64,000 nucleotides of DNA from Thermodesulfobacteriota bacterium (lineage in GTDB: Bacteria; Desulfobacterota; Desulfobacteria; Desulfobacterales; Desulfosudaceae): NCBI GenBank assembly GCA_040753795.1, contig JBFMDX010000002.1, positions 1 to 64,000 on the forward strand, in the 5' to 3' direction. The notes beneath the pieces were generated by a model. It saw only the letters and a program-made list of their open reading frames with translations. It was not told where the DNA came from and made no database searches. The translations under genes were made by a program, and so were the position numbers. Shown here one piece after another: positions 1-64,000 of the stretch. Each line of letters opens with the position of its first letter. Position 1 is the first letter of the stretch.

Positions 1-51
1 TTACCTGAACCTGCCGTTGAAACTGTCAAACTGGCTGCCATTAAACACTGA
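1..51 (+). CDS. possible C-terminal tail of a gene entering from the left
   Basis: Frame 1 is open from the first base and reads LPEPAVETVKLAAIKH before a TGA stop. This could be the end of a gene whose body lies outside the window. Only 16 residues are visible, so no family can be named and chance is a real alternative. Confidence 0.25.
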   Translation, partial: LPEPAVETVKLAAIKH

Positions 52-109
52 CGCGGAGAAAAGAAACCAAATGACGAACATTAATTATTTCTCTCCTCGC
101 CAGTTAGCA

Positions 110-129
110 GCTTAACTCAGACGTTAGGC
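110..129 (+). other. attC-like right end (integron recombination-site remnant)
   Basis: The stretch GCTTAACTCAGACGTTAGGC closely resembles the right half of integron attC sites, in which a GCTTAACTCA-like segment is followed by the R' core GTTRRRY (here GTTAGGC, 123-129). The matching left half is not recognisable in the preceding 105 bases, so this is at best a degenerate or fused site. The next gene starts 20 bases downstream, as is usual for gene cassettes. Confidence 0.4.
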
Positions 130-148
130 GTCGGAGAGAAAAGAAGAA

Positions 149-625
149 ATGAATAAATACACATGGCCCATAACGTTCCTGTTTATTTTGATGAGTACAT
201 ATGCTCTGGCACTTTCTATAGAACCTAAAGATGATTTTGAAATCGTGATCAACAAAGAAAAGAACGAGTACATGGGGATAAAATTTGACTTTCATTGCTC
301 CAGTCATTTTGCCGACAATGGAATATACGATATAGTTATTACAGCAACGCAGAAAGAAAACGCTGCGTACATAATAGATAATACCGGAACGATAGTAATT
401 TATGAGGGTGAAAAATTTGTATATGGCGGTAACATAACAGGTTACGAGAATGAAAAGTCGCCAGTAGAAAATATCGTGAACAAGAAGGGCGAAAGGTATA
501 GTACTTTTTCGTTTTATCTGAACAAAAAATATATCAAAAACAGCAGATTCGGTTGCAAAATAAAAGATTCTAAAAGTAAATGTGGTGAAACTGTTAGAGT
601 GTATTTAAAAGAAATTGTTGAATAA
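149..625 (+). CDS. hypothetical secreted protein, cassette-like gene
   Basis: This 158-residue protein begins with a hydrophobic segment at about residues 7-22 ending ALALS, consistent with a signal peptide and export. The remainder is Lys/Asn/Tyr-rich with beta-strand-like alternation and three Cys (residues 50, 136 and 144), which could form a disulfide outside the cytoplasm. I do not recognise a family. A GGAGAG ribosome-binding site precedes the ATG. Base composition is far more AT-rich than the core genes, which suggests acquisition. It starts 20 bases after a GTTAGGC core and its stop lies two bases before GCCTAAC, which is the spacing expected for an integron gene cassette. Confidence 0.75.
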   Translation: MNKYTWPITFLFILMSTYALALSIEPKDDFEIVINKEKNEYMGIKFDFHCSSHFADNGIYDIVITATQKENAAYIIDNTGTIVIYEGEKFVYGGNITGYENEKSPVENIVNKKGERYSTFSFYLNKKYIKNSRFGCKIKDSKSKCGETVRVYLKEIVE

Positions 626-627
626 GC

Positions 628-750
628 GCCTAACAACGCCACCCACACGGACTCGCAGGGGCGGTCTGTTTTTCCCCTGGCATAGTGTGGTGTTGAACTA
701 ACTTTAGCGAAGTCCGCAATCCCTGCTCTCCGGTGGTGGCGGACGTTATC
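628..750 (+). other. attC-like site downstream of the 149-625 gene
   Basis: Two bases after the stop codon, GCCTAAC (628-634) matches the R'' core RYYYAAC. It is followed by AACGCCACC, which pairs with GGTGGCGG near 735-742 just before ACGTTAT. The outer arms therefore pair as in attC, but the final core GTTATCT departs from GTTRRRY. The length, about 120 bp, fits a long attC. It could instead be a transcription terminator or a decayed site. Confidence 0.35.
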
Positions 751-760
751 TCAAAAAATA

Positions 761-789
761 TTGACATTTGTATATAATCAATATATACA
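761..789 (+). promoter_or_regulatory. brnTA promoter with overlapping inverted-repeat operator
   Basis: TTGACA (761-766) and TATACA (784-789) are separated by 17 bases. The inverted repeat GTATATA-5-TATATAC (770-788) fills the spacer. BrnA-type antitoxins are known to repress their own promoter, so this palindrome is the likely operator. The predicted +1 would fall at or just before the ATG at 799, giving little or no leader. Confidence 0.6.
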
Positions 790-798
790 TAAGATGCT

Positions 799-1104
799 AT
801 GGATAGATATATATTTTTACAGGAATGTATCGGTTTCGAATGGGACCAGAACAATATTGAAAAGAATTGGGGAAAACATAATGTTACTCCGCTTGAATGT
901 GAACAGGTTTTTTTCAATCAACCCCTTGTCATAGCTGATGATACTAAACACTCTCAAACCGAACAAAGATTCTATGTGCTTGGTCAAACAGATCTCGGGC
1001 GGAAACTATTTATCGTTTTTACAATCAGAAAGAAAAAAATCAGAATAATTTCCGCCAGAGACATGAACAAAAAAGAAAAAAGGAGCTATGAACGATATGC
1101 CTAA
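799..1104 (+). CDS. brnT: BrnT family type II toxin (ribonuclease)
   Basis: The 101-residue protein has the BrnT layout. An FEWD motif (about residues 13-16) is followed by N..KN..KHNVT, a central VFF..PLVIADD segment, the strand RKLFIVFTIRKKKIRIISAR and a C-terminal DMNKKEKRSYE helix. BrnT toxins are RelE-fold ribonucleases that block translation and are neutralised by BrnA. The length is normal for the family. The gene precedes and overlaps brnA by 17 bases, the usual order. It is AT-rich and lies between an attC-like site and a palindromic repeat, so it is probably acquired. Confidence 0.88.
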   Translation: MDRYIFLQECIGFEWDQNNIEKNWGKHNVTPLECEQVFFNQPLVIADDTKHSQTEQRFYVLGQTDLGRKLFIVFTIRKKKIRIISARDMNKKEKRSYERYA

Positions 1105-1366
1105 GAAAAAAATTCCCGTGTTTAAAAACGAAGATGAAGAGAGGGAATATTGGGCGTCTCATGATTCAACAGACTATATTGACTGGTCAAAAGCTAGAAA
1201 ATCGACTTTATCAAATCTAAAGCCCTCTTTAAAAACCATCTCAATACGGCTTCCTGAAATTATGCTCGAAGAATTGAAACTACTGGCCAATAAACGAGAT
1301 GTGCCTTATCAGTCCCTCATGAAAATGTTTATTGCTGAACGAGTTGAGCAGGAACTGAACAAATAA
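1088..1366 (+). CDS. brnA: BrnA family antitoxin (CopG-like)
   Basis: This 92-residue protein carries an acidic N-terminal toxin-binding part (KNEDEEREYWASHDSTDYIDW, seen across residues 13-33). A ribbon-helix-helix follows: SIRLPEIMLEELKLLANKRDVPYQSLMKMFIAERV. The last part is the CopG/BrnA DNA-binding fold, which neutralises BrnT and represses the operon. Start 1088 overlaps the toxin gene by 17 bases. An alternative ATG lies three codons in. AGGAGC just upstream can serve as ribosome-binding site. Both this gene and its partner look intact. Confidence 0.87.
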   Translation: MNDMPKKKIPVFKNEDEEREYWASHDSTDYIDWSKARKSTLSNLKPSLKTISIRLPEIMLEELKLLANKRDVPYQSLMKMFIAERVEQELNK

Positions 1367-1435
1367 TTAATTGAGATAACAATCTGCTGGTAGGGACGCG
1401 CCAACAGCCGCGCGCCCCACAGCTTGAGACGTTCC

Positions 1436-1622
1436 CCCTGCCCGTTGCAGCGCGGCCGGTTTTTTCGGAAAAAGCGGACAGGCTGTTTGAGTCCCGCGAA
1501 GCGGGACGAGTTCCTGTCCGCGCCGAAAAAAGCGTTTGCGCGAGGGAAGCCACGCCCTGGCGTGGCCAAGCTGCCGGGTAATATTTCTTTTGGTACTTTT
1601 CTTTGTGCCAAAGAAAAGGACA
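1436..1622. repeat. palindromic repeat R1 (core CTGTTTGAG...CGAGTT, reverse polarity)
   Basis: A long imperfect inverted repeat: the arm TTTTTTCGGAAAAAGCGGAC pairs with GTCCGCGCCGAAAAAAGC around a centre holding CTGTTTGAG (1483-1491) and CGAGTT (1507-1512). A second hairpin, CTTTTCTTTG/CAAAGAAAAG, lies at 1596-1618. A closely related copy is at 12912-13172, and a fragment of its left end (CCCTGCCCGTTGCAGCG) is at 12031-12047. The CTGTTTGAG arm faces the brnTA pair. Confidence 0.85.
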
Positions 1623-1663
1623 CACTAAAAAGCAAAAATTCCTTATTAAAAACAACAAAAAAA

Positions 1664-2761
1664 CTATCCCCCCTCCCCGGTTCGCTTCGCAAACAGAATA
1701 ACATAAAGAAGAACGGCAAACGCCGCCACGGCCACCACGGCCGCGGCGCGGCTGTATACCCCGGCCGGCGCCAGGATCAGGGCCGCGACCCAGTGCAGCA
1801 GGACCAGTTCCCGGGAATGAAGCTGAATGGGAAAATCATCATACCGGCAGATTACGGCCAGACCGCACAGGTTCCAGCCGTACAGGGAGGCGAAGGCGTG
1901 AACCTTCAGCAGCCAGTGATAACCCTCGGGTGTATACCCGGGCAGGGTCTCCGCCAGGATATAGGCCATGCCTGAAACGGCGGTGACCATGAGAAAACAG
2001 ACCCCGGAGCTTAAAAAGTTCTTTTGCTGGATGTTTTCTCCGAGCCGGTAATAGAGGATAAACGTCATGACCACCGCCGCCGACAGAATGATCGTGACGA
2101 TGATCTGGGCGGAGAACATCCCCAGCAGGATGAATCCAAAAAAAACAATGACGCCCAGGTTAATGGCCCAGAAGGCCACCTCCTTGAGAGCCCGGACGCC
2201 GCCGCGGTCGGCCTGATCCAGAAAGGAAAAGATTACCGAGAGCGTGATCAGGGACACCGGAAAGGAATACCCCAGGAAAAAGACATCCAGCTCCAGCTTG
2301 GGGACGGTGATCAGTTTCAGATATTCGTTATTGGCTACCACGGCTGTTGAAAACACCAGGCCGATGGAAAGACAGAGCAGGGAGGCCTGGTGAAACTTAC
2401 GGCTGACCGGCTCCCGGCGGCGGAAGAACCCGATGGGGAAAAGGGAAAAATGCCGGATCCGCGATCGCTCCACCAGAATCGCCAGCAGGAGTGAAACGAT
2501 AATGGACGGCAGGTAGAAATGGAAAAACACCAGAACGGCGTAGGTCAGAGACAGAGCCAGAAACGCGGTCGCGCTGACGGAAAGTGTTCCCCGGCCTTGA
2601 GTGAAATAAAGGATAATGGTCCCGCCGGCGCAGAGGTTGAACAGAAAGATGTGCAGCCGCTGGAAACTGTACGGGGCGGCATCGACAAATAGATGCAGAA
2701 ACCCGAATATCAGGGCGGTCAGAATCAGAACAAGGAAGATGGCTTTTAATCGTACGCTCAC
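1664..2761 (-). CDS. polytopic membrane protein of unknown function
   Basis: The 365-residue product is hydrophobic almost throughout, with about 11-12 predicted membrane segments. Conserved-looking His/aromatic positions lie inside or next to them (LHIFLFN near residue 37, HFYLP near 81, HWLLKVHAFASLYGWN near 283, LHWVAAL near 325). Membrane-embedded histidines recall NnrS- or heme-copper-oxidase-like proteins, but I cannot place it in a family. It follows the TIGR01777 gene at 2765 by three bases, so the two are almost certainly co-transcribed from the minus strand. Confidence 0.75.
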   Translation of the reverse strand: MSVRLKAIFLVLILTALIFGFLHLFVDAAPYSFQRLHIFLFNLCAGGTIILYFTQGRGTLSVSATAFLALSLTYAVLVFFHFYLPSIIVSLLLAILVERSRIRHFSLFPIGFFRRREPVSRKFHQASLLCLSIGLVFSTAVVANNEYLKLITVPKLELDVFFLGYSFPVSLITLSVIFSFLDQADRGGVRALKEVAFWAINLGVIVFFGFILLGMFSAQIIVTIILSAAVVMTFILYYRLGENIQQKNFLSSGVCFLMVTAVSGMAYILAETLPGYTPEGYHWLLKVHAFASLYGWNLCGLAVICRYDDFPIQLHSRELVLLHWVAALILAPAGVYSRAAAVVAVAAFAVLLYVILFAKRTGEGG

Positions 2762-2764
2762 TGG

Positions 2765-4147
2765 TTAACCCTCTTTTCCCAACAAATGCGCCAGGCACGA
2801 TGGCAGTTGCGGATACTGAAAGGAATAGCCGTGCTCCAGAAGTTTTTCCGGTAAAACCCGCGTGCCGGCCAGGGGCACTTCCCGGCCCATTTCGCCGAAC
2901 GCCAGCTTGATCATGATCTCCGGGACCGGCAGAACAGCCGGCCGCGACAGCACCTTTCCCAGGATCCGGGCAAACTCGGTGTTGGTCACCGGCTCGGGCG
3001 AAACCAGATTGACCGGTCCGGCGATATCCGGCCGCATCAGCAGGTGATAAATGGCGCCCACGGCGTCATCCATGCCGATCCAGCTTAAATATTGTTTTCC
3101 CGTTCCCATCCGGCCGCCCAGGCCGGCCCGGAACAGGGGCAGCATCTTTTTCAGCGCCCCGCCTTCGGGCGTTAAAACAACGCCGATGCGCATGAGGACC
3201 ACCCGGATACCGGCGTCAACGGCGGGTTGAACGGCCGCCTCCCACCCGGTGCAGACCCGGCTGATAAAGTTGCCGCCCGGGCCGGAGGTTTCGGTCATGA
3301 TCTCGTCGCCGCGATCGCCGTAATAACCGATGGCCGAAGCCGACAGGAACGAGCCGGGCGGACGGGCCATGCGGGCCATGGCGCCGGTGATCAGGGTCGT
3401 CCCTTTTTCCCGGCTGTCGATGATGCGGCGTTTTTTTTCCGCTGTCCAGCGGCCTTCGCCGATGTTTTCCCCGGCCAGGTGAATGACCGCGTCCGGCCGG
3501 GCGGCCTCCAGGCGTTCGCTATCGATTTGTCCGGCGGCCGGATTCCAGAAAATTTCACTGTCTGTTTTCGGCGGACGCCGGACCAGGGTCAGAACCCGGT
3601 GGCCGCCGGTGGTTAAAAAAGGAACCAGCCGGGAACCGATGACCCCGCCGGCGCCGGTGATGACAATGGTCTGCCGGGGCCGGTCACCAAATTGCCGGTG
3701 CAGGGCCAGGTCGGCGGCCGTGACCCGGTGTCGGAAAGCGAAAATACGTTCCAGTTTCCGTATAACCAACGGACTGAATAGCGGCTGGGTGACGGCGGCC
3801 AGGGGCAGGCGAAACCGTACCGTGTCTGTCAGCCGACATTGCCCGTCCCCGGCCGGCTCAAAGGCATGGGTATGAACCCATTCCGCGAACGGCCCGCGCA
3901 CCTGCCCGTCCTCAAACAGCCGATCTTCCTCATAACGGGTGTGCCGGGCGTGCCAGTGATAAGGCACGGGACCGGCCTTCATCCGCAGTACTACCTCGGC
4001 GCCGGGAAGAATCCCCCCGGAGCGGCGGATCACCTTCAGCGGATCCCAGGGCGGACTCAACCGCTCAATGGCGCCCGGCCGGGCATGCCAGGCGAAAACA
4101 TCCTTTACATCCGCGTCCAGCAACGCTTGGCGGGAAAAAATGGCCAT
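2765..4147 (-). CDS. TIGR01777 family NAD-dependent epimerase with N-terminal SRPBCC domain
   Basis: Residues 1-150 form a SRPBCC/polyketide-cyclase-like ligand-binding domain (FAWHARPGAIERLSPPW, then WVHTHAFEPAGDG). Residues from about 158 form a short-chain dehydrogenase-like Rossmann domain with the nucleotide motif TGAGGVIGSRL. AGENIGEGRW, the SASAIGYYGDRGDE segment and SWIGMDDAVGAI are all typical of the YfcH/SDR39U1 group. The substrate of these proteins is unknown. The 460-residue length fits the two-domain version. It lies four bases after the antiporter gene and three bases before the membrane-protein gene, forming a minus-strand operon. Confidence 0.87.
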   Translation of the reverse strand: MAIFSRQALLDADVKDVFAWHARPGAIERLSPPWDPLKVIRRSGGILPGAEVVLRMKAGPVPYHWHARHTRYEEDRLFEDGQVRGPFAEWVHTHAFEPAGDGQCRLTDTVRFRLPLAAVTQPLFSPLVIRKLERIFAFRHRVTAADLALHRQFGDRPRQTIVITGAGGVIGSRLVPFLTTGGHRVLTLVRRPPKTDSEIFWNPAAGQIDSERLEAARPDAVIHLAGENIGEGRWTAEKKRRIIDSREKGTTLITGAMARMARPPGSFLSASAIGYYGDRGDEIMTETSGPGGNFISRVCTGWEAAVQPAVDAGIRVVLMRIGVVLTPEGGALKKMLPLFRAGLGGRMGTGKQYLSWIGMDDAVGAIYHLLMRPDIAGPVNLVSPEPVTNTEFARILGKVLSRPAVLPVPEIMIKLAFGEMGREVPLAGTRVLPEKLLEHGYSFQYPQLPSCLAHLLGKEG

Positions 4148-4151
4148 GGTT

Positions 4152-6146
4152 TTATCCTTTCATGACGTCGGAGCCGGGGACGGACGGCGTCGAAGCGGCC
4201 AGAAGGGAAAAATTTTCGCGACTCTTCCGGTTGCCGATGATGGCCACCAGGTCCCCGGATTCCAGCACAAAACCCGCGTCCGGGTTCGGCATCAGGCTTT
4301 TTCCCCGTACGACGCCGACCACCGAGGCGCCGGATTTTTTTCTGATTTCACTGTCGCCGATGGAATGCCCGGCCAGGGGACTGTGGGGGTTTAGGCGGAA
4401 CCACTGCAGGTCGAACTGCTGTTCCGCGGCGCGGAGCTGGGAGAGAAAATGGTAGTCGTCGTTTCCCGAAAACAGGCGGCCGTAAAGCTCATGCCGGGCG
4501 GTGTCGGTGTGCCGCTGGATTTCGGTCGGCGGCACGTTCAGATGCAGCAGGGACTGGCGGGCCAGTTCCAGGCTGGCTTCGAACTCCGGCAGAACCGCCA
4601 CCGCCACCCCCAGATCTTCGAACAGGGCAAAATAATCGGGGCCGGGCGCCCGGGCGATGATGTGCAGCTTCGGGTTCATGCGCCGGACCTGGCGGATGAT
4701 ATCCTTCGCGGCCGCCAGCCCCGGTACCGCCAGGATGAGCAGGGCCGCTTCCCGGATACCGGCCGCCTCCAGCACGAATTTCTGGGCCGCGTCCCCGAAC
4801 ACCACCGCCATCCTTTCGTTTTTTGCCTTTTCAAAACGGCGGTGATCCAGTTCGATTACCGCGAAGGGCGTATCCAGTTGCTTGAGCACCCGGGCGATCT
4901 GGAAGCCCACCCGTCCACCGCCGGCCACCACCACGTGGCCGCGCAGGCCTTCGTCGGGCAGGTTGAAGGTCTCCAGGGTTTCGTGGCGGAACCAGCGTTT
5001 TTTCAAGGCGTAAAGGCGGGCGGTCTGACCGGAAACCATCGGGGTCAGGACCATGGTCAGCACCGCCGCCGTCAGGATCAGGGAATAAAGGTCATGGCCG
5101 ATGGAACCGGTGGTCAGCCCCACCCGGGCCAGGACGAATTCAAATTCGCCGATCTGAAACAGGCCCAGACCCACGGCCAGAGGAATAACGTTGCGGTATC
5201 CGAAAATCCGTGCGATGGCCGCGAAGATCAGTCCCTTGCCGACGCTGACCGCCAGGACCACCAGAAACACCAGGCGGAAATGGGAAAACAGATAGGTCAG
5301 ATCAAAGAGCATGCCCACCGAGGTGAAAAAGAGCAGACCGAACAGATCTCGTAACGGGATGATTTCACTCAAGGCCTGGTGGCCGAAATCCGATTCGCTC
5401 AGTACCATGCCGGCCACAAAGGCACCGAAAGCAAAGGAAAGACCGGCCAGGTGGGTGATGTACCCTATTCCCAGGCCGATGGCGGTGATGGCCAGCAGGA
5501 ACAGCTCCCGTGATCCGATCCGGGCGATATGGCCCATCAGCATGGGCAGCAGCCGCGTGCCCAGGATAATCATGCCGGCGATAAAGGCCGCGGCCTTGAC
5601 GGCCGCGAAGCCGATCACCGGCAGTCCCGCCGCCGGGTCGTTCAACTGCGGCAGGATGATCATCATGGGAATGACGGCCAGATCCTGAACGATGAGCATG
5701 CCGATCATGACCCGGCTGGAAAGGGTGCCCATCCAGCCCTGGTTCATCAGGGTCTTGAGCAGCACCATGGTGGACGACAGGGAGATCAGCGCGCCCAGCC
5801 AGAGGGAGGCATGCCAGTCCCAGCCCATTATCCGGCCGATGCCCATGCCCAGGCCGATGGTCAGTAGCAGTTGAAGGGGGGTGCCGGCCACGGCGATCAT
5901 TTTGACCGGTTTGAGGTCTTTTAAGGAAAATTCCAGGCCCAGGCCGAACAGCAGCAGGGCGATGCCGATTTCCGCCAGCAGTTCGACCTCATGGATATTG
6001 GAGACCGTCAGCCCGCCCGTGTACGGGCCCAGCAGGACGCCGGCCAGGATATAGCCGAGGATCAAAGGCTGGCCCAGGCGCTTCATCAGCAGGCCGCAAA
6101 AGAACGCGGCCACGATCAACATAATGATATCAGCGGTGATGCCCAT
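4152..6146 (-). CDS. Kef-type monovalent cation:proton antiporter (CPA2) with TrkA-N and TrkA-C domains
   Basis: The N-terminal ~380 residues form the Na/H-exchanger fold ([42 protein letters not shown]). A TrkA-N Rossmann domain ([19 protein letters not shown]) and a C-terminal TrkA-C domain ([11 protein letters not shown]) follow. Such proteins export K+ or Na+ in exchange for protons, gated by a bound nucleotide. I place the start at 6146 (MGITADII, 664 residues). An in-frame ATG at 6221 would add 25 hydrophilic residues before the first membrane segment. Neither start has a clear ribosome-binding site. It is the first gene of the operon running to 1664. Confidence 0.88.
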
Positions 6147-6225
6147 TGTCTGTCCGGTTGTCTGGTGAGTAAATCCGGTCCGGTCAACGTGATGACCTGC
6201 CTGATCGTAAAATAGCATCATTGTT

Positions 6226-6243
6226 CGGTCTTACACAAGACCG
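6226..6243. other. short perfect hairpin between divergent genes
   Basis: CGGTCTT-ACAC-AAGACCG is a perfect 7-bp stem with a 4-base loop in the space between the antiporter (minus) and mltG (plus). It could be a regulator site or part of the antiporter leader. No T-run follows on either strand. Confidence 0.3.
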
Positions 6244-6431
6244 TTTCCCGGATATCCGCGGATGACGGATTGCCGGATATGGCATGGGTTTTTTCGATGA
6301 CCGGGAAACAACCCGGCCACAATACCGCTTGCGGTTTTTCATGGAAAACAGCAATATCATAGAGCCCAGACAGAAAGGCCTGTGAAGATTATTACCTTCA
6401 TAACGCAACCGGGGAAGAACCAAACATAATA

Positions 6432-7436
6432 ATGTACGGTAAATCCAGAATACTGACCGGGATCATCATCGCGCTGGTCCTGACTGTTGTTTCCGGATGG
6501 AAATACCTGGATTATTACGCCGTTACCCCGGCCGATCCCGGCGCGGATAAACAGGTGGTCATGGTCCGGCCCGGCCTGGGGATCAACGCCCTGTCCCGGG
6601 TGCTGGAAGAACGCCGTATCATCGACAGCCACTTGAATTTCAGGGTTTTCTTTTATCTCAAGCACCGTTATGACCGCATCAAGGCCGGTGAATACAGCCT
6701 GTCCGCGGCCATGCCGCCGGCGGAAATCATCCGCAAGCTGGTCAAAGGCGAGGTGGTCCTTCACCGGTTGACCATTCCCGAGGGGTATACCGTCCGGCAG
6801 ATCGCGAAACTGGTTGACCAGACCGGCCTGGCCGACGGCGAATCGTTCCTGTGGCTGACCGCTGATAGTAAATTCCTATCCGGGCTGGGGATTTCCGCCG
6901 ATACCGCCGAAGGCTATCTGTTTCCGGAAACCTATTTTTTTTCAAAGCCGATAACGGCCGAAGACATCGCCGCCGCACTGGTCGGACGCTTTCAGTCCGT
7001 GTTTTCCGCGGAATGGAAAACACGGGCCCAAGCCCTCGGCTTTTCGGTGCATCAGATCGTCACCCTGGCCTCGATTATTGAAAAGGAAACGGCGGACCCC
7101 GCGGAACGGCCCCTGATCTCCTCGGTGTTTCATAACCGCCTGAAACGGGGCATGCGGCTGGAAAGCGACCCCACCGTGATCTACGGCATTTCGGATTTTA
7201 ACGGCAATATCACCCGGAAGCACCTGGATGCCCCGACGGCCTACAATACCTATCAGATCAGCGGTCTGCCGCCCGGCCCCATTGCCAGCCCCGGCCGGGC
7301 CTCCCTTGAAGCCGCTTTATACCCGGCGGAATCGGCCTTTCTTTTCTTTGTTGCAACCGGCCAGGGCGGGCACTTTTTTTCCACCAGTTATGCCGACCAC
7401 AGCCGGGCCGTCCGGAAATATCAGCTCCACCAATAG
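6432..7436 (+). CDS. mltG: endolytic peptidoglycan transglycosylase MltG (YceG family)
   Basis: The 334-residue protein has an N-terminal membrane anchor (about residues 8-24), a LysM-like part (PGLGINALSRVLEERRII) and the YceG catalytic domain. The latter carries IPEGYTVRQIA, the AEGYLFPETYFF segment and SIIEKETADPAERPLISSVF, whose first Glu (217) corresponds to the catalytic residue. NTYQISGLPPGPIASPG is also typical. MltG cleaves nascent glycan strands at the inner membrane and sets their length. Size and motifs are normal. It is transcribed divergently from the antiporter and followed by a hairpin terminator. Confidence 0.95.
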   Translation: MYGKSRILTGIIIALVLTVVSGWKYLDYYAVTPADPGADKQVVMVRPGLGINALSRVLEERRIIDSHLNFRVFFYLKHRYDRIKAGEYSLSAAMPPAEIIRKLVKGEVVLHRLTIPEGYTVRQIAKLVDQTGLADGESFLWLTADSKFLSGLGISADTAEGYLFPETYFFSKPITAEDIAAALVGRFQSVFSAEWKTRAQALGFSVHQIVTLASIIEKETADPAERPLISSVFHNRLKRGMRLESDPTVIYGISDFNGNITRKHLDAPTAYNTYQISGLPPGPIASPGRASLEAALYPAESAFLFFVATGQGGHFFSTSYADHSRAVRKYQLHQ

Positions 7437-7449
7437 GGCGCCCCCGCGC

Positions 7450-7480
7450 GTTTTTTTGCAAAGCGCTTTACAAAAAAAAT
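7450..7480. terminator. A/T-flanked palindrome after mltG
   Basis: TTTTTTTGCAAAGCGCTTTA continues into CAAAAAAAAT. The near-perfect palindrome is centred on AAAGCGCTTT, with T and A tracts on the two sides, so it could end transcription in either direction. It lies 14 bases after the mltG stop. Confidence 0.5.
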
Positions 7481-7586
7481 GGGATCAAGTATAGGTTGAT
7501 CGGCGGTCTGGAGGTCGCCCAAAGCGGCCAGTCGGGCCGGCGAATGTTATTAACGCGCGGATCTTAAACACGAGACGAGGGTTATT

Positions 7587-8240
7587 ATGCAGCCGGAAAC
7601 GGTTCTGGTGCTGGCCACCCGCAACCGGGGAAAAACCGAGGAGCTTCGGTCGCTGCTGGGTGCTACCGGCATTACCATAAAAAACCTGAATGATTTCGGA
7701 CCAACGCCTGAAGTTGTCGAAGACGGCGCCACTTTCGACGAAAACGCCTACAAGAAATCGAGCTTTTATTCCCGCATTCTGGGGCTGCCGGCCATGGCCG
7801 ACGATTCCGGGCTGGTGGTCGAAGCCCTGGGAGGCGCGCCCGGGGTCCTGTCCGCCCGGTACGGCGGCGAAAATGCCACCGACGAAGACCGCTTCCGCAA
7901 GCTCCTGGCTGAAATGACGGGCCAAACCAACCGGGCCGCGGCTTTTGAGTGCGTGATTTCCATCGCGGTTCCCACCGGCGCCGCCCTGACCTACGAGGGC
8001 CGCTGCCAGGGAGTGATTGCCGATGCCCCGGCCGGAGACGGGGGCTTTGGCTATGATCCGATCTTCTACTACCCCCCTCTTAAAAAAACTTTTGCCGAGA
8101 TGAACGCGGCGGAAAAAAATCAGATCAGCCACCGGGGCCGTGCCCTGGCCGAAGTGGTGGCGGAGATGGACAAAGTAAAAACCTGGATCCGGCAGAATAT
8201 GCCGGTTTTTGAAAAAGTGGCATGCAGAGATGACGATTGA
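7587..8240 (+). CDS. rdgB: XTP/dITP diphosphatase (RdgB/HAM1 family)
   Basis: The signature VLATRNRGKTEELRSLL (residues 6-22) opens the protein. MADDSGLVVEALGGAPGVLSARYGG, FECVISIAVP, GFGYDPIFYYPPLKKTFAEM and ISHRGRAL follow in the family's order. The enzyme hydrolyses non-canonical purine NTPs (XTP, dITP) to monophosphates and keeps them out of DNA and RNA. The length (217) is slightly above the usual ~200 because of a longer C-terminus. The next gene overlaps its end by 11 bases, so the pair is likely co-transcribed. Confidence 0.95.
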   Translation: MQPETVLVLATRNRGKTEELRSLLGATGITIKNLNDFGPTPEVVEDGATFDENAYKKSSFYSRILGLPAMADDSGLVVEALGGAPGVLSARYGGENATDEDRFRKLLAEMTGQTNRAAAFECVISIAVPTGAALTYEGRCQGVIADAPAGDGGFGYDPIFYYPPLKKTFAEMNAAEKNQISHRGRALAEVVAEMDKVKTWIRQNMPVFEKVACRDDD

Positions 8241-8811
8241 AGAACTGATCATTAAAAACCGGACCTGTCGCCGGTTTTACGAAAATCACCCGGTTTCAAA
8301 AGAAACGCTGCTGTCCCTGGTGAACCTGGCCCGGTTGTCGGCCTCGGCAGCCAACCGGCAGCCCCTGCGGTATATCCTTTCCTGGGAAAAAGCGCGCAAT
8401 GACAAGATTTTCCCCTGCCTGGCCTGGGCCGCCTATCTGACGGACTGGACCGGCCCGGTCGAGGGGGAGCGGCCGGCGGCCTATATCATCATCACCGGCG
8501 ACACCACCATCACCGACAATTTCTGGTGCGACCACGGGATCGTCAGCCAGAGCATGCTCCTCGGCGCCCGGGAAGCGGGCCTGGCCGGCTGCCTGGTCGG
8601 CGCTTTCAATGAAAAGAAGCTGCGGGAGGCGCTGGGGATTCCGGACCACTTAAAGATCCTGCTGGTGCTGGCCCTGGGAAAACCCAAGGAAAAGGTGGTC
8701 ATCGACGTGTTGGGACCGGACGGCGATATCCGCTACTGGCGGGATGCCCACGGCGTTCACCACGTTCCCAAGCGGAGTCTGGATGATGTAATCATTGAGG
8801 TTGTTGAATAA
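8230..8811 (+). CDS. nitroreductase family FMN-dependent oxidoreductase
   Basis: The protein opens with ELIIKNRTCRRFYENHPVSKE, the FMN-binding start of nitroreductases. LARLSASAANRQPLRYIL and the C-terminal AGLAGCLVGAF...LALGKPKEK segment follow. It is likely a flavoprotein using NAD(P)H; the substrate cannot be told. I use the ATG at 8230 (193 residues), which overlaps rdgB by 11 bases. A TTG at 8209 would extend it by seven residues. The family also includes redox proteins with no nitro substrate. Confidence 0.85.
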   Translation: MTIEELIIKNRTCRRFYENHPVSKETLLSLVNLARLSASAANRQPLRYILSWEKARNDKIFPCLAWAAYLTDWTGPVEGERPAAYIIITGDTTITDNFWCDHGIVSQSMLLGAREAGLAGCLVGAFNEKKLREALGIPDHLKILLVLALGKPKEKVVIDVLGPDGDIRYWRDAHGVHHVPKRSLDDVIIEVVE

Positions 8812-8843
8812 AATATATTGTCACCCAAAGGAGGAGGTCTGGC

Positions 8844-10796
8844 ATGACACAAATTGATATCGCACGGATCATCGGCGGCATCGGGACGCTGGATGAGGCC
8901 CGGAAGGTTTTTGAAAAGAAGATGGACGCGGCCAATCTGGCCAAAATCAATAAAATCAAAACCGAGGCGGCCCTGATCAAGATCGCCAACGCCATTGCCA
9001 TGGGCCAGCCGGACGCGGTTTTTGTCAACTCCGGTTCGGCCGAGGACAAGCAGTGGGTCCGCAACCACGCCCTGGAAAAAGGCGAGGAAGCGCCCCTGGC
9101 CATGAAGAACCACACCATTCATTTTGATTTAAAGGACGAGCAGGGACGGATCATCGACCGGACCTACTATATCATCAATGAAGGCGAACCCATCAGTTCC
9201 CTGGCCAAGAAAATGCTCCGGCAGCAGGCTACCGAAGAGGTCCGCGCCCACATGACCGGCATCATGCGCGGCAAGACCCTGATCGTGGGATTTTACTCCC
9301 GGGGACCGGCCGGCGCGCCGGTCTCCAATCCGGCCATCGAAATTACTTCTTCGGCCTACGTTACCCACAGCGCCGAAATTCTCTACCGCAATATTTTCGA
9401 CCGGTTTGACGCCGAAGTGAAGGCCCGGGGCCACTTCTTCGCCAACATTCACAGCGAAGGGAAAAACCGGACCGAGGACCTGCCCAACGCCCGGGTATTC
9501 ATGGACAGAAAAGACCGCACCACCTACAGCTTCAACTGCACCTACGCCGGCAACACCCTGATGATGAAAAAAGGCAACCATCGCTTCGCGGTGGACAAGG
9601 CGGTTTACGAAGGCCAGGGTCTGGAAGCGGCCGAGCACATGTTTATTACCGGTATCCAGGGGCCCGGCGGCCGGGTGACCTGGTGCGCCGGCGCGGCCCC
9701 CAGCGGCTGCGGCAAGACCACCACCGCCATGGCCGGGAACTTTTTCGTGGGCGATGACCTGGCCCAGATGTGGATCGAAAAGAGCGATGGCTCCATCCGC
9801 TCCATCAACCCGGAGTGCGGCATCTTCGGCATTGTCGAGGACGTCAACATGGAAGGCGATCCCATGCTCATGGCCAAACTCAGAAACGAGGGGGCCGAGG
9901 TCATCTGGTCCAACGTGCTGATCGACGAGAACAAGGTCCCCCACTGGGTCGGCAACGGCGAAATCATGCCGGACAAGGGGTTTAACTTCCAGGGCAAATG
10001 GGAAAAGGGCATGGTCGACGCCAAGGGCAAGCCCGTGCCGCCGTCCCACCCCAACGCCCGCTGCACCATCTCCTCCACGGCCCTGGCCAACTACTCGGAC
10101 AAGGCCGAGGACCCGGCCGGCGTGGAGACCCGGATCATCACCTACAGCGGCCGCGATGCCGACACCATGCCCCCGGTCTGGGTGGCCCCGGATTCCGAGT
10201 ACGGCGTCTTTATCGGGGCCTGTATCGTTTCCGCGGCCACGGCCACGGAAGTCGGCGCCTCCGGCGTCAAGCGGGCGCCCTGGGCCAACGCGCCGTTTAT
10301 TCCGGGCGCACTGGGAGACTACATGGCCTCCCAGTTCGAGTTCTTCGGCAGCAAAAAGATCGCCGCCGACAAGCGGCCCATCATGGCCGGGCTGAACTAT
10401 TTTCTCACGGACGCGGCCCGGGGCGGAACATCGCCCAAACTCCTGGGCGAGAAAAAGGACGTCAAGGTCTGGCTGGGCTGGCTGGAGCGCATGGCCCACG
10501 GCGATGTCGCGTCCATTGACACGCCCATCGGCCGGCTGCCGAAATACGATGACCTTAAGGCCCTGTTCTCTTCGCTGATCAACAAGCCGTACTCCTACGA
10601 ACTGTACGAAAAGCAGTTCTCGATTTACGTGGACAACATCCTGGCCCGGCTGAATCTGCAGGAAGAAGCCTACCGTAAGGACGAAAACATCCCCGACCGT
10701 TTCTTTGAAATCCTGAACGAGCAGAGAAAGGCACTGGAAGCGCTCAAGGCGAAGTTCGGCGCCATCGTCAAACCCAAGCAACTGGAAAGCATGTAG
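8844..10796 (+). CDS. pckG: phosphoenolpyruvate carboxykinase (GTP)
   Basis: The 650-residue protein is a GTP-type PEPCK. The P-loop SGCGKTTT spans residues 287-294 with the reactive Cys at 289. FFVGDDLAQMWI, NPECGIFGIVEDVNMEGDP, VIWSNVLIDENKVPHWVG, a NARCTISS segment and KRAPWANAPFIPGALGDYMASQFEFF follow. It interconverts oxaloacetate and PEP and so links the methylmalonyl-CoA/succinate branch at the right of the window to gluconeogenesis. It is somewhat longer than the usual ~600 residues. A strong AAGGAGGAGG ribosome-binding site precedes the ATG, and a clear terminator follows, so it is probably monocistronic. Confidence 0.95.
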   Translation: MTQIDIARIIGGIGTLDEARKVFEKKMDAANLAKINKIKTEAALIKIANAIAMGQPDAVFVNSGSAEDKQWVRNHALEKGEEAPLAMKNHTIHFDLKDEQGRIIDRTYYIINEGEPISSLAKKMLRQQATEEVRAHMTGIMRGKTLIVGFYSRGPAGAPVSNPAIEITSSAYVTHSAEILYRNIFDRFDAEVKARGHFFANIHSEGKNRTEDLPNARVFMDRKDRTTYSFNCTYAGNTLMMKKGNHRFAVDKAVYEGQGLEAAEHMFITGIQGPGGRVTWCAGAAPSGCGKTTTAMAGNFFVGDDLAQMWIEKSDGSIRSINPECGIFGIVEDVNMEGDPMLMAKLRNEGAEVIWSNVLIDENKVPHWVGNGEIMPDKGFNFQGKWEKGMVDAKGKPVPPSHPNARCTISSTALANYSDKAEDPAGVETRIITYSGRDADTMPPVWVAPDSEYGVFIGACIVSAATATEVGASGVKRAPWANAPFIPGALGDYMASQFEFFGSKKIAADKRPIMAGLNYFLTDAARGGTSPKLLGEKKDVKVWLGWLERMAHGDVASIDTPIGRLPKYDDLKALFSSLINKPYSYELYEKQFSIYVDNILARLNLQEEAYRKDENIPDRFFEILNEQRKALEALKAKFGAIVKPKQLESM

Positions 10797-10817
10797 CGCC
10801 CGCTGCTATAATTTTAC

Positions 10818-10859
10818 AAAAGGCCATCCGCGATCACCCGATCCGGATGGCCTTTTTTG
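10818..10859 (+). terminator. Rho-independent terminator after pckG
   Basis: The stem AAAAGGCCATCCG / CGGATGGCCTTTTTT has a 13-base loop and ends in a T-run, 21 bases after the pckG stop. Confidence 0.9.
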
Positions 10860-11077
10860 TAAATCCCGCGGTCGGCGGATTATAAGTCAGGATGTAAAAG
10901 AACATAAGCAACGATGCCCCTGCCCGTTGACATTCCCTCTGTTTTCCTTCAATATCAAACAAACATTTATTTGAAGGAAAACCGTTTGAATTCTTTTGCT
11001 TTTCACCCACAAACCGGTTCATTAACGACGCATTATATTGGCGATAAGCGCAAACCCGGATGACCCAGGAAGATAAT

Positions 11078-12028
11078 ATGAAAAAAATTTTGATAACCGG
11101 AGCGGCAGGTAACCTGGGCAGCCTGCTGGCCAGATTCATTCTCGAAAATGAAAAAGATCTTAAACTGATTCTCATGCGGCACCAGGCAAAGGTACCCGAT
11201 GATATCTCAGAGAGCCCGGGAGTGACTCTAAGACAAGCCGATCTTTCCAATCCGGATACGCTCTACGACTGCCTGGATGGCGTGGACATCATCGTCCATT
11301 TTGCCGGCGTGCTGTTTAAAGCCAATCCTGAAAAATTTCTCCCTGTAACCAACACCCGGTATTTCCAGAATCTGGTTGACGTTGGAAAGAAGAAGAATGT
11401 TAAAAAAATCATATTGATCAGTTTTCCGCATGTGGAGGGGCCTACCGGCCGAAATAATCCGGCCATCGGCAGGCTGGACGGTCAGCCCGTGTCGGTTCAT
11501 GCCACAACGCGGCTCGAGGAAGAACAATACCTGTTTAAAGAGGTGGAACAACCCATATCTCTCCGGGCGGGCATGGTATACGGCCAGGGAATTTTGATGA
11601 TCGATGCCGCGCAATGGTTCGCGAAAAAATGGCTTCTCGGGGTCTGGAAGGAACCGACGGAAATCCATCTGATCTCAAAAACCGATTTCTGCCGGGCGGT
11701 GGTGGCGGCCGTGAAGAACGGGGACGCCAAAGGCATTTATCATATCGGCGACGAGGGCGATGATACCCTCCAGTCCTTTCTCGATCTGGCCTGTGACGCC
11801 TGGGGCTGTAAAAGGCCATGGCGGATGCCGCTGTGGCTCATTTATGCCGCCGCCGCCGGATTTGAGATGGCTTCCAGTATTTTCGGCACCAAAAGTCCCC
11901 TGACCCGGGACTTTATCGATATCGGCCGTGTTTCTTACTTTGGCGATACGTCCCGTTTCAGACGAGAGTTGTTGCCCGACCTTACATTTCGGAATATTGC
12001 TGAGGGGCTCGAAGAACTGAAAGCATAA
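11078..12028 (+). CDS. NAD(P)-dependent epimerase/dehydratase (extended SDR)
   Basis: The Rossmann motif ILITGAAGNLGSLLARFIL (residues 4-22) and DGVDIIVHFAGVLFKANPEKF show an atypical extended short-chain dehydrogenase. The family's usual YxxxK pair is not evident; the region after IILISFPHVEGPTG has HATTRLEEEQYLF in its place, as in NmrA-like members. Substrate and pathway are unknown. I choose ATG 11078, which has AGGAAG at the right distance. An ATG six codons upstream lacks one. About 280 bases separate it from pckG with only the terminator recognisable. Confidence 0.75.
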   Translation: MKKILITGAAGNLGSLLARFILENEKDLKLILMRHQAKVPDDISESPGVTLRQADLSNPDTLYDCLDGVDIIVHFAGVLFKANPEKFLPVTNTRYFQNLVDVGKKKNVKKIILISFPHVEGPTGRNNPAIGRLDGQPVSVHATTRLEEEQYLFKEVEQPISLRAGMVYGQGILMIDAAQWFAKKWLLGVWKEPTEIHLISKTDFCRAVVAAVKNGDAKGIYHIGDEGDDTLQSFLDLACDAWGCKRPWRMPLWLIYAAAAGFEMASSIFGTKSPLTRDFIDIGRVSYFGDTSRFRRELLPDLTFRNIAEGLEELKA

Positions 12029-12030
12029 AT

Positions 12031-12047
12031 CCCTGCCCGTTGCAGCG
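12031..12047. repeat. fragment of the R-type repeat
   Basis: CCCTGCCCGTTGCAGCG repeats the left end of the R elements at 1436 and 12912 but is not followed by the rest of them. It lies directly after the stop of the preceding gene. Confidence 0.5.
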
Positions 12048-12116
12048 CCGTCACGCTGAAGGCCGGGTGCTGCCGGACGGATAGTAAAGATAAGGACATA
12101 TAATAAGGAAGACCGC

Positions 12117-12290
12117 GGGGAATGGTTTTGTTCGCTCACCTGATCATTTTGGGCGGGTTCATCGTCCCCGGCTGAATTTCTCGAACTCGGGCTGACGCCC
12201 TCAAACAGCGAGAAATTCTTTACGCCGGGGACATCGAACCCTTTCTCCCCAAAATGATCAACGTTCGCTCCCAAAGCCCTTTTCCCGCGG
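12117..12290. repeat. long imperfect palindrome P1 (forward polarity)
   Basis: The left arm carries TTCGCTC, ATCATTTTGGGCGGG, ATCGTCCCCGG and GAATTTCTCGAACTCGGGCT. The right arm carries CCCTCAAACAGCGAGAAATTC, CCGGGGACATCGA, CCCCAAAATGATCA and GAACGTTCGCTC in reverse order. The arms pair over about 75 bp, with fixed asymmetric bulges shared with the other P elements. The rest of the gap 12029-12398 holds only the R fragment and AT-rich sequence before the next gene. Confidence 0.88.
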
Positions 12291-12398
12291 TCGGTAATAA
12301 TCTTAGATGAATCACCATTCGGATCGATTCGAAGCGGTAATAATAAAACCGGCAATTTAAAAAATTGTTTTATATTATTGGGTAATAAGGGCGAAGAT

Positions 12399-12884
12399 AT
12401 GGAATGGGTTTCAGCTTTGTTTGGATTTGCTATGGGGCTACTTGCTACCCTGGTTGGGGTTAGACTTCAAAGGAGTTGGCAAGAGCATGATGATAACCAA
12501 TTTTGTCAGAATATTCTTAAAAGCCTCATTGTTGAAATTCAAAACGGCCTTGAACGAACAAAGAGTCTAACCAGTTTGCGCGATCAAAGTAAAATTTCAT
12601 TCGGACGTATTTATATTGCCTTATGGGGTTCTGTCAGTCAGAGGTTAGCTGGAAGTTTAAAAGATGGTGAGGTCCTCAACCTGCTTCATCAAATTTATTA
12701 TCGTTTTGACCTGATAAATTTCAACTTTGAAAAAAACCGTCCGGAAGCAAGTGGAGCGTTTGCTGCAACTTATGTCGAAGAGATAGAAAACAATCTTAAT
12801 CTGTTGAAAAACCGCATTGGTTTGAAGGACACAGCTATTCTAACGACCGGTTCAGCCGATGCAAAAAGAATTGTAGCGAACTAA
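12399..12884 (+). CDS. hypothetical membrane-anchored protein in a palindrome-bracketed unit
   Basis: The protein (161 residues from ATG 12399) has one N-terminal membrane segment (WVSALFGFAMGLLATLVGVRL) and a predicted cytoplasmic helical body with a Leu/Asn-rich region near the end. I do not recognise a family. A TTG at 12378 would add seven residues. The gene is AT-rich beside GC-rich neighbours and lies between palindromes P1 and R2, each with its CTGTTTGAG arm toward it. Confidence 0.65.
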   Translation: MEWVSALFGFAMGLLATLVGVRLQRSWQEHDDNQFCQNILKSLIVEIQNGLERTKSLTSLRDQSKISFGRIYIALWGSVSQRLAGSLKDGEVLNLLHQIYYRFDLINFNFEKNRPEASGAFAATYVEEIENNLNLLKNRIGLKDTAILTTGSADAKRIVAN

Positions 12885-12911
12885 TAGAGATGTTTGAAAT
12901 TCGGGGCTTGT

Positions 12912-13172
12912 CCCTGCCCGTTGCAACGCCGCCGAGCGTGAGCGATTTTTTCGGGGAAAGCGGGCAGACTGTTTGAGCGCCGGTTCCCGGAGAAAATATG
13001 ATAAAGGGAGGTTATGCTCGATCTGGAAGTCATGTTTTAATGCCGGTTCACAAGCGAGTTTCTGCCCGCGCCGAAAAAAGCGTTCGCGCGAGGGAAGTCA
13101 CGCCGCAGGCGTGGCCGGCGCTGCCGGGAAATGTTTCTTTTGGTACTTTTCTTTGCGCCAAAGAAAAGTACA
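12912..13172. repeat. palindromic repeat R2 (reverse polarity, with internal insertion)
   Basis: A copy of the repeat at 1436. It carries CCCTGCCCGTTGCAACGCC, the arm TTTTTTCGGGGAAAGCGGGC, CTGTTTGAG (12969-12977), CGAGTT (13055-13060), GCCCGCGCCGAAAAAAGC and the CTTTTCTTTG/CAAAGAAAAG hairpin at 13146-13168. About 77 bases separate CTGTTTGAG from CGAGTT here against 15 in R1. This accounts for most of the gap 12885-13231. Confidence 0.85.
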
Positions 13173-13231
13173 TATAAAAAAAATAAAATAAAGATAAACT
13201 ACCTTCATTATAAAAAAGAAAAAAAACAATA

Positions 13232-14563
13232 ATGACCAACACCCCCCACTCCCCACAAACCCCACAAAAAAAAATAAAAACCTGGGCCGTGGAAACGGCC
13301 CGGGTCATGTTCACCCGTCGCATGGCCGCCATGTTCTTTCTCGGCTTTTCCTCCGGCTTTCCGTTCTATATTATCAAAGACGTGCTCAAGGCCTGGATGA
13401 CGGACGCCGGCATCGACCTGGCCACCATCGGCCTGTTCTCGGCGGTCAGCCTACCTTATACCCTCAAGTTCCTCTGGTCGCCCCTCATGGACCGGTTCGT
13501 GCCGCCTTTTTTCGGCCGCCGCCGGGGCTGGATCCTCATCGCCCAGATCGGACTGGTGGCCGCCATCGCCGTTCTGGGGCAGTTTGATCCCGGGAAATCC
13601 CTGATCTGGATCGCCATCGCGGCCATGGCCGTGTCGTTTTTCGGGGCCAGTCAGGACATTGCCCTGGACGCCTTCCGGCGGGAGTACCTCTCGGAGGAGG
13701 AACTGGGCTTCGGCACCGGTGTGTGGATGAACGCCTGGCGTCTGGGCATGTACGTGTCCGTTGGCCTGGCTTTTCTCACGGCCGACGCCCGCGTGGATTG
13801 GGCCACCATCCACCTGCTGCTGGCGGCCATGATGGTTGTGGGCATCGTCACCACCCTGATGGTGCGCGAGCCGGACATGCCGCCGGAAGCGCCGCGCTCC
13901 CTGCAGGCCGCCATCATCGAACCGTTTACCGAATTCTTCCGGCGGGACGGGGCTTTCATCATTCTGCTGTTCATCCTGCTCTATAAACTCGGGGACAACA
14001 TGGCCGGCGCCCTGAACATTCCCTTTATCCTGAAAATGGGCTTTTCCAAAACCGAATATCTTGTTATTGTCAAGGGCATCGGCATGATGGGGATGTTCGG
14101 CGGCGTCCTGCTGGGCGGCGCGCTCATGATCCGCCTCGGCATTGCCCGGTCCCTGTGGGTATTCGGCGCGTTCCAGGCCGTTTCCACGGCCGGCTTTGCC
14201 CTGCTGGTCATTATCGATCATGAGTCCCGGTTCTGGGTCGCGCACCGCCAGTCCCTGCTCTCCGCCATTGTCTGCTTTGAATTTTTTTCCACCGGCCTGG
14301 GCCAGGCGGCCTACGCCACTTACATGGCGGTGAAAACCAACCGCCAGTTCACCGCCACCCAGTACGCCCTGCTGACCAGTCTCATGGCCGTGCCGGGCGC
14401 CCTGGCCGCCATGGTCACCGGGTATATGGCGGAGTATCTGGGCTGGAGCGGGTTTTACATAACCTGCGCCCTGCTGGCCGTTCCCGGCATGCTGCTGCTC
14501 TTAAAACTGGCGCCCTGGAACGCCACCAACCGGGAACTGGATGATGGAGGATCGGAAAAATGA
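13232..14563 (+). CDS. AmpG-like MFS transporter (muropeptide permease family)
   Basis: The 443-residue protein has about 12 membrane segments and the AmpG signature: LGFSSGFPFYIIKDVLKAW, then DAGIDLATIGLFS and SLPYTLKFLWSPLMDRF, then GASQDIALDAFRREYL. AmpG imports GlcNAc-anhydroMurNAc peptides for cell-wall recycling; relatives without proven substrate are common, so the substrate is inferred. The N-terminal ~20 residues are Pro/Lys-rich and A-rich in codons, which may mean a later start (Met at 27 or 31). Its last four bases overlap the DUF6178 gene. Confidence 0.85.
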   Translation: MTNTPHSPQTPQKKIKTWAVETARVMFTRRMAAMFFLGFSSGFPFYIIKDVLKAWMTDAGIDLATIGLFSAVSLPYTLKFLWSPLMDRFVPPFFGRRRGWILIAQIGLVAAIAVLGQFDPGKSLIWIAIAAMAVSFFGASQDIALDAFRREYLSEEELGFGTGVWMNAWRLGMYVSVGLAFLTADARVDWATIHLLLAAMMVVGIVTTLMVREPDMPPEAPRSLQAAIIEPFTEFFRRDGAFIILLFILLYKLGDNMAGALNIPFILKMGFSKTEYLVIVKGIGMMGMFGGVLLGGALMIRLGIARSLWVFGAFQAVSTAGFALLVIIDHESRFWVAHRQSLLSAIVCFEFFSTGLGQAAYATYMAVKTNRQFTATQYALLTSLMAVPGALAAMVTGYMAEYLGWSGFYITCALLAVPGMLLLLKLAPWNATNRELDDGGSEK

Positions 14564-16260
14564 AAGCCATTCAGAAGAAGATCACGGCCCTGGCCGAAGA
14601 ACGGCGGCGCATTCTGGCTCTGCCGCCCGGACAGGCCATGGACGCCATCATCAGCTCACCGGACGGCCAGGCCATCGTCCACTCCATGGCCGACCAGGAT
14701 TTTCACCTGCTGGTCAACGGAATCGGCCCGGATGACGCCCTGGAGCTGCTGTCCCTGGCGTCCAACCGGCAATGGGAATATATCCTGGACATGGAGGCCT
14801 GGAACCGGGAGCAGATCGAAAGCAAGCCGGTGGTCACCTGGTTCAACCTGCTCATGGAGGCGGATGAAGACCGGTTTGTTACCTGGATGCTAACGGAGAA
14901 GATCGACTTTCTGGAGTTGTTTCTGAACTACAATATCGAAAGCGGTTTCCGGGCCCACGACCAGGATGCCTCTGAAATCAGCGACGACTATTTTACTTTT
15001 GACGACATCCATTATGTCCGCTTTGTCCGCCGGGAGCATCCCGGTTCGGTCGTTAATAAGGAGGACGTGGCTTTCCGCGACGACGTGCTCTTTCGCTTTC
15101 TGCGCAAAGTGGCGGAAAAGGATCACCCGGCTTTTCAGGCGATTCTGGCCTATGCCGCCAATGTGCTGCCGGCCGAAGCCGAGGAGGAAGCCTACCGGCT
15201 GCGAAGCGTCCGGCTGGCTGAAAAAGGGCTGCTGCCCTTTGCGGAAGCCGTCGGTATTTACCAGCCGGTCCGGTCCGGTACACCGCTGCCAAAAAAACGC
15301 AAAGGCGTGGCGGTGGTGGATATCCGCCTCCCGGTTCCGGTCACGCCTTCCGGCCTGCCCGACCGCGAAACGGTTTTTTCGCGTGCCCTGGCCCTGATCG
15401 ACTCGTCGCAAACCCTGCTCGAACTTCAGGCCGAATTCGCCGCCCTGTGTAACCGGTTGGCCGTGGCCGATCAGTTGACGATCCGGGAAAAACGCGATTT
15501 GGAACACATTGTCCGCAAGGCCTGCGGCTATCTTCATATCGGGTTTACCGAACTCACCGGGCAGACCCTGCCGGATCCGGTCCGGGCGGCGGCGCTCATG
15601 GCCGGCCATTTTCTGGCCGATATTTTTAAAACCGGCTACAGCCGTGTCACGGCCGTCAAGAGCCGGGCCGAAAAATGGTACCGGAACAGCTGGTGCCGGA
15701 AAAACAACCTGCCGGTCAGTTTCTGGGGGGAAGAGCGTCAGGGAATCCTGGGCGGGCTGCTGGTCAAGCGGCCGCTTTTCTGCGATGCCCAACGTAACGG
15801 CATGTTCCGGGAGTTTGAAGGCCCGGCGGACGTGGCCGTGGCCCAGAGAGCCCTGGATCAGGTCATGACGCTGGACGCCCTGCTGTCGGTGATGGGCCTT
15901 GATCTTTCCCCGGTGTCACAGGAGGTGCTGACGGTCGAAAACCTGCTGCTGACCCTCTGGGCCAGGCACCATCTGGGGCTGCCGGAGATTGTGGATTTTA
16001 TCGATATCCGGGAGTTCCGCCCGTTTCTCAAGGAACTCCTGGGTGATGACGCCGGGCAGCCGGTTCCGGCCATCGGCGATGACATGAAGGAATCCTTTGC
16101 CTTCTGGCTGGCCGGCCGGACAGGCCGGGCGCCGGAAGACATCATTCAGGATGCCGGCCCGGTTCTGGAATCCTTTTTTTCCGGCATCGTGGAGGAGTAC
16201 GGCGCGGTACCGCCGGAATCCCTGGACCCCAAATTCATCGACCTGTTCCTGGTGTGCTGA
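14560..16260 (+). CDS. DUF6178 family protein
   Basis: The 566-residue, mostly helical, soluble protein matches what I remember of DUF6178, a family largely found in Desulfobacterota. MDAIISSPDGQAIVHSMADQD near the start, DDYFTFDDIHYVRF near 145 and SWCRKNNLPVSFWGEERQGI near 385 are characteristic. It has no signal peptide or membrane segment. Function is unknown. The start codon overlaps the transporter stop (ATGA), and its own stop overlaps the birA start (TGATG-type), so transporter, DUF6178 and biotin ligase form one transcript. Confidence 0.78.
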   Translation: MKAIQKKITALAEERRRILALPPGQAMDAIISSPDGQAIVHSMADQDFHLLVNGIGPDDALELLSLASNRQWEYILDMEAWNREQIESKPVVTWFNLLMEADEDRFVTWMLTEKIDFLELFLNYNIESGFRAHDQDASEISDDYFTFDDIHYVRFVRREHPGSVVNKEDVAFRDDVLFRFLRKVAEKDHPAFQAILAYAANVLPAEAEEEAYRLRSVRLAEKGLLPFAEAVGIYQPVRSGTPLPKKRKGVAVVDIRLPVPVTPSGLPDRETVFSRALALIDSSQTLLELQAEFAALCNRLAVADQLTIREKRDLEHIVRKACGYLHIGFTELTGQTLPDPVRAAALMAGHFLADIFKTGYSRVTAVKSRAEKWYRNSWCRKNNLPVSFWGEERQGILGGLLVKRPLFCDAQRNGMFREFEGPADVAVAQRALDQVMTLDALLSVMGLDLSPVSQEVLTVENLLLTLWARHHLGLPEIVDFIDIREFRPFLKELLGDDAGQPVPAIGDDMKESFAFWLAGRTGRAPEDIIQDAGPVLESFFSGIVEEYGAVPPESLDPKFIDLFLVC

Positions 16261-17036
16261 TGACCGACCTGATATCCGCCCCTGATATCCCCTGGCCCTG
16301 GGCGTTTCCGGGCCGGCAGGACCGGATTCATTATTTCCCGCGAACCGGCTCCACCATGGACGACGCCCGCCGCCTGGCGGACCGGGGCTGCCCTCATATG
16401 ACCGTGGTAATCGCCGGCGTTCAGACCAAGGGGCGCGGGAGGATGGACCGGACCTGGGCCTCGGACGACGGCGGGCTTTATTTTACCATGGTGATAAAGC
16501 CGGAAGGGGTGGTCCGGCCGGCGGAGGCCGTCAAATTCAATTTCATGGCCTCTCTGGCCCTGGCGGAGACCATCCGGGAGGAGTGCCGCGTCGACGCCCG
16601 GGTCAAATGGCCCAATGACCTGATGGTCGAGGGCCGGAAACTGTCGGGCATGCTTTCCGAAATGGAGGCCCCGGACGGCGTCATCGATTATGTGAATATC
16701 GGCATCGGCCTTAACGTCAACAACGACCCGCCGGCCATTGATCCCCCACCCGTCTCTCTCCGCTCCCTGACCGGCCGGTCATTCTCCCGGATCAGAATCC
16801 TCGGTCTTTTTCTGGACCGCTTCGAGGCGCTGCTGCAAAACCGCCCGGATTTTGCCGCCGTCATGACCGGATGGAAAAAATACGCCGGCAGCCTCAACCG
16901 CGAGGTGACCATCGTCACCCTCAGGGAAACCCTGCATGGATTTGCCGAGGACGTGGACGGCCAGGGCGCGCTGGTCCTGCGTCTTGCCGACGGAACGCGG
17001 CGGACCGTCTGCTGCGGGGACTGCTTTTACGGGTAA
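16260..17036 (+). CDS. birA: biotin--[acetyl-CoA-carboxylase] ligase (BirA/BPL, no HTH domain)
   Basis: FPRTGSTMDDARRLADRGC, the biotinyl-AMP loop KGRGRMDRTW (residues 57-66), and KWPNDLMVEGRKLSGMLSEM (116-135) with the active-site Lys identify a biotin protein ligase. The N-terminal DNA-binding domain of E. coli BirA is absent, so it should only biotinylate and not repress. A clear client is encoded in this window: the biotin-carrier domain at the end of the 56156-58219 protein (Lys 653). I use ATG 16260, which overlaps the previous stop. A GTG at 16254 is possible. Confidence 0.92.
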   Translation: MTDLISAPDIPWPWAFPGRQDRIHYFPRTGSTMDDARRLADRGCPHMTVVIAGVQTKGRGRMDRTWASDDGGLYFTMVIKPEGVVRPAEAVKFNFMASLALAETIREECRVDARVKWPNDLMVEGRKLSGMLSEMEAPDGVIDYVNIGIGLNVNNDPPAIDPPPVSLRSLTGRSFSRIRILGLFLDRFEALLQNRPDFAAVMTGWKKYAGSLNREVTIVTLRETLHGFAEDVDGQGALVLRLADGTRRTVCCGDCFYG

Positions 17037-17061
17037 TGCCAATTTGATGGAGGAAGAAAAA

Positions 17062-17373
17062 ATGCAGGTTCTCTTTATCATCAAATCCGATGACGCTGAA
17101 ACCGTGTATAACGCCATGCGCCTGGCCAATACCGGGGTGAAAAAAGGCGATGACGTCAGCGTGTTCATGCTGGGCAAAGGCGTCCTGTTCGAGCAGATCA
17201 GCACCGAGGCCTTTCCCGTGGCCGGGGAGATCGAACGGTTCGAAGGAGATTTCTATGTTTGAGGGGTGTGCATGAAAGCCCACGGTCTGGTGGGCAATAA
17301 AACCTGCCCCATCGCCTGGATGGACGACCTGTATGGCCTGATGGCGGAAGCCGACAAGGTGCTGACGTTTTAG
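17062..17373 (+). CDS. DsrE-like selenoprotein with UxxC motif (in-frame UGA at 17260)
   Basis: The frame from ATG 17062 (GGAGGAAGA upstream) meets TGA at codon 67, but reading through gives U-G-V-C-M-K and continues to TAG at 17371, 103 residues in all. The part before TGA (VLFIIKSDDAETVYNAMRL, DDVSVFMLGKGVLFEQIST) and the part after it (CPIAWMDDLYGLMAEADKVL) both match the DsrE/F sulfur-relay-like family. In that family the recoded position is normally Cys, in a CxxC pair. A stem GCCCAC/GTGGGC with loop GGTCTG lies 15 bases after the TGA. The product is probably a cytoplasmic thiol/selenol redox or sulfur-handling protein. Ordinary gene calling would truncate it at residue 66. Confidence 0.88.
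17278..17295 (+). promoter_or_regulatory. bacterial SECIS-like stem-loop
   Basis: GCCCAC-GGTCTG-GTGGGC forms a perfect 6-bp stem whose loop contains GGUCU, the apical motif of the E. coli fdhF SECIS element. The loop starts 21 bases after the UGA, within the spacing known for bacterial SECIS. It should recruit SelB with Sec-tRNA. Confidence 0.8.
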
Positions 17374-17374
17374 C

Positions 17375-17391
17375 CCCGGATGACGTCCGGG
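17375..17391 (+). terminator. weak hairpin after the selenoprotein gene
   Basis: CCCGGA-TGACG-TCCGGG is a perfect 6-bp stem directly after the TAG at 17371. No T-run follows, so termination is uncertain. Confidence 0.35.
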
Positions 17392-17474
17392 CTTGAAAAA
17401 GCATGGTATCTGGTTTATTTTCTTTTAAAAATCAAACCGATTAACCCGGGAAGGGAACCAAGAGGAGGTATTTC

Positions 17475-18332
17475 ATGATGGTAAAACGTTTCAGCGACAT
17501 GCTTTTAAAAAACTTCGGGCGTTTAAACTGCTGGTCGATGGCGGCCTTTCTGGCGGCCCTGGCCGTTGTCTGTCCGCCGCCCTGCCCGGCGGCTGATGAT
17601 GACCCCCGGGCCCGGGCGGTCATGGAAAAGGTGGACGCGCGGGATGACGGCGACAATATGGTGGCCGACATGAAGATGATCCTGATCGACAAGAACGGCA
17701 AGACCCGCGAGCGCATCATGCGGACCTTCAGCAAGGACGTGGGGCCGGACACCTATCAGATCATCTTTTTTACCGAACCGGCCCAGGTCAAGGACACCGG
17801 TTTTCTGACCTATGATTACGACGACCCCAATAAGGATGACGACCAGTGGCTGTATCTGCCGGCCTTAAAGAAAACCAAGCGCATCGCCGCCAGCGACAAG
17901 ACCGACTCCTTCATGGGATCGGATTTTTCCTACGCGGACATGACCGAAGCCGAGCTCGAAAACTATAACTACAAGCTGATCAAGGAGGACGAGGTTTACG
18001 GCAGCAAGGTCTGGGTGATTGAGGCCGTGCCCGTCAACCAGAAGGTCATCGATACCTTCGGTTACAGCAAGTCACTGATTTTCGTGCGCCAGGACAATTT
18101 CGTCATTGTCCGGGCGGTACTCTGGCTGGCGGACAGCAGCGACGTTAAATACATGGACGTTAAGAAGCTGGACCAGGTGGACGGCATCTGGGTGGCGGCC
18201 GAAACCCACATGACGGTCAAAAAAGGGGATGAAACGGTTCATCAGACCATCATGCTCAGAAACAATGTCGCCTTCAACCAGAAGCTGGAAGAAGGGCTGT
18301 TTACCGAACGCAGTCTGGAAAAAGGGTTGTAG
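17475..18332 (+). CDS. LolA-like outer-membrane lipoprotein-sorting protein
   Basis: A signal peptide (about residues 20-40, ending CPAADD) is followed by a LolA/LppX-like domain: MVADMKMILIDKNGKTRERIM, then FTEPAQVKDTGFLTYDYDD, DQWLYLPALKKTKRIAASDKTDSFMGSDFSYADM and KVWVIEAVP. This periplasmic family carries hydrophobic molecules between membranes. It is commonly encoded with an MMPL/RND exporter and a DUF1302 protein. Here the DUF1302 gene follows after 17 bases, but no exporter is adjacent. A GAGGAGG site lies six bases before the ATG at 17475. Confidence 0.88.
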   Translation: MMVKRFSDMLLKNFGRLNCWSMAAFLAALAVVCPPPCPAADDDPRARAVMEKVDARDDGDNMVADMKMILIDKNGKTRERIMRTFSKDVGPDTYQIIFFTEPAQVKDTGFLTYDYDDPNKDDDQWLYLPALKKTKRIAASDKTDSFMGSDFSYADMTEAELENYNYKLIKEDEVYGSKVWVIEAVPVNQKVIDTFGYSKSLIFVRQDNFVIVRAVLWLADSSDVKYMDVKKLDQVDGIWVAAETHMTVKKGDETVHQTIMLRNNVAFNQKLEEGLFTERSLEKGL

Positions 18333-18349
18333 TCAGCCGGGGGGAAATC

Positions 18350-19816
18350 ATGAAACATGTTTGTTTGTTGAAACGACTGTGCGGTCCGGTGCTGGTCGCC
18401 GTTGTGTTGCTGCTGCCGCTGACGGCGGCGGTGGATTCGTATGCCGGCGCCACCGGTTATGAAGACGTCATGTCCGGTTTTGATGAGAAAGGCGCTTCGG
18501 CCGCGAACGCTCCGGCGGCGGGTGAAGACGAAGGCCTGGCCGGCCGCCTGGACTTAAGCGGCGAGGCGACTCTGTCCTCCGTCTGGAACGTGGCCCATGA
18601 GAAGCCGGATCCGGGTCAGACCGACTATCGCGGCCTGTCCCGCCTGCGGGCGTCTCTGGATCTGACCCTGGAAGCGAAATTCACCGACACCTGGGGCGGC
18701 CAGGTCAGCGGCCGGGGGTTCTATGATTTCGCCTACCACATCCAGGGCCATGACGAGTTCACCCGCGACGTGCTGGATGAATACGAGGACGAGCTGGAAT
18801 TCCGCGAGACCTATATCGAGGGCAAACCGGCACCGGGCCTGGACATCCGGGCGGGCCGGCAGCTGGTAATCTGGGGCAATTCGGAAACGTTCCGGGTGAC
18901 GGACATCATAAACCCCCTGGACAGCCGCGATCCGGGCCTGGTGGATATCGAAGACCTGCGGCTGCCGGTGTGCATGATCCGGACGGACTATCAATGGCGG
19001 AACCCCTCGGGCTATTATGACCTTACCGGCATCGTCATTCCGGAACTGCGTTTCAACAAAACGCCGGTGTACGGCAACGATTTTTACCCCTTTGACATGT
19101 CCCTGCCCCACGAAGAAATTCCCGGCCAGAGCTTTGAGAACAGCGAGTATGCCATGGCGCTCAAGGGGGTGTTCCCGCACTGGGATTTTTCCCTGTACGG
19201 CGCCTATTATTACGACAATGAAAGTTACATGGAAAAAACCGGGGTCATTTCCTACCCCATTCAACTTCCCGACAACAGCGTCATCTGGCAGACGGTGGAC
19301 ATTTATGAACGCTGGCACTCCCGCCTGTGGATGACGGGCCTGTGCGTCAATTACGCCGTAGGCGACTGGCTGCTCAAAACCGAACTGGCGCGATCCGACG
19401 GCTACCAGTACGCCAATGACGACGGCCGCAAGTCCCAGACCCGGGGATTGGCCGGCGTCGAATACATGGGCTTCACCGACACGACTCTGACCCTGGAGTT
19501 TATGCAGTCCGTCCTCAACGGGTATGACCACGACATGGGCGAGGCTCCGGATTATGCCGATTCCAGCCGCTTTGACACGGCCTTCCGGTTCACCCAGAAC
19601 CGGATGAACGACCGCCTGGAACTGGTCTTCGTGGCCGTGGTCATGGGCATGGAGGCCGAGGACGGGCTGATCGAGCGTCTCTCCGCCGCCTACGACATCA
19701 CCGATGCCTTCACGGTGACCGGGGGCTGTATCTTCTACCAGGACGGCGACAGTGTGCTCAACGACAACATTCACGACAACAACCGGGTATTTATGGATCT
19801 GACGTATGCCTTTTAA
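18350..19816 (+). CDS. DUF1302-like outer-membrane beta-barrel protein
   Basis: The 488-residue protein has a signal peptide (cleavage near ALA-type SYAGA, residue 32) and many amphipathic strands, and it ends in Phe (LTYAF), as barrels inserted by Bam do. RAGRQLVIWGNSETFRVTDI, NPLDSRDPGLVDIEDLRLP and LDLTLEAKF are typical of DUF1302. These proteins accompany LolA-like carriers and RND exporters and probably form an outer-membrane channel or receptor for hydrophobic compounds. It is 17 bases after the LolA-like gene and 72 bases before a membrane-protein gene. Confidence 0.85.
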   Translation: MKHVCLLKRLCGPVLVAVVLLLPLTAAVDSYAGATGYEDVMSGFDEKGASAANAPAAGEDEGLAGRLDLSGEATLSSVWNVAHEKPDPGQTDYRGLSRLRASLDLTLEAKFTDTWGGQVSGRGFYDFAYHIQGHDEFTRDVLDEYEDELEFRETYIEGKPAPGLDIRAGRQLVIWGNSETFRVTDIINPLDSRDPGLVDIEDLRLPVCMIRTDYQWRNPSGYYDLTGIVIPELRFNKTPVYGNDFYPFDMSLPHEEIPGQSFENSEYAMALKGVFPHWDFSLYGAYYYDNESYMEKTGVISYPIQLPDNSVIWQTVDIYERWHSRLWMTGLCVNYAVGDWLLKTELARSDGYQYANDDGRKSQTRGLAGVEYMGFTDTTLTLEFMQSVLNGYDHDMGEAPDYADSSRFDTAFRFTQNRMNDRLELVFVAVVMGMEAEDGLIERLSAAYDITDAFTVTGGCIFYQDGDSVLNDNIHDNNRVFMDLTYAF

Positions 19817-19838
19817 CGATACGGAAGAACGGCCTTTC

Positions 19839-19866
19839 GCAGGGGCACGGCGCGCCACGCCCCTGC
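19839..19866. repeat. short GGGGC hairpin repeat
   Basis: GCAGGGGCACGGCG pairs with CGCCACGCCCCTGC, apart from one mismatch. Related hairpins occur at 33493, 37901, 49161, 49769 and 49805. It lies between two genes that otherwise look co-transcribed. Confidence 0.75.
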
Positions 19867-19888
19867 CGGTTTATCAAAGGAGAAAACA

Positions 19889-20542
19889 ATGACTGACGCC
19901 ACCACCGCCGCTTTAAACGGCCTCAGGGACCTGTCCATGGTCAAATGGTACGCCATCCCCCTGCTGGCCATCGTCTGCTACATCTACGCCCGGGAAGCAA
20001 AAGAGGCCCGGCAGACCGGCAACTGGGACCCCGTCCTGGCCGGCCTGACCGTGTTCGGCATCGACTTCTTCAACGAAACCTGGAACAGCTGGGTCATGGT
20101 CCTGACCGGCCGCTCCGCCTTCTGGACGACCCCCGGAGACACGGCCCTGCGGATTTTCGTGGGCTGGAACCTCGAAATCATCTTCATGTTCCTGATCCTG
20201 GGCATCATCTATTATCATACCCTGACCAACAAACCCGGCCTGAAGATTCTGGGCCTGCCGGAAAAATGGTTCTTTGCCGTCTTCTATTCCGCCTTCTGCG
20301 TGTTTATCGAGTGCCTGCTGAACATGGGCAACCACCTGGTCTGGGAGTATACCTTCTGGAACCTGTCTTTTGCCGGAGTCTGGCTGATCTTCCTCATCGG
20401 GTATTTCCATTTCTTCTGCGGCGCCATCCTGGTCATCACCCGCAAAACCCTGAAGACCAAGATTACGATTGTCGCCGCCATTTACGCCGTGGCGATTGTC
20501 ATGAACGTGATCGGCCTGGGGGTGCTGGGCTGGAACTACTAA
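19889..20542 (+). CDS. polytopic membrane protein of unknown function
   Basis: The 217-residue protein has about six membrane segments (for example WYAIPLLAIVCYIYARE at 19-35, IFMFLILGIIYYH near 107-119, and ITIVAAIYAVAIVMNVIGLGVLG at the C-terminus). The intermembrane parts are rich in Trp, Asn and Glu (FNETWNSWVMVLTGRSAFW; CLLNMGNHLVWEYTFWN). I do not recognise a family. Strong GC bias and an AAGGAG site indicate a native gene. It may belong to the same transport locus as the two preceding envelope genes. Confidence 0.8.
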   Translation: MTDATTAALNGLRDLSMVKWYAIPLLAIVCYIYAREAKEARQTGNWDPVLAGLTVFGIDFFNETWNSWVMVLTGRSAFWTTPGDTALRIFVGWNLEIIFMFLILGIIYYHTLTNKPGLKILGLPEKWFFAVFYSAFCVFIECLLNMGNHLVWEYTFWNLSFAGVWLIFLIGYFHFFCGAILVITRKTLKTKITIVAAIYAVAIVMNVIGLGVLGWNY

Positions 20543-20590
20543 AGGCAAGTCAAATGACAATCAGGGGGAGACGACCTTTACTGATTCGTC

Positions 20591-20613
20591 ATTCCCCGGC
20601 TTGACCGGGGAAT
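20591..20613. repeat. short hairpin repeat (CCCCGG type)
   Basis: ATTCCCCGG-CTTGA-CCGGGGAAT is a perfect 9-bp stem. A relative with altered stem is at 41539-41561. This hairpin type is common between genes in many proteobacterial genomes. Confidence 0.75.
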
Positions 20614-20651
20614 CCAGGATGAGCGGAGAGCCGCTTAATATAATGTGGTCG

Positions 20652-20951
20652 CTTCGTCAACGTCTCTTGTTCGCTCCGCGATCATTTTGGGCGGGATCAG
20701 AAGTCCTTCGCTAAATCCCTCGAACTCGGGCTTCGCCCTCAAACAGCGAGGAATTCTTATGCAAATTCCAAATCAAAGCGCTCTCTTCGTTGGCTGCGTC
20801 GTCGGCTCCTCGGCGTATTACAATACGCCTGCGTCGCCTCCTCCTGGCCGCCTTGAGATCATCTTCGATTTGAAATTTGCATCACGCGAAGGCTTTGATC
20901 CCTTGTTTCCCAAAATGATCGGAGTCGCTCACGAAGAGACGTTTGACGAAG
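20652..20951. repeat. long palindrome P2 (forward polarity) with a second palindrome nested in it
   Basis: The outer arms CTTCGTCAACGTCTC and GAGACGTTTGACGAAG enclose TTCGCTC...ATCATTTTGGGCGGGATC and its partner GATC..TTTCCCAAAATGATC...GTCGCTCAC. CGAACTCGGGCTTCGCCC and CTCAAACAGCGAG lie at 20720-20750. A separate inverted repeat (20759-20882; arms GCAAATTCCAAATC and GATTTGAAATTTGC, centre GCGTATTACAATACGC) is inserted next to the core. The gap 20543-20983 holds this element and the hairpin at 20591. Confidence 0.88.
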
Positions 20952-20983
20952 CCGGCAATCGAAGAAGTTTCGGGGGGTGCACA

Positions 20984-21409
20984 ATGAAAAAACTCATAAT
21001 TGTAATTCTTGCTACTCTCAATTTTATCTCTTGTTCTTCTATTTTTTATGTCCGAGCGCCTATGCTATCTATTAATAGGCCATGTGCAATTTTCATTAAT
21101 CCAAATGGCGCTGACACTCAAAAATTTGTTGCTGATAATAGTAATGAAGCGCGTGATGAAATTATGAGCGACATGTCCTATTATAATAGTGAGGCAGAAG
21201 AATTTTTAAGACGTGAAGGATTAGAAGTAATACACACAAATAATAAAAAAATTGAATTTATTACGAGTAATAAAGCAAAATATTTTTTAGAGTACGATCC
21301 TTCGAGTGGCGAAATATCTCCTTTGTATTTATTCAATGGTATTGATGGTCCTTTTAAAGCCTCAGCACCAGATATAAGAGGTGAATATAAGGAATATTTT
21401 AAGAATTAA
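20984..21409 (+). CDS. hypothetical lipoprotein, accessory
   Basis: The 141-residue protein starts at ATG 20984 with MKKLIIVILATLNFISCSS, a lipoprotein-type signal with Cys 17 as the probable acylated residue. The body (SINRPCAIFINPNGAD, then RDEIMSDMSYYNSEAEEFLRR) is Asn/Lys/Glu-rich and shows no family I know. The same frame stays open upstream to 20645, but that stretch is palindrome P2 and is not coding. The gene is strongly AT-rich, unlike its surroundings, and is followed by a hairpin/attC-like segment. Confidence 0.7.
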   Translation: MKKLIIVILATLNFISCSSIFYVRAPMLSINRPCAIFINPNGADTQKFVADNSNEARDEIMSDMSYYNSEAEEFLRREGLEVIHTNNKKIEFITSNKAKYFLEYDPSSGEISPLYLFNGIDGPFKASAPDIRGEYKEYFKN

Positions 21410-21412
21410 GCA

Positions 21413-21452
21413 TATAACCCTTCGCCGCGCCTGATCGGCGAAGACGTTCGGC
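21413..21452 (+). other. attC-like hairpin between two accessory genes
   Basis: TATAAC is followed by the perfect stem CTTCGCCG/CGGCGAAG (21420-21443) and ACGTTCGGC, with GTTCGGC resembling the R' core. At about 40 bp it is shorter than normal attC sites. It may simply be a terminator for the preceding gene. The following gene begins seven bases later. Confidence 0.35.
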
Positions 21453-21458
21453 AGAAAC

Positions 21459-21728
21459 ATGCAAATGACCACGACAATATCATACGCGCCCTTCGAAAAA
21501 CTGATCGCCAGTCTCCGCGCTGATGGTCTCGCGAAAGATGCTGATTTACTTAACTATATGGTTAACAAGGTCGCATGGTCGACAGGTTCAGAACTAATGG
21601 AAGAACTTGGGGCGACTATCACCAAAATCAAGAAGGCAAAACCAAGGGAACTTTCCGATAAGAGTATCAAGAATATAAATGAGGCCATGGACATGGTGAA
21701 TCGTGTTTGTCCTGACTTCCCAAGATAG
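21459..21728 (+). CDS. small hypothetical protein, cassette-like
   Basis: The 89-residue, helical, charged protein (FEKLIASLRADGLAKDADLL, then SGSELMEELGATITKIKKAK-like segment) has no signal peptide and no family I recognise. It resembles small immunity- or cassette-type proteins only in size. The ATG at 21459 (or 21465) lies seven bases after GTTCGGC. The stop at 21728 is eight bases before GCCGAAC, the exact complement of that core. This symmetry suggests a mobile gene cassette. No good ribosome-binding site is present. Confidence 0.6.
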   Translation: MQMTTTISYAPFEKLIASLRADGLAKDADLLNYMVNKVAWSTGSELMEELGATITKIKKAKPRELSDKSIKNINEAMDMVNRVCPDFPR

Positions 21729-21736
21729 AATAAGCT

Positions 21737-21801
21737 GCCGAACAAGCGCATGAACTTCGGGCTGGACGGGTGGCGCTGGCAACTTGTTGCCAGTGTTCGA
21801 A
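21737..21801 (+). other. attC-like segment after the 21459-21728 gene
   Basis: GCCGAAC (21737-21743) complements GTTCGGC at 21446-21452. The 65-bp segment ends with GTTCGAA and contains the stem CTGGCAAC-TT-GTTGCCAG (21776-21793) inside ACTTCG/CGAAGT. The inner arms do not pair as in a canonical attC, so the assignment is tentative. Confidence 0.3.
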
Positions 21802-21902
21802 GTACAAGAGGAAACACCGCTAAAGTCAATCCAGGGGTGCGAGTTCCGAGGGATACAAAGCCCTGGCGCGCCACGGAAGTGCGTTATGGGTGGGGATGAT
21901 TT

Positions 21903-22046
21903 TGTGAGCGACATTGATTGTTTTCGGGGATCAATTCAGCAAGTGCCGGAGCGCGGAAATCGCATACTGTTTGAGGCCGATAGGCCGAGTTTATGCGATT
22001 TCAGCGGAGGCGTTTGCTGAATCCCGAAAAGAATCAGTCGCGAACC
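21903..22046. repeat. long imperfect palindrome P3 (reverse polarity)
   Basis: GTGAGCGAC, TTTTCGGGGATCAATTCAGC, GAAATCGCATACTG and TTTGAGGCC pair with GGCCGAGTTTATGCGATTTC, GCTGAATCCCGAAAA and GTCGCGAAC. The core CTGTTTGAGGCC/GGCCGAGTT is intact, although the arm sequences are unlike those of P1, P2, A or B. With the preceding attC-like segment it accounts for most of 21729-22146. Confidence 0.85.
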
Positions 22047-22070
22047 AATCATCCCCGGACATAACACTAC

Positions 22071-22110
22071 GATCCCTTGACCCCTTGATTCCTTGAACCC
22101 TTGAACCCTG
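22071..22110. repeat. short tandem CCCTTGA-type heptamers
   Basis: Five to six imperfect copies of (T)CCCTTGA / CCCTTGAA follow one another upstream of the esterase gene. Such CTTGAACC runs are found between genes in related genomes. No function is evident. Confidence 0.6.
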
Positions 22111-22146
22111 CAAGCCAACCAACTTGAAGAAGAACAAGGCAGACAA

Positions 22147-23040
22147 ATGGTCAGCACAGAGATGCACAACCTGATCACCTTCCTGCAGCACACGGTGGAC
22201 AAAGGCCGCGAGCCGCACGTGGCGGCCATGCGGAACGGCCTGGAACAACTGGCGGCCATGGCCCCGCCCTATGAAGGCGTGTTCCTGAGCGGCGTTGACG
22301 CCGGCGGGGTTCCGGCGGAGTGGGTCGCGGTTCCAGGCAGTGACGGCAAGGGCGTCATTCTGTATTTCCACGGCGGCGGATACACGGCCGGCTCCCTGTC
22401 CTCCCACCGCAACCTGGTTTCCCGGCTGGCCGTCGAAGCCGGCCGGCTCCTGCTGGCGGTTGACTACCGGCTGGCGCCGGAGCATCCTTTTCCGGCGGCG
22501 GTGGATGACGCGGTCGCCGCCTATCGCTGGCTGGTGAATAGCGAAGGGGTGCCGGCCGGAATGGTGATTATCGGCGGAGATTCCGCCGGCGGCGGACTGG
22601 CCCTGGCGGCCTTGATCAAACTCAGAGAAGAGGGCGACCGGCTGCCCCGGGCCGCCTTCTGCCTTTCCCCCTGGACCGACCTGGCCATGACCGGCGACTC
22701 CATCCGGACAAAGGCCGACGAGGACCCGTTTGTCGAGCCCCGGGCTCTGGGCTTTCTGGCCGGCCAGTACCTTCAGGGCACGGACCCGGAACATCCCCTG
22801 GCCTCTCCGCTTTACGCCGATCTGACCGGCCTGCCGCCGCTGCTGATCCAGGTGGGGGAACGGGAATGCCTGCTGGATGACTCGCTGCGCCTGGCGGAAA
22901 AGGCCAAAGCCGCCGGGGTGGACGTCACCATTGATGTCTGGCCGGAGATGATCCATGTCTTCCAGAGTTTCGCGCCGGTGGCGCCCGAAGGTGTGGCCGG
23001 CATCCGGCGCGTCGCCGAATACCTGAACGCTTTGGATTAA
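22147..23040 (+). CDS. alpha/beta hydrolase, hormone-sensitive-lipase (family IV) esterase
   Basis: The oxyanion motif HGGGYTAGS (75-83) and nucleophile motif GGDSAGGG (143-150, Ser 146) are both present. YRLAPEHPFPAAVDDAVAAYRWL lies between them. Downstream, LLIQVGERECLLDDS and MIHVFQSF supply the Asp and His region. Such enzymes hydrolyse short-chain esters and are soluble; the natural substrate is unknown. The length (297) is normal. The gene converges on the metallo-hydrolase gene, with their ends overlapping by four bases. Confidence 0.92.
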   Translation: MVSTEMHNLITFLQHTVDKGREPHVAAMRNGLEQLAAMAPPYEGVFLSGVDAGGVPAEWVAVPGSDGKGVILYFHGGGYTAGSLSSHRNLVSRLAVEAGRLLLAVDYRLAPEHPFPAAVDDAVAAYRWLVNSEGVPAGMVIIGGDSAGGGLALAALIKLREEGDRLPRAAFCLSPWTDLAMTGDSIRTKADEDPFVEPRALGFLAGQYLQGTDPEHPLASPLYADLTGLPPLLIQVGERECLLDDSLRLAEKAKAAGVDVTIDVWPEMIHVFQSFAPVAPEGVAGIRRVAEYLNALD

Positions 23041-23924
23041 ATCCGCCGGTACAAATCGCCGTCCCTGGCCACCTTTCCGCCGGCGATCAGGTGTTCCAGG
23101 TGCTTGGCCGCCATGCCCCGCTCGCCGAAGAGGTAAAAGGCCTCCGGCTGCCGGGGCTTTTTGTAGATGAACCACTGGCGGGCGATCTCCTCCAGGGTTT
23201 TCGGCGCGTCCAGAAAATTGAAAATCTTCTCCTCCCGCTCGTCGATCACCGCCAGGTAAGCCTCGGCCGCTTTGCTGATGTCCCCCTCCATCACGCCCAT
23301 GTTGTGTGAGGTGATGTAAACCCGGGCCGGGATCTCCATCAGCCGCCTCACGGACCGGATGGTGTCGTCAATATCCGACACCCGGTCCCCGTACCAGGGG
23401 CCGAAGGCGGTCATGTCCAGGTCACCGGTAAACAACAGGCCCTCTTGTTCGCAGTAGAGGCTGATATGGCCGGGCGTGTGGCCGGGCGTGTGAATTACTT
23501 CCAGGCGGGTATGGCCGAAATCAAGGACATCCCCGTCGGCCAGCAGCCGGTCCGGCGTTCGTTCCTGGTAATGAAAGGACTGCACCAGGATCTGTCTCCA
23601 GAAAACCGCTTCCTCTTCACCCAGAACACCGTACGCCTCCAGCAGGGCGTCCAGGGACCGGAAACAGGGGGCATCGGCGCCGTGGACCAGCAGGGTGGCG
23701 TCGGCAAACAGGTGGTTGAAGGCAAAATGGTCTTCATGGTAGTGGGAGTTGATCAGCAGGTCCGCCGGTCCGAACCGGGGCAGGGCGGCCAGCCGGCTTT
23801 CGTCGCAGGCCGGATCGACCACGCCTTTAATGTCATCGTCGATGAACAGGGAATTGCAGAAAGGATATTTGCCGGAATTGTTCCCCGGCATAAACACCAG
23901 ATGGCCGAACCGCCGTTGCTCCAT
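23037..23924 (-). CDS. MBL-fold metallo-hydrolase
   Basis: The metal motif HYHEDH (61-66) and HTPGHTPGHISLYCEQEGLLFTGDLD-type segment (about 145-170) are classic for the metallo-beta-lactamase fold, binding two metals. The C-terminal part (PKTLEEIARQWFIYKK...LEHLIAGGKVARDGDLY) looks like the winged-helix tail of LACTB2-like members. The product is probably a thioesterase or ribonuclease-like hydrolase; the substrate is not clear. I use ATG 23924, which has AGGAGAG before it. The frame stays open to 24044, over the next gene's start. Confidence 0.87.
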   Translation of the reverse strand: MEQRRFGHLVFMPGNNSGKYPFCNSLFIDDDIKGVVDPACDESRLAALPRFGPADLLINSHYHEDHFAFNHLFADATLLVHGADAPCFRSLDALLEAYGVLGEEEAVFWRQILVQSFHYQERTPDRLLADGDVLDFGHTRLEVIHTPGHTPGHISLYCEQEGLLFTGDLDMTAFGPWYGDRVSDIDDTIRSVRRLMEIPARVYITSHNMGVMEGDISKAAEAYLAVIDEREEKIFNFLDAPKTLEEIARQWFIYKKPRQPEAFYLFGERGMAAKHLEHLIAGGKVARDGDLYRRI

Positions 23925-24029
23925 ATTGCTCTCCTGTGTTAATCCGAATATATATTGCGCCGGTGATATGGCCCAATATATTATCGTTATTGCCGGTTTT
24001 TTGACAGCGGCTTTTTTTATGGGAATTGT

Positions 24030-25538
24030 ATGAACCATAACCAACTATCGCAAATCTTGCCGCCGGTTATCCGGCTGATCATCGTCTTCAGCCTCCTGCT
24101 CTTTGCCGGATGCGCCCATCGGGGCAATGAACAATCCCTGAACGAGTATGTGGCGCCTTCGGCCGATCAGCTATGGACCCCGCCGAAAGCAGACATCTCA
24201 GCCCTCCTCCCTGCCGAAAAAACCGTCGATATCCCGGAAAACCTGCTGCGGCCCGGCAGCCAGTGGCAAATCACGGATGTGATTGAGGTGGCCCTGCGCA
24301 ACAATCCCCAGACCCGGGCGGCCTGGTACACGGCCCGGTCGGCGGCCGCCGATCTTCTCAGCGAAAAAGGAACCTATTATCCGCAACTCGATATAAACAC
24401 CGACGCCGCCGTTCGGGAAAATCTCGCCCCTGACGAGGTCGAGGGCGAATCCGTCCGCAGTTTTGAGCCCGCGCTGGAATTGTCCTGGCTGCTGTTTGAC
24501 TTCGGCGGCCGGAGCGCCTCGGTCAAAGAAAAGCGTCAGGCCCTGCTGGCGGCCGACTTTTCCCACAATGCCGCTATCCAGGACGCGGTGCTGCTGGTGC
24601 TGCAGACCTATTTTCAGTATGTGAAAGCAAAAGCCCTGGTCAAATCCGCGGAAGCCTCTTTGCAGGAAGCGACGCAGAGCCTGGCGGCCGCGGAGAAACA
24701 ACACGAGCAGGGGTTGGCCACCATTGCCGATGTCCTCCAGGCGAAAACAGCGCTTTCCCAGGCCCAATTGAATCTGGACGACGCCGCCGGGCAGGTGCAG
24801 GTGCTGCGCGGCGCCCTGGCCACGGCCATGGGCATGCCGGCCAACACCCCCTATGATATCGAGGACCTGACATGGAATCCGCCCCTGGACCGGGTGACGG
24901 ATCAGGTGGATGACTGTATCCGCCGGGCCCAGGCCAGTCGCCCGGACCTGGCCGCCCGGAAAAGTGCCGTGGAACAGGCCATGGCCAGGGTCGGCCGGTT
25001 CCGCTCCGAACTGTTCCCGACCGTTTCCCTGCGCAATCGCCTGGAGGGTCGGGTGGACAGCGACACCGACCAGTGGGAAAGCGGCAACACCACCGAGCTT
25101 CTGGTGAACGTCCCCCTGTTTTACGGCTATTCCAGGCGCTACGACCTGGTCAGGGCGCGACAGGAGGCCCTGGCTCAACAGGAGCAATTCAATACACTGG
25201 AGCAGCGCGTCATTTTTCAGGTCTGGTCCAGCTACTTCAACCTGAAGACCGCCGCCAAGCGTGTTCATACCAGCGAGGACCTGTTGAGCAGCGCCCGGCA
25301 ATCCTACGACGTGGCCCTGGGGCGCTACCAGGAGGGCGTGGGCGGATTTCTGGATCTGCTGGCCGCCCAGAGCACCCTGGAAAATGCCCGGGCCCAGCGG
25401 GTCGAAGCCGTGGCTGACTGGTATGTTTCCCTGGCCAATCTGGCCCGGGACACCGGCGCCCTGTGGAGCCGAAATCCGGATGAAAGAGGCGTACTGGACA
25501 TGCTGCCGTCCGCGACCATGAAGGAAAACAAACCATGA
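24030..25538 (+). CDS. TolC-family outer-membrane efflux lipoprotein
   Basis: A lipoprotein signal (VFSLLLFAGCAHRG, Cys near 29) is followed by the two-repeat outer-membrane efflux fold: ITDVIEVALRNNPQTRAAWY, LELSWLLFDFGGRSASVKEKRQAL, LVNVPLFYGYSRRYDLVRARQEAL and GRYQEGVGGFLDLLAAQSTLENARAQ. It is the outer-membrane channel of the tripartite efflux system formed with the next two genes. Overlaps of four bases (ATGA) join all three genes. Confidence 0.93.
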   Translation: MNHNQLSQILPPVIRLIIVFSLLLFAGCAHRGNEQSLNEYVAPSADQLWTPPKADISALLPAEKTVDIPENLLRPGSQWQITDVIEVALRNNPQTRAAWYTARSAAADLLSEKGTYYPQLDINTDAAVRENLAPDEVEGESVRSFEPALELSWLLFDFGGRSASVKEKRQALLAADFSHNAAIQDAVLLVLQTYFQYVKAKALVKSAEASLQEATQSLAAAEKQHEQGLATIADVLQAKTALSQAQLNLDDAAGQVQVLRGALATAMGMPANTPYDIEDLTWNPPLDRVTDQVDDCIRRAQASRPDLAARKSAVEQAMARVGRFRSELFPTVSLRNRLEGRVDSDTDQWESGNTTELLVNVPLFYGYSRRYDLVRARQEALAQQEQFNTLEQRVIFQVWSSYFNLKTAAKRVHTSEDLLSSARQSYDVALGRYQEGVGGFLDLLAAQSTLENARAQRVEAVADWYVSLANLARDTGALWSRNPDERGVLDMLPSATMKENKP

Positions 25539-26653
25539 CCTGTTTGAAAAGACTCCTCCCGATTGTTCTGCCCGCCATCCTGGCGACGCTGCTGTCCTGT
25601 TCGGACAGGGAACAGAACCGGCCGGTTCCCGAGGTTCCGGTCAAAACCGCCGCGGCTGTTTTAAAAGACATGCCCGATGAAATCACGGCCGTTGGCACGG
25701 TGGAAGCCTATGCCACGGTCAATATCACCTCCCGGGTGGACGGACAGGTGGTGAAAATTCATATCCGGGAAGGCCAGGAAGTGGCCAAAGATCAGCTCCT
25801 GATCCAGATTGATGAGCGGCCCTATCAGGCCATGCTGGAATCGGCGCTGGCCGCCCTGTCCCGGGACCGCGTCCGCCTGGAAAAGGCCAAAAAAGACGCC
25901 GCGCGCTATGCCGAGCTGCTGAAAAAGGATTATGTCACCAGGAATCAGGCGGAACAGGCCCAGGCCGATGCCGAAGCGTTGGAAGCGGTGGTCAAGGGGG
26001 GTGAGGCGGCCGCGGAAAACGCCCGGCTCAATGTCTTTTATTGCCGGATAACGGCGCCCCTGAACGGCCGGGCCGGCGCGCTGCTGGTCGATGAGGGCAA
26101 TCTGATCAAGGCCAACGAAACCACCCGGCCCCTGATGACCATCAACCAGATTCAACCCATATACGTCCGGTTTGCCGTGCCCGAGCAGCGCCTGCCGGAT
26201 TTCCGGGAGTGGGGCGCCGACCGTGAACTGGCGGTTATTGCCCGCCCGGCGGGGAAAACGGAAGCGGTCAGGGAAGGCCGCCTGGTCTTTGTGGACAACG
26301 CCGTTGATCCGAAAACCGGCACCATTGACCTCAAGGCCGTATTTGAAAACAGGGACAGCGGGCTGTGGCCGGGTCAGTTCGTCAATGTCGTTCTGACGGT
26401 CGGCGCCCGTCCGCAGGCCGTGGTGGTGCCATCCGCGGCCGTGCAGATGGGCCAGCAGGGCAATTTTGTTTTCGCGGTCAAAAGCGATATGACCGTGGAA
26501 ATCAGAAATATTACCGTCGCCGTCCAGGCGGGTCAGGAAACGGTAATAGAAGACGGGCTGGCCGCCGGTGAGCAGGTGGTGACCGACGGTCAGCTGCGGC
26601 TGACGCCCGGCGCCCGGATTGTCATCAAAAACGGGGAGGCCGGCCAGCCATGA
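25535..26653 (+). CDS. RND efflux periplasmic adaptor (membrane fusion protein)
   Basis: A lipoprotein signal (PAILATLLSCSDRE, Cys near 22) precedes the adaptor layout. This comprises a barrel-sandwich half (VNITSRVDGQVVKIHIREGQEV), an alpha-hairpin (RVRLEKAKKDAARYAELLKKD), the second lipoyl half (APLNGRAGALLVDEGNLIKA) and a beta-barrel/proximal domain (GLWPGQFVNVVLTVGARP...VQMGQQGNFVFAV). It bridges the TolC-like channel and the RND pump. Its ends overlap both neighbours by four bases. Confidence 0.94.
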   Translation: MTCLKRLLPIVLPAILATLLSCSDREQNRPVPEVPVKTAAAVLKDMPDEITAVGTVEAYATVNITSRVDGQVVKIHIREGQEVAKDQLLIQIDERPYQAMLESALAALSRDRVRLEKAKKDAARYAELLKKDYVTRNQAEQAQADAEALEAVVKGGEAAAENARLNVFYCRITAPLNGRAGALLVDEGNLIKANETTRPLMTINQIQPIYVRFAVPEQRLPDFREWGADRELAVIARPAGKTEAVREGRLVFVDNAVDPKTGTIDLKAVFENRDSGLWPGQFVNVVLTVGARPQAVVVPSAAVQMGQQGNFVFAVKSDMTVEIRNITVAVQAGQETVIEDGLAAGEQVVTDGQLRLTPGARIVIKNGEAGQP

Positions 26654-29600
26654 GAGGCATGTCCGACCTGTTCATTTTCCGTCCCGTCATGACCACCCTG
26701 GTCATGCTGGGCATCCTGATCTTCGGCCTGTCGGCCTACCGCCGGCTGCCGGTCAGCGATCTGCCCAACGTGGATTTTCCCACCATCCAGGTGTCGGCCG
26801 GTCTGCCCGGGGCCAGTCCGGAAACCATGGCCTCGGCAGTGGCGACGCCCCTGGAAAAACAGTTTTCCACCATCGCCGGCATTGATTCCATGACCTCCAC
26901 CAGCGTCATCGGCCGGACCAGCATCACTATCATGTTCGACCTGGAGCGGAATATCGACGCCGCCGCCCAGGATGTCCAGGCCGCCATCTCCGCCGCCCTG
27001 AGAAACCTTCCCGACGACATGCCGACGCCGCCGACCTTTCAGAAAGTCAACCCCGCCGACCAGCCCATTGTCTATGTGGCCCTGACCTCGCCGACCCTGC
27101 CTCTGTATGAACTGAACGAATACGGGGAAACCCTTCTGGCCCAGCGCATTTCCATGGTCAGTGGCGTGGCCCAGGTCATGGTGTACGGGTCCCAGAAATA
27201 CGCCGTCCGGATCCAGGTGGACCCGGAGAAGCTCTCCAATAAAGACATCGGTCTGGACGAAGTGGCTCAGGCCATCGGCGCCGCCAATGTCAACCTTCCC
27301 ACCGGCACTCTGTATGGCCCGAACGTGGCCTACACGGTTCAGGCCGACGGCCAGATCCGACGTGCCGCCGGTTACCTCGACCTGATCGTGGCCTATCGTG
27401 ACGGCCGCCCGGTCCGGATACAGGACATCGGTATAGCCGTCGACAGCGTGGAAAACAACAAGGTGGCCGCCTGGTTCGGGGAACCGGAAAAGATTCAGCG
27501 GGCCATTGTTCTGGCCGTTCAGCGTCAGCCCGGGACCAACACCGTGGAGGTGGCCCGCGATGTCCGCCGGCTGGTGGACAAGCTGGGGGAGCAGCTGCCC
27601 GCTTCGGTCACCATGAAGCTTCTTTTCGACCGTTCCGAATCTATCCGCCAGTCGGTGGTCGACGTCAAGCTGACCCTGGTGCTGACCCTGTTTCTGGTGG
27701 TGGCGGTCATCTTTGTCTTCCTGCGGAACCTGTCGGCCACCACCATTCCCAGCCTGGCTCTGCCCATGTCGGTCATCGGCACCTTTGCCGTCATGTATCT
27801 GCTGGATTACAGCCTGGACAACCTGTCCCTGATGGCCCTGACCTTAAGCGTCGGGTTCGTGGTGGATGACGCTATCGTCATGCTGGAAAACATCGTCCGG
27901 CATATGGAAATGGGCAAGGACCCGCACACGGCCGCGGTGGACGGCTCCCGGGAAATCGGCTTCACCATTCTGTCCATGACCTTTTCCCTGGCGGCGGTGT
28001 TCCTCCCGGTGCTGTTCATGGGCGGCATCATCGGCCGCCTGTTCAAGGAGTTTTCCGTCACCATCGGCGTTGCCATCCTGATTTCCGGGTTTATCTCCCT
28101 GACCCTGACGCCCATGCTGTGCAGCCGTTTTTTGAAGCCGCCGGGGGAGAAACGCCATGGCCGGGCCTACAATGCCTTTGAACGGCTTTTTGAAAAAATG
28201 TTGAACGGGTACAGGATCGGCTTGCGCTGGTCCATGGCCCGCCGCCGGCTGGTGATGATTTTTTCGGCCCTGATCCTGATCGGCACCGGGGTGCTGTTTG
28301 TGAAAATTCCCAAGGGATTCATCCCCACCGAGGACAATGATCAGATCTTCGCCTTTACCCAGGGCGCTCAGGGCATTTCCTTTCAGTCTATGATGGCCCA
28401 CCAGCAGGAGCTGGCGGCCATTGTCCGCCAGGATCCGGATGTGGCCGCCTTCATGTCCAGTTCCGGATCCCGGGGAACCTCCAGCAGCAACACCGGGGTG
28501 CTGTTTATCCGTCTCAAGCCCCGCGCCGAACGGCAAAGCTCGGCGGATGAAGTTGTCGTTCGGCTGCGGCAAAAGCTTGCCCAGGTGCCGGGCATCATGG
28601 CCATGCCCCAGGTGCCCCCACCCATCCGCCTGACGGGCCGCATGACCAAAGGCCTTTACCAGTATACGCTGCAGGGGACCGATACCGATGAGCTTTACCG
28701 GTACGCCGCGCGCATGGAGGAAAAGATGCGGGGCCTGCCGGGCCTGACCGACATCAACTCCGACCTGGAGATGAAGAATCCCCAGACCGATATCCGGATC
28801 AATCGGGATAAAGCCGCCAGCCTGGGGATATCCGTGGAGCGGATCGAGGACACCCTGTATTACGCCTACGGCTCGCGGCAGATTTCCACTATTTACGCGC
28901 CGAACAATACCTATGAAGTCATTTTTGAGGTGGCCGAAGACTTCCAGGAAGAACCGGCCGACCTTACCCTGCTGCATGTGCGATCCGACGCCGGAGAACT
29001 GGTTCCCATCACCGCCGTGGCGGAGATCGGCAGCAGCCTGGGCCCCCTGTCCATCAACCACACCGGCCAGCAGATTTCCGTCACCATCTCCTTCAACCTC
29101 CATCCGGGTCACCCCCTGGGGACCGCGGTCAGGGACATCGACCGTCTGGCCGCTTCGGTTCTGCCGCCTTCCATCACCACCGCCTTCCAGGGCGCGGCTC
29201 AGGCGTTTGCCTCTTCCATGCAGGGACTGGGCCTGCTGCTGATCATGGCCATCCTGGTCATCTACATGGTGCTGGGCATTCTGTACGAAAGCTTTATCCA
29301 TCCCGTCACCATTCTTTCGGCCCTTCCCTTTGCCGGGTTCGGTGCGCTGGTTACGCTGATGATCTTCCAGGTGGATCTGAGTATTTATGCCTTTGTCGGC
29401 GTTATCATGCTCATCGGTCTGGTCAAGAAAAACGGCATCATCATGATCGATTTTGCCATCGAAGCGCGGCGGACCAGGCAGGCCGACCCGGAGGAGGCCA
29501 TTTTCGAGGCCTGCGTGGTGCGGTTCCGGCCTATCATGATGACCACCATGGCCGCCCTGGTGGGCACCATTCCCATCGCCCTTGGCCTGGGCGCCGGCGC

Positions 29601-29757
29601 CGAATCCCGCCAGCCCCTTGGTCTGGCAGTGGTCGGCGGGCTGATTTTTTCCCAGTTCCTGACCCTGTTTGTCACCCCGGTTTTCTACCTGTACATGGAG
29701 CAGTTCCGGGCCTGGATGGGAGAACGATTCAAAAGGCCCGGCGCCATCGCCAAATGA
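26650..29757 (+). CDS. RND multidrug efflux pump, HAE1/MdtBC type
   Basis: The 1035-residue protein starts FIFRPVMTTLVMLGILIFGL, with PNVDFPTIQVSAGLPGASPE after the first helix, as in HAE1 pumps. Asp406-Asp407 in LSVGFVVDDAIVMLENI are the proton-relay residues of TM4. GVIMLIGLVKKNGIIMIDFA and RFRPIMMTTMAALVGTIPIAL are C-terminal signatures. It exports hydrophobic or amphiphilic compounds using the proton gradient. The exact substrate is unknown; the close resemblance is to MdtB/MdtC. Third gene of the efflux operon. The 284 bases after it hold no feature I can name. Confidence 0.95.
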   Translation: MRGMSDLFIFRPVMTTLVMLGILIFGLSAYRRLPVSDLPNVDFPTIQVSAGLPGASPETMASAVATPLEKQFSTIAGIDSMTSTSVIGRTSITIMFDLERNIDAAAQDVQAAISAALRNLPDDMPTPPTFQKVNPADQPIVYVALTSPTLPLYELNEYGETLLAQRISMVSGVAQVMVYGSQKYAVRIQVDPEKLSNKDIGLDEVAQAIGAANVNLPTGTLYGPNVAYTVQADGQIRRAAGYLDLIVAYRDGRPVRIQDIGIAVDSVENNKVAAWFGEPEKIQRAIVLAVQRQPGTNTVEVARDVRRLVDKLGEQLPASVTMKLLFDRSESIRQSVVDVKLTLVLTLFLVVAVIFVFLRNLSATTIPSLALPMSVIGTFAVMYLLDYSLDNLSLMALTLSVGFVVDDAIVMLENIVRHMEMGKDPHTAAVDGSREIGFTILSMTFSLAAVFLPVLFMGGIIGRLFKEFSVTIGVAILISGFISLTLTPMLCSRFLKPPGEKRHGRAYNAFERLFEKMLNGYRIGLRWSMARRRLVMIFSALILIGTGVLFVKIPKGFIPTEDNDQIFAFTQGAQGISFQSMMAHQQELAAIVRQDPDVAAFMSSSGSRGTSSSNTGVLFIRLKPRAERQSSADEVVVRLRQKLAQVPGIMAMPQVPPPIRLTGRMTKGLYQYTLQGTDTDELYRYAARMEEKMRGLPGLTDINSDLEMKNPQTDIRINRDKAASLGISVERIEDTLYYAYGSRQISTIYAPNNTYEVIFEVAEDFQEEPADLTLLHVRSDAGELVPITAVAEIGSSLGPLSINHTGQQISVTISFNLHPGHPLGTAVRDIDRLAASVLPPSITTAFQGAAQAFASSMQGLGLLLIMAILVIYMVLGILYESFIHPVTILSALPFAGFGALVTLMIFQVDLSIYAFVGVIMLIGLVKKNGIIMIDFAIEARRTRQADPEEAIFEACVVRFRPIMMTTMAALVGTIPIALGLGAGAESRQPLGLAVVGGLIFSQFLTLFVTPVFYLYMEQFRAWMGERFKRPGAIAK

Positions 29758-30041
29758 TTCCTTACCCTCCTTTTTTTGAGGCAATTCCGGCTTGCATTGC
29801 GTATTGCTTGTCTTTGCCGATCGCATACCCTTGATTTGTCCCATAAATTATCTTGCTTTTTGCTTTTTCATTTACTAAAAACAATTTCAGGCAATGACTT
29901 ACATTTAAAGGGTGGTGGCCGCGTCAGCGGCATCCTGATGCCGGCGGGACGGCGGATTTCTGCTTGAGAGAAACACTGTGTGACTTTATGGCTGCTTCCG
30001 GGACCGACATGAATTGCTAATTTTTAACGAGGAGAATGCTC

Positions 30042-30425
30042 ATGGCAAGAAAAGCAAAAGCCGTATCCATGGACGCAGCCTTTAAATCGCTGCTGAGAAA
30101 CCTCGATATTCCCGGGAAAAAGGACATCGAGAAGCTGAACGCCAAAATTGACCGCCTGGAAAAGATGGTCAAAAAGGCCGCGGCGGCGCAACCCCTGAAG
30201 GTGAGAATCGCCGCCGGACCAAAAGGGAAAAAAGGCGGGGCCCGTCGCCTTTCCGCCACCAGCGTTGTCCTGGAAGCGATTACCCGCGCCAAAAAAGGCG
30301 CGGATTTTGCCGCGCTTCAGAAAAAAACCGGGTTTGAGGAAAAAAAGCTGCGAAACATCATTTTCCGGCTGAACAAGCTGGAAAAGATCAAGCGCGTCGG
30401 ACGGGGCCAATATTTTCCAGCCTGA
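30042..30425 (+). CDS. small basic coiled-coil/winged-helix-like DNA-binding protein
   Basis: The 127-residue protein has a helical N-terminus (DIEKLNAKIDRLEKMVKKAAA, coiled-coil-like) and a basic linker (AGPKGKKGGARRL). The C-terminal part (SVVLEAITRAKKGADFAALQ, then KLRNIIFRLNKLEKIKRVGRGQYF) looks like a winged helix, with the final GRGQY as the wing. The function is probably DNA binding; the target is unknown. ATG 30042 lies seven bases after GAGGAG. An ATG at 30036 is too close to it. Confidence 0.72.
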   Translation: MARKAKAVSMDAAFKSLLRNLDIPGKKDIEKLNAKIDRLEKMVKKAAAAQPLKVRIAAGPKGKKGGARRLSATSVVLEAITRAKKGADFAALQKKTGFEEKKLRNIIFRLNKLEKIKRVGRGQYFPA

Positions 30426-30524
30426 CGTCTAACTTCAAGTCCTAATCTGCTTGTTTGCCAACACCGGTGGCGCCCGGTCGCCAATCTCCTGCCGTCCGTA
30501 TGCCGCCGCCACATGGAGACCTCT

Positions 30525-33491
30525 ATGACCTGTCGCGGGAACGCCCTTACCGTGGGCCGGGAGTGCCACGGCTATATCGTTAGAAAAATTATTCCCTTCA
30601 AAGAAATTCACGGCGTTGTTTATGAATTCGAGCATCTGGCCACCGGCGCCCGGCACCTGCATGTCGCCGTCGAGGATCAGGAGAACTGCTTTGCCGTGGG
30701 CTTTAAGACCATCCCCCGGGACTCCACCGGCGTGGCCCACATCCTGGAGCACACCATCCTGTGCGGTTCAAAGAAGTATCCCGTCCGGGACCCCTTCTTC
30801 TCCATGATCAGGCGAAGCCTGAACTCCTTCATGAACGCCTTTACCGCTTCCGACTGGACCATGTATCCCTTTGCCTCGCCCAATCGCAAGGATTTCTACA
30901 ACCTCATGGACGTCTACCTGGACGCGGTTTTTTTCCCGGTTCTGTCCGAGCTGAGCTTCAAGCAGGAAGGACACCGGCTCGACACCGCTGGCGGCGGCGA
31001 CGACGACAACAAGGTCCTGTCTTACCAGGGCGTGGTCTACAATGAAATGAAAGGCGCCATGTCCTCCCCGGACCAGGTGCTGTCCCACGCGCTCCTGGAA
31101 CACCTTTATCCGGACACCACCTATCATTTCAATTCCGGCGGCGATCCCGGCGTCATCCCGTCCCTGTCCCACGAACAGCTGGTGGCCTTTCATCGCCGGC
31201 ACTACCATCCCAGCAACGCCTTTTTCTACACCTACGGCGACATCCCGGCGGCCGACCACCTGGAATATATCAGCCGCCGGGTGCTGGACGGCGTCGGCCG
31301 CATCGACCCCGGCACGGAGGTGCCTTCCCAGCCGAGATGGCAGGCGCCCCGTCAGGCTGCCTGCGCTTATGCCATTTCTGAGGACGAGGAGGACATTGAC
31401 CGGAAGCACCAGGTCTGCGTGGCCTGGCTGACGTCCGACATCCGCGACAGCTTCACGGTCCTGGCCCTGCTGGTGTTAGAAGAGGTGCTGCTGGGCAACC
31501 CGGCGTCCCCCCTCTACAAGGCCCTGATCGATTCCGGAATGGGATCTTCCCTGTCCGACGGCACCGGGTTTTCCGCCGACATCCGGGACACCATGTTCGC
31601 CTGCGGCCTGAAGGACGTGAAGAAAGAGGACGCGCCGGCTGTCGAAGCCCTCATCATCAAGACCCTGGCCGGACTGGCCGATAACGGCATCGACCGCGAC
31701 CTGGTCGACGCGGCCGTACACCAGATCGAATTCCACCGCAAGGAGATCACCAACTCGCCCTACCCATACGGCCTGAAACTGTTTTTAAGCCTGGCCTCCG
31801 GCTGGTTCCACGGCGCCCCGCCCGAGGAGATGATCAACATCGATCCGGATATCAAACGCCTTTACGATGAAATGGCGGCCGGGCCGTTTCTGGAAAACAT
31901 GATCCGGACCTGCTTCTTGGACAACCCCCACCGGGTGACCCTGACCCTTTCCCCGGACACGGAACTGGCCGAGCGGGAGAACCGGCAGGTGGCCGAAACC
32001 CTGGAGAAAACCCGGCAGGCACTGTCCGAAGCGGACATGAAAAAAATCGAGGAAGACAACGCGCTTCTGCTCCGTCTTCAGGAGGCCGAGGAGGATTTAT
32101 CGGTGCTGCCGACCCTGGAGTTGTCCGACATCCCGCCGGAGGTCGCCAGGATCAGGGAGCAGGCCGGGCCGCCATCCGTCGTCTGCTTCCCCCAGCCGAC
32201 CTCGGGCATCTTCTATTTCTCGGCCGCGGCCGGGACCGCCGAGTTGCCGGAGGACCTGACGCTGCTGGCCCCGTTTTTCTGCGCCGCCCTGCCGCGCATG
32301 GGCACCAAGAAAAGGGATTATCTGGAGGTGGCCCGGTTTATCGATCGCTATACCGGCGGCATCGGCCTGTCCGCCCAGTCCCATACCCGCTACACCCCGG
32401 CTGGAGAATGCGTGGCCTATGTTTCCTTTACCGGCAAGTGCCTGGAGAGAAACCAGGAGCGGCTGTTTGAAATCATCCGGGAACTTTTCTGCGAGTTTGA
32501 TTTCTCCAACCTCGAACGCCTCCGGCAGCTGCTGATGGAATACCGGGCCTCCCTGGAATCGGCGGTGGTGCACAACGGCCACCGCCTGGCCATGTCCCTG
32601 GCCTCGCGCAACTTCTCGCCTGCCAGCGCCCTGTCCGAGCAGTGGTACGGCGTCCGGCAACTGCAATACATTAAAGCCATCACCGCCGACCTGAATGAGA
32701 CGGCGCTTGCGGCCATCGCAACTGACCTGCGCCGGGCAGCGGTTGCCCTGCTGCGGCAGGGGAACTTGAGAACCGGTCTGACCGGCGATGACCCCATGCT
32801 GGGCCCGGCCGTTTCTTTTGCCGAGTCCCTGGCGGCCGCGCTGCCCGAAGCAGCCGGCAGTGATGCTTTCGCCCCGCCGGTCATCGCCCCGCCGGCGGAC
32901 ATTCCCCTGGAGGGGTGGAGCACGGCCACGGCCGTCTCTTTTGTGGCCTCGGTTTTCAACACCATCCGCCTGGGTCACCCGGACGCGCCGGCCCTGGCCG
33001 TCATCGCCCGGCTGCTCAAATCCTCCTTTCTGCACCGGGAGATCCGCGAAAAAGGCGGGGCCTATGGCGGATACGCCCTCTACAATTCCGAGGACGGCCA
33101 ATTCTGTTTTGCCTCTTACCGGGATCCCCACATCGTCAATACCCTGGAGGTTTACCGCCGGGCGGCGGCGTTCATCCAGGAGGACAACTTTTCCGACGAG
33201 GAGATCAAGGAGTCCATCCTGCAGGTCTGCTCGGACATTGACCGGCCCCTGACGCCGGCGGAAAAGGGGTTGCGGGCCTTTCAGCGCAAACTGATGGCCC
33301 TGTCCGACGATCAGCGGCAGTCCTTCAAGGAGGGGGTGCTGGCCGTCACCAAAGCCAGGGTCGTCGCGGCCGCCCGCGCCTGTTTCCCGGGCGATACGCG
33401 TCAATACGGCATCGCCGTCATCTCGGATAAAGACAAGCTGGAGGCGGCCAACCACGAACTCGTCCCGCCGCTGGCGTTAAACAAGATTTGA
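30525..33491 (+). CDS. M16C (presequence-protease-like) zinc metallopeptidase
   Basis: The inverted zinc motif HILEH (72-76) in STGVAHILEHTILCGSKKYPVRDPF is diagnostic. NSFMNAFTASDWTMYPFAS and GVVYNEMKGAMSSPDQVL with the third ligand Glu follow, as in PreP/Cym1 and insulinase relatives. A C-terminal half with KGGAYGGYALYNSEDGQFCF completes the four-domain clamshell. The length (988) is right for PreP. No signal peptide is seen, so it should degrade peptides in the cytoplasm. I use ATG 30525, with GGAG six bases before it; ATG 30513 is the alternative. Confidence 0.92.
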   Translation: MTCRGNALTVGRECHGYIVRKIIPFKEIHGVVYEFEHLATGARHLHVAVEDQENCFAVGFKTIPRDSTGVAHILEHTILCGSKKYPVRDPFFSMIRRSLNSFMNAFTASDWTMYPFASPNRKDFYNLMDVYLDAVFFPVLSELSFKQEGHRLDTAGGGDDDNKVLSYQGVVYNEMKGAMSSPDQVLSHALLEHLYPDTTYHFNSGGDPGVIPSLSHEQLVAFHRRHYHPSNAFFYTYGDIPAADHLEYISRRVLDGVGRIDPGTEVPSQPRWQAPRQAACAYAISEDEEDIDRKHQVCVAWLTSDIRDSFTVLALLVLEEVLLGNPASPLYKALIDSGMGSSLSDGTGFSADIRDTMFACGLKDVKKEDAPAVEALIIKTLAGLADNGIDRDLVDAAVHQIEFHRKEITNSPYPYGLKLFLSLASGWFHGAPPEEMINIDPDIKRLYDEMAAGPFLENMIRTCFLDNPHRVTLTLSPDTELAERENRQVAETLEKTRQALSEADMKKIEEDNALLLRLQEAEEDLSVLPTLELSDIPPEVARIREQAGPPSVVCFPQPTSGIFYFSAAAGTAELPEDLTLLAPFFCAALPRMGTKKRDYLEVARFIDRYTGGIGLSAQSHTRYTPAGECVAYVSFTGKCLERNQERLFEIIRELFCEFDFSNLERLRQLLMEYRASLESAVVHNGHRLAMSLASRNFSPASALSEQWYGVRQLQYIKAITADLNETALAAIATDLRRAAVALLRQGNLRTGLTGDDPMLGPAVSFAESLAAALPEAAGSDAFAPPVIAPPADIPLEGWSTATAVSFVASVFNTIRLGHPDAPALAVIARLLKSSFLHREIREKGGAYGGYALYNSEDGQFCFASYRDPHIVNTLEVYRRAAAFIQEDNFSDEEIKESILQVCSDIDRPLTPAEKGLRAFQRKLMALSDDQRQSFKEGVLAVTKARVVAAARACFPGDTRQYGIAVISDKDKLEAANHELVPPLALNKI

Positions 33492-33492
33492 T

Positions 33493-33520
33493 GCAGGGGC
33501 GGCCTTCAGGCCGCCCCTGG
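33493..33520. repeat. short GGGGC hairpin repeat
   Basis: CAGGGGCGGCC-TTCA-GGCCGCCCCTG is a perfect 11-bp stem directly after the protease stop. It could also stop transcription, though no T-run follows. The inner part recurs at 49805. Confidence 0.75.
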
Positions 33521-33534
33521 AATCCTGCGGTCCT

Positions 33535-33735
33535 GCAAAAAGCATGCTTGTTCGCGCCCCGACCCTTTTGGGGCCGGCTGTCCTCATCCGCGGCGTTTCT
33601 CGAACTCGGGCTGTTCTGAATATTTCTGAAACATCTGCCTACACCCTCAAACAACGAGATACGCTTTTTGCGGATGAAGGCACCCGGCTTTCTCCCAAAA
33701 GGCTCAAAGGCGCTCACACTCACGCTTTTTGCAAC
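33535..33735. repeat. palindrome P4, type A (forward polarity)
   Basis: The left arm reads GCAAAAAGCATG, TTCGCGCC, CCTTTTGGGGCCGGCTG, CATCCGCGGCGTTTCTCG and AACTCGGGCTG. The right arm reads CCCTCAAACAACGAGA, GCGGATGAAGG, GCCCGGCT-like, CCCAAAAGGCTC, GGCGCTCAC and CTTTTTGC. The arms pair over about 85 bp with a short, less paired centre. Its right end faces the YafQ/DinJ pair. Confidence 0.9.
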
Positions 33736-33785
33736 GGCCGGGATTTGCCGCGAGGGAACCGAGTCGCCGTGAGCCTTAATCCTTT

Positions 33786-34058
33786 TTATTTTTGAAATAA
33801 ATCAGCGTGCGTGCCGGTCCGCTCGAAAATAACGAGATCTGAATCAACCACATAAATCAACAGCCAGTCAGATTCAATGTGGCATTCCCGTCGTCCCTTC
33901 CAGTTGCCAAGCAACTTATGGTCGCGATGAATGGCATCAAGCGGTTCTTCCGTCATTATGGAGCAGATGATTATTTTCAGCTTATCAAGATTTTTCCCTT
34001 GCTTTCTCATCCGCTTGATGTCGCGCTCAAACTGCTTTGTATAGGAAGGGGTAAGCAT
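33786..34058 (-). CDS. yafQ: YafQ-family (RelE superfamily) toxin
   Basis: The 90-residue protein reads YTKQFERDIKRMRKQGKNL at the start, and DHKLLGNWKGRRECHIESDW and LLIYVVDSDLVIFERTGTHADLF at the end. This is the YafQ pattern, with the His and Asp residues used in mRNA cleavage (DHKL, ECHIE, GTHADLF). YafQ cuts mRNA on the ribosome. It is translated after, and overlaps by one base, the DinJ-like antitoxin gene. The gene is intact and sits in the first palindrome-bracketed unit. Confidence 0.92.
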   Translation of the reverse strand: MLTPSYTKQFERDIKRMRKQGKNLDKLKIIICSIMTEEPLDAIHRDHKLLGNWKGRRECHIESDWLLIYVVDSDLVIFERTGTHADLFQK

Positions 34059-34318
34059 CAGAGGCCTAACTTTTTAAACATATCGTCAGTATCTGTGCAA
34101 ACAATCAAATCGCGACCGGCATCCGTATCGGAAAACGTTTTACGGGTGATCTTATTCGGAATGGCTACATCAAAAGGGAGCCCCTTTTTTAATTCAACCT
34201 GCTTATAGAACAGGGTTATTGCCTGAGTTGTCGTCAATCCAAGCTTTTGAAATATGTTCTCAGCTTTCCCTTTTAAGGCTGGTTCAATTCGCGCTCTGAT
34301 GGTGGATGTTTTACCCAT
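34058..34318 (-). CDS. dinJ: DinJ/RelB-family antitoxin
   Basis: The 86-residue protein opens TSTIRARIEPALKGKAENIF and LGLTTTQAITLFYKQVELKKGLPF, the ribbon-helix-helix of RelB/DinJ. Its C-terminus (TDTDDMFKKLGL) should wrap the toxin. It neutralises the YafQ partner and should repress this operon. A GGAGG site lies before the ATG, and a TTGACA/TACAAA promoter lies 27 bases further up. Confidence 0.92.
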   Translation of the reverse strand: MGKTSTIRARIEPALKGKAENIFQKLGLTTTQAITLFYKQVELKKGLPFDVAIPNKITRKTFSDTDAGRDLIVCTDTDDMFKKLGL

Positions 34319-34344
34319 GAGTAACCTCCATTTATTTTCTTGTA

Positions 34345-34373
34345 TTTGTACCTCAAATGGGGTGCATTGTCAA
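34345..34373 (-). promoter_or_regulatory. promoter of the dinJ-yafQ pair
   Basis: On the minus strand TTGACA (34373-34368) and TACAAA (34350-34345) are 17 bases apart. The short palindrome ATTTG-AGGTA-CAAAT overlaps the -10 and may be the antitoxin operator. Confidence 0.6.
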
Positions 34374-34407
34374 GAGTTGCAAAAGGCTTCTGTCGGGATG
34401 AATTAAG

Positions 34408-34494
34408 GTGCCCAAACCCCTTTTCGTATGTGACCCACTATTTGTGAATAAATTTTTGCTGGTGGAAAATATAACATGCGGTCCCGCAAAACGC
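34408..34494. repeat. truncated type-B end plus conserved linker
   Basis: CCCAAACCCCTTTTCGTATG is the outer end of a type-B palindrome whose rest is lost. It is followed by the linker seen at three other places: CTATTTGTGAATAAATTTT, GCTGGTGGAAAATATA and GCGGTCCCGCAAAA. The linker leads into the next type-A element. Confidence 0.7.
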
Positions 34495-34686
34495 ATGATT
34501 GTTCGCGCCGTGACCCTTTTGGGGCCGGCTGTCCTTATCCGCGGCGTTTCTCGAACTCGGGCTGTTCAAAAATATTCCTGAATTATCTGCCTGCACCCTC
34601 AAACAGCGAGAAACGCTTTTCGCGGATGACGCCACCCGGCTATTTTCCAAAAGCTCAAAGGCGCTCACCCTCACGCTTTTTGCAAC
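34495..34686. repeat. palindrome P5, type A (forward polarity)
   Basis: This copy of the type-A palindrome has GTTCGCGCCGTGACCCTTTT and TTTCTCGAACTCGGGCTGTT on the left, and CCCTCAAACAGCGAGAAACG and AAGCTCAAAGGCGCTCAC on the right. It accounts, with the linker before it and an AT-rich stretch after it (34687-34852, no gene seen), for the gap 34319-34852. Confidence 0.9.
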
Positions 34687-34852
34687 GCTCAAGGGCTCAC
34701 CTGTCAATGGCCCGTCCAAGAGAGTGTGAAATTGGTTTTATGTATGATTACATTTATGATATATTTTATTCAGAAATGGGGGAGAAAAAACAACCAATAT
34801 CGATCAGCGGCGCGCATGGATGACGCCATGATCAAGCGCTGTTATTTCGAAT

Positions 34853-36505
34853 ATGTTTAAAACAGACCAGCCCAGTTACGAAGCTTTGAAAAATCGGGTC
34901 AGAGAACTCGAAAAAACCGAAAAAGAACTCAAGCAGTCCCTCCAGGCCCTTTCCCATAATCAGGAGATGCTGTCCCGGACGGAAAGCGTGGCCGAGGTCG
35001 GCAGTTGGGAATGGGATATCGCCACGGACAAGGTTATCTGGTCGGAGGGACTTTACCGTCTTTTTCGGCTGGATCCAGCCGAAAAGCCCGGCCGCTGGTC
35101 CGAGCATGGCGGTTACACCCATCCGGAGGACATGGCCCGGCTGCGGCAGGCCGGCCTGACGGCCAAAGAAGGCGGCACGCCCTATGAAATGGAGATCCGG
35201 ACTTATCGCAAGGACGGCGAGCCCCGCTGGTGCCTGGCCCGTGGGTTTCCGGAAAAAGACGCGGACGGCCGGATCTTCCGGCTTTACGGGACGGTACAGG
35301 ATATTACTGCGCGCAAAAGAGCCGAGGCGGAAAAAGCGCGCCTGGAGGAGCAGTTTTATCAATCCCAGAAACTGGAATCCATCGGTCGCCTGGCCGGCGG
35401 TGCCGCTCACGATTTGAATAACCTCCTGACGCCGATTCTCGGTTATGGAGAACTGCTTCGGGATCAGATGGAGTCCGATGATCGCCGCCGGCAGGCAATC
35501 GAGGTCATCCTTCAAGCAGGTCGGCGGGCGAGCGATCTGGTCCGGCAATTGCTGGCTTTCAGCCGCAGGCAGCCCTTGGAATTCCGGCCGGTGGATGTGA
35601 ACGTTCTGCTGACCGGATTTGAAAAGCTGCTGCGACGGACGATCCGGGAGGACATTATCATCCGCATGAATCTGGCCGATCGTCTACCCTGCATTAAAGG
35701 AGACCATGGCCAGCTGGAACAGGTCGTCATGAATATGGTTCTTAATGCCCAGGACGCCATGAACGGGGGTGGAGAGTTAACCATAACAACTGCGACCGAC
35801 GAACTGAAAGGCGGAGAGGCCGACCGGTGCCCGGACATTCTTCCCGGCACATACGTCAAGCTGATGATTCAAGATACCGGTTGCGGTATGGACGACACGG
35901 TCCGGTCGCATCTTTTCGAGCCGTTTTATACAACCAAAGGGGTGGGCCGGGGAACCGGCCTGGGCCTTTCCTCCGCCTATGGCATTGTCAAGCAGCACGG
36001 CGGTGATATCCAGGTGGACAGCCATGTCGGTCGGGGCACCACCTTTAGCGTTTTTTTGCCCGTCACCCATGAGACGGCCGGCGTTTCCGCGGCTCTGGTC
36101 GAGGCGTTGGGCGCTGAAGCGTTGCCGGCCCCGGGCGGTTCGGAAACAATCCTGCTGGTGGAGGATGAAGAGCATTTGCGCCAGATGTCGCGGCAATTGC
36201 TCGAAGCCTGGGGCTACCATGTTCTGGCGGCAGCCGGGGGCGAGGAGGCCCTGTCGGTGATGGACCGCCATGACGGCCGGATCCACCTGCTGCTGACTGA
36301 TATCATCATGCCGGGAATAAGTGGAAAAGAACTTTCCTTTCAGGCGCTTTCGCGGCGGCCCGAAGTGAAGGTGCTGTTTATGACCGGATATGCCGACGAC
36401 GTCATCGCTCCCCACGGGATGCAGGCGGAAGGCGTCCGGATCCTGCGCAAGCCCTTCAATGCCCGTGCTCTGGCCGCCAAGGTCCGGGAAACCCTGGACG
36501 GTTGA
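34853..36505 (+). CDS. hybrid sensor histidine kinase (PAS-HisKA-HATPase-REC)
   Basis: The 550-residue soluble protein starts with a short coiled coil. A PAS fold follows (SVAEVGSWEWDIATDKVIWS ... DGRIFRLYGTVQDITARKRA, about 48-160). The HisKA box is GGAAHDLNNLLTPILGY (His 186). The ATPase domain has NMVLNAQDAM, DTGCGMDD and GTGLGLSSAYGIVKQHGG. A receiver domain ends it, with LLTDIIMPG (Asp 483) and KPFNARAL. No membrane segment is present, so the signal is cytoplasmic. No response-regulator gene is adjacent. The HDLNN rather than HELRN box is common in such hybrid kinases. Confidence 0.93.
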   Translation: MFKTDQPSYEALKNRVRELEKTEKELKQSLQALSHNQEMLSRTESVAEVGSWEWDIATDKVIWSEGLYRLFRLDPAEKPGRWSEHGGYTHPEDMARLRQAGLTAKEGGTPYEMEIRTYRKDGEPRWCLARGFPEKDADGRIFRLYGTVQDITARKRAEAEKARLEEQFYQSQKLESIGRLAGGAAHDLNNLLTPILGYGELLRDQMESDDRRRQAIEVILQAGRRASDLVRQLLAFSRRQPLEFRPVDVNVLLTGFEKLLRRTIREDIIIRMNLADRLPCIKGDHGQLEQVVMNMVLNAQDAMNGGGELTITTATDELKGGEADRCPDILPGTYVKLMIQDTGCGMDDTVRSHLFEPFYTTKGVGRGTGLGLSSAYGIVKQHGGDIQVDSHVGRGTTFSVFLPVTHETAGVSAALVEALGAEALPAPGGSETILLVEDEEHLRQMSRQLLEAWGYHVLAAAGGEEALSVMDRHDGRIHLLLTDIIMPGISGKELSFQALSRRPEVKVLFMTGYADDVIAPHGMQAEGVRILRKPFNARALAAKVRETLDG

Positions 36506-36603
36506 TTCGCCTGGGCCGTCTTGCCCCTGCCGCCCTGGTTGCCGGATCCGGCCTTTCTGGTTTGACCGGGCTATCCTTATTCATATTCAGAACTGTCAGG
36601 AGA

Positions 36604-37044
36604 GATGGAGTACTTCAGCGAATTCGGCTACGCCGGCCTTTTTATGGCCGCGTTTCTGGCGGCTACTGTTTTACCGTTAAGTTCAGAGGTGGTGTTGACC
36701 GCCCTGCTGCTGAACGGCTTATCGCCGGTCGGGCTGTGCTGGTCGCGACCACTGGAAACGTGCTGGGCTCTTTGACGAACTACGCGCTGGGATATTGGGC
36801 CAGTCTGGGCGTGATAAAAAAATGGCTGAAAATGTCCGAGGAGGATTTTGTAGCGGCCGAGCGGCGTTTTGAAAAATACGGGCTGGTTTCCCTTTGTTTT
36901 GCCTGGGTCCCGGTCATCGGTGATCCCCTGACTGTTGTCGCCGGCGTATTGCGCATCCGCATGCTGTGGTTTGCGCCACTGGTTACCGCCGGCAAACTGA
37001 TCCGGTATGTCGTCATCGCTTATCTGACACTGAAAATTTCCTGA
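36604..37044 (+). pseudogene. DedA/YqaA-family membrane protein, copy 1, frameshifted
   Basis: This is a near-identical copy of the intact gene at 49270-49710. The start reads MEYFSEFGYAGLFMAAFLAA as expected. After 36736 one G is missing relative to copy 2 (GGGCTG-TGCTGG against GGGCTGGTGCTGG), which throws the frame and ends it early. The remaining ~100 residues (VLGSLTNYALGYWASLGVIK, then VPVIGDPLTVVAGVLRIRML) are read only in the other frame. It is either a real pseudogene or a sequencing/assembly error. The duplicated block spans about 36595-37072. Confidence 0.8.
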
Positions 37045-37079
37045 CCGGGTATGTCGCCAGTCGATTGGGCCGCGGAATT

Positions 37080-37279
37080 GCAAAAAGCATGTTTTTTCGC
37101 GCCGTGACCCTTTTGGGGCCGGCTGTCCTCATCCGCGGCGTTTCTCGAACTCGGGCTGCACGGGATGTTTTAAAAAGACCTGCCTTACACCCTCAGGCAG
37201 CGAGAAACGTATTTCGCGGATGATGCCACCCGGCTATTTTCCAAAAGGCTCAAAGGCGCTCACAACCACACTTTTTGCC
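37080..37279. repeat. palindrome P6, type A (forward polarity)
   Basis: GCAAAAAGCATG, TTCGCGCCGTGACCCTTTTG, CATCCGCGGCGTTTCTCG and AACTCGGGCTG pair with CCCTCAGGCAGCGAGAAACG, GCGGATGATGCC, CCAAAAGGCTCAAAGGCGCT and CTTTTTGCC. It begins just after the DedA duplication and ends two bases before the stop codon of the next gene. Confidence 0.9.
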
Positions 37280-37281
37280 AC

Positions 37282-37626
37282 TTATTGAATCGCTCGGTTT
37301 TTTCCCAAAAACAGAACGGTTACATCATCTCCGGCTTGGAAGGCCGCATAAAGCAGGTAAGGGGCGAGAAACATCATGCCACCGAAGAACGCTATGACGC
37401 CTAAGATAATACCACCGGCGGAAAACTGATGGCGCCAGGCCACCCAGATTCCGGAAAGGCTTAGAAACGTCATAAAATCAAAATTGAACTGACCGGACCA
37501 TGACATTTCGAAAATATTGGAAAAGAAAATCGGAAGAAGGTTCCACCCATGTTTGTTCGCGACCATGAGCGTGTAAGCGGTTAAGACAATCAGAAGAATG
37601 ACAAGATACACACGAAAAATCTTCAT
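37282..37626 (-). CDS. small membrane protein, accessory
   Basis: The 114-residue protein has three predicted membrane segments (VYLVILLIVLTAYTLMVA at 6-23; FDFMTFLSLSGIWVAW; GIILGVIAFFGGMMFLAPYLLY). Short polar loops (KHGWNLLPIFFSNIFEMSW) link them. I recall similar short proteins of unknown function in other bacteria but cannot name a family. TTAATCCTCC on the plus strand gives a GGAGGATTAA ribosome-binding site. The gene reads from a type-B remnant toward type-A P6 and is AT-richer than core genes. Confidence 0.72.
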   Translation of the reverse strand: MKIFRVYLVILLIVLTAYTLMVANKHGWNLLPIFFSNIFEMSWSGQFNFDFMTFLSLSGIWVAWRHQFSAGGIILGVIAFFGGMMFLAPYLLYAAFQAGDDVTVLFLGKNRAIQ

Positions 37627-37674
37627 GGTGTTAATCCTCCCTGTCTTTTATTGAGGCACAATTATATCGCCCAA

Positions 37675-37781
37675 CCTTGGGCCCGCCCAAAAAGCCCGGG
37701 GAGCGAGCCAAAACCCCTTGCCGAATGCGACCCCCTATTTGTGAATAAATTCTGCTGGTGAAAAATATAGCCTGCGGTCCT
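37675..37781. repeat. truncated type-B arm plus conserved linker
   Basis: CCCGCCCAAAAAGCCCGGGG, GAGCGAGCCAAAACCCCTT and GCCGAATGC are the distal arm of a type-B palindrome; its gene-proximal arm is gone. The linker (CCCCTATTTGTGAATAAATT, GCTGGTGAAAAATATAGC) then leads into P7. Confidence 0.75.
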
Positions 37782-38002
37782 GCAAAAAACATGCTTGCTC
37801 GCGCCGTGACCCTTTTGGGGCCGGCTGCCCTCATCCGCGGCGTTTCTCGAACTCGGGCTGTCCGGAATATTCCTGAATTATCTGCCTGCACCCTCGGACG
37901 GTAGGGGCACGGCGCGCCGTGCCCCTACGACTTTTAGCGGATGACGCCATCCGGCTATTCCCCAAAAGGCTCAGAAGCGCTCACAACCACACTTTTTGCA
38001 AC
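37782..38002. repeat. palindrome P7, type A (forward polarity), interrupted
   Basis: Type-A arms as in P4-P6. The right inner arm, normally GCGAGAAACGC after CTCGGACA, is replaced by a 28-bp perfect palindrome (37901-37928) and GACTTTTA before GCGGATGACGCC resumes. It was evidently hit by a second, smaller repeat. The sequence 38003-38124 after it holds no recognisable feature. Confidence 0.88.
37901..37928. repeat. short GGGGC hairpin repeat nested in P7
   Basis: GTAGGGGCACGGCG pairs perfectly with CGCCGTGCCCCTAC with no loop. It is a relative of the hairpin at 19839. Confidence 0.85.
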
Positions 38003-38124
38003 GGCGGCAACCAAAGGAGCTAGTGTTACTGCCTTAAAGACGGTTAATGTTCAAAATTCTCCCCGGTTAATCAATACGCGCCCACCCTGGCTGTCCTTAA
38101 TGCGTTTCCTGGTTTTATTAACTG

Positions 38125-38412
38125 TTACTTATTCTTATCTTCAATTGGTACAAATATTCCGAGAACCATAATAATATCAACAAGCGCGGCAAAGATCGGT
38201 ACTAGAATGTAACCAGCTACTAACCCTATAAAACCTATTATAAATAGGAGTACATGAATCTTTTTGCTTACAAATTTTTTATCTCCCGTTTTTTTAACAC
38301 TTAGTTCTTGAAGTGAGTTATTGCTTAATTCATTTAATCCTCGACCACATGCGCATGTTCTTTGAGAATCATCTGAATTTTCAAGCCCGCAAGAAGGGCA
38401 TATCCAAGCCAC
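38125..38412 (-). CDS. zinc-ribbon membrane protein, accessory
   Basis: The 95-residue protein starts WICPSCGLENSDDSQRTCACG, a CxxC...CxC zinc-ribbon-like motif (Cys 5, 8, 19 and 21). A charged stretch (SVKKTGDKKFVSKK) and two membrane segments (IHVLLFIIGFIGLVAGYILV and PIFAALVDIIMVLGIFV) follow. I cannot assign a function. It is a typical small accessory protein, AT-rich, lying between P7 and P8 and reading from B toward A. Confidence 0.72.
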   Translation of the reverse strand: MAWICPSCGLENSDDSQRTCACGRGLNELSNNSLQELSVKKTGDKKFVSKKIHVLLFIIGFIGLVAGYILVPIFAALVDIIMVLGIFVPIEDKNK

Positions 38413-38490
38413 TAATTTCTTCTAAATATCTTTATGCTTAACATTGAAAATTTATAGAACTTTTTCCACCTATTCTCATAATAAAACCGC

Positions 38491-38699
38491 CGCATTCGGG
38501 AAAGGGGTTTTGGTGAGCGACCTGCGGGCATTTTGGGAGCCAAGGGCTCAAGGTTTCCGGCGTAAAGAATTTCTCGCTGCCTGAGGGTGAAGCCCGGACA
38601 TTTCATGACCAGTTGAACAGCCCGAGTTCGAGAAATTCAGCCGGAATCCTTGAGCCCGCCCAAAAGCCCGGGGAGCGAACAAAATCCCCTTCCGAATGC
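38491..38699. repeat. palindrome P8, type B (reverse polarity)
   Basis: GCATTCGGGAAAGGGGTTTT, GTGAGCGACCTGCGGGCATT, GGGCTCAAGGTTTCCGGCG and GAATTTCTCGCTGCCTGAGG pair with CCCGAGTTCGAGAAATTC, CCGGAATCCTTGAGCCCG, GCCCGGGGAGCGAAC and CCCCTTCCGAATGC. A conserved leader (CCACCTATT...AAAACCGCC) lies between it and the gene at 38125-38412. Confidence 0.9.
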
Positions 38700-38751
38700 T
38701 ACCCCCTATTTGTGAATAATTTTTGCTGGTGGAGAATATAGCATGCTGTCC
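38700..38751. repeat. conserved linker between B and A elements
   Basis: ACCCCCTATTTGTGAATAAT, TTTGCTGGTGGAGAATATAG and CATGCTGTCCT form a ~55-bp segment. It also occurs, nearly unchanged, at 34437-34494, 37729-37781 and 40471-40523, always joining a type-B end to a type-A start. Confidence 0.8.
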
Positions 38752-38953
38752 TGCAAAAAGCATGCTTGCTCGCGCCGTGACCCTTTTGGGGCCGGCTGCC
38801 CTCATCCGCGGCGTTTCTCGAACTCGGACTGCACGGGATGTTTTAAAAAGACCTGCCTTACACCCTCAGACAGCGAGAAACGCATTTCGCGGATGACGCC
38901 ACCCGGCTATTTCCCAAAAGGCTCAAAGGCGCTCATAATCACACTTTTTGCAA
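38752..38953. repeat. palindrome P9, type A (forward polarity)
   Basis: GCAAAAAGCATGCTTG, CGCGCCGTGACCCTTTTGGG and TTTCTCGAACTCGGACTG pair with CCCTCAGACAGCGAGAAACG, GCGGATGACGCCACCCGG, AAAGGCTCAAAGGCGCTCA and CTTTTTGC. The short stretch to 39044 holds nothing I recognise. Confidence 0.9.
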
Positions 38954-39044
38954 GGTCAGCAGTCATAAGTAGCCGGGGCTCCCATCGGATTGATTAAAGA
39001 TGGTTTAAGCGTTATGGGTTAATTCCCCGTAGCTTGCGGCTGGG

Positions 39045-39392
39045 TCATTCCTTTTTATCTTGCACAATAACAACCTTTTGGCCTTTCTCTATGATGCCAA
39101 AGCCTTCTTTTTTCAATTCCTCTATAAAAATATTGTAAAGCTCATCTTTGGTTACACTTTTTTGGGTCTTAAGCGTTAAATTTCCTTTCACGCCGTTATC
39201 CAGCTCAAACTTCTTTCTAGTCCATTCGCTCATTGTTGTTGCCAATACTGCGAGATCGACATCTTGAAGATCAAGATTATAAAGTTCTTCGGCGTTTGTT
39301 GAAAGCGTCTCTTCTGCATAACAATAGTTTTTACCTATAAAACCAGAAGCGAGGAGCATATAACAGATTAAGATCACAATTCGTTTTGCCAA
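39045..39392 (-). CDS. small secreted protein with secretin N0/STN-like domain
   Basis: A signal peptide (IVILICYMLLASGFIGKNYC...YAEE) is followed by ELYNLDLQDVDLAVLATTMS, then WTRKKFELDNGVKGNLTLKT, then KSVTKDELYNIFIEELKKEG and GFGIIEKGQKVVIVQ. This pattern is that of the N0 (STN) domain at the front of GspD-type secretins and TonB receptors. The 115-residue protein consists of this domain alone, without a barrel, and would be periplasmic. Whether it works with a secretin elsewhere is unknown. It lies between P9 and P10. Confidence 0.75.
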   Translation of the reverse strand: MAKRIVILICYMLLASGFIGKNYCYAEETLSTNAEELYNLDLQDVDLAVLATTMSEWTRKKFELDNGVKGNLTLKTQKSVTKDELYNIFIEELKKEGFGIIEKGQKVVIVQDKKE

Positions 39393-39479
39393 TTTAATTC
39401 TCCATTTTATTTTAGCAAGTTGGACTTAATATTGTAATCAAGCAGAAAGGTTCCCACCTGTTAGAATCAAAAACCCGCC

Positions 39480-39686
39480 GCATTCGGGAAAGGGGTTTGG
39501 TGAGCGACCTGCGGGTATTTTGGAAGACAAGGGCTCAAGGTTTCCGGCGTAAAGAATTTCTCGCTGTCTGAGGGTGGATTCCGGACACTCATGACCAGTT
39601 GAACAGCCCGAGTTCGAGAAATTCAGCCGGAATCCTTGAGCCCGCCCAAAATGCCCTGGGAGCGAACCCAAACCCCTTCTGAATGC
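39480..39686. repeat. palindrome P10, type B (reverse polarity)
   Basis: GCATTCGGGAAAGGGGTTTG, GTGAGCGACCTGCGGG, TTTCCGGCGTAAAGAATTTC and TCGCTGTCTGAGGGTG pair with CCCGAGTTCGAGAAATTC, GGAATCCTTGAGCCCGCCC and GGAGCGAACCCAAACCCCTT. The leader GCAGAAAGGTTCCCACCTG lies on its gene side. No linker or A element follows; the stretch to 39761 contains nothing else recognisable. Confidence 0.9.
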
Positions 39687-39761
39687 GCCCCGTAAAAGCA
39701 TTTCCATTCCAATCCCATTAGTATAATTTGTTAATTGAATTTACAGTTTATGCGCCAAGGG

Positions 39762-40022
39762 TCAGGCTGCGGGCTGTTCTTTTGTATCCCAACCAGGAAA
39801 TACGAGTACCGCAGGATGGCATTTCAGCGCTCTGGCAAGAACTTTTGCCCGTTCAACACCAAGCTGGATGCGGTCGTTTTCTATAGCAGAAATGGTAGAT
39901 TGAGGAATGCCGGTCAATTCAGCCAGCCCATTCTGGCTTAATTCCTGAAGCTCTCGGATAATCCGTACGGATTCTCCTACGGAAACATTTATGTTTTTTT
40001 TTGCAAGGCTGTAATCTTTCAT
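39762..40022 (-). CDS. XRE-family antitoxin (HigA-like order)
   Basis: The 86-residue protein carries a helix-turn-helix: VRIIRELQELSQNGLAELTG, then IPQSTISAIENDRIQLGVER and AKVLARALKCHPAVLVFP. This is the Cro/C1 fold of HigA-type antitoxins. I take ATG 40022, preceded by AGGAGA. The frame extends upstream into the toxin gene but has no reason to start there. It lies one base after the toxin gene, giving toxin-first order as in higBA loci, and should repress the promoter at 40312-40340. Confidence 0.9.
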   Translation of the reverse strand: MKDYSLAKKNINVSVGESVRIIRELQELSQNGLAELTGIPQSTISAIENDRIQLGVERAKVLARALKCHPAVLVFPGWDTKEQPAA

Positions 40023-40023
40023 A

Positions 40024-40305
40024 TCACTTTCTCCTGTAATCGTGGGCGGTGATGTCAATCACCTCCACGAAAATTTTGTCGCTCTCAACCCGATAAATTA
40101 TACGATACTGAAGTCCGAGGCGCGATGACCGGTGCCCAACCCACTGTCCACTCAACGCCTCATCATGAAAGCCTTTAATCAAGCGTAATCCGTCAGGCCC
40201 GGAAATGGCAACGATGTCTTTCCATTTTTCGTATCGTTTCAACGTCTCTTGAGGCAGGCGGGGTAATTTTCGAGACGCGTTTCGGTGTTCATAAATAATC
40301 CACAT
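40024..40305 (-). CDS. RelE/StbE-family mRNA interferase toxin
   Basis: The 93-residue protein reads MWIIYEHRNASRKLPRLP, LKRYEKWKDIVAISGPDGLR, FHDEALSGQWVGHRSSRLGL and QYRIIYRVESDKIFVEVIDI, then TAHDYRR. This is a RelE/ParE-fold pattern often paired with an XRE antitoxin. Expected role: ribosome-dependent mRNA cleavage when the antitoxin is lost. It is the first gene of the pair and starts seven bases after the -10 box. The unit lies between P10 and a shortened type-B element. Confidence 0.9.
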   Translation of the reverse strand: MWIIYEHRNASRKLPRLPQETLKRYEKWKDIVAISGPDGLRLIKGFHDEALSGQWVGHRSSRLGLQYRIIYRVESDKIFVEVIDITAHDYRRK

Positions 40306-40311
40306 ACTAAA

Positions 40312-40340
40312 TATATACTATACGATATATGATATGTCAA
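40312..40340 (-). promoter_or_regulatory. promoter of the RelE/XRE pair
   Basis: On the minus strand TTGACA (40340-40335) and TATATA (40317-40312) are 17 bases apart. The AT-rich spacer has ATATCGTATAG-type repeats that may bind the XRE antitoxin. The message would have almost no leader before ATG 40305. Confidence 0.6.
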
Positions 40341-40399
40341 TAAACATTTAACAGGCTAACAATGTAGCTGGATAGAAGGGCTTTCGCCTATACAGACCG

Positions 40400-40523
40400 C
40401 CGCACTCGAAAAGGGGTTTTGTGAGCGTCCAAAATGGCCGGGGAGCGAACCCAAACCCTTTGCCGAATGCGATCCCCTATTTGTGAATAAACTTTGCTGG
40501 TGGAGAATATAGCCTGCGGTCCC
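40400..40523. repeat. collapsed type-B element plus conserved linker
   Basis: GCCGCACTCGAAAAGGGGTT and GTGAGCG are joined directly to TCCAAAATGGCCGGGGAGCG and CCTTTGCCGAATGC. Both outer ends of a type-B palindrome remain, but its centre and inner arms are deleted. The linker (CCCCTATTTGTGAATAAACT, TGCTGGTGGAGAATATAGC) follows and runs into P11. Confidence 0.8.
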
Positions 40524-40723
40524 GCAAAAGGTATGTTTGCTCGCGCCGTGACCCTTTTGGGGCCGGCTGACCTCATCCGCGGCGTTTCTCGAACTCGGGC
40601 TGCACCGAATATTTTTGAAAGACCTGCCTGCACCCTCGGACAGCGATAAACGCATTTCGCGGATGACGCCACCCGGCTGTTTCCCAAAAGGCTCAAAGGC
40701 GCTCACAACCACACTTTTTGCAA
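40524..40723. repeat. palindrome P11, type A (forward polarity)
   Basis: GCAAAAGGTATGTTTGCTCG, CCGTGACCCTTTTGGGGCCG and TTTCTCGAACTCGGGCTG pair with CCCTCGGACAGCGATAAACG, GCGGATGACGCCACCCGG, AAAAGGCTCAAAGGCGCTCA and CTTTTTGC. The stretch to 40796 holds nothing I recognise. Confidence 0.9.
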
Positions 40724-40796
40724 CGCAAAGATTACCGGCTGGTACTCAGCGGCAGCGTATCACCAGTCCGCGTATAGCGACAGGTTATATGCTTTT

Positions 40797-41243
40797 TTAG
40801 CACCCACAGTCGCCAAAAAGGTCCATTGTTTCAACTTTTCCTGCCTTATCAATTGTCAGTTTTGTCTTGAATCTTGTGACTTCACATCCACCCTCAGATC
40901 CATTAGGGCAGACAAAAGTAATCGTATTAAAAAAATGAAGGTTTATATCTTTGTATCTAAATTGTTGGGAAAAGGTATCACCAATTTTGGGTTTATCAGG
41001 GATTTGTTCAATTTTGATGGGTTCAAGCTTAATAAGTTCGCCTGAAATGTATACTTTTGGATTTTCATAATTTGGTTCTGATTGAAAAACAAATTTATAA
41101 GGAGCTGAATCGTTGAGTCGGTAACTACAACCACAACCATATTCGATTTGAGTATTTGGGATAGGGAGAATAATGCTCTCTGCGAATGAAGTCGTAGCAG
41201 ATAACCATAACAACGTAAATTGGAGTATTGTGACTAATTTCAT
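40797..41243 (-). CDS. hypothetical secreted protein, Cys-rich ends
   Basis: The 148-residue protein has a signal peptide (LVTILQFTLLWLSATTSFAE). The mature part has paired Cys at both ends (YGCGCSYRL near 37-45; FGDCGC at the very C-terminus) and one middle pair (FVCPNGSEGGCEV). These suggest disulfides in the periplasm. I know no family. Another ATG four codons upstream (41255) is possible. The frame runs on to 41423 through palindrome P12, which is not coding. It is AT-rich and sits between P11 and P12. Confidence 0.7.
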   Translation of the reverse strand: MKLVTILQFTLLWLSATTSFAESIILPIPNTQIEYGCGCSYRLNDSAPYKFVFQSEPNYENPKVYISGELIKLEPIKIEQIPDKPKIGDTFSQQFRYKDINLHFFNTITFVCPNGSEGGCEVTRFKTKLTIDKAGKVETMDLFGDCGC

Positions 41244-41309
41244 ATTCTTTTGCATATAACATAATAATTGGGCAGAAGGGTCTCCACCTGTTTGTATATT
41301 AAAACCGCC

Positions 41310-41517
41310 GCATTCGGGAAAGGGGTTTTGTGAGCGACCTGCGGGCATTTTGGGAGACAAGGGCTCAAGGATTCCGGCGTCAAGAATTTCTCGCTGTCTG
41401 AGGGTGAAGCCCGGACACTTCATGACCTGTTGAACAGCCCGAGTTCGAGAAATTCAGCCGGAATCATTGAACCCGCCCAAAATGCCCGGGGAGCGAACCC
41501 AAACCCCTTCCGAATGC
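41310..41517. repeat. palindrome P12, type B (reverse polarity)
   Basis: GCATTCGGGAAAGGGGTTTT, GTGAGCGACCTGCGGGCATT, GGCTCAAGGATTCCGGCG and GAATTTCTCGCTGTCTGAGG pair with CCCGAGTTCGAGAAATTC, CCGGAATCATTGAACCCG, GCCCGGGGAGCGAACCC and CCTTCCGAATGC. The leader GGGCAGAAGGGTCTCCACCT is on its gene side. Confidence 0.9.
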
Positions 41518-41538
41518 AACCATTTTTAATTGCTCTGG

Positions 41539-41561
41539 ATCACCCGGTCAAGCCGGGTGAT
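41539..41561. repeat. short hairpin repeat (CCCGG type)
   Basis: ATCACCCGG-TCAAG-CCGGGTGAT is a perfect 9-bp stem ten bases before the stop codon of the next minus-strand gene. It is related to the hairpin at 20591 and may act as a terminator for the operon 41572-49033. Confidence 0.7.
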
Positions 41562-41571
41562 GACGAAATTT

Positions 41572-44196
41572 CTATTCACCCTCCTCCAGCGGATACCCGT
41601 CGATATACTTGAGCTCGGCCGAAGCCGGCACCTCGCCCATGCCGTGCTCGGCATAGATGGGCACCTCGGCCAGGTCCAGGGCCTGCGCGGCGACGATGTT
41701 CAGGTTGCCGGGGTCCGTGGTCTCGGTCAGGTACAGGCTGACCTCCAGGGGCTTGATGAGATAGGACTTGCCGGTGCCGGTCTCCTGGACGGTGGTCCCG
41801 GGCGGAATGTTGATGATCTTTTCCTTGATGTCATCGGTCATTACCCAGTCGGACGCCATGAGCATGTCCTCGGCGTAGGGCACCCCGTTCAGCCAGCCGT
41901 CATAGGACAGGGCCAGCCGCCGGGAAGCGCCGTCGGGTCTGTTGACGGATATGGGATTGAACATGATCGGGTCATCGATGAGTTTGTACGCGCCGTCCTT
42001 CATGAGGTAAGTCACACTCCCCCAGCCGCCTTCGCCTTCAGGCCGCTCCCAGTTGAAAGAAACGGTTTCCCTGTTGATGACGGCTTCCAGCCCCCAGAAG
42101 CTTCCGGCCGGTTTGCCCACTTCAACGCCTTCCCTGGTCCCGGCCATATCCCGGTCATTGTCCCCGATGGTCTTGTACACCAGCATGAGATAGTACTCGC
42201 TGGAGGGATCGGTGATAAATTCATAGGTGGAGTTGTATTCCGGGTTCCAGGGATCGTAAAAGACCGTGCCGTCCGGCACGATGTCTTGGGCGTTGCCCGG
42301 GTTGCAGACGGTCTGAAGTTCCATGTGGACGTTATATTCATCCCCGGTCCTCTGGACAATATAGTTGACCCCCTGGAAATTGATATAAAACTCCCTGTCC
42401 TCCGGCATGACGAAGGGCTGGTCGCCGTCTTTTACAAACACCGGCCGCCAGGTTCGATCATCGAAATAATCCACCTGCTTTTCCACCCATCCGGTGTCGG
42501 CTCCCCTGTACTCGATATAGATGCTGCCGCCGATGTAAACAAACAGGTGCCGGATCGATTCCGTGTCCAGCGGTACCCTGGGGATTACAGGCCGCTTAAC
42601 CGGCTCACCGTTGTCACCGGTGACGATTTCAGCCTCGTAGAACCCGGCGGTCATGCCGTTGGCCGCATTCGCGTTTTCATAAATGAACTGGACGTCTCTT
42701 TCTGTCGTCTCATCCCAGCCGAAAATTTCCACCATTTTTCTGGTGTTGTTTTCTCCCACGATCAGGGTTTCAAACCCCACGATTTCGTCAAAGGGCTTGG
42801 CGCCGGTTACGCAAGTGGGTGGATCCGTGGACCAGTCTGTCTGAGGACAGTAAAACCATTGCCCTCTTTCCGGATCGTAATTCAGGTTGCACTCCTGCTC
42901 CACCCAGCACTCCAGCGGGATCTTCTGGATGTCATCAAGATGGGCCTGCTGGTAGGTCCGTTTGACCAGAACGCCGCTGAAGGTTTTCCCTACGGTATAG
43001 GTTTCCGGCTCCTGGTCCGGCGGAGTGTCTTCCCGGGTGACGACAGTGCCTTCGTTCAGGGGCGTTCCGTCCTGGTCCCTGAGTTCATGGCGGCCCTCAT
43101 ATGAACCATAGTAAGCATAACGGATCATGTTGCCCGCGGTATACCGGACCGGGAAGCCGAAGGATTTTGTCTTCAGTACATCTTCGCCTGTTTCCCCGTC
43201 AAAGACGCCGTAAAACAGGCAGACCGGAACCATATCGTTTCTGTCCTTGTAAGTAATGCTTCCGCCCTCGGTTTGAACCGCCAGCGTGTTCCGGTCGTAG
43301 GCATAGACTGATAACGCATGGGGAATCTCGCTTCCGCCCTCGCAATCCGGGCAGAAATAGGCATCATAATCGGGGTAAGAGACCTTGCCGTATCCGGTTG
43401 AAGCCGAACGGTACATGATGGCTTTTACCTTGGTGGGAAGTCCTTCTACGCCCTCGCTTAGATCACCGGAAAATTTTTCATAAAGCCTGATCAGGGACAA
43501 CCCCTCTTCACTGGTCGTGCAGGAAGCGGCAACGTAATCCTCCTCGCCGGTGTCATCAAACTTCAGGTTCATGATCCATTCGCCGTAATTTTCATACGAA
43601 CCGTCATCGTTTCGCGTCGGTGGAGAAAACACTTTGAATTCCGCCTTTAAATGAAAATCCTCTTCGTCCATCCAGACCTGGATCCTCAAGGCGTCCCGGC
43701 CGTCCTCCCGGATCGAGTCCGACTGCACCACCCATTCATGGGGAATGACCTGGGTATAACCGTTTACCGTTTCCCGGGAGGACACGATGGCCCGGTAGGG
43801 GCCCTGATCGATTTCTTGGGTATAATTGGTCTGGGCCAGCAGGTCCAGGATGGAATCCAGGTGCTCATAGTGATGCAGGCTTTTCTCCTGGATATATTTT
43901 TGCGTCACCGCGCTGGAATAATCCGTTCCCGGATCCGCGGCGGCCCGGGCGATGACGTTGTTGCCCGCGGCCGCATCGGCTCCGGCCGGGATGGCGGAAA
44001 TTTCATTGGGCAGGGTGAAACGGGAAAGGGTGATGGACCCGCCCCCGCCCTGCGTATCCTGTCCGCTGTTGCTTTGGGCATTGAATGAGGGCGTGCTGTT
44101 GCAGCCGGTCAGCAGGCCGACGACACACCAGATGATGATGCCGATGACGGCGGCTTTTCCACCGGACAATTTCATATTTTCTGTAATAACCATCAT
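41572..44196 (-). CDS. large lipoprotein of unknown function, last gene of the cyclase operon
   Basis: The 874-residue protein has a lipoprotein signal (VVGLLTGCNSTPSF; Cys about residue 32 from this start). A Ser/Gly/Gln-rich stretch (SNSGQDTQGGGGS) and a long acidic body follow. The body has repeated beta-type segments with many Asp-Gly turns, Trp and Tyr, plus Cys pairs (YFCPDCEGG; CWVEQECNLNYD...YCPQTDW). No catalytic motif is visible. It would sit on the outer or inner membrane facing the periplasm. Start 44196 is chosen because AAAGGTG precedes it. It follows the barrel protein gene by 32 bases. Confidence 0.78.
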   Translation of the reverse strand: MMVITENMKLSGGKAAVIGIIIWCVVGLLTGCNSTPSFNAQSNSGQDTQGGGGSITLSRFTLPNEISAIPAGADAAAGNNVIARAAADPGTDYSSAVTQKYIQEKSLHHYEHLDSILDLLAQTNYTQEIDQGPYRAIVSSRETVNGYTQVIPHEWVVQSDSIREDGRDALRIQVWMDEEDFHLKAEFKVFSPPTRNDDGSYENYGEWIMNLKFDDTGEEDYVAASCTTSEEGLSLIRLYEKFSGDLSEGVEGLPTKVKAIMYRSASTGYGKVSYPDYDAYFCPDCEGGSEIPHALSVYAYDRNTLAVQTEGGSITYKDRNDMVPVCLFYGVFDGETGEDVLKTKSFGFPVRYTAGNMIRYAYYGSYEGRHELRDQDGTPLNEGTVVTREDTPPDQEPETYTVGKTFSGVLVKRTYQQAHLDDIQKIPLECWVEQECNLNYDPERGQWFYCPQTDWSTDPPTCVTGAKPFDEIVGFETLIVGENNTRKMVEIFGWDETTERDVQFIYENANAANGMTAGFYEAEIVTGDNGEPVKRPVIPRVPLDTESIRHLFVYIGGSIYIEYRGADTGWVEKQVDYFDDRTWRPVFVKDGDQPFVMPEDREFYINFQGVNYIVQRTGDEYNVHMELQTVCNPGNAQDIVPDGTVFYDPWNPEYNSTYEFITDPSSEYYLMLVYKTIGDNDRDMAGTREGVEVGKPAGSFWGLEAVINRETVSFNWERPEGEGGWGSVTYLMKDGAYKLIDDPIMFNPISVNRPDGASRRLALSYDGWLNGVPYAEDMLMASDWVMTDDIKEKIINIPPGTTVQETGTGKSYLIKPLEVSLYLTETTDPGNLNIVAAQALDLAEVPIYAEHGMGEVPASAELKYIDGYPLEEGE

Positions 44197-44228
44197 GTTT
44201 GCACCTTTGATAAAAAGGGTTGGGGCTA

Positions 44229-45515
44229 TCAATATTTATAGGCGGCCGACAGATACACGGAGATATTTTCGATGACCGCGTCCTGGATCAGGGTGCTGTC
44301 GGTAATCATCTGGGCCTCACCTTCGCCGTATCCGTAGGAGAACCCCAGGGTGATGTTGGACAGTTTGTGAAACAGGGTCAGGCTGGTGTTGAACCCGTAA
44401 ATATCGATGTTCTCGTCCTGGTTGACGGCCCCCCTGGACAAACTGTCCGTATTGGCGAAATCGGTATAGGCGCCGCACCGCCAGGCCAGGCGGGGGGTGA
44501 CATAGTACTCGCATCCCAGGGCGAAGTTGATCACGGACTCGATATCCTTTTCCGAATCGTGGAAGGTCACATCCCCGGTAAAAAGGAGGCTGGGAGAAAC
44601 AAACCAGGCCGAACTGAAGGTCCCGGACCAGGGATAATCTTCCTCGTCATCCAGGCCGCGGCTCTGAAAATAAATGGCGTCGGTATCGCTGAAATCGTAC
44701 TCCTGCCCGTCAATCACCACGGGGTCGTCCGACAGGGTCTCCCGGAAGATGTCGGTGGTGTGGGTGTCATTGTCCATGATGTGGGTCTGGGACACGGACA
44801 GGCCGATGGCGACGGTATCGGCCGGTTCCCAGATAAGGCCCAGGATCGGACGGACTCCCTCGTCCTCGCGGGTTTCATAATAATTGATCAGAAAGTGCTC
44901 GCCCTGCTCAAACTGCAGGAGCTGGTTGCGGATGATCTCCGCGTCCCGGTAATAATAGTACAGGGTCGCGCCGATGGACAACGAGTCGGACAAGGGCAAC
45001 GCGTAGGACGGCCCGAACAGATATTCCTTGTCGTCGTCGTTGATGTAAATCAGGTAGGATTCGACGGGATTGTCCGGGTGGGAGGAGGCGATGTTTTTAA
45101 AATAGTCCTTCTGCCTCCGGTTGGTGGAATCCGGAACCGCGTAGGACAGGCCGAGCCGGCCCGGGCCGAGCTTTCTGACAATGCCGAAGTAGTTGGGCAG
45201 CAGGCTGGAGGATTCCTGTACCCAGTCCAGGGTATGACCGCTGGCGGTGGTGAGGACATCCTCATAGGTCTTGTCCGACGTGCCGAAAACATTGACGCTG
45301 GCCGACAGGCTCATCTCCGGCGCGAAAGCGATACCGGCCGGGTTGTAATAGCACCCGGAAGGATCGTCGGCCACGGCGCCATAGGCCCCGCCTAGACCCG
45401 AAGCCCTGTCTCCCACGATCATGTTGACATAATGAAAGTCGTCGGCCAGAACAGGGCCGGGGATGATAACGGCCACTATTATCAACAGCCAGTTACGGAT
45501 GAATGTTTTCATCAA
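44229..45515 (-). CDS. outer-membrane beta-barrel protein, OmpP1/FadL-PorV-like
   Basis: A signal peptide (LLIIVAVIIPGPVLADD) leads into the FadL-like N-terminus VGDRASGLGGAYGAVADDPS and CYYNPAGIAFAPEMSLSAS, then many amphipathic strands and a terminal aromatic (SVYLSAAYKY). This start is typical of OmpP1/FadL/TodX and PorV-like barrels, which move hydrophobic molecules or help display surface proteins. It overlaps the M48 gene upstream by 23 bases, so the two are translationally coupled. The lipoprotein gene follows. Confidence 0.83.
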   Translation of the reverse strand: MMKTFIRNWLLIIVAVIIPGPVLADDFHYVNMIVGDRASGLGGAYGAVADDPSGCYYNPAGIAFAPEMSLSASVNVFGTSDKTYEDVLTTASGHTLDWVQESSSLLPNYFGIVRKLGPGRLGLSYAVPDSTNRRQKDYFKNIASSHPDNPVESYLIYINDDDKEYLFGPSYALPLSDSLSIGATLYYYYRDAEIIRNQLLQFEQGEHFLINYYETREDEGVRPILGLIWEPADTVAIGLSVSQTHIMDNDTHTTDIFRETLSDDPVVIDGQEYDFSDTDAIYFQSRGLDDEEDYPWSGTFSSAWFVSPSLLFTGDVTFHDSEKDIESVINFALGCEYYVTPRLAWRCGAYTDFANTDSLSRGAVNQDENIDIYGFNTSLTLFHKLSNITLGFSYGYGEGEAQMITDSTLIQDAVIENISVYLSAAYKY

Positions 45516-46335
45516 ACCTTCCTTTCATCAAGGCGTTGTCGTTTCCGGTCATTCCGTTGGTTTTGAGGGTGTCGCCAATTTTCGCCAGGCGCACGGCCGA
45601 CAGGGGGTGCTCTTTGTCGGTATAGGTGGCGTCTTCGGGCTCAAAGCGCCGGGCTTTGGCCAGAAAGCTCCCCAGGGCCGCGGGGTTGTAGCCGGCCAGG
45701 GAGGCCATAAGCAGGCCGATCTGGTCCGCCGCCAGTTCGTCTTCCATTTTATAGCCCCGGTTAAAAAGAATATCCGCGGCCGACTCCATGGCCTGCTCCA
45801 GTGTTTTCCGGAACGTGTCGGTGGACCCGCCGATGAGGTTGCCCAGAGCGCCGGCGACCGAATCGTCTTGGCCCCGGATTTTAAGCTCCTTTATGATGTG
45901 CTTTTCGTTGATATGGGCGATTTCGTGGCCCAGCACGCCCGCCAGCTGGGCTTCATTTTCCATCAGGTCCAGGGCTCCCCGGGTGATAAAGACATAGCCG
46001 CCGGGGGCGGCGAAAGCATTGCATTCGGCCGAATCTAAAACCGCGAAGTGGAATTTGATTTCCGGCCGGCCCGCGTACAGGGCCACCGCGTTGCCGACCA
46101 GGTTGACATAACGGTTGACGCGGTCATTATCCAGCAACTGGTAATTGCCGAGGATCCTGGCGGCCAGGTCCCGGCCGAAAACGATTTCCGCTTCCAGGTC
46201 GCTCTGATCATAATAGGTTTCATTCAGAGTGGAAATCCGCGCTCTTCCTTCCCGCGCCAAAAGGCCGTCAGCGGCGGCCAGAAAGAAGATTAGAAAAAGC
46301 GGAAGCAGGACGTTAATCCTTTTTTTCATTTTCAA
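45493..46335 (-). CDS. M48-family zinc metalloprotease (periplasmic)
   Basis: A signal peptide (VLLPLFLIFFLAAADGLLA) is followed by the catalytic motif GHEIAHINEKH (HExxH at 137-141) and the third ligand in EDELAADQIG (Glu 200). NAFAAPGGYVFITRG precedes them, as in BepA/LoiP-type proteases. Such proteins assist or degrade outer-membrane proteins. The TPR domain of BepA is missing. It overlaps the SH3 gene upstream and the barrel gene downstream by 23 bases each. Its likely clients are the barrel and lipoprotein encoded next to it (inference). Confidence 0.9.
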   Translation of the reverse strand: MKMKKRINVLLPLFLIFFLAAADGLLAREGRARISTLNETYYDQSDLEAEIVFGRDLAARILGNYQLLDNDRVNRYVNLVGNAVALYAGRPEIKFHFAVLDSAECNAFAAPGGYVFITRGALDLMENEAQLAGVLGHEIAHINEKHIIKELKIRGQDDSVAGALGNLIGGSTDTFRKTLEQAMESAADILFNRGYKMEDELAADQIGLLMASLAGYNPAALGSFLAKARRFEPEDATYTDKEHPLSAVRLAKIGDTLKTNGMTGNDNALMKGRFDENIHP

Positions 46336-46807
46336 TCCCCTCTTTAATAAATGACGTCACTTCCTCCCGGGAAACCGCCATGGCCTCTATCCTGGCCAGG
46401 GCCTCATAGTCAAGATGGTACTTTTCGGCGAAGCGCTGACGTTTTTCCCGGAGCCCCCGGGCCGCGGCCGCGGCCGTGTAGGATGACGGCCGCCGCCTGG
46501 CCTTGCTTTCCTGCTCCGCATATTGACCGGCCAGGGAACCGTCCCCGGTGTCCGCAAGCGGTTTGTCACCCACCAGAAAGCGGTATACCCAGCCGGTGTG
46601 GTCGCCCGCTTTGACCATGTGCCAGTTGCCTTTGTTTTCAATGCCGGCCAGTTTTGTCCCCTGCCCGACCGTGGTCACGACCCCCGAGGCGGTATCCGGC
46701 ATCGCATACACCGGCGCGTTGACGCTGCGGACATAAAGATCGTAGGCCGGCGACGTCGCGGGCAGGAAAAGAACGCCGAGCAGAATCATTAGTGATTTTC
46801 TTGTCAT
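46313..46807 (-). CDS. periplasmic SH3-domain protein
   Basis: A signal peptide (SLMILLGVLFLPATSPAYD) leads into a bacterial SH3 domain: RSVNAPVYAMPDTASGVVTT, VGQGTKLAGIENKGNWHMVK and GDHTGWVYRFLVGDKPL. A basic linker (SKARRRPSS) and a helical tail (YHLDYEALARIEAMAVSREE) complete it. Such domains bind peptidoglycan or proteins in the periplasm. It lies 54 bases after the cyclase gene and overlaps the M48 gene, so it belongs to the same transcript. Confidence 0.85.
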   Translation of the reverse strand: MTRKSLMILLGVLFLPATSPAYDLYVRSVNAPVYAMPDTASGVVTTVGQGTKLAGIENKGNWHMVKAGDHTGWVYRFLVGDKPLADTGDGSLAGQYAEQESKARRRPSSYTAAAAARGLREKRQRFAEKYHLDYEALARIEAMAVSREEVTSFIKEGIENEKKD

Positions 46808-46861
46808 ACGGACCTCCTTAGAAAGGCGCCCTTAAATAGTAAACGAAAAACGGTTTTTCCG

Positions 46862-49033
46862 CTACTTGCTGGTCAGCACATGGGCGCCGTTCCAGTCTGC
46901 CGGCGGCGGCGCGGTCATGTGCCCGTTTATTCTTTCCATGAACATGGCCGCCAGAAAGTCATCGGGCCGGATTTTCCGTATCTCCCGGTACACGGCCATG
47001 GCCTCCTCAAACCGCCGTTCACGATAAAGGTCAAAAGCCTTTTCGGACAGGGCCGCGATTTCCAGTGCATCCCGGTCCGCCGAAGCCAGGTGCCCCAGTA
47101 CCGAATAAATCATGACGGGTTTATTTTTCCCTTTGACGATCACATAATCGACCAGCCGGCACAGCACCCTGTCCCGGACATGCTGACAGGTGTCGCCGGA
47201 AATTATTATCCCGCAGTGATAGGCCTTGGTCAGCCCTTCCAGGCGCGAGGTGAGGTTGACGTTATCGCCGATGATGGTGTAGTCCAGTTTTTTCTCGGAA
47301 CCGATATTGCCCAGGATAACGCTGCCGGTATTGATGCCGATGCCGATGGCCAGTTCGGGCAGGTCGCTTCTCCGGTTGTGCTGGTTGATTTCCTTTACGG
47401 CCTCCATCATGGCCAGGGCGGATTTTACCGCCCGGTAGGGGTCGTCATCGTGCCGCAGGGGCGCCCCCCAGAAAGCGACCACGGCGTCGCCGATGAATTT
47501 ATCCAGGGTCCCTTCATTATCGAAAATGATGTTCACCATTCGTGACAGGTAGGTGTTCAGGATTTCCACGACCTGTTCTTCTCTGAGCTGCTCGGAAAGG
47601 GTGGTGAACCCCCGGATATCAGAAAAGAAGATGGTCAGCTCTTCCCGGGTGCCCACTTCGGCCTTGAAATAGTCCTCCTTGTGGTTTTTCAGCACGTCGT
47701 TGAGCATGGCGGGAGAGACATACTGGCCCAGGATGTTCTTGATCTTGCGCCGGTCCCGCCCGGCGGTGAGGCCGACATAGGTAAAGCTGAGAATATAGGC
47801 CCCGGCAAACGAGAGAAACGGATTGGCCGCCGGCAGGACGGTATTGCCCTCAAACATCTTGTACGCCGCGAAAAGGTAAAGGGAAACGGCGGAAATGGGG
47901 ATGAGCACCTGGGCAAAAATATTCTTCAGATAGAAAATCGGCAGGACGGTTAGTATAACAAGGATGAAGATGACAACCAGGGAAACGGACCGCGGCGCGA
48001 ACCTCAGAAAATCCCGGGTGATCATATTGCCGAAGATGGACGCGTGCAGGTACACCGCCGGTGTCTTGGTGGCGACGGCGGTGTGCTTGAGGTCCCCCGC
48101 CCCCACGGCGGCGCCGCCGACAAACACGGTCTTGCCATCAAACTCTTCGGGCTTGACCGGCAGATCATCCAGAATCCCTTCGTTAAGCTTTCCGATGGTA
48201 ACCAGGACACCGCCATAAGAATAGACGCTGTCCTCATAGCGGCCGTACATGTTGACATAGTATTTCCCCTGACGCAGCGGGATGGTCAGGCCGGGAAGGG
48301 CCAGGGCATCGTCCGTCAGGGCGCACGCCTTGGCGTTGAGCCGGCTCAACAGCGGTGAAAGGGAAAGGCCGGGAAGATATTGGCCCTTGTAATTAAACAG
48401 GAGCCGTTCCTCCCGGAAAACGCCGTCCTGGTCGTTGTCAAAGGTGACGACCCCGACTCCCGCAGCCGCCTGATAGAGTTCCGCAAGGGGCAGATAGTAA
48501 TTGTTGTACGCGGAGTAGGCGGCGTCCGCTTTAAGCCTGACCGCGTGGCTTTCCAGAAAGTCTTCCGGCATGTCCCGGTTGAGCAGGGTCTTGTTGACTT
48601 CGTCTTCATCGTCACACACCAGTTGCACGGCATGAAAGACATTGCCGGAAGAAGCGGTGACGGCGGCCAGCCGGGAATCGTCGGCTCCGGTCACGACCCC
48701 GGTATTCTGGTTTTCGGTAAACAGAACATCCAGGACAATGTCTTTTGCCCCCCATTGCTTCAGGGCGTCGATCAGGTCGGCGTGAATGGCCCTCGGCCAG
48801 GGCCATCGCCCGGCAATATTATTGACATAATTCAGGGAGGCTTCATCGATAATAATGACGGCGATGTCCGGCGGCAGGGGGAGGTTCTTTCTGATCAGGC
48901 GGGTTCGCCAGTCAATGGTCTGCCGTTCCGGGATGTCATACAAACCGGACAGGTCGGCATACACGGCCAACAGGCAAATGACGGTAATGATGAGTAAGCA
49001 GGGTCTGGTTCTGTTTTGCCATGATGTCATCAT
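46862..49033 (-). CDS. CHASE2-domain class III adenylate/guanylate cyclase
   Basis: A membrane segment (about 12-29) is followed by a periplasmic CHASE2 sensor domain (RQTIDWRTRLIR ... VIIIDEASLNYVNNIAGRWP ... LDVLFTENQ, to about residue 340). Three membrane segments (350-422) come next. The class III cyclase domain has IFFSDIRGFTTLSEQL (Asp 472), DKFIGDAVVAFWGAP (Lys 512, Asp 516) and GDNVNLTSRLEGLTKAY. It should make cAMP in response to an extracytoplasmic cue. It heads the operon SH3 - M48 - barrel - lipoprotein, an envelope set that may supply or depend on that cue. Confidence 0.92.
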   Translation of the reverse strand: MMTSWQNRTRPCLLIITVICLLAVYADLSGLYDIPERQTIDWRTRLIRKNLPLPPDIAVIIIDEASLNYVNNIAGRWPWPRAIHADLIDALKQWGAKDIVLDVLFTENQNTGVVTGADDSRLAAVTASSGNVFHAVQLVCDDEDEVNKTLLNRDMPEDFLESHAVRLKADAAYSAYNNYYLPLAELYQAAAGVGVVTFDNDQDGVFREERLLFNYKGQYLPGLSLSPLLSRLNAKACALTDDALALPGLTIPLRQGKYYVNMYGRYEDSVYSYGGVLVTIGKLNEGILDDLPVKPEEFDGKTVFVGGAAVGAGDLKHTAVATKTPAVYLHASIFGNMITRDFLRFAPRSVSLVVIFILVILTVLPIFYLKNIFAQVLIPISAVSLYLFAAYKMFEGNTVLPAANPFLSFAGAYILSFTYVGLTAGRDRRKIKNILGQYVSPAMLNDVLKNHKEDYFKAEVGTREELTIFFSDIRGFTTLSEQLREEQVVEILNTYLSRMVNIIFDNEGTLDKFIGDAVVAFWGAPLRHDDDPYRAVKSALAMMEAVKEINQHNRRSDLPELAIGIGINTGSVILGNIGSEKKLDYTIIGDNVNLTSRLEGLTKAYHCGIIISGDTCQHVRDRVLCRLVDYVIVKGKNKPVMIYSVLGHLASADRDALEIAALSEKAFDLYRERRFEEAMAVYREIRKIRPDDFLAAMFMERINGHMTAPPPADWNGAHVLTSK

Positions 49034-49160
49034 CGCTGTTTGCTTATGCCAAAAGGAATAACGGACCCCGTAAAAAGAAGGGCGAAAAACGGCTTTAATG
49101 ACTGTATGTTATAGCAAACCGGGCCTGCCTGTCAATGGCCGGATCAGGAGAAACGGAACC

Positions 49161-49188
49161 GCAGGGGCGACCCGCGGCCGCCCGTATG
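49161..49188. repeat. short GGGGC hairpin repeat, diverged
   Basis: GCAGGGGCGACC and GGCCGCCCGTATG form an imperfect hairpin related to those at 33493 and 49769. It lies in the 236-bp space between the cyclase gene and the DedA gene. Confidence 0.55.
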
Positions 49189-49269
49189 TTTTACTAACGT
49201 TCTCGACAGACCCGTGTTTTCATACCATACTGTTTCCTTATTATATATTCATATCTGGCGTCAGGAGAG

Positions 49270-49710
49270 ATGGAATACTTCAGCGAATTTGGCTACACCG
49301 GCCTATTTATGGCCGCTTTTCTGGCGGCTACTGTCTTGCCCTTAAGTTCGGAGGTGGTGCTGACCGCCTTGCTGGTTACCGGCTTATCTCCGGTCGGGCT
49401 GGTGCTGGTCGCAACCGTTGGAAACGTGCTGGGCTCTTTGACGAACTACGCGCTGGGATATTGGGCCAGTCTGGGCGTGATAAAAAAATGGCTGAAAATG
49501 TCCGAGGAAGATTTCGTAACGGCCGAGCGGCGCTTTGAAAAATACGGCCTGGTTTCTCTGTGTTTTGCCTGGGTGCCGGTCATCGGCGATTCCTTGACCG
49601 TTGTCGCCGGCGTGTTGCGGATCCGCATGCTGTGGTTTGCGCCCTTGGTTACTGCCGGCAAGATGCTCCGGTATGTCGTCATCGCTTACCTGACACTGAA
49701 AATTTCCTGA
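49270..49710 (+). CDS. DedA/YqaA-family membrane protein, copy 2 (intact)
   Basis: The 146-residue protein has four to five membrane segments: FGYTGLFMAAFLAATVLPLS, VVLTALLVTGLSPVGLVLVA, NVLGSLTNYALGYWASLGVI and VPVIGDSLTVVAGVLRIRML. The SSEVVL, GNxLGS and YG..S.CFAWVPVIGD features are those of the short YqaA branch of the SNARE-associated/DedA family. The family is linked to membrane-lipid transport. A frameshifted near-identical copy lies at 36604-37044. The block is followed, as in copy 1, by a type-A palindrome. AGGAGAG precedes the ATG. Confidence 0.9.
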   Translation: MEYFSEFGYTGLFMAAFLAATVLPLSSEVVLTALLVTGLSPVGLVLVATVGNVLGSLTNYALGYWASLGVIKKWLKMSEEDFVTAERRFEKYGLVSLCFAWVPVIGDSLTVVAGVLRIRMLWFAPLVTAGKMLRYVVIAYLTLKIS

Positions 49711-49768
49711 CGCTGGTATGTCGCCAGTCGATTGGGCCGCGGCGGCAATGCCCGGCTTGACATTCGTC

Positions 49769-49828
49769 GCAGGGGCGACCCGGCGGTCGCCCTTCGGCAA
49801 CGGTGTGGGGGCGGCCTTCAGGCCGCCT
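49769..49828. repeat. two adjacent GGGGC hairpin repeats
   Basis: GCAGGGGCGACCC/GGCGGTCGCCC (49769-49796) and GGGGGCGGCC-TTCA-GGCCGCC (49805-49828) lie side by side between the DedA gene and P13. Together with P13 they account for most of 49711-50164. Confidence 0.7.
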
Positions 49829-49863
49829 TATATATTCCGATAAAGGATATTGCCTGCGGTCTT

Positions 49864-50063
49864 GCAAAAAGCATGGTTGTTCGCGCCCTGACCCTTTTGG
49901 GGCCGGCTGCCCTCATCCGCGGCGTTTCTCGAACTCGGGCTGATCTGGATATTTTTGAAAGACCTGCCTGCACCCTCGGACAGCGAGAAACGCTTTTCGC
50001 GGATGACGGCATCCGGCTTTTCCCCAAAAGTCTCAAAGGCGTTCACAACCACGCTTTTTGCAA
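49864..50063. repeat. palindrome P13, type A (forward polarity)
   Basis: GCAAAAAGCATGGTTG, CCCTGACCCTTTTGGGGCCG and TTTCTCGAACTCGGGCTG pair with CCCTCGGACAGCGAGAAACG, GCGGATGACGGCATCCGG, AAAAGTCTCAAAGGCGTTCA and CTTTTTGC. It is 8 kb from the main array but has the same arms. Confidence 0.9.
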
Positions 50064-50164
50064 CGGCGATAGCCAAAGAGGGTTGAGGTTCCACTGACTT
50101 GCTTAAATTCAATTCCTCCGATTCTTCAAGACCCGAAAGCCATGGCAGTCAATATTGCGTCTAG

Positions 50165-50737
50165 TCAAGACCCTTGTATTTTTTCTTCGAGCTCTATAGC
50201 TAGCCGATCTATAGTATTAAATGAATTTTTAATGTCAGATTCGCTTACTGAATTTAAGGGAGCATAGCCACTATTTTTTTGGTATCTTGGAATAAGATCC
50301 GTATATTCCAAAGGGCCTGGAAACTTTCCAGCCCATATTACAAACTGCTCTAAGACTTCCATCAAATATTGTTCTTCCTCAGAAAGACTAAGATCAATCT
50401 TCTCGCAAAGTACAAGTAACTTGTGCGTAGTAAACTTAAACTTATTGTTTTTGTTGAAGGCTCCGAATTTTGAAACACAAAGACCTTTTAAAAGATTTTC
50501 GATAGATAAGCCCAATAACATTAAGCAATGATGAGAAATAGACCGTTGAATTTCTTCTAACTCATCATTAAGAAATTTATCATTGTCTTTTTTAACATCT
50601 TCCCACAAAACTGCAGCAGCCCTTCTTAGTGATAGCGCGACACTTAACCAAGACATTGGCCATGATAGTCTTCGGCTATATTGCTCTATCCATTTTTCAT
50701 GGTTTGCGTGTCCAATCTGTTTTGAACGTTTCATCAT
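50165..50737 (-). CDS. HEPN-like protein, accessory
   Basis: The 190-residue, all-helical protein contains SHHCLMLLGLSIENLLKGLC and, about 25 residues on, FTTHKLLVLCEKIDLSLSEE then LMEVLEQFVIWAGKFPGPLE. This resembles HEPN-domain proteins, where a helix with LxxAxENxxKA is followed by a HDL/THKL motif. Many HEPN proteins are RNases in toxin or defence systems, but the R-x4-6-H catalytic signature is not clear here, so activity is uncertain. Start 50737 is chosen; the frame continues to 50788. It is strongly AT-rich and bracketed by P13 and P14. Confidence 0.65.
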   Translation of the reverse strand: MMKRSKQIGHANHEKWIEQYSRRLSWPMSWLSVALSLRRAAAVLWEDVKKDNDKFLNDELEEIQRSISHHCLMLLGLSIENLLKGLCVSKFGAFNKNNKFKFTTHKLLVLCEKIDLSLSEEEQYLMEVLEQFVIWAGKFPGPLEYTDLIPRYQKNSGYAPLNSVSESDIKNSFNTIDRLAIELEEKIQGS

Positions 50738-50803
50738 TTCAATTCCAGAAAAAATTGTAATTAGGCAGAAAGGGCACCACCTCTTCACATATTAAACCAG
50801 CCG

Positions 50804-51010
50804 CATTCGGAAAAGGGGTTTTGTGAGCGACTTGCGGGCATTTTGGGAGACAAGGGATTAAAAGCCTTCGCGTAAAGAATTTCTCGCTGTCTGAGGGAGA
50901 AAGCCGGCCATTTCATGAAATATTGAACAGCCCGAGTTCGAGAAATTCAGCGAAGGACTTTAATCCCGCCCAAAATGACCGGGGAGCGAACCAAAACCCC
51001 TTCCGAATGC
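50804..51010. repeat. palindrome P14, type B (reverse polarity), variant inner arm
   Basis: GCATTCGGAAAAGGGGTTTT, GTGAGCGACTTGCGGGCATT, GGGATTAAAAGCCTTCGCG and GAATTTCTCGCTGTCTGAGG pair with CCCGAGTTCGAGAAATTC, GCGAAGGACTTTAATCCCG, GACCGGGGAGCGAAC and CCTTCCGAATGC. The inner arm differs from the other B copies (TTAAAAGCCTTCGC instead of CTCAAGGATTCCGGC), and both sides have changed together. Confidence 0.9.
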
Positions 51011-51033
51011 TACCTTCTACTGCCTGGCCGTTC

Positions 51034-51888
51034 CTACTTTAAAAACACGATGCCCGCGTACCCCACGAAGCTTTCGCCCGGACTCTTGTCATAGCTGGTG
51101 GCGTATTCGGTCAGGGCCGCTTCCGTGGCGCCGAGTGCTTTGGCGGCGGATATGGCCGCGGCGGCCGCGCCGGAACAACAGGCATTGCTGCTGGCCAGCG
51201 CCTCGCGGATGACCGGCAGCGGATCCATGGCCAGCATGCGCTCGATGATGCGGCGGTCTTCCCGGTCGCGCACTTTTTCGTGGGCTTCCTGGCCGAAGCC
51301 GTAATGGGTCATGCTGAAATTGGCGCCGTAATGGGTCAGGTCGGTGGACCCGACCACCGCGATGTTCCGGCCAATCTCATTGGCGATTGCGACCACGGCC
51401 GCGCCGATCTCGACGGCCGCCGGGTTCGGCGGTACGCCGATGGGAACGATTTGCGCGTCCCGGAAAAAGTGCTTGATGAACGGCAACTGCAGCTCGATGG
51501 TGTTGTCCTGGGAAAAACGCCGGGTGGTTTCTTCCTGAAAAGAAAACCGCTCCAGAAGAGGACGGGTGATGGCCTCATCCACCTCAAGGGCGCCCAGCGG
51601 GGTTTCGATCCCCCCGGCCGCCATGATGCGCGGCTGGGCGCCCGGCGGCAGATGCATGCCGAAAACGACGATCGTCTCGGGCAGCGGCTTCCGGGCCAGC
51701 AGAGATATGGCCCGGCAGGCGATACCGCCGGAATAAACCCAGCCGGCATGAGGCACGATCACCCCGACCGCCTGCTTTTCCGGTTTTACCTTGACGCCTT
51801 CCTTGAGAAAACCGAGAATCTGCCGCTCACATTCGGCGATCGTACCCGGATACCAGCTGCCCGCGAACACAGCTCTCCTGACATCCAT
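51034..51888 (-). CDS. AmmeMemoRadiSam system protein B (MEMO1 family)
   Basis: The 284-residue protein opens RRAVFAGSWYPGTIAECERQ. GVIVPHAGWVYSGGIACRAI, VVFGMHLPPGAQPRIMAAGG, LQLPFIKHFFRDAQIVPIGV and VVGSTDLTHYGANFS follow, all characteristic of Memo proteins with His residues around a metal site. In bacteria Memo is usually coded with an AMMECR1-like protein and a radical SAM enzyme; neither is visible here. Its reaction is not established. I use ATG 51888, with GGGGG before it. It is probably monocistronic. Confidence 0.92.
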   Translation of the reverse strand: MDVRRAVFAGSWYPGTIAECERQILGFLKEGVKVKPEKQAVGVIVPHAGWVYSGGIACRAISLLARKPLPETIVVFGMHLPPGAQPRIMAAGGIETPLGALEVDEAITRPLLERFSFQEETTRRFSQDNTIELQLPFIKHFFRDAQIVPIGVPPNPAAVEIGAAVVAIANEIGRNIAVVGSTDLTHYGANFSMTHYGFGQEAHEKVRDREDRRIIERMLAMDPLPVIREALASSNACCSGAAAAAISAAKALGATEAALTEYATSYDKSPGESFVGYAGIVFLK

Positions 51889-51993
51889 GATGCCCCCCCA
51901 CAAATCGTTAATGACGGCAAAAATTTTTCCTCATTAAAACGATTGAACCTTTTTTTCCCCGAATGATCAACCGTAAAAGCACATAGTGATGCC

Positions 51994-52021
51994 TTGACAT
52001 CACTCAAAATGATGCTATGAT
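51994..52021 (+). promoter_or_regulatory. vapBC promoter with paired operator half-sites
   Basis: TTGACA (51994-51999) and TATGAT (52016-52021) are 16 bases apart. TGACATCA occurs at 51995-52002, over the -35, and again at 52021-52028, over the start codon. The +1 would be at or very near ATG 52028, so the message should be leaderless. Confidence 0.7.
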
Positions 52022-52027
52022 GACATC

Positions 52028-52273
52028 ATGAGAACCACCATTACCATAGAAAATGATGTGTTGGAACGGGCGAGAGCGATTGCGGCCAAACGGCGGACCC
52101 CGTTCAAAAGGGTCATCAATGAAGCGTTGAGGGCCGGCCTGGACCAGGTGGAGCGGCCTGTCAAAAGCGGACGCTATAAAACAAAACCGCATGCCATGGG
52201 TCTTAAAGCCGGTCGAAACCTGGATAACATCCAGGAGTTGCTGACGCAGATTGAAGGAGAGGATTCCCGTTGA
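52028..52273 (+). CDS. vapB: VapB-family antitoxin
   Basis: The 81-residue protein starts MRTTITIENDVLERARAIAA and continues KRRTPFKRVINEALRAGLDQ, a ribbon-helix-helix of the VapB type. A flexible toxin-binding tail (GRNLDNIQELLTQIEGED) follows. It neutralises VapC and should repress the promoter before it. No ribosome-binding site precedes the ATG, fitting a leaderless message. Its stop overlaps the TTG start of the toxin gene. Confidence 0.9.
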   Translation: MRTTITIENDVLERARAIAAKRRTPFKRVINEALRAGLDQVERPVKSGRYKTKPHAMGLKAGRNLDNIQELLTQIEGEDSR

Positions 52274-52707
52274 TCCTGGTGGACGCCAACATTCTATTGT
52301 ATGCGGAAGACGCGCTGTCCCCGTTTCATCGTCAGGCGCTCGGCTGGTGGGATGATCAGCTTTCCGGGAGCGATCCCGTCGGCCTGTGCTGGCCGGTTCT
52401 GTCCGCCTTTATCCGGATAGGAACCAATCCGCGGGTATTCGAGCATCCGCTCTCTCTGGATCAGGCGATTGCGCGGGTCCAGAGCTGGCTGAATCAGCCC
52501 TGCGCGCGAATCATCCGGCCGACGGAACAGCACTGGACGGTATTTGAAAGGATGCTCAAGGGAGGGCAGGCGGTCGCCAACCTGGTGGCCGACGCGCACA
52601 TCGCCGCCCTGGCCGCGGAACACGGCTGCGACCTGGCCTCAACCGATGCTGATTTTTCCCGGTTTCCCGGCCTGAAATGGTTTAACCCGCTGGCTTTAAA
52701 CCCGTGA
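52270..52707 (+). CDS. vapC: VapC-family PIN-domain toxin
   Basis: The 145-residue protein has the PIN-domain acidic residues: VDANILLYAED (Asp 5), LSAFIRIGTNP with a Glu-free variant of the second motif, ANLVADAHIAALAAEHG (Asp about 108) and LASTDADFSRFPG (Asp about 126-128). It is an endoribonuclease toxin. TTG is the start, overlapping vapB by four bases with GAAGGAGAGG before it. GC content matches the core genes better than the other toxin pairs here, and no palindrome borders it. Confidence 0.9.
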   Translation: MILVDANILLYAEDALSPFHRQALGWWDDQLSGSDPVGLCWPVLSAFIRIGTNPRVFEHPLSLDQAIARVQSWLNQPCARIIRPTEQHWTVFERMLKGGQAVANLVADAHIAALAAEHGCDLASTDADFSRFPGLKWFNPLALNP

Positions 52708-52721
52708 TAAAAGTTTCCCGC

Positions 52722-53393
52722 CTACCCCTTCTTTTTGGCGGCGACCTTCTTTCGGATCCAGTCCAGCCACTGGTCCAGGCCTTCCCCCGTTTTGGACGAG
52801 GTCTTGAATATCGGCATTTCCGGATTGATGCGGTGAATGTTCTCAACCGTCAGGTTGATGTCGTAGTCCAGATAGGCCAGCAGGTCGATCTTGTTAAGCA
52901 GGGCCACGTCGCAGACGCGGAACATGAGCGGGTACTTGACCGGCTTGTCCTCGCCCTCGGTGACGCTCAGCACCACGGCCCGGGCGTCTTCGCCGATGTC
53001 GAACTCCGCCGGGCAGACCAGGTTGCCGATATTCTCCACGATGAGCAGGTCGATCTTGTCCAGGTCGAAATTGGCCGCGGCGGTTTCGATGACATGGGCC
53101 GCCAGGTGGCAGTCGCCGCCGAACTCGTCGGTGTTGACCTGGACCACCTCGGCGCCGGTCACGGCCAGGCGGTCGGCGTCATTGGAGGTGCAGATGTCGC
53201 CCACGATGACGGCGCTGGTCATCTCCGGCATCAGACGCGTCAGGGTTTTCTGCAGCAAGGTCGTTTTGCCGGAACCGGGCGAACTCATGACGTTTAAGAC
53301 AAACACTTTTTTATCCGCGAACTGCTTGCGGTTCTTGGCCGCCATGGTTTCGTTGACGTCCAGGACCCGGCGCACGACTTTGACTTTTTCCAT
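52722..53393 (-). CDS. hypB: hydrogenase nickel incorporation GTPase HypB
   Basis: The 223-residue protein has the P-loop SSPGSGKTTLLQKT (38-51) and VGDICTSNDADRLAVTGAEVVQV. GGDCHLAAHVIETA and LVCPAEFDIGEDARAVVLSVTEGEDKPVKYP-type motifs follow, as in HypB. It delivers nickel to [NiFe]-hydrogenase with HypA, driven by GTP. The His-rich N-terminal store of some HypBs is absent. ATG 53393 has AAGGAGG before it. It follows hypA by 23 bases. No hydrogenase structural gene lies in the window. Confidence 0.95.
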   Translation of the reverse strand: MEKVKVVRRVLDVNETMAAKNRKQFADKKVFVLNVMSSPGSGKTTLLQKTLTRLMPEMTSAVIVGDICTSNDADRLAVTGAEVVQVNTDEFGGDCHLAAHVIETAAANFDLDKIDLLIVENIGNLVCPAEFDIGEDARAVVLSVTEGEDKPVKYPLMFRVCDVALLNKIDLLAYLDYDINLTVENIHRINPEMPIFKTSSKTGEGLDQWLDWIRKKVAAKKKG

Positions 53394-53416
53394 GATTTTC
53401 TGCCTCCTTATTTCTA

Positions 53417-53764
53417 TTAATCCGCAAGCTCCAGGGAGACGATATCCAGTTCCCGGCCGGAAATAATGTCCACCTGGCCACCCTGACATTTGCCGCAAAT
53501 GAAATTCGGGGTCGTGACCGTCCATTCATTTCCGCATGATTTGCAGCGGACGACCACGGGAATTTCTTCGATGGAGAGCGTGGCGCCGGCCAGGGGCGTG
53601 CCCTGAGTGGCGATATCAAAGCAGAAGGTCAGGCTGGCCGGGACAATGGCGGTCAGTTTGCCGGCTCTCAAGTTGACTTTGGCGACCTTGGGGTTCTTGG
53701 CCCCGGCGGGGATGGACGAGACCGCGATATCCACGATCTGCATGGCGATTCCCATTTCGTGCAT
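53417..53764 (-). CDS. hypA: hydrogenase nickel incorporation protein HypA
   Basis: The 115-residue protein begins MHEMGIAMQIVDIA, where His 2 with the neighbouring residues binds nickel. It has a zinc site formed by Cys 74/77 (CKSCG) and Cys 90/93 (CGKC). The length is normal. It hands nickel to the hydrogenase large subunit together with HypB. First gene of the hypAB pair. GAGCC-type spacing leaves a modest ribosome-binding site (AAGGAG before ATG). Confidence 0.95.
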   Translation of the reverse strand: MHEMGIAMQIVDIAVSSIPAGAKNPKVAKVNLRAGKLTAIVPASLTFCFDIATQGTPLAGATLSIEEIPVVVRCKSCGNEWTVTTPNFICGKCQGGQVDIISGRELDIVSLELAD

Positions 53765-53845
53765 GAGCTGGCTCCTTTATCGATCATCCGCGCCGGATAT
53801 GAAACAACACCCGCCGCATTAAGGCCGCGGCTGACATTCACAACT

Positions 53846-53990
53846 TAAGGGCGTCTCTAAAATTAGAATTTTGGTTCGAGGTCAAGGCTTGCGAAAATTT
53901 TAACCGCAGGAATACTTGCAGTATTTCGAGGATTAAAATTTGAGCATAACGCCGACATCGAGCCAAAAGGCAATTTTAGAGATGCCCTTA
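53846..53990. repeat. long palindrome P15 of a different family, ending in the sucD stop codon
   Basis: The left arm (TAAGGGCGTCTCTAAAATT, TTTTGGTTCGAGGTC, GCGAAAATTTTAACCGCAGG) pairs with the right arm (CCTCGAAATACTGCAAGT complement, AATTTTAGAGATGCCCTTA) over about 65 bp. The centre is AATACTTGCAGTATT. It lacks the CTGTTTGAG core. The sucD stop codon (TTA on the plus strand, 53988-53990) is its last triplet. It may terminate the suc transcript before hypAB. Confidence 0.88.
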
Positions 53991-54860
53991 CGAAAACACC
54001 CTGGCGCAAAGTTCGCCCAGAGTCCCCAGGTCGCGGCAGACATGAATGCCGGCTTCCTTCATGGCGGCGATTTTGCCTTCGGCCCCGCCGCTCTTGCCGC
54101 TGATGATGGCGCCGGCATGGCCCATGCGCCTGCCCGGAGGCGCCGTCAGCCCGGCAATAAAACCCACCACCGGCTTGGACACCTTTTCTTTGATGAAGGC
54201 GGCGGCCTTTTCTTCGGCGTTGCCGCCGATCTCGCCGACCATGACAATGCCCCGGGTGTCCGGGTCCTTCTGAAAAGCGTCCAGGCAGTCGATGAAATTG
54301 GTGCCGTTGACCGGATCGCCGCCGATGCCCACGCAGGTGGTCTGGCCGATATTCTGGCCGGTAAGCTGGTGGACCACTTCATAGGTCAGGGTCCCGGAAC
54401 GGGAAACGACACCGACGGGTCCGCCGGGCTTGTGAATGCTGCCGGGCATAATGCCGATCTTGGCCTCGCCCGGCGTGATGATGCCGGGGCAGTTGGGACC
54501 AATCAGGCGGGAGCCCGAGCCGTCCAGGATCTTTTTGACGCGCATCATGTCCATCACGGGAATGCCTTCGGTAATGGCCACGACCAGCGGGATGCCGGCG
54601 TCGACCGCTTCCCGGATACCATCGGCCGCGAAGGGCGGGGGTACGAACACCATGCTGCAGTTGGCTCCGGTCGCCTGGACGGCCTCGGCCACGGTGTTGA
54701 ACACCGGTACGCCGTCCATCTCCTGGCCGCCTTTGCCCGGTGTCACCCCGGCCACCACTTTGGTGCCGTAAGCCAGGCATTGCCGGGTATGAAACTGTCC
54801 TTCCTTGCCGGTGATTCCCTGCACCAGCAGACGGGTGTCTTTATTTACGAATATGCTCAT
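53988..54860 (-). CDS. sucD: succinate--CoA ligase, alpha subunit
   Basis: The 290-residue protein has the CoA-binding start [20 protein letters not shown] and [32 protein letters not shown] and the phosphohistidine segment [11 protein letters not shown] (His 248) follow. It pairs with SucC to interconvert succinyl-CoA and succinate with substrate-level phosphorylation, linking the methylmalonyl-CoA branch to succinate. It follows sucC by 48 bases. Its stop codon lies inside palindrome P15. Confidence 0.96.
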
Positions 54861-54908
54861 CTGAATACCTTTTTGTTGAAATAGACCTTTGATGTTTGAA
54901 AATGCTGC

Positions 54909-56075
54909 TTACGCGGCCTTTACTGCCTGGGCCACCTTGCGGGCGGCGTCGCTCAGGTTTTCCGCGGCCAGCAGGTTCAGTCCGGAATCGGCCAGAATTT
55001 TTTTGCCGGCCTCCACGTTGGTCCCTTCCATGCGGACCACCAGCGGCACGTGAACGTCAATATTCCGGGCCGCCTGCACGATGCCCTGGGCAAGGATGTC
55101 GCAGCGCAGAATGCCGCCGAAAATATTGATCAGGAGGCACTTGACCTTTTTGTCGCTTAAGATGATGCGGAAGCCGTTCTCAACCATTTCGGCGTTGGCG
55201 CCGCCGCCGACATCCAGGAAGTTGGCGGGTTCGGCTCCGGCCAGCTTGATGATGTCCATGGTGGCCATGGCCAGGCCGGCGCCGTTGACCATGTTGCCGA
55301 CGTTGCCGTCCATGTTGATGTAATTCAGGTTGTACTTGGACGCCTCCACCTCCAGGGGATCCTCTTCTCCGGTATCCCGGTAGGCCAGGATGTCCTTGTG
55401 CCGGAACAGGGCGTTATCGTCAAAGTTGATTTTGGCGTCCAGGGCGACCACCGCGTCCTCGGCCGTGATCACCAGGGGATTGATCTCCACCAGGGAGGCG
55501 TCCAGGTCGACAAACAGGCGGAACAGGTCGCTGACCACCTGGGTGAATTGCTTGACGGCGGCCGCCGGCAGGTTCAGGCCGTAAGCCACCCGGCGGCAGT
55601 GAAAGGCGGAAAGCCCGGACAGGGGATTGACAAAAACCTTGATAATCTTCTCCGGCGTCTTTTCCGCCACCTCCTCGATATCCATGCCCCCGGCCTCGCT
55701 GGCCATGATGACGATGCTGGCCGTTTCCCGGTCGGTGATGATGGACAGGTAAAGCTCCCGGGCGATGTTGACGCCCTGCTCCACCAGCACCTTGCGGACC
55801 AGGGTGCCGCCGGGGCCGGTCTGGGGCGTTACCAGTTGCGAACCGATCAGTTTGCCGGCAAAGGCCTCGGCTTCGTCCGCGGAACGGACCACCTTGACGC
55901 CGCCGCCCTTGCCGCGGCCGCCGGCATGGACCTGGGCTTTGACCACCACCGGAAACCCGCCCAGGGTCCCGGCCGCTTTCCCGGCGTCGGCCGCGTTTTC
56001 CGCCATGACCCCGGAAGGCGTGGGGATGTTGTATTTACGAAACAACTCTTTGGTCTGATACTCATGAATTTTCAT
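54909..56075 (-). CDS. sucC: succinate--CoA ligase, beta subunit
   Basis: The 388-residue protein begins MKIHEYQTKELFRKYNIPTP and has the ATP-grasp part VVVKAQVHAGGRGKGGGVKV. It ends with GGGANAEMVENGFRIILSDK and LLINIFGGILRCDILAQGIV. It supplies the nucleotide-binding subunit to SucD. Length and motifs are normal. I use ATG 56075, with GAGGTTT before it; the frame extends to 56105. It follows the carboxyltransferase/biotin-carrier gene by 80 bases on the same strand. Confidence 0.96.
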   Translation of the reverse strand: MKIHEYQTKELFRKYNIPTPSGVMAENAADAGKAAGTLGGFPVVVKAQVHAGGRGKGGGVKVVRSADEAEAFAGKLIGSQLVTPQTGPGGTLVRKVLVEQGVNIARELYLSIITDRETASIVIMASEAGGMDIEEVAEKTPEKIIKVFVNPLSGLSAFHCRRVAYGLNLPAAAVKQFTQVVSDLFRLFVDLDASLVEINPLVITAEDAVVALDAKINFDDNALFRHKDILAYRDTGEEDPLEVEASKYNLNYINMDGNVGNMVNGAGLAMATMDIIKLAGAEPANFLDVGGGANAEMVENGFRIILSDKKVKCLLINIFGGILRCDILAQGIVQAARNIDVHVPLVVRMEGTNVEAGKKILADSGLNLLAAENLSDAARKVAQAVKAA

Positions 56076-56155
56076 ATAAACCTCATTCTGGCGGCATGGC
56101 GACAACCTCTCGCCCGGTTTTAAGCCACCGTTTTATTCGAATTTTCGCGAGCGGA

Positions 56156-58219
56156 TTAACCGATCACGCACAGCACCGCATCTTTTTTGACGGTATCCCC
56201 GGCTGAAAAATTGATCGCCTTGACCGTTCCGGCGGCCGGTGAGGGCAGGGCGTTTTCCATTTTCATGGCTTCAAGGACCACCACCGTTTCACCTTCGGCA
56301 ACGGAATCGCCCACATTTTTTGCGTACCGGACGATCATTCCCGGCATGGGCGCGGTCAGGGGCGTTCCCTTGGCGCCGTCGGCAGCCTTCGCCGGAGCCT
56401 TTTTCTCCTCCGCTTTGACCGGTGCCGGTGACGCCTTGGGCGAAGCAGCCGGAGCCGCAGGCGCGGCCGCAGTCGGGGCCGACGCGGGAGCCGGCCTGGA
56501 AACCGCCGGCGCCGCCATAACCGGACCGGAACCGATGCGGGCGGCGGCCTGCTGGATGTAGGCAATGGCCGGAGAATCGCCGGTTTCATCCACGCCGACT
56601 TCGTAGTACTCGTTGTCCACAAACACGTTGAAGGTGCGCAAGTGTTCGCTCTTTTTGGGCATGTCCGCCTTTTCCGGCTTGACCACCAGCTTGCCGGCTC
56701 TGGCCTTTGCCATCAGCGTCTCTTCCGTCTTGGCCTCGTCCAGGGTCTTGGCCCGCACGGACTCGGGCGGATTCTCGAATCCGTACTTCCATTTTAAGAA
56801 TTTTCGACCGGTCACGGGATAAAGGGCGTAAATCAGGGTGTCGTCGATGTCCACCGCCAGATCGCTGATCTCGGTCTTGGCTTTTTCCATTTCCGGCTCC
56901 AGGATCTCAGCCGGCCGGCCGGCGAACGGTTCTTCACCCCGGGCGTATCCCTTCAGGGCCTTTTTCTGGACGTCCGGATTGATGGGCACGGCTGTCTTGC
57001 CGTACAATCCGAAACACAGGTCCTTGACCTGATCGGTGATCCGCTGATACCGCTCGCCGCCCTTGTCGAACAGCACGTTGTTGACCGTCTGAACGCCGAC
57101 GATCTGACTGGTCGGCGTGACCAGGGGAATCTGTCCCAGGTCTTTCCGGACCTTGGGCAATTCCTTGTACACTTCGTCCAGTTTGTCCAGGGCGTCCATT
57201 TCTTTGAGCTGGTTAAAAAGATTGGAGAGCATGCCGCCGGGGGTCTGGTGCAGGAGCACGTCGATATCGATGATGGACATTTTGGGCTCGTTGAGCAGAT
57301 GCCGGTACTTGGGCATGATGTCCCTTTCCAGCACGGTGTTGATGGCCACCAGGTGTTTGATGTCAAAACCCGTGTCGCGGTTGGTGCCCAGCAGCGCCAT
57401 GACCAGGGGTTCGATGGCCGGATGGGAGGTGCGGTAGGCATAGGGAGAAAGACAGGTGTCGACGATATCCACGCCGGCTTCCACCGCCTTGAGATGGGAC
57501 ATGGGCGCCAGCCCGGAGGTGAAATGACTGTGAAAATGGATCGGCGGTTTAACCGTTTCCTTCAGTGCCTTGACGATCTGATAAATGTCGTAGGGCGCCA
57601 CCAGTCCGGCCATGTCCTTGATGCAGATGGTGTCCGCGCCCATGGCCTCAAGCTCCTTAGCCTTGGTGACGAAATAATCGACGTTGTAAACAGGCCCGCC
57701 CAGGCGCGGTTCGGTCAGGCTGTAGCAGATGGTGCCCTGAAAATGCTTGCCCATTTTTTTGATCACGGAGACCACGGTCTCAAAGTTGCGGAAATCGTTT
57801 AAGGCGTCGAAGGTCCGGAAAATATCCATGCCGTTTTCAGCGGCCCTTTCCACAAAAACGCGGGCCACGTCATCGGCATAGTTGCGGTAACCCACCAGGT
57901 TCTGCCCGCGCAGCAGCATGGAAAAGGCGGTCTTCTTAAAATAACGCTTCAGGGTCCGGATCCGCTCCCAGGGGTCTTCATTCAGGAAACGGTGCATGGT
58001 GTCAAAAGTGGCGCCGCCCCACATCTCCACGGCCCAGAAACCCACTTCATCCATCATTTCCGCCACCGGGATCATGTCTTCGGTTCTTCCCCGGGTGGCA
58101 AACAGCGATTGATGGCCGTCCCGCAGGGACAGGTCCATTACCTTCAGGGGGTTCTCCGCCTTGGGACGGTCTTTGTCATAGTTCATCTTGGTCATTTTTA
58201 CCTGGCTGTGGTCACTCAT
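56156..58219 (-). CDS. carboxyltransferase 5S-type domain fused to biotin carrier (PycB/OadA-like)
   Basis: Residues ~25-290 form a carboxyltransferase TIM barrel, with LRDGHQSL (32-39), the CIKDMAG Lys 201 and metal ligands HSH at 230-232. The conserved carboxylase domain continues to about 500. An Ala/Pro-rich linker (about 560-620) leads to a biotinyl domain with EAMKMEN, biotin on Lys 653. It transfers CO2 between oxaloacetate/pyruvate and biotin. Beside MmdA-type carboxyltransferase and methylmalonyl-CoA genes it should act as the 5S plus 1.3S parts of a transcarboxylase. Oxaloacetate decarboxylase or pyruvate carboxylase B are alternatives. Confidence 0.92.
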   Translation of the reverse strand: MSDHSQVKMTKMNYDKDRPKAENPLKVMDLSLRDGHQSLFATRGRTEDMIPVAEMMDEVGFWAVEMWGGATFDTMHRFLNEDPWERIRTLKRYFKKTAFSMLLRGQNLVGYRNYADDVARVFVERAAENGMDIFRTFDALNDFRNFETVVSVIKKMGKHFQGTICYSLTEPRLGGPVYNVDYFVTKAKELEAMGADTICIKDMAGLVAPYDIYQIVKALKETVKPPIHFHSHFTSGLAPMSHLKAVEAGVDIVDTCLSPYAYRTSHPAIEPLVMALLGTNRDTGFDIKHLVAINTVLERDIMPKYRHLLNEPKMSIIDIDVLLHQTPGGMLSNLFNQLKEMDALDKLDEVYKELPKVRKDLGQIPLVTPTSQIVGVQTVNNVLFDKGGERYQRITDQVKDLCFGLYGKTAVPINPDVQKKALKGYARGEEPFAGRPAEILEPEMEKAKTEISDLAVDIDDTLIYALYPVTGRKFLKWKYGFENPPESVRAKTLDEAKTEETLMAKARAGKLVVKPEKADMPKKSEHLRTFNVFVDNEYYEVGVDETGDSPAIAYIQQAAARIGSGPVMAAPAVSRPAPASAPTAAAPAAPAASPKASPAPVKAEEKKAPAKAADGAKGTPLTAPMPGMIVRYAKNVGDSVAEGETVVVLEAMKMENALPSPAAGTVKAINFSAGDTVKKDAVLCVIG

Positions 58220-58251
58220 ATCTTCTCCTTCTATTAAAAATAGACATTTTC

Positions 58252-58482
58252 CTATCGATGAAACGCCTTTAACTGCATCATGACGCGGTTCTGCATCTGC
58301 GCCTGCCGGCCCTGGATGCCCCAGTTGTTCCGGAACGTGAACGGGCCCTGCTCCAGGGCGGAGGTGCCCCGGGCCGACTCGGCCATTTCCGAAATCACGG
58401 CCATCTCTTCCTGACCGGCGATGTAGGTCATCACCGCCGCGCAGATGGCGGCCCTGACTTTGTTGTTGTTTTCTTTCATCAT
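58252..58482 (-). CDS. small conserved-context protein in the transcarboxylase cluster
   Basis: The 76-residue protein reads KVRAAICAAVMTYIAGQEEM, then SEMAESARGTSALEQGPFTF and RNNWGIQGRQAQMQNRVMMQ. It has one amphipathic N-terminal helix and no membrane anchor. I recognise no named family. The helix with AAICAAVMTYI faintly recalls small subunits of biotin-dependent decarboxylases. Its place between the carboxyltransferase and the biotin-carrier gene suggests an assembly or linker subunit (inference). AGGAGAG precedes ATG 58482; a second ATG is next to it. Confidence 0.75.
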   Translation of the reverse strand: MMKENNNKVRAAICAAVMTYIAGQEEMAVISEMAESARGTSALEQGPFTFRNNWGIQGRQAQMQNRVMMQLKAFHR

Positions 58483-58499
58483 CCGACTCTCCTGGCTGG

Positions 58500-60050
58500 T
58501 TATACCGGAATATTGCCGTGTTTCTTGGGTGGCCGGGTTTCCCGCTTGGTACACATCAACTCCAGGGCCTCACACAGGCGCTGCCGGGTGTGCCGGGGCT
58601 GGATGACCGCGTCCACGTACCCCCGCTGGGCCGCGCAATAGGGATTGGAGAACTGCTGCTTGTATTCCTCGATTTTTTCCTTTCGTCTGGCTGCGGGGTC
58701 TTCGGCTTCCTTGATCTCTTTTCGGTGAATGACATTGGCTGCGCCTTCGGCCCCCATGACCGCGATCTCCGCCGTGGGCCAGGCATAAACCATGTCGGCG
58801 CCGAGATGGCGGGAGCTCATGGCGATATAGGCGCCGCCGTAATCCTTACGGGTGATCAGCAGGAGTTGCGGCACGGACACCTCCGAATAGCACCAGAGCA
58901 GCTTGGCGCCGTGCCGGATGATGCCGCCCCATTCCTGGTCGCTGCCGGGAAGGTAGCCGGGCACGTCGGCGATGGTCAGCAGCGGGATGTTGAAGGCGTC
59001 GCAAAAACGGATGAACCGGGTGGCTTTGTCCGAGGCGTTGATATCCAGGCACCCGGCCAGTACCTGGGGCTGATTGGCGATGACGCCGATGGTCCGGTTG
59101 TTGAGCCGCGCGAAGCAGACGATCATGTTTTTGGCGAAATAAGCGTGAGGCTCGAAGATTTCACCATTGTCCACGATGGCCCGGATGACCGCCTTCATGT
59201 CGTAGGACTGGTTGACGTCATCGGGAATGAGAGTGTCCAGTTCCGGCGCTTCCCGAAAGGGGTCGTCGCCGGTGGCCACGACCGGCGGGTCTTCCATATT
59301 ATTGGAGGGGATATAGGACAGCAGCCGCTTGATCTGCTCGATGGCGTCAAGATCGCTCTCGCAGGCGAACTGGGCCACGCCGCTTTTTTCATTGTGGGTC
59401 ATGGCGCCGCCCAGGTCCTCGAAGCTGATCTCTTCGCCGGTCACGGACTTGATGACTTCCGGGCCGGTGATGAACATGTAGCTGGTGTTCTTGACCATGA
59501 AGACCCAGTCGGTCATGGCCGGGGAATATACGGCTCCGCCGGCGGTGGGCCCCATGATGGCTGAAATTTGCGGGATGACGCCGGAGCACATGGAGTTGCG
59601 GTAAAAAATTTCGCCGTATCCGGAAAGGGCGTCGACGCCTTCCTGAATCCGGGCGCCGCCGGAGTCATTCATGCCGACCATGGGAACCCCGGCTTTCAGA
59701 GCCATATCCATGACCTTGGTAATTTTTCTGGCGTGCATCTCCCCCAGACTGCCGGCCCGGGAGGTAAAATCCTGGGCATAGGCGCAGACCGGACGGCCGT
59801 TGACCAGGCCGTGCCCGGTGATGACGCCTTCGGCCGGTATATCCACCTTTTCCATGCCGAAATTGGTGCAGCGGTGGGTGACGAACATGTCCAGTTCCCG
59901 GAACGTGCCCATGTCGAACAGTGCCTCCAGCCGCTGCCGGGCGGTCAGGCGACCTTTTTCCACCTGTTTGGCCACGGCCTTGTCGCCACCCATGGCCCGG
60001 ACGGCTTCTTCCTTCTGTTTTAATCCCTTGAGCTTGTCAGCAGTACCCAT
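58500..60050 (-). CDS. mmdA: methylmalonyl-CoA/propionyl-CoA carboxyltransferase (MmdA, 12S type)
   Basis: The 516-residue protein has the two crotonase-like halves of acyl-CoA carboxyltransferases: GLVNGRPVCAYAQDFTSRAG, VGMNDSGGARIQEGVDALSG, GPTAGGAVYSPAMTDWVFMV and, later, LLTIADVPGYLPGSDQEWGG and PTAEIAVMGAEGAANVI. It moves CO2 between methylmalonyl-CoA or propionyl-CoA and carboxybiotin. Start 60050 has AAGGAG before it. It ends 17 bases before the small gene at 58482, and the biotin carrier follows, fitting a 12S transcarboxylase subunit. Confidence 0.94.
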   Translation of the reverse strand: MGTADKLKGLKQKEEAVRAMGGDKAVAKQVEKGRLTARQRLEALFDMGTFRELDMFVTHRCTNFGMEKVDIPAEGVITGHGLVNGRPVCAYAQDFTSRAGSLGEMHARKITKVMDMALKAGVPMVGMNDSGGARIQEGVDALSGYGEIFYRNSMCSGVIPQISAIMGPTAGGAVYSPAMTDWVFMVKNTSYMFITGPEVIKSVTGEEISFEDLGGAMTHNEKSGVAQFACESDLDAIEQIKRLLSYIPSNNMEDPPVVATGDDPFREAPELDTLIPDDVNQSYDMKAVIRAIVDNGEIFEPHAYFAKNMIVCFARLNNRTIGVIANQPQVLAGCLDINASDKATRFIRFCDAFNIPLLTIADVPGYLPGSDQEWGGIIRHGAKLLWCYSEVSVPQLLLITRKDYGGAYIAMSSRHLGADMVYAWPTAEIAVMGAEGAANVIHRKEIKEAEDPAARRKEKIEEYKQQFSNPYCAAQRGYVDAVIQPRHTRQRLCEALELMCTKRETRPPKKHGNIPV

Positions 60051-60182
60051 TTTACAAACTCCTTCCATATAATACCGGTCAACAAATATTTTTACCAAAA
60101 CTCCCCAAAAACGGTCAGGCCATGACGAAAGACCCGATGCCGGCGGTGATCGCCGCGGGACGGTTCAAATCGTTAAAAATTC

Positions 60183-61175
60183 TTATGTTTTTGAACGCTT
60201 GTCAAGATAAAAGAGCAACCGTCCGGCGCCCCCGGCGGCCGTAATTTCACCGTCGGCCACCTGCCGGGTGATCTTCTGCAGCTGGTCTCTCACTTCCGGC
60301 AGATCCAGAAAATGAGCCCTGATGCCTTCTTCGATCAGATTCCACATCCAGCGCGTGTTCTGTTCCGAACGTTTCTTTTCGAACTCGCCGGTCCGCATCA
60401 TGGCGGCCTGGTGATCGCGGATCACCTGCCAGATTTGGTCAATACCGATACCGGTCAGGGCGCTGCACGTCAGCACCGGCGGATGCCAGGCCGACCCGGT
60501 CGGCGCCAGCATGTGCAGGGCCGTTTCATAATTTTTCGCGGCCCGTTCGGCATTGGCGACATTCTCTCCGTCGGCCTTGGTGACGACAACGGCGTCGGCC
60601 AGTTCCAGGATGCCCTTCTTGATGCCCTGAAGTTCATCGCCGGCGCCGGCCAGCATGAGCACCAGAAAAAAATCGACCATGCCGGCCACGGCGGTTTCCG
60701 ACTGGCCCACGCCCACGGTCTCGACGATGACGATCTCGTATCCGGCGGCTTCGCAGACCAGGATGTCTTCCCGGGTCTTGGCGGCGATCCCGCCCAGGGT
60801 TTTTCCCGAAGGCGATGGCCGTATATAGGCCCGGGGGTCGGCGGCCAGCTTTTCCATCCGGGTCTTGTCCCCCAGCACGCTGCCGCCGCTGCGGACGCTG
60901 CTGGGGTCTACGGCCAGCACCGCCACGGTGGATCCCCCGGCCGTCAGATGGGTACCCAGCGCTTCAATAAAAACGCTCTTGCCTACGCCGGGCACGCCGG
61001 TCACGCCCACCCGGATCGACTTTCCGGAATGGGGCAGCAGCCCTTCCAGTACCTGACCGGCTGCTTTTTTATGTTCCGGCAGGGAGCTTTCCACCAGGGT
61101 GATGGCCTTGGCGATCATCCGCCGGTTGCCGGCCAGCACCCCGTTGATGTACTCCTCTGGCTGGATGCCCTTCAT
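60183..61175 (-). CDS. meaB: methylmalonyl-CoA mutase-associated GTPase MeaB
   Basis: The 330-residue protein has Walker A GVPGVGKS (60-67), VAVLAVDPSSVRSGGSVLGD (switch region), KTRMEKLAADPRAYIRPSPS, VIVETVGVGQSET and VVTKADGENVANAERA. These are the MeaB/ArgK marks. It protects methylmalonyl-CoA mutase and gates cobalamin loading. Its start overlaps the mutase stop by one base. The 132 bases between its stop and mmdA contain no clear signal. Confidence 0.96.
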   Translation of the reverse strand: MKGIQPEEYINGVLAGNRRMIAKAITLVESSLPEHKKAAGQVLEGLLPHSGKSIRVGVTGVPGVGKSVFIEALGTHLTAGGSTVAVLAVDPSSVRSGGSVLGDKTRMEKLAADPRAYIRPSPSGKTLGGIAAKTREDILVCEAAGYEIVIVETVGVGQSETAVAGMVDFFLVLMLAGAGDELQGIKKGILELADAVVVTKADGENVANAERAAKNYETALHMLAPTGSAWHPPVLTCSALTGIGIDQIWQVIRDHQAAMMRTGEFEKKRSEQNTRWMWNLIEEGIRAHFLDLPEVRDQLQKITRQVADGEITAAGGAGRLLFYLDKRSKT

Positions 61176-63295
61176 CAGGCCCCTTTTTCAAGGACGTTCA
61201 ACACCTGGTTGGCTGAATCCGTGATGACCGTGCCGGGACCGAACACGCCGGCCACGCCCTGCTGATAGAGAAAATCATAGTCCCGGGGCGGAATGATGCC
61301 GCCGACCACGACCTTGATGTTCTCGCCGCCCTCGGCCTTCAGGGCCGCGATCAGCTGCGGCACCAGCGTCTTGTGACCGGCCGCCAGGCTGGAGACGCCG
61401 ACCACGTGGACGTCGTTTTCCACGGCCATGCGGGCCGCTTCTTCCGGCGTCTGGAACATGGGTCCGATATCCACGTCAAAGCCCAGGTCGGCGTATCCGG
61501 TGGCCACCACCTTGATGCCCCGGTCATGGCCGTCCTGTCCCATCTTGACTACCAGGATTCTCGGCTTGCGCCCGTTTTTGGCGGCAAAGTTGTCGGTCCG
61601 TTTGCGCAAGGAGGCGATGATTTCGCTGTTGCCGTACTCCCCGGCATAGATCCCGGAGATGCACTGGGTGGTGGCCACGTAGCGGCCGAAGACCTTTTCA
61701 ATGGCGTCGCTGACCTCGCCCACGGTGGCCCTGGCCCGGATGGCGGGGATACAGGCCTCCAGCAGGTTGCCGCCCTGTTCGGCGCAGCGGGTGACGGCTT
61801 CCAGGGCCTTTTTGACCTGGGCGTTGTCCCGTTTCTGCCGGAGCTCTTTAAGCCGGGCGACCTGCTCGTCGCGCACCGCTTCGGACACTTCCAGGGTTTC
61901 CAGGGGCGTCTCATCCTTGAGCAGGTACTTGTTGACGCCGACAATGGTCTCTTTGCCCTGGTCGATCCGGGCCTGGCGCCGGGCGGCCGACTCTTCGATC
62001 CGCATCTTGGGCATGCCGGACTCGATGGCCTTGGCCATGCCGCCCAGGTCCTCCACCTCTTTCATGATGGCCCGGGCCGCGTTGGCGATTTCAGCGGTCA
62101 GGGATTCGATGTAGTAGGAACCGCCCAGGGGATCGACCACCCGGGTGATCTGGGACTCTTCCTGGACGATGATCTGGGTGTTGCGGGCGATGCGGGCGGA
62201 AAACTCGGTCGGCAGGCTGACGGCTTCGTCAAAGGAGTTGGTGTGCAGGGACTGGGTGCCGCCCAGCACCGCCGACAGGCATTCTAAAGTGGTGCGGATG
62301 ATATTGTTGTAGGGATCCTGCTGGGTCAGGCTCCAGCCCGAGGTCTGGCAGTGGGTTCTCAACATCCGGGAAGTGGGTTTCTTAGGATTGAAACGGCCGA
62401 CGATTTCCGACCAGAGCAGCCGAGCCGCCCGCAGCATGGCGATATCCATGAAAAAATTCATGCCGATGCCGAAGAAGAAGGAGAGCCGCGGGGCAAAATC
62501 GTCGATGGCCAGGCCGGCGTTAAGGGCCGCTTTGATGTATTCCAGGCCGTCGGCCAGGGTGAAGGCGGTCTGCAGCACCGAGTCGGCGCCGGCCTCCATC
62601 ATGTGGTACCCGCTGATGCTGACGGTGTTGTACTTGGGGATGTTGTCGGAGCAGTACTTGATGATGTCGGACACGATCCGCATGGACGGTACCGGCGGAT
62701 AGATGTAGGTGTTGCGGGTCAGGTATTCCTTTAATATGTCGTTCTGGATGGTTCCCTGAAGCTGGGCCTGGGCTACGCCCTGTTCTTCGGCGGTGACGAT
62801 GTAGGCGGCCAGGATGGGCAGGACCGCGCCATTCATGGTCATGGAAACGGTCATCTTGTCCAGCGGGATGCCGTCAAACAGGATCTTCATGTCCTCGACC
62901 GAGTCGATGGCCACGCCGGCTTTGCCCACGTCGCCGGCCACCCGGGGATGGTCGGAATCGTAGCCGCGGTGGGTGGCCAGGTCAAAGGCGACCGACAGGC
63001 CCATCTGACCGGCGGCCAGGTTTTTCTTGTAAAACTCATTGGACGCCCTGGCGGTGGAAAACCCGGCATACTGCCGGATGGTCCATGGCCGGTAAGCGTA
63101 CATGGTGGCCCGGACGCCGCGGGTAAACGGGTCAAGGCCGGGGGTCGTATCCGTGCCCTCCAGCCTGTCCAGGTCTTCCCGGGTGTACAGCGGTTTGATG
63201 GTGATGCCTTCCGGCGTCAGCCAGTTCAGGGTCTCCAGGGGCTTGTCTTTCAGGTCTTTCTGGGCGAGTTCGCTCCATTTTTTCACGTCAGCCAT
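61175..63295 (-). CDS. mutB: methylmalonyl-CoA mutase (catalytic plus cobalamin domains)
   Basis: The 706-residue protein has the substrate barrel ([20 protein letters not shown], then [19 protein letters not shown] and [17 protein letters not shown]). The C-terminal B12 domain carries [15 protein letters not shown] (His 590 is the lower cobalt ligand) and [17 protein letters not shown]. It interconverts R-methylmalonyl-CoA and succinyl-CoA. The single-chain form with its own B12 domain is the active homodimeric/large-subunit type. It follows the epimerase gene by 20 bases and is joined to meaB by a one-base overlap. ATG has AAGGAGAAAAG before it. Confidence 0.97.
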
Positions 63296-63315
63296 TTTCT
63301 TTTCTCCTTACGGCC

Positions 63316-63717
63316 TTATCGTTCACACAATTCCACCAGCACGCCGCTGGTCGCCTTGGGATGCAGGAAGGCGATCTTCGCTCCACCGGCGCCCATGCGG
63401 GGCTTTTCATCAATCAATTGGATCCCCTTGGCCTTCAATTCCGCCAGGGCCGCCTCGATATTATCGACCCGGAAGGCCACATGCTGGATGCCTTCGCCCT
63501 TTTTTTCGATGAACTTGGCGACGGGCCCGTCCGGAGCGGTTGACTCCAGCAGCTCCACTTCGCTTTCCCCCACCGGCAGAAAAGCCGTGGTGACCTTCTG
63601 CGCTTCCACGGTTTCGGTGCCTTCAAAGGAAAGCCCCAGTACATCCGACCAGAAATTTTTCCCTTTTTCGATGCTGTTGACCGCGATGCCGAGATGATCG
63701 ATCTTTAACAGTTTCAT
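63316..63717 (-). CDS. mce: methylmalonyl-CoA epimerase (VOC fold)
   Basis: The 133-residue protein begins [20 protein letters not shown] (metal ligand His 8). [40 protein letters not shown] and the C-terminal GVLVELCER follow, with the remaining metal ligands in QH, LLE and VEL. It interconverts R- and S-methylmalonyl-CoA, joining the carboxyltransferase product to the mutase. Length is normal. GGAGCTGAA precedes the ATG. It follows the aminotransferase gene at the window edge by 23 bases. Confidence 0.95.
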
Positions 63718-63740
63718 ATTCAGCTCCTTGAAAGTGGTTT

Positions 63741-64000
63741 TTATTTTACCGCCTCAATGGCTTTCTTAAAGCCGGGCGCGGCGTTTTCAATGGTCCGGTC
63801 ATCCACGCAGTAGGCCAGCCGGAAGTAGCCGGGGCCGCCAAACCCGCTTCCCGGAACGGCCAGGACCAGTTCCTGTTGGAGTCGGCGCACAAAGGCCACG
63901 TCATCGGCCAGGGGCGATTTCGGGAAAAGGTAGAAGGCGCCGGCCGGTTTGATAAAATCATAACCGCAGTCCGAGAGAATGGCGCACAGTCGTTCCCGTT
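63741..64000 (-). CDS. class I/II PLP-dependent aminotransferase, C-terminal part
   Basis: Reading inward from the window edge gives [20 protein letters not shown], then [20 protein letters not shown], then [20 protein letters not shown] and [15 protein letters not shown] before the stop. GAFYLFP and the PGYFRLAYC arginine segment (substrate carboxylate-binding Arg) mark an aspartate-aminotransferase-like enzyme. Only the last ~86 residues are in the window, so the substrate cannot be judged. It is the upstream neighbour, possibly the same transcript, of the methylmalonyl-CoA genes. Confidence 0.88.

Follow-up and report, generated by a model that had tools for sequence, protein, structure and literature searches.

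The window, by which we mean the whole 64,000-nucleotide stretch analyzed here, holds a propionate cluster (Table 1) in which a 12S-type carboxyltransferase and a 5S carboxyltransferase with its biotin carrier share one cluster with methylmalonyl-CoA pathway genes, and biotin carboxylase is absent between them. The best NCBIfam model for the 12S gene is TIGR01117 (mmdA), with a score under the model's cut-off, and the frame beyond the succinyl-CoA synthetase beta chain is one that we take to encode the alpha chain. After the propionate cluster come hydrogenase-maturation genes for a HypB-like (cobW/HypB) protein and HypA (PF01155) at 52722-53764 on the minus strand. On the plus strand (52028-52707), an 81-aa protein overlaps a 145-aa PIN-domain protein (PF01850, E 4.8e-13), with the look of a VapBC-type toxin-antitoxin pair; the 81-aa partner has no Pfam match and is presumably a VapB-type antitoxin.

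Table 1. Features of the propionate cluster, in the order of transcription.
Feature	Position	Strand	Basis or remark
Glyoxalase-fold protein, probably methylmalonyl-CoA epimerase	63316..63717	-	Fold matched; function suggested by place
Methylmalonyl-CoA mutase	61175..63295	-	Domain match
MeaB-type GTPase	60183..61175	-	Domain match
12S-type carboxyltransferase (MmdA-like)	58500..60050	-	Carboxyl_trans PF01039; start at 60050 probable
AGGAG, likely ribosome-binding site of small gene	58489..58493	-	From sequence, upstream of ATG
Small gene, putative adaptor	58252..58482	-	76 aa and stop, ATG start; soluble OadG/MmdD-tail-like protein
N-terminal helix segment, residues 8-27, KVRAAICAAVMTYIAGQEEM	58402..58461	-	K8, A16, V17, Y20 invariant in 34 members; aligned to OadG tail helix; putative binder of segment before biotin domain
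Variable linker, residues 28-52	58327..58401	-	34-member alignment
W-box, residues 53-74, NWGIQGRQAQMQNRVMMQLKAF	58261..58326	-	W54, R59, M63, R66, Q70 invariant; motif also in OadG tails beside 12S; putative 12S-docking motif
5S carboxyltransferase fused to biotin carrier	56156..58219	-	HMGL-like, PYC_OADA and Biotin_lipoyl
Association-domain-like segment FNVFVDNEYYEVGVDETG just before carrier	56579..56632	-	Proposed helix docking site; role suggested by OadA (PMC7274780)
Biotin (biotinyl-lipoyl) domain	56162..56359	-	Domain match
Succinyl-CoA synthetase beta chain	54909..56105	-	Domain match
Succinyl-CoA synthetase alpha chain	53988..54860	-	ORF; named from sequence and place

The small gene starts 17 nt past the 12S stop codon, ends 32 nt ahead of the 5S start and encodes the sequence MMKENNNKVRAAICAAVMTYIAGQEEMAVISEMAESARGTSALEQGPFTFRNNWGIQGRQAQMQNRVMMQLKAFHR. 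The mechanical ORF at this place is longer, spanning 58252-58554 and beginning with GTG; the homologues inspected start near the ATG of the 76-aa version. The initial annotation had described a 76-residue ORF with a good ribosome-binding site between the 12S and 5S/carrier genes, and the ORF, the AGGAG and the neighbors all confirm it. The annotation also remarked that no known family includes the protein, and this is true of Pfam and NCBIfam: there, as in PDB sequences, searches returned no useful match. One copy of the gene was detected in this genome.

At E ≤ 0.01, all 3 sampled genomes of the family have a homologue, as do 215 of 291 of the order and 232 of 291 of a class-level draw, which overlaps the order draw. 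The 34 members that we aligned share nine invariant residues (K8, A16, V17, Y20, W54, R59, M63, R66 and Q70) and a common layout, consisting of a short Ala-rich helix, a linker whose length and sequence vary, and, at the C terminus, a conserved box. Read by eye, the alignment shows a charged stretch at the N terminus, followed directly by the short Ala-rich helix, with no long hydrophobic run. At the first 34 loci (at two of which, L018 and L034, the small ORF was identified by a separate reading of the sequence), 5S lies downstream in 34 and 12S upstream in 33; at L016, the contig ends before 12S. A single-sequence scan of the contigs of named genomes gave no match; a profile scan succeeded, yielding 107 loci in records labelled as Desulfobacterales, as genera of this kind, or merely as Deltaproteobacteria or Proteobacteria. 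Among the best 80 of these 107 loci, a set that has at least 12 loci in common with the first 34, the order 12S, small gene, 5S on one strand is found at 69. Of the remaining 11, 5 have no 12S within 600 nt, 3 have no 5S, and 3 are truncated, 2 of them on the 12S side and 1 on the 5S side. Thus, the gene is neither missing from most clusters nor located elsewhere, which are the outcomes that had been named at the outset as counting against a role in this enzyme, and 3 of the 11 exceptions are merely contig-cut. Given its shortness and the lack of a match to any named family, the frame might be thought a leader peptide or a chance ORF without protein function. But the protein is conserved, with invariant residues and a fixed place, and pS exceeds pN against both relatives compared (0.77/0.31 and 0.47/0.30); we rejected this reading on conservation and regard it as scarcely credible. 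The small gene is real, conserved and unannotated. An apparent natural fusion of the small protein in one genome (G112), a 355-aa open frame, was rejected as an out-of-frame reading across 12S.

What might such a protein be? OadG/MmdD is the scaffold subunit of Na+-pumping biotin decarboxylases. That the present cluster has neither OadB nor OadG, as had been claimed for it, is borne out: the search for OadB in the window gave nothing better than a match at E 0.46, and the one PF04277 match listed for this genome is an OadG on another contig (C28), where the order is 12S, OadB, OadG, BCCP and the 12S is 57% identical to that of the cluster studied here. The small protein and the tail of this OadG, MVAAVAMALHLEMSGPAVIKSDLGTDENQNSWSLYGRQKIMSDRMQVFKRHSHV, are laid out alike, and the W-box form WGxxGRQxxMxxR is common to the small protein and OadG/MmdD tails. 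In hhalign, the 34-member family matches six OadG tails with probability 94.9 and E 4.7e-8 over 20 columns in the W-box. Against 19 OadG tails from 12S clusters, 67 columns align, helix on helix and box on box, with a score of 31.7 (E 5.9e-6), compared with 10.6 (E 0.039) against OadA-type tails and 0.6 against a third tail type; as a control of the profile comparison, 60 column shuffles were made, and the 52 with a readable score reached at most 6.1. The helix part aligns with OadG tails less well than the box. Among 717 ORFs from the window and four loci of the same genome, the small protein and the genome's own OadG are reciprocal second-best matches. The small-protein profile places OadG at rank 2 (E 0.008, next ORF 0.83), and the OadG-tail profile places the small protein at rank 2 (E 0.0021, next ORF 0.092); because the latter profile includes this OadG and those of two other genomes (G032 and G091), matches to these are uninformative, and rank 2 is the actual test. 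Kinship between the small protein and OadG/MmdD tails at their C-terminal end is, by sequence comparison, well supported.

The likeness to OadG, MmdD and GcdD (PF04277) comprises an Ala-rich helix, a linker and a W-box in the same order, and a 12S-type carboxyltransferase as neighbor. The small protein differs in having no membrane helix and no OadB in its cluster, where 5S stands instead; nor does it match the PF04277 model, which is likewise not listed among the families for the 34 members. One could see in it what is left of a membrane decarboxylase, still coupling the soluble enzyme to OadB made elsewhere in the genome, since an OadB/OadG cluster exists in this genome and the tail is related to OadG. 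However, OadG and OadB meet in the membrane, according to the portion of PMC7274780 available to us, and the small protein lacks a membrane helix; moreover, the small gene is present in G001 and G002, of the same family, which gave no OadG match at E ≤ 1e-4. We consider such coupling quite improbable.

The two halves of the tail are distributed differently among OadG proteins. We read 60 OadG neighborhoods, 59 picked from PF04277 matches plus the cluster of this genome, and scored the box as W...[GA][RWKQ]. With group labels that were assigned after the neighborhoods had been inspected, the box is present in 16 of 19 OadG tails near 12S, in 0 of 15 beside an OadA-type enzyme (three of which, L202, L206 and L210, were so counted although a 12S lies ~4 kb further on) and in 0 of 24 of the third tail type; L230 and L239, which have the box but for which 12S was not found in the region, were dropped before the count. 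In the three boxless OadGs of 12S clusters, the box is degenerate. The W-box idea was drawn from L117, L121, L123 and L124, and L123 is the same OadG as L153, without which the count becomes 15 of 18. Fisher's test gives p 4.5e-7 for the association of box and 12S, with loci taken as independent although clusters share ancestry. Two gene orders, 12S-OadG-OadB and 12S-OadB-OadG, occur among the 12S pump clusters, so a single copied operon does not account for the pattern, although the clusters may well share ancestry. Against a strict rule joining box and 12S, the 12S genes beside the OadA-type pumps of L202 and L206, whose clusters are of the L210 kind, have no box partner that we could read within ~200 and ~330 nt downstream, respectively.

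The Ala-rich helix, by contrast with the box, is seen in both OadG types, beside 12S and beside OadA-type enzymes. In the portion of PMC7274780 available to us, the OadA-binding part of the OadG tail is an amphipathic helix, the proposed binder of the association domain. Taken together with the tendency of the box to follow 12S, these observations make it plausible, by sequence pattern and analogy, that 12S is where the box docks, with the helix docking on the stretch that precedes the biotin domain in the 5S fusion. A strict pattern for association strands before the carrier fits 21 of 67 relatives, and a looser one, written after the strict one, fits 60 of 67. Models of read-through chains from Desulfonema magnum (L095) are of low confidence, both for 12S plus small protein (mean pLDDT 62.8, small part 30-43) and for small protein plus 5S (mean pLDDT 37.5, small part 24-40); they carry no information on binding and show only that the small protein has two helices, located as expected.

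A different division of labor would have the small protein stabilize or regulate 12S alone, as an assembly factor or inhibitor, with no contact to 5S or the carrier. Five of the nine invariant residues fall in the box, which is also the part that aligns best with OadG, and one genome (L073/L210) has, directly after 12S, a 62-aa protein with the box and without the helix, as might be expected of a partner of 12S only. But the other four invariant residues lie in the Ala-rich helix segment, and the five loci where 12S is not adjacent retain the gene with 5S. Moreover, L078 and L093 are loci where the catalytic half of 5S has been lost; there, a short chain of association segment and carrier comes after 12S and the small gene, so that the association segment is kept next to the small gene. 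We judge a role confined to 12S to be unlikely. The genome with the box-only protein also encodes a 708-aa HMGL-type protein with two tandem biotin-type domains, ahead of OadB and a 12S gene.

The 24 loci of the third kind of OadG (L199, L207-L209, L211-L214, L216-L221, L223-L225, L227-L229, L231, L232, L236 and L237) encode proteins of 131-222 aa with the tail form HPHLTI..LR..G.L....G.F.W, winged-helix-like by eye. At 22 of the 24, the gene lies just ahead of OadB, and a carboxyltransferase match in the region was found solely for L220 and L225. In these two (from G028 and G123), 12S, a divergent small ORF, 5S (50-51%), BCCP, third-kind OadG and OadB stand in a row, possibly a transcarboxylase and a sodium pump in one cluster.

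How closely the small gene follows 5S can be judged from genomes that the single-sequence search had missed. We re-examined 30, these being the missed genomes among those listed (20 of the 76 missed in the order draw and 20 of the 59 missed in the class draw). The 5S domain as query gave E < 1e-100 in 12 of them (G007, G011, G022, G028, G032, G060, G087, G091, G123, G162, G179 and G196); of the 12, 8 have a small gene that the profile found, adjoining that 5S in 7, and the 18 genomes without such a 5S gave none at E < 1e-3. In G022, the profile-found small gene adjoins a second, distant 5S-type gene (29% identical), and a similar ORF was read by eye in the first cluster. This genome has two 12S clusters (L275 and L284); in each, 12S is followed by a divergent small ORF of its own and by a distant 5S-type gene (42% and 29%). 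In four of the 12 genomes (G007, G032, G060 and G091), 12S was not found in the stretch before 5S. Two of these, G032 and G091, have 5S with no adjoining 12S or small gene, and after the only 12S found in them at E ≤ 1e-100 come an OadG, whose tail has the same helix-linker-box layout, and then OadB. The other two, G007 and G060, have 5S with no 12S beside it, and the small gene was not found; five 12S-like loci (44-61% identical) gave no match to either tail profile at E < 0.1 in the flanks examined. Because no box partner was found for these 12S-like genes, our confidence in the adaptor reading is slightly lower than it would otherwise be.

Several known systems offer points of comparison. 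AccE, the epsilon subunit of actinobacterial acyl-CoA carboxylase (PF13822), is a short accessory subunit of a 12S-type carboxyltransferase complex. Homology to AccE would imply a similar role, and 3 of the 34 members match PF13822, the best at E 0.025; these matches are weak, however, and the other 31 have none at E ≤ 1. Further, a 12S paralogue of this genome (C10) is followed by a 674-aa protein read as biotin carboxylase, with no convincing family match among the ORFs there. We rejected AccE membership because the Pfam cut-off for PF13822 was not reached, and the family was not reported for the small protein of this genome; kinship with AccE seems to us very improbable.

Another parallel may lie in MmdE, the epsilon subunit of the methylmalonyl-CoA decarboxylase of Veillonella and Propionigenium, which is encoded by a separate small gene. 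The Veillonella protein is small and resembles the end of MmdD. A Desulfofundulus figure legend, the part of PMC11206085 at hand, lists mmcH (alpha), mmcI (epsilon, of methylmalonyl-CoA decarboxylase), mmcJ (gamma) and mmcL (transcarboxylase 5S) in one cluster, so that the mmcI "epsilon subunit" of Gram-positive clusters would be, by analogy, a literature precedent for the small protein. Compared by description alone, our small gene is separate, like MmdE and the mmcI of Gram-positive propionate oxidizers, and it lies next to a 12S-type alpha, whereas the carrier in our cluster is fused to 5S. Propionibacterium transcarboxylase (12S, 5S and 1.3S) has the same two carboxyltransferases but carries biotin on the separate 1.3S subunit. 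According to excerpts of PMC2909200, its operon contains a fourth coding sequence, which bears the annotation of a C-terminal part of a 12S entry; with this, too, we can compare the small protein by description alone. For GcdD, the available part of PMC7145394 proposes that the C-terminal region links to GcdA. In Desulfobacterium autotrophicum, the methylmalonyl-CoA pathway genes are operon-like, and the passages of PMC2702500 open to us do not name a small subunit of this enzyme; the portions of the open-access literature that we saw gave no account of the small protein in Desulfobacterales.

We think it probable that the small protein is a soluble, epsilon-like scaffold subunit of the methylmalonyl-CoA:pyruvate (propionyl-CoA:oxaloacetate) transcarboxylase, joining 12S, 5S and biotin carrier. 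It would correspond to the cytoplasmic tail of OadG/MmdD minus the membrane helix. Its C-terminal W-box would dock on the 12S carboxyltransferase, its N-terminal Ala-rich helix on the strands resembling an association domain that lie between the 5S and biotin domains, and the variable linker could allow the biotin arm to swing between the 12S and 5S active sites. Where the tail of a membrane pump ties the carboxyltransferase to OadB, the small protein would tie 12S to 5S. The initial annotation had proposed a short subunit tying carboxyltransferase to carrier, and this idea appears largely right, given the tail kinship with OadG/MmdD, which has that role in membrane decarboxylases.

More tentatively, and with doubts that outweigh our confidence, the W-box may be a docking motif for 12S-type carboxyltransferases that work without biotin carboxylase, borne either by a membrane-anchored OadG, giving a sodium pump, or by a soluble adaptor, giving a transcarboxylase. 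The anchor would then decide between pump and transcarboxylase, and lineages could switch by gaining or losing it.

If the scaffold reading is right, the transcarboxylases of these sulfate reducers have an overlooked fourth subunit with no Pfam or NCBIfam model, and one modular scaffold would be common to biotin decarboxylases of the soluble and the membrane kind. The gene, detected in 215 of the 291 genomes sampled from the order, would thereby gain an annotation, a defined motif, the W-box, and an assigned partner.
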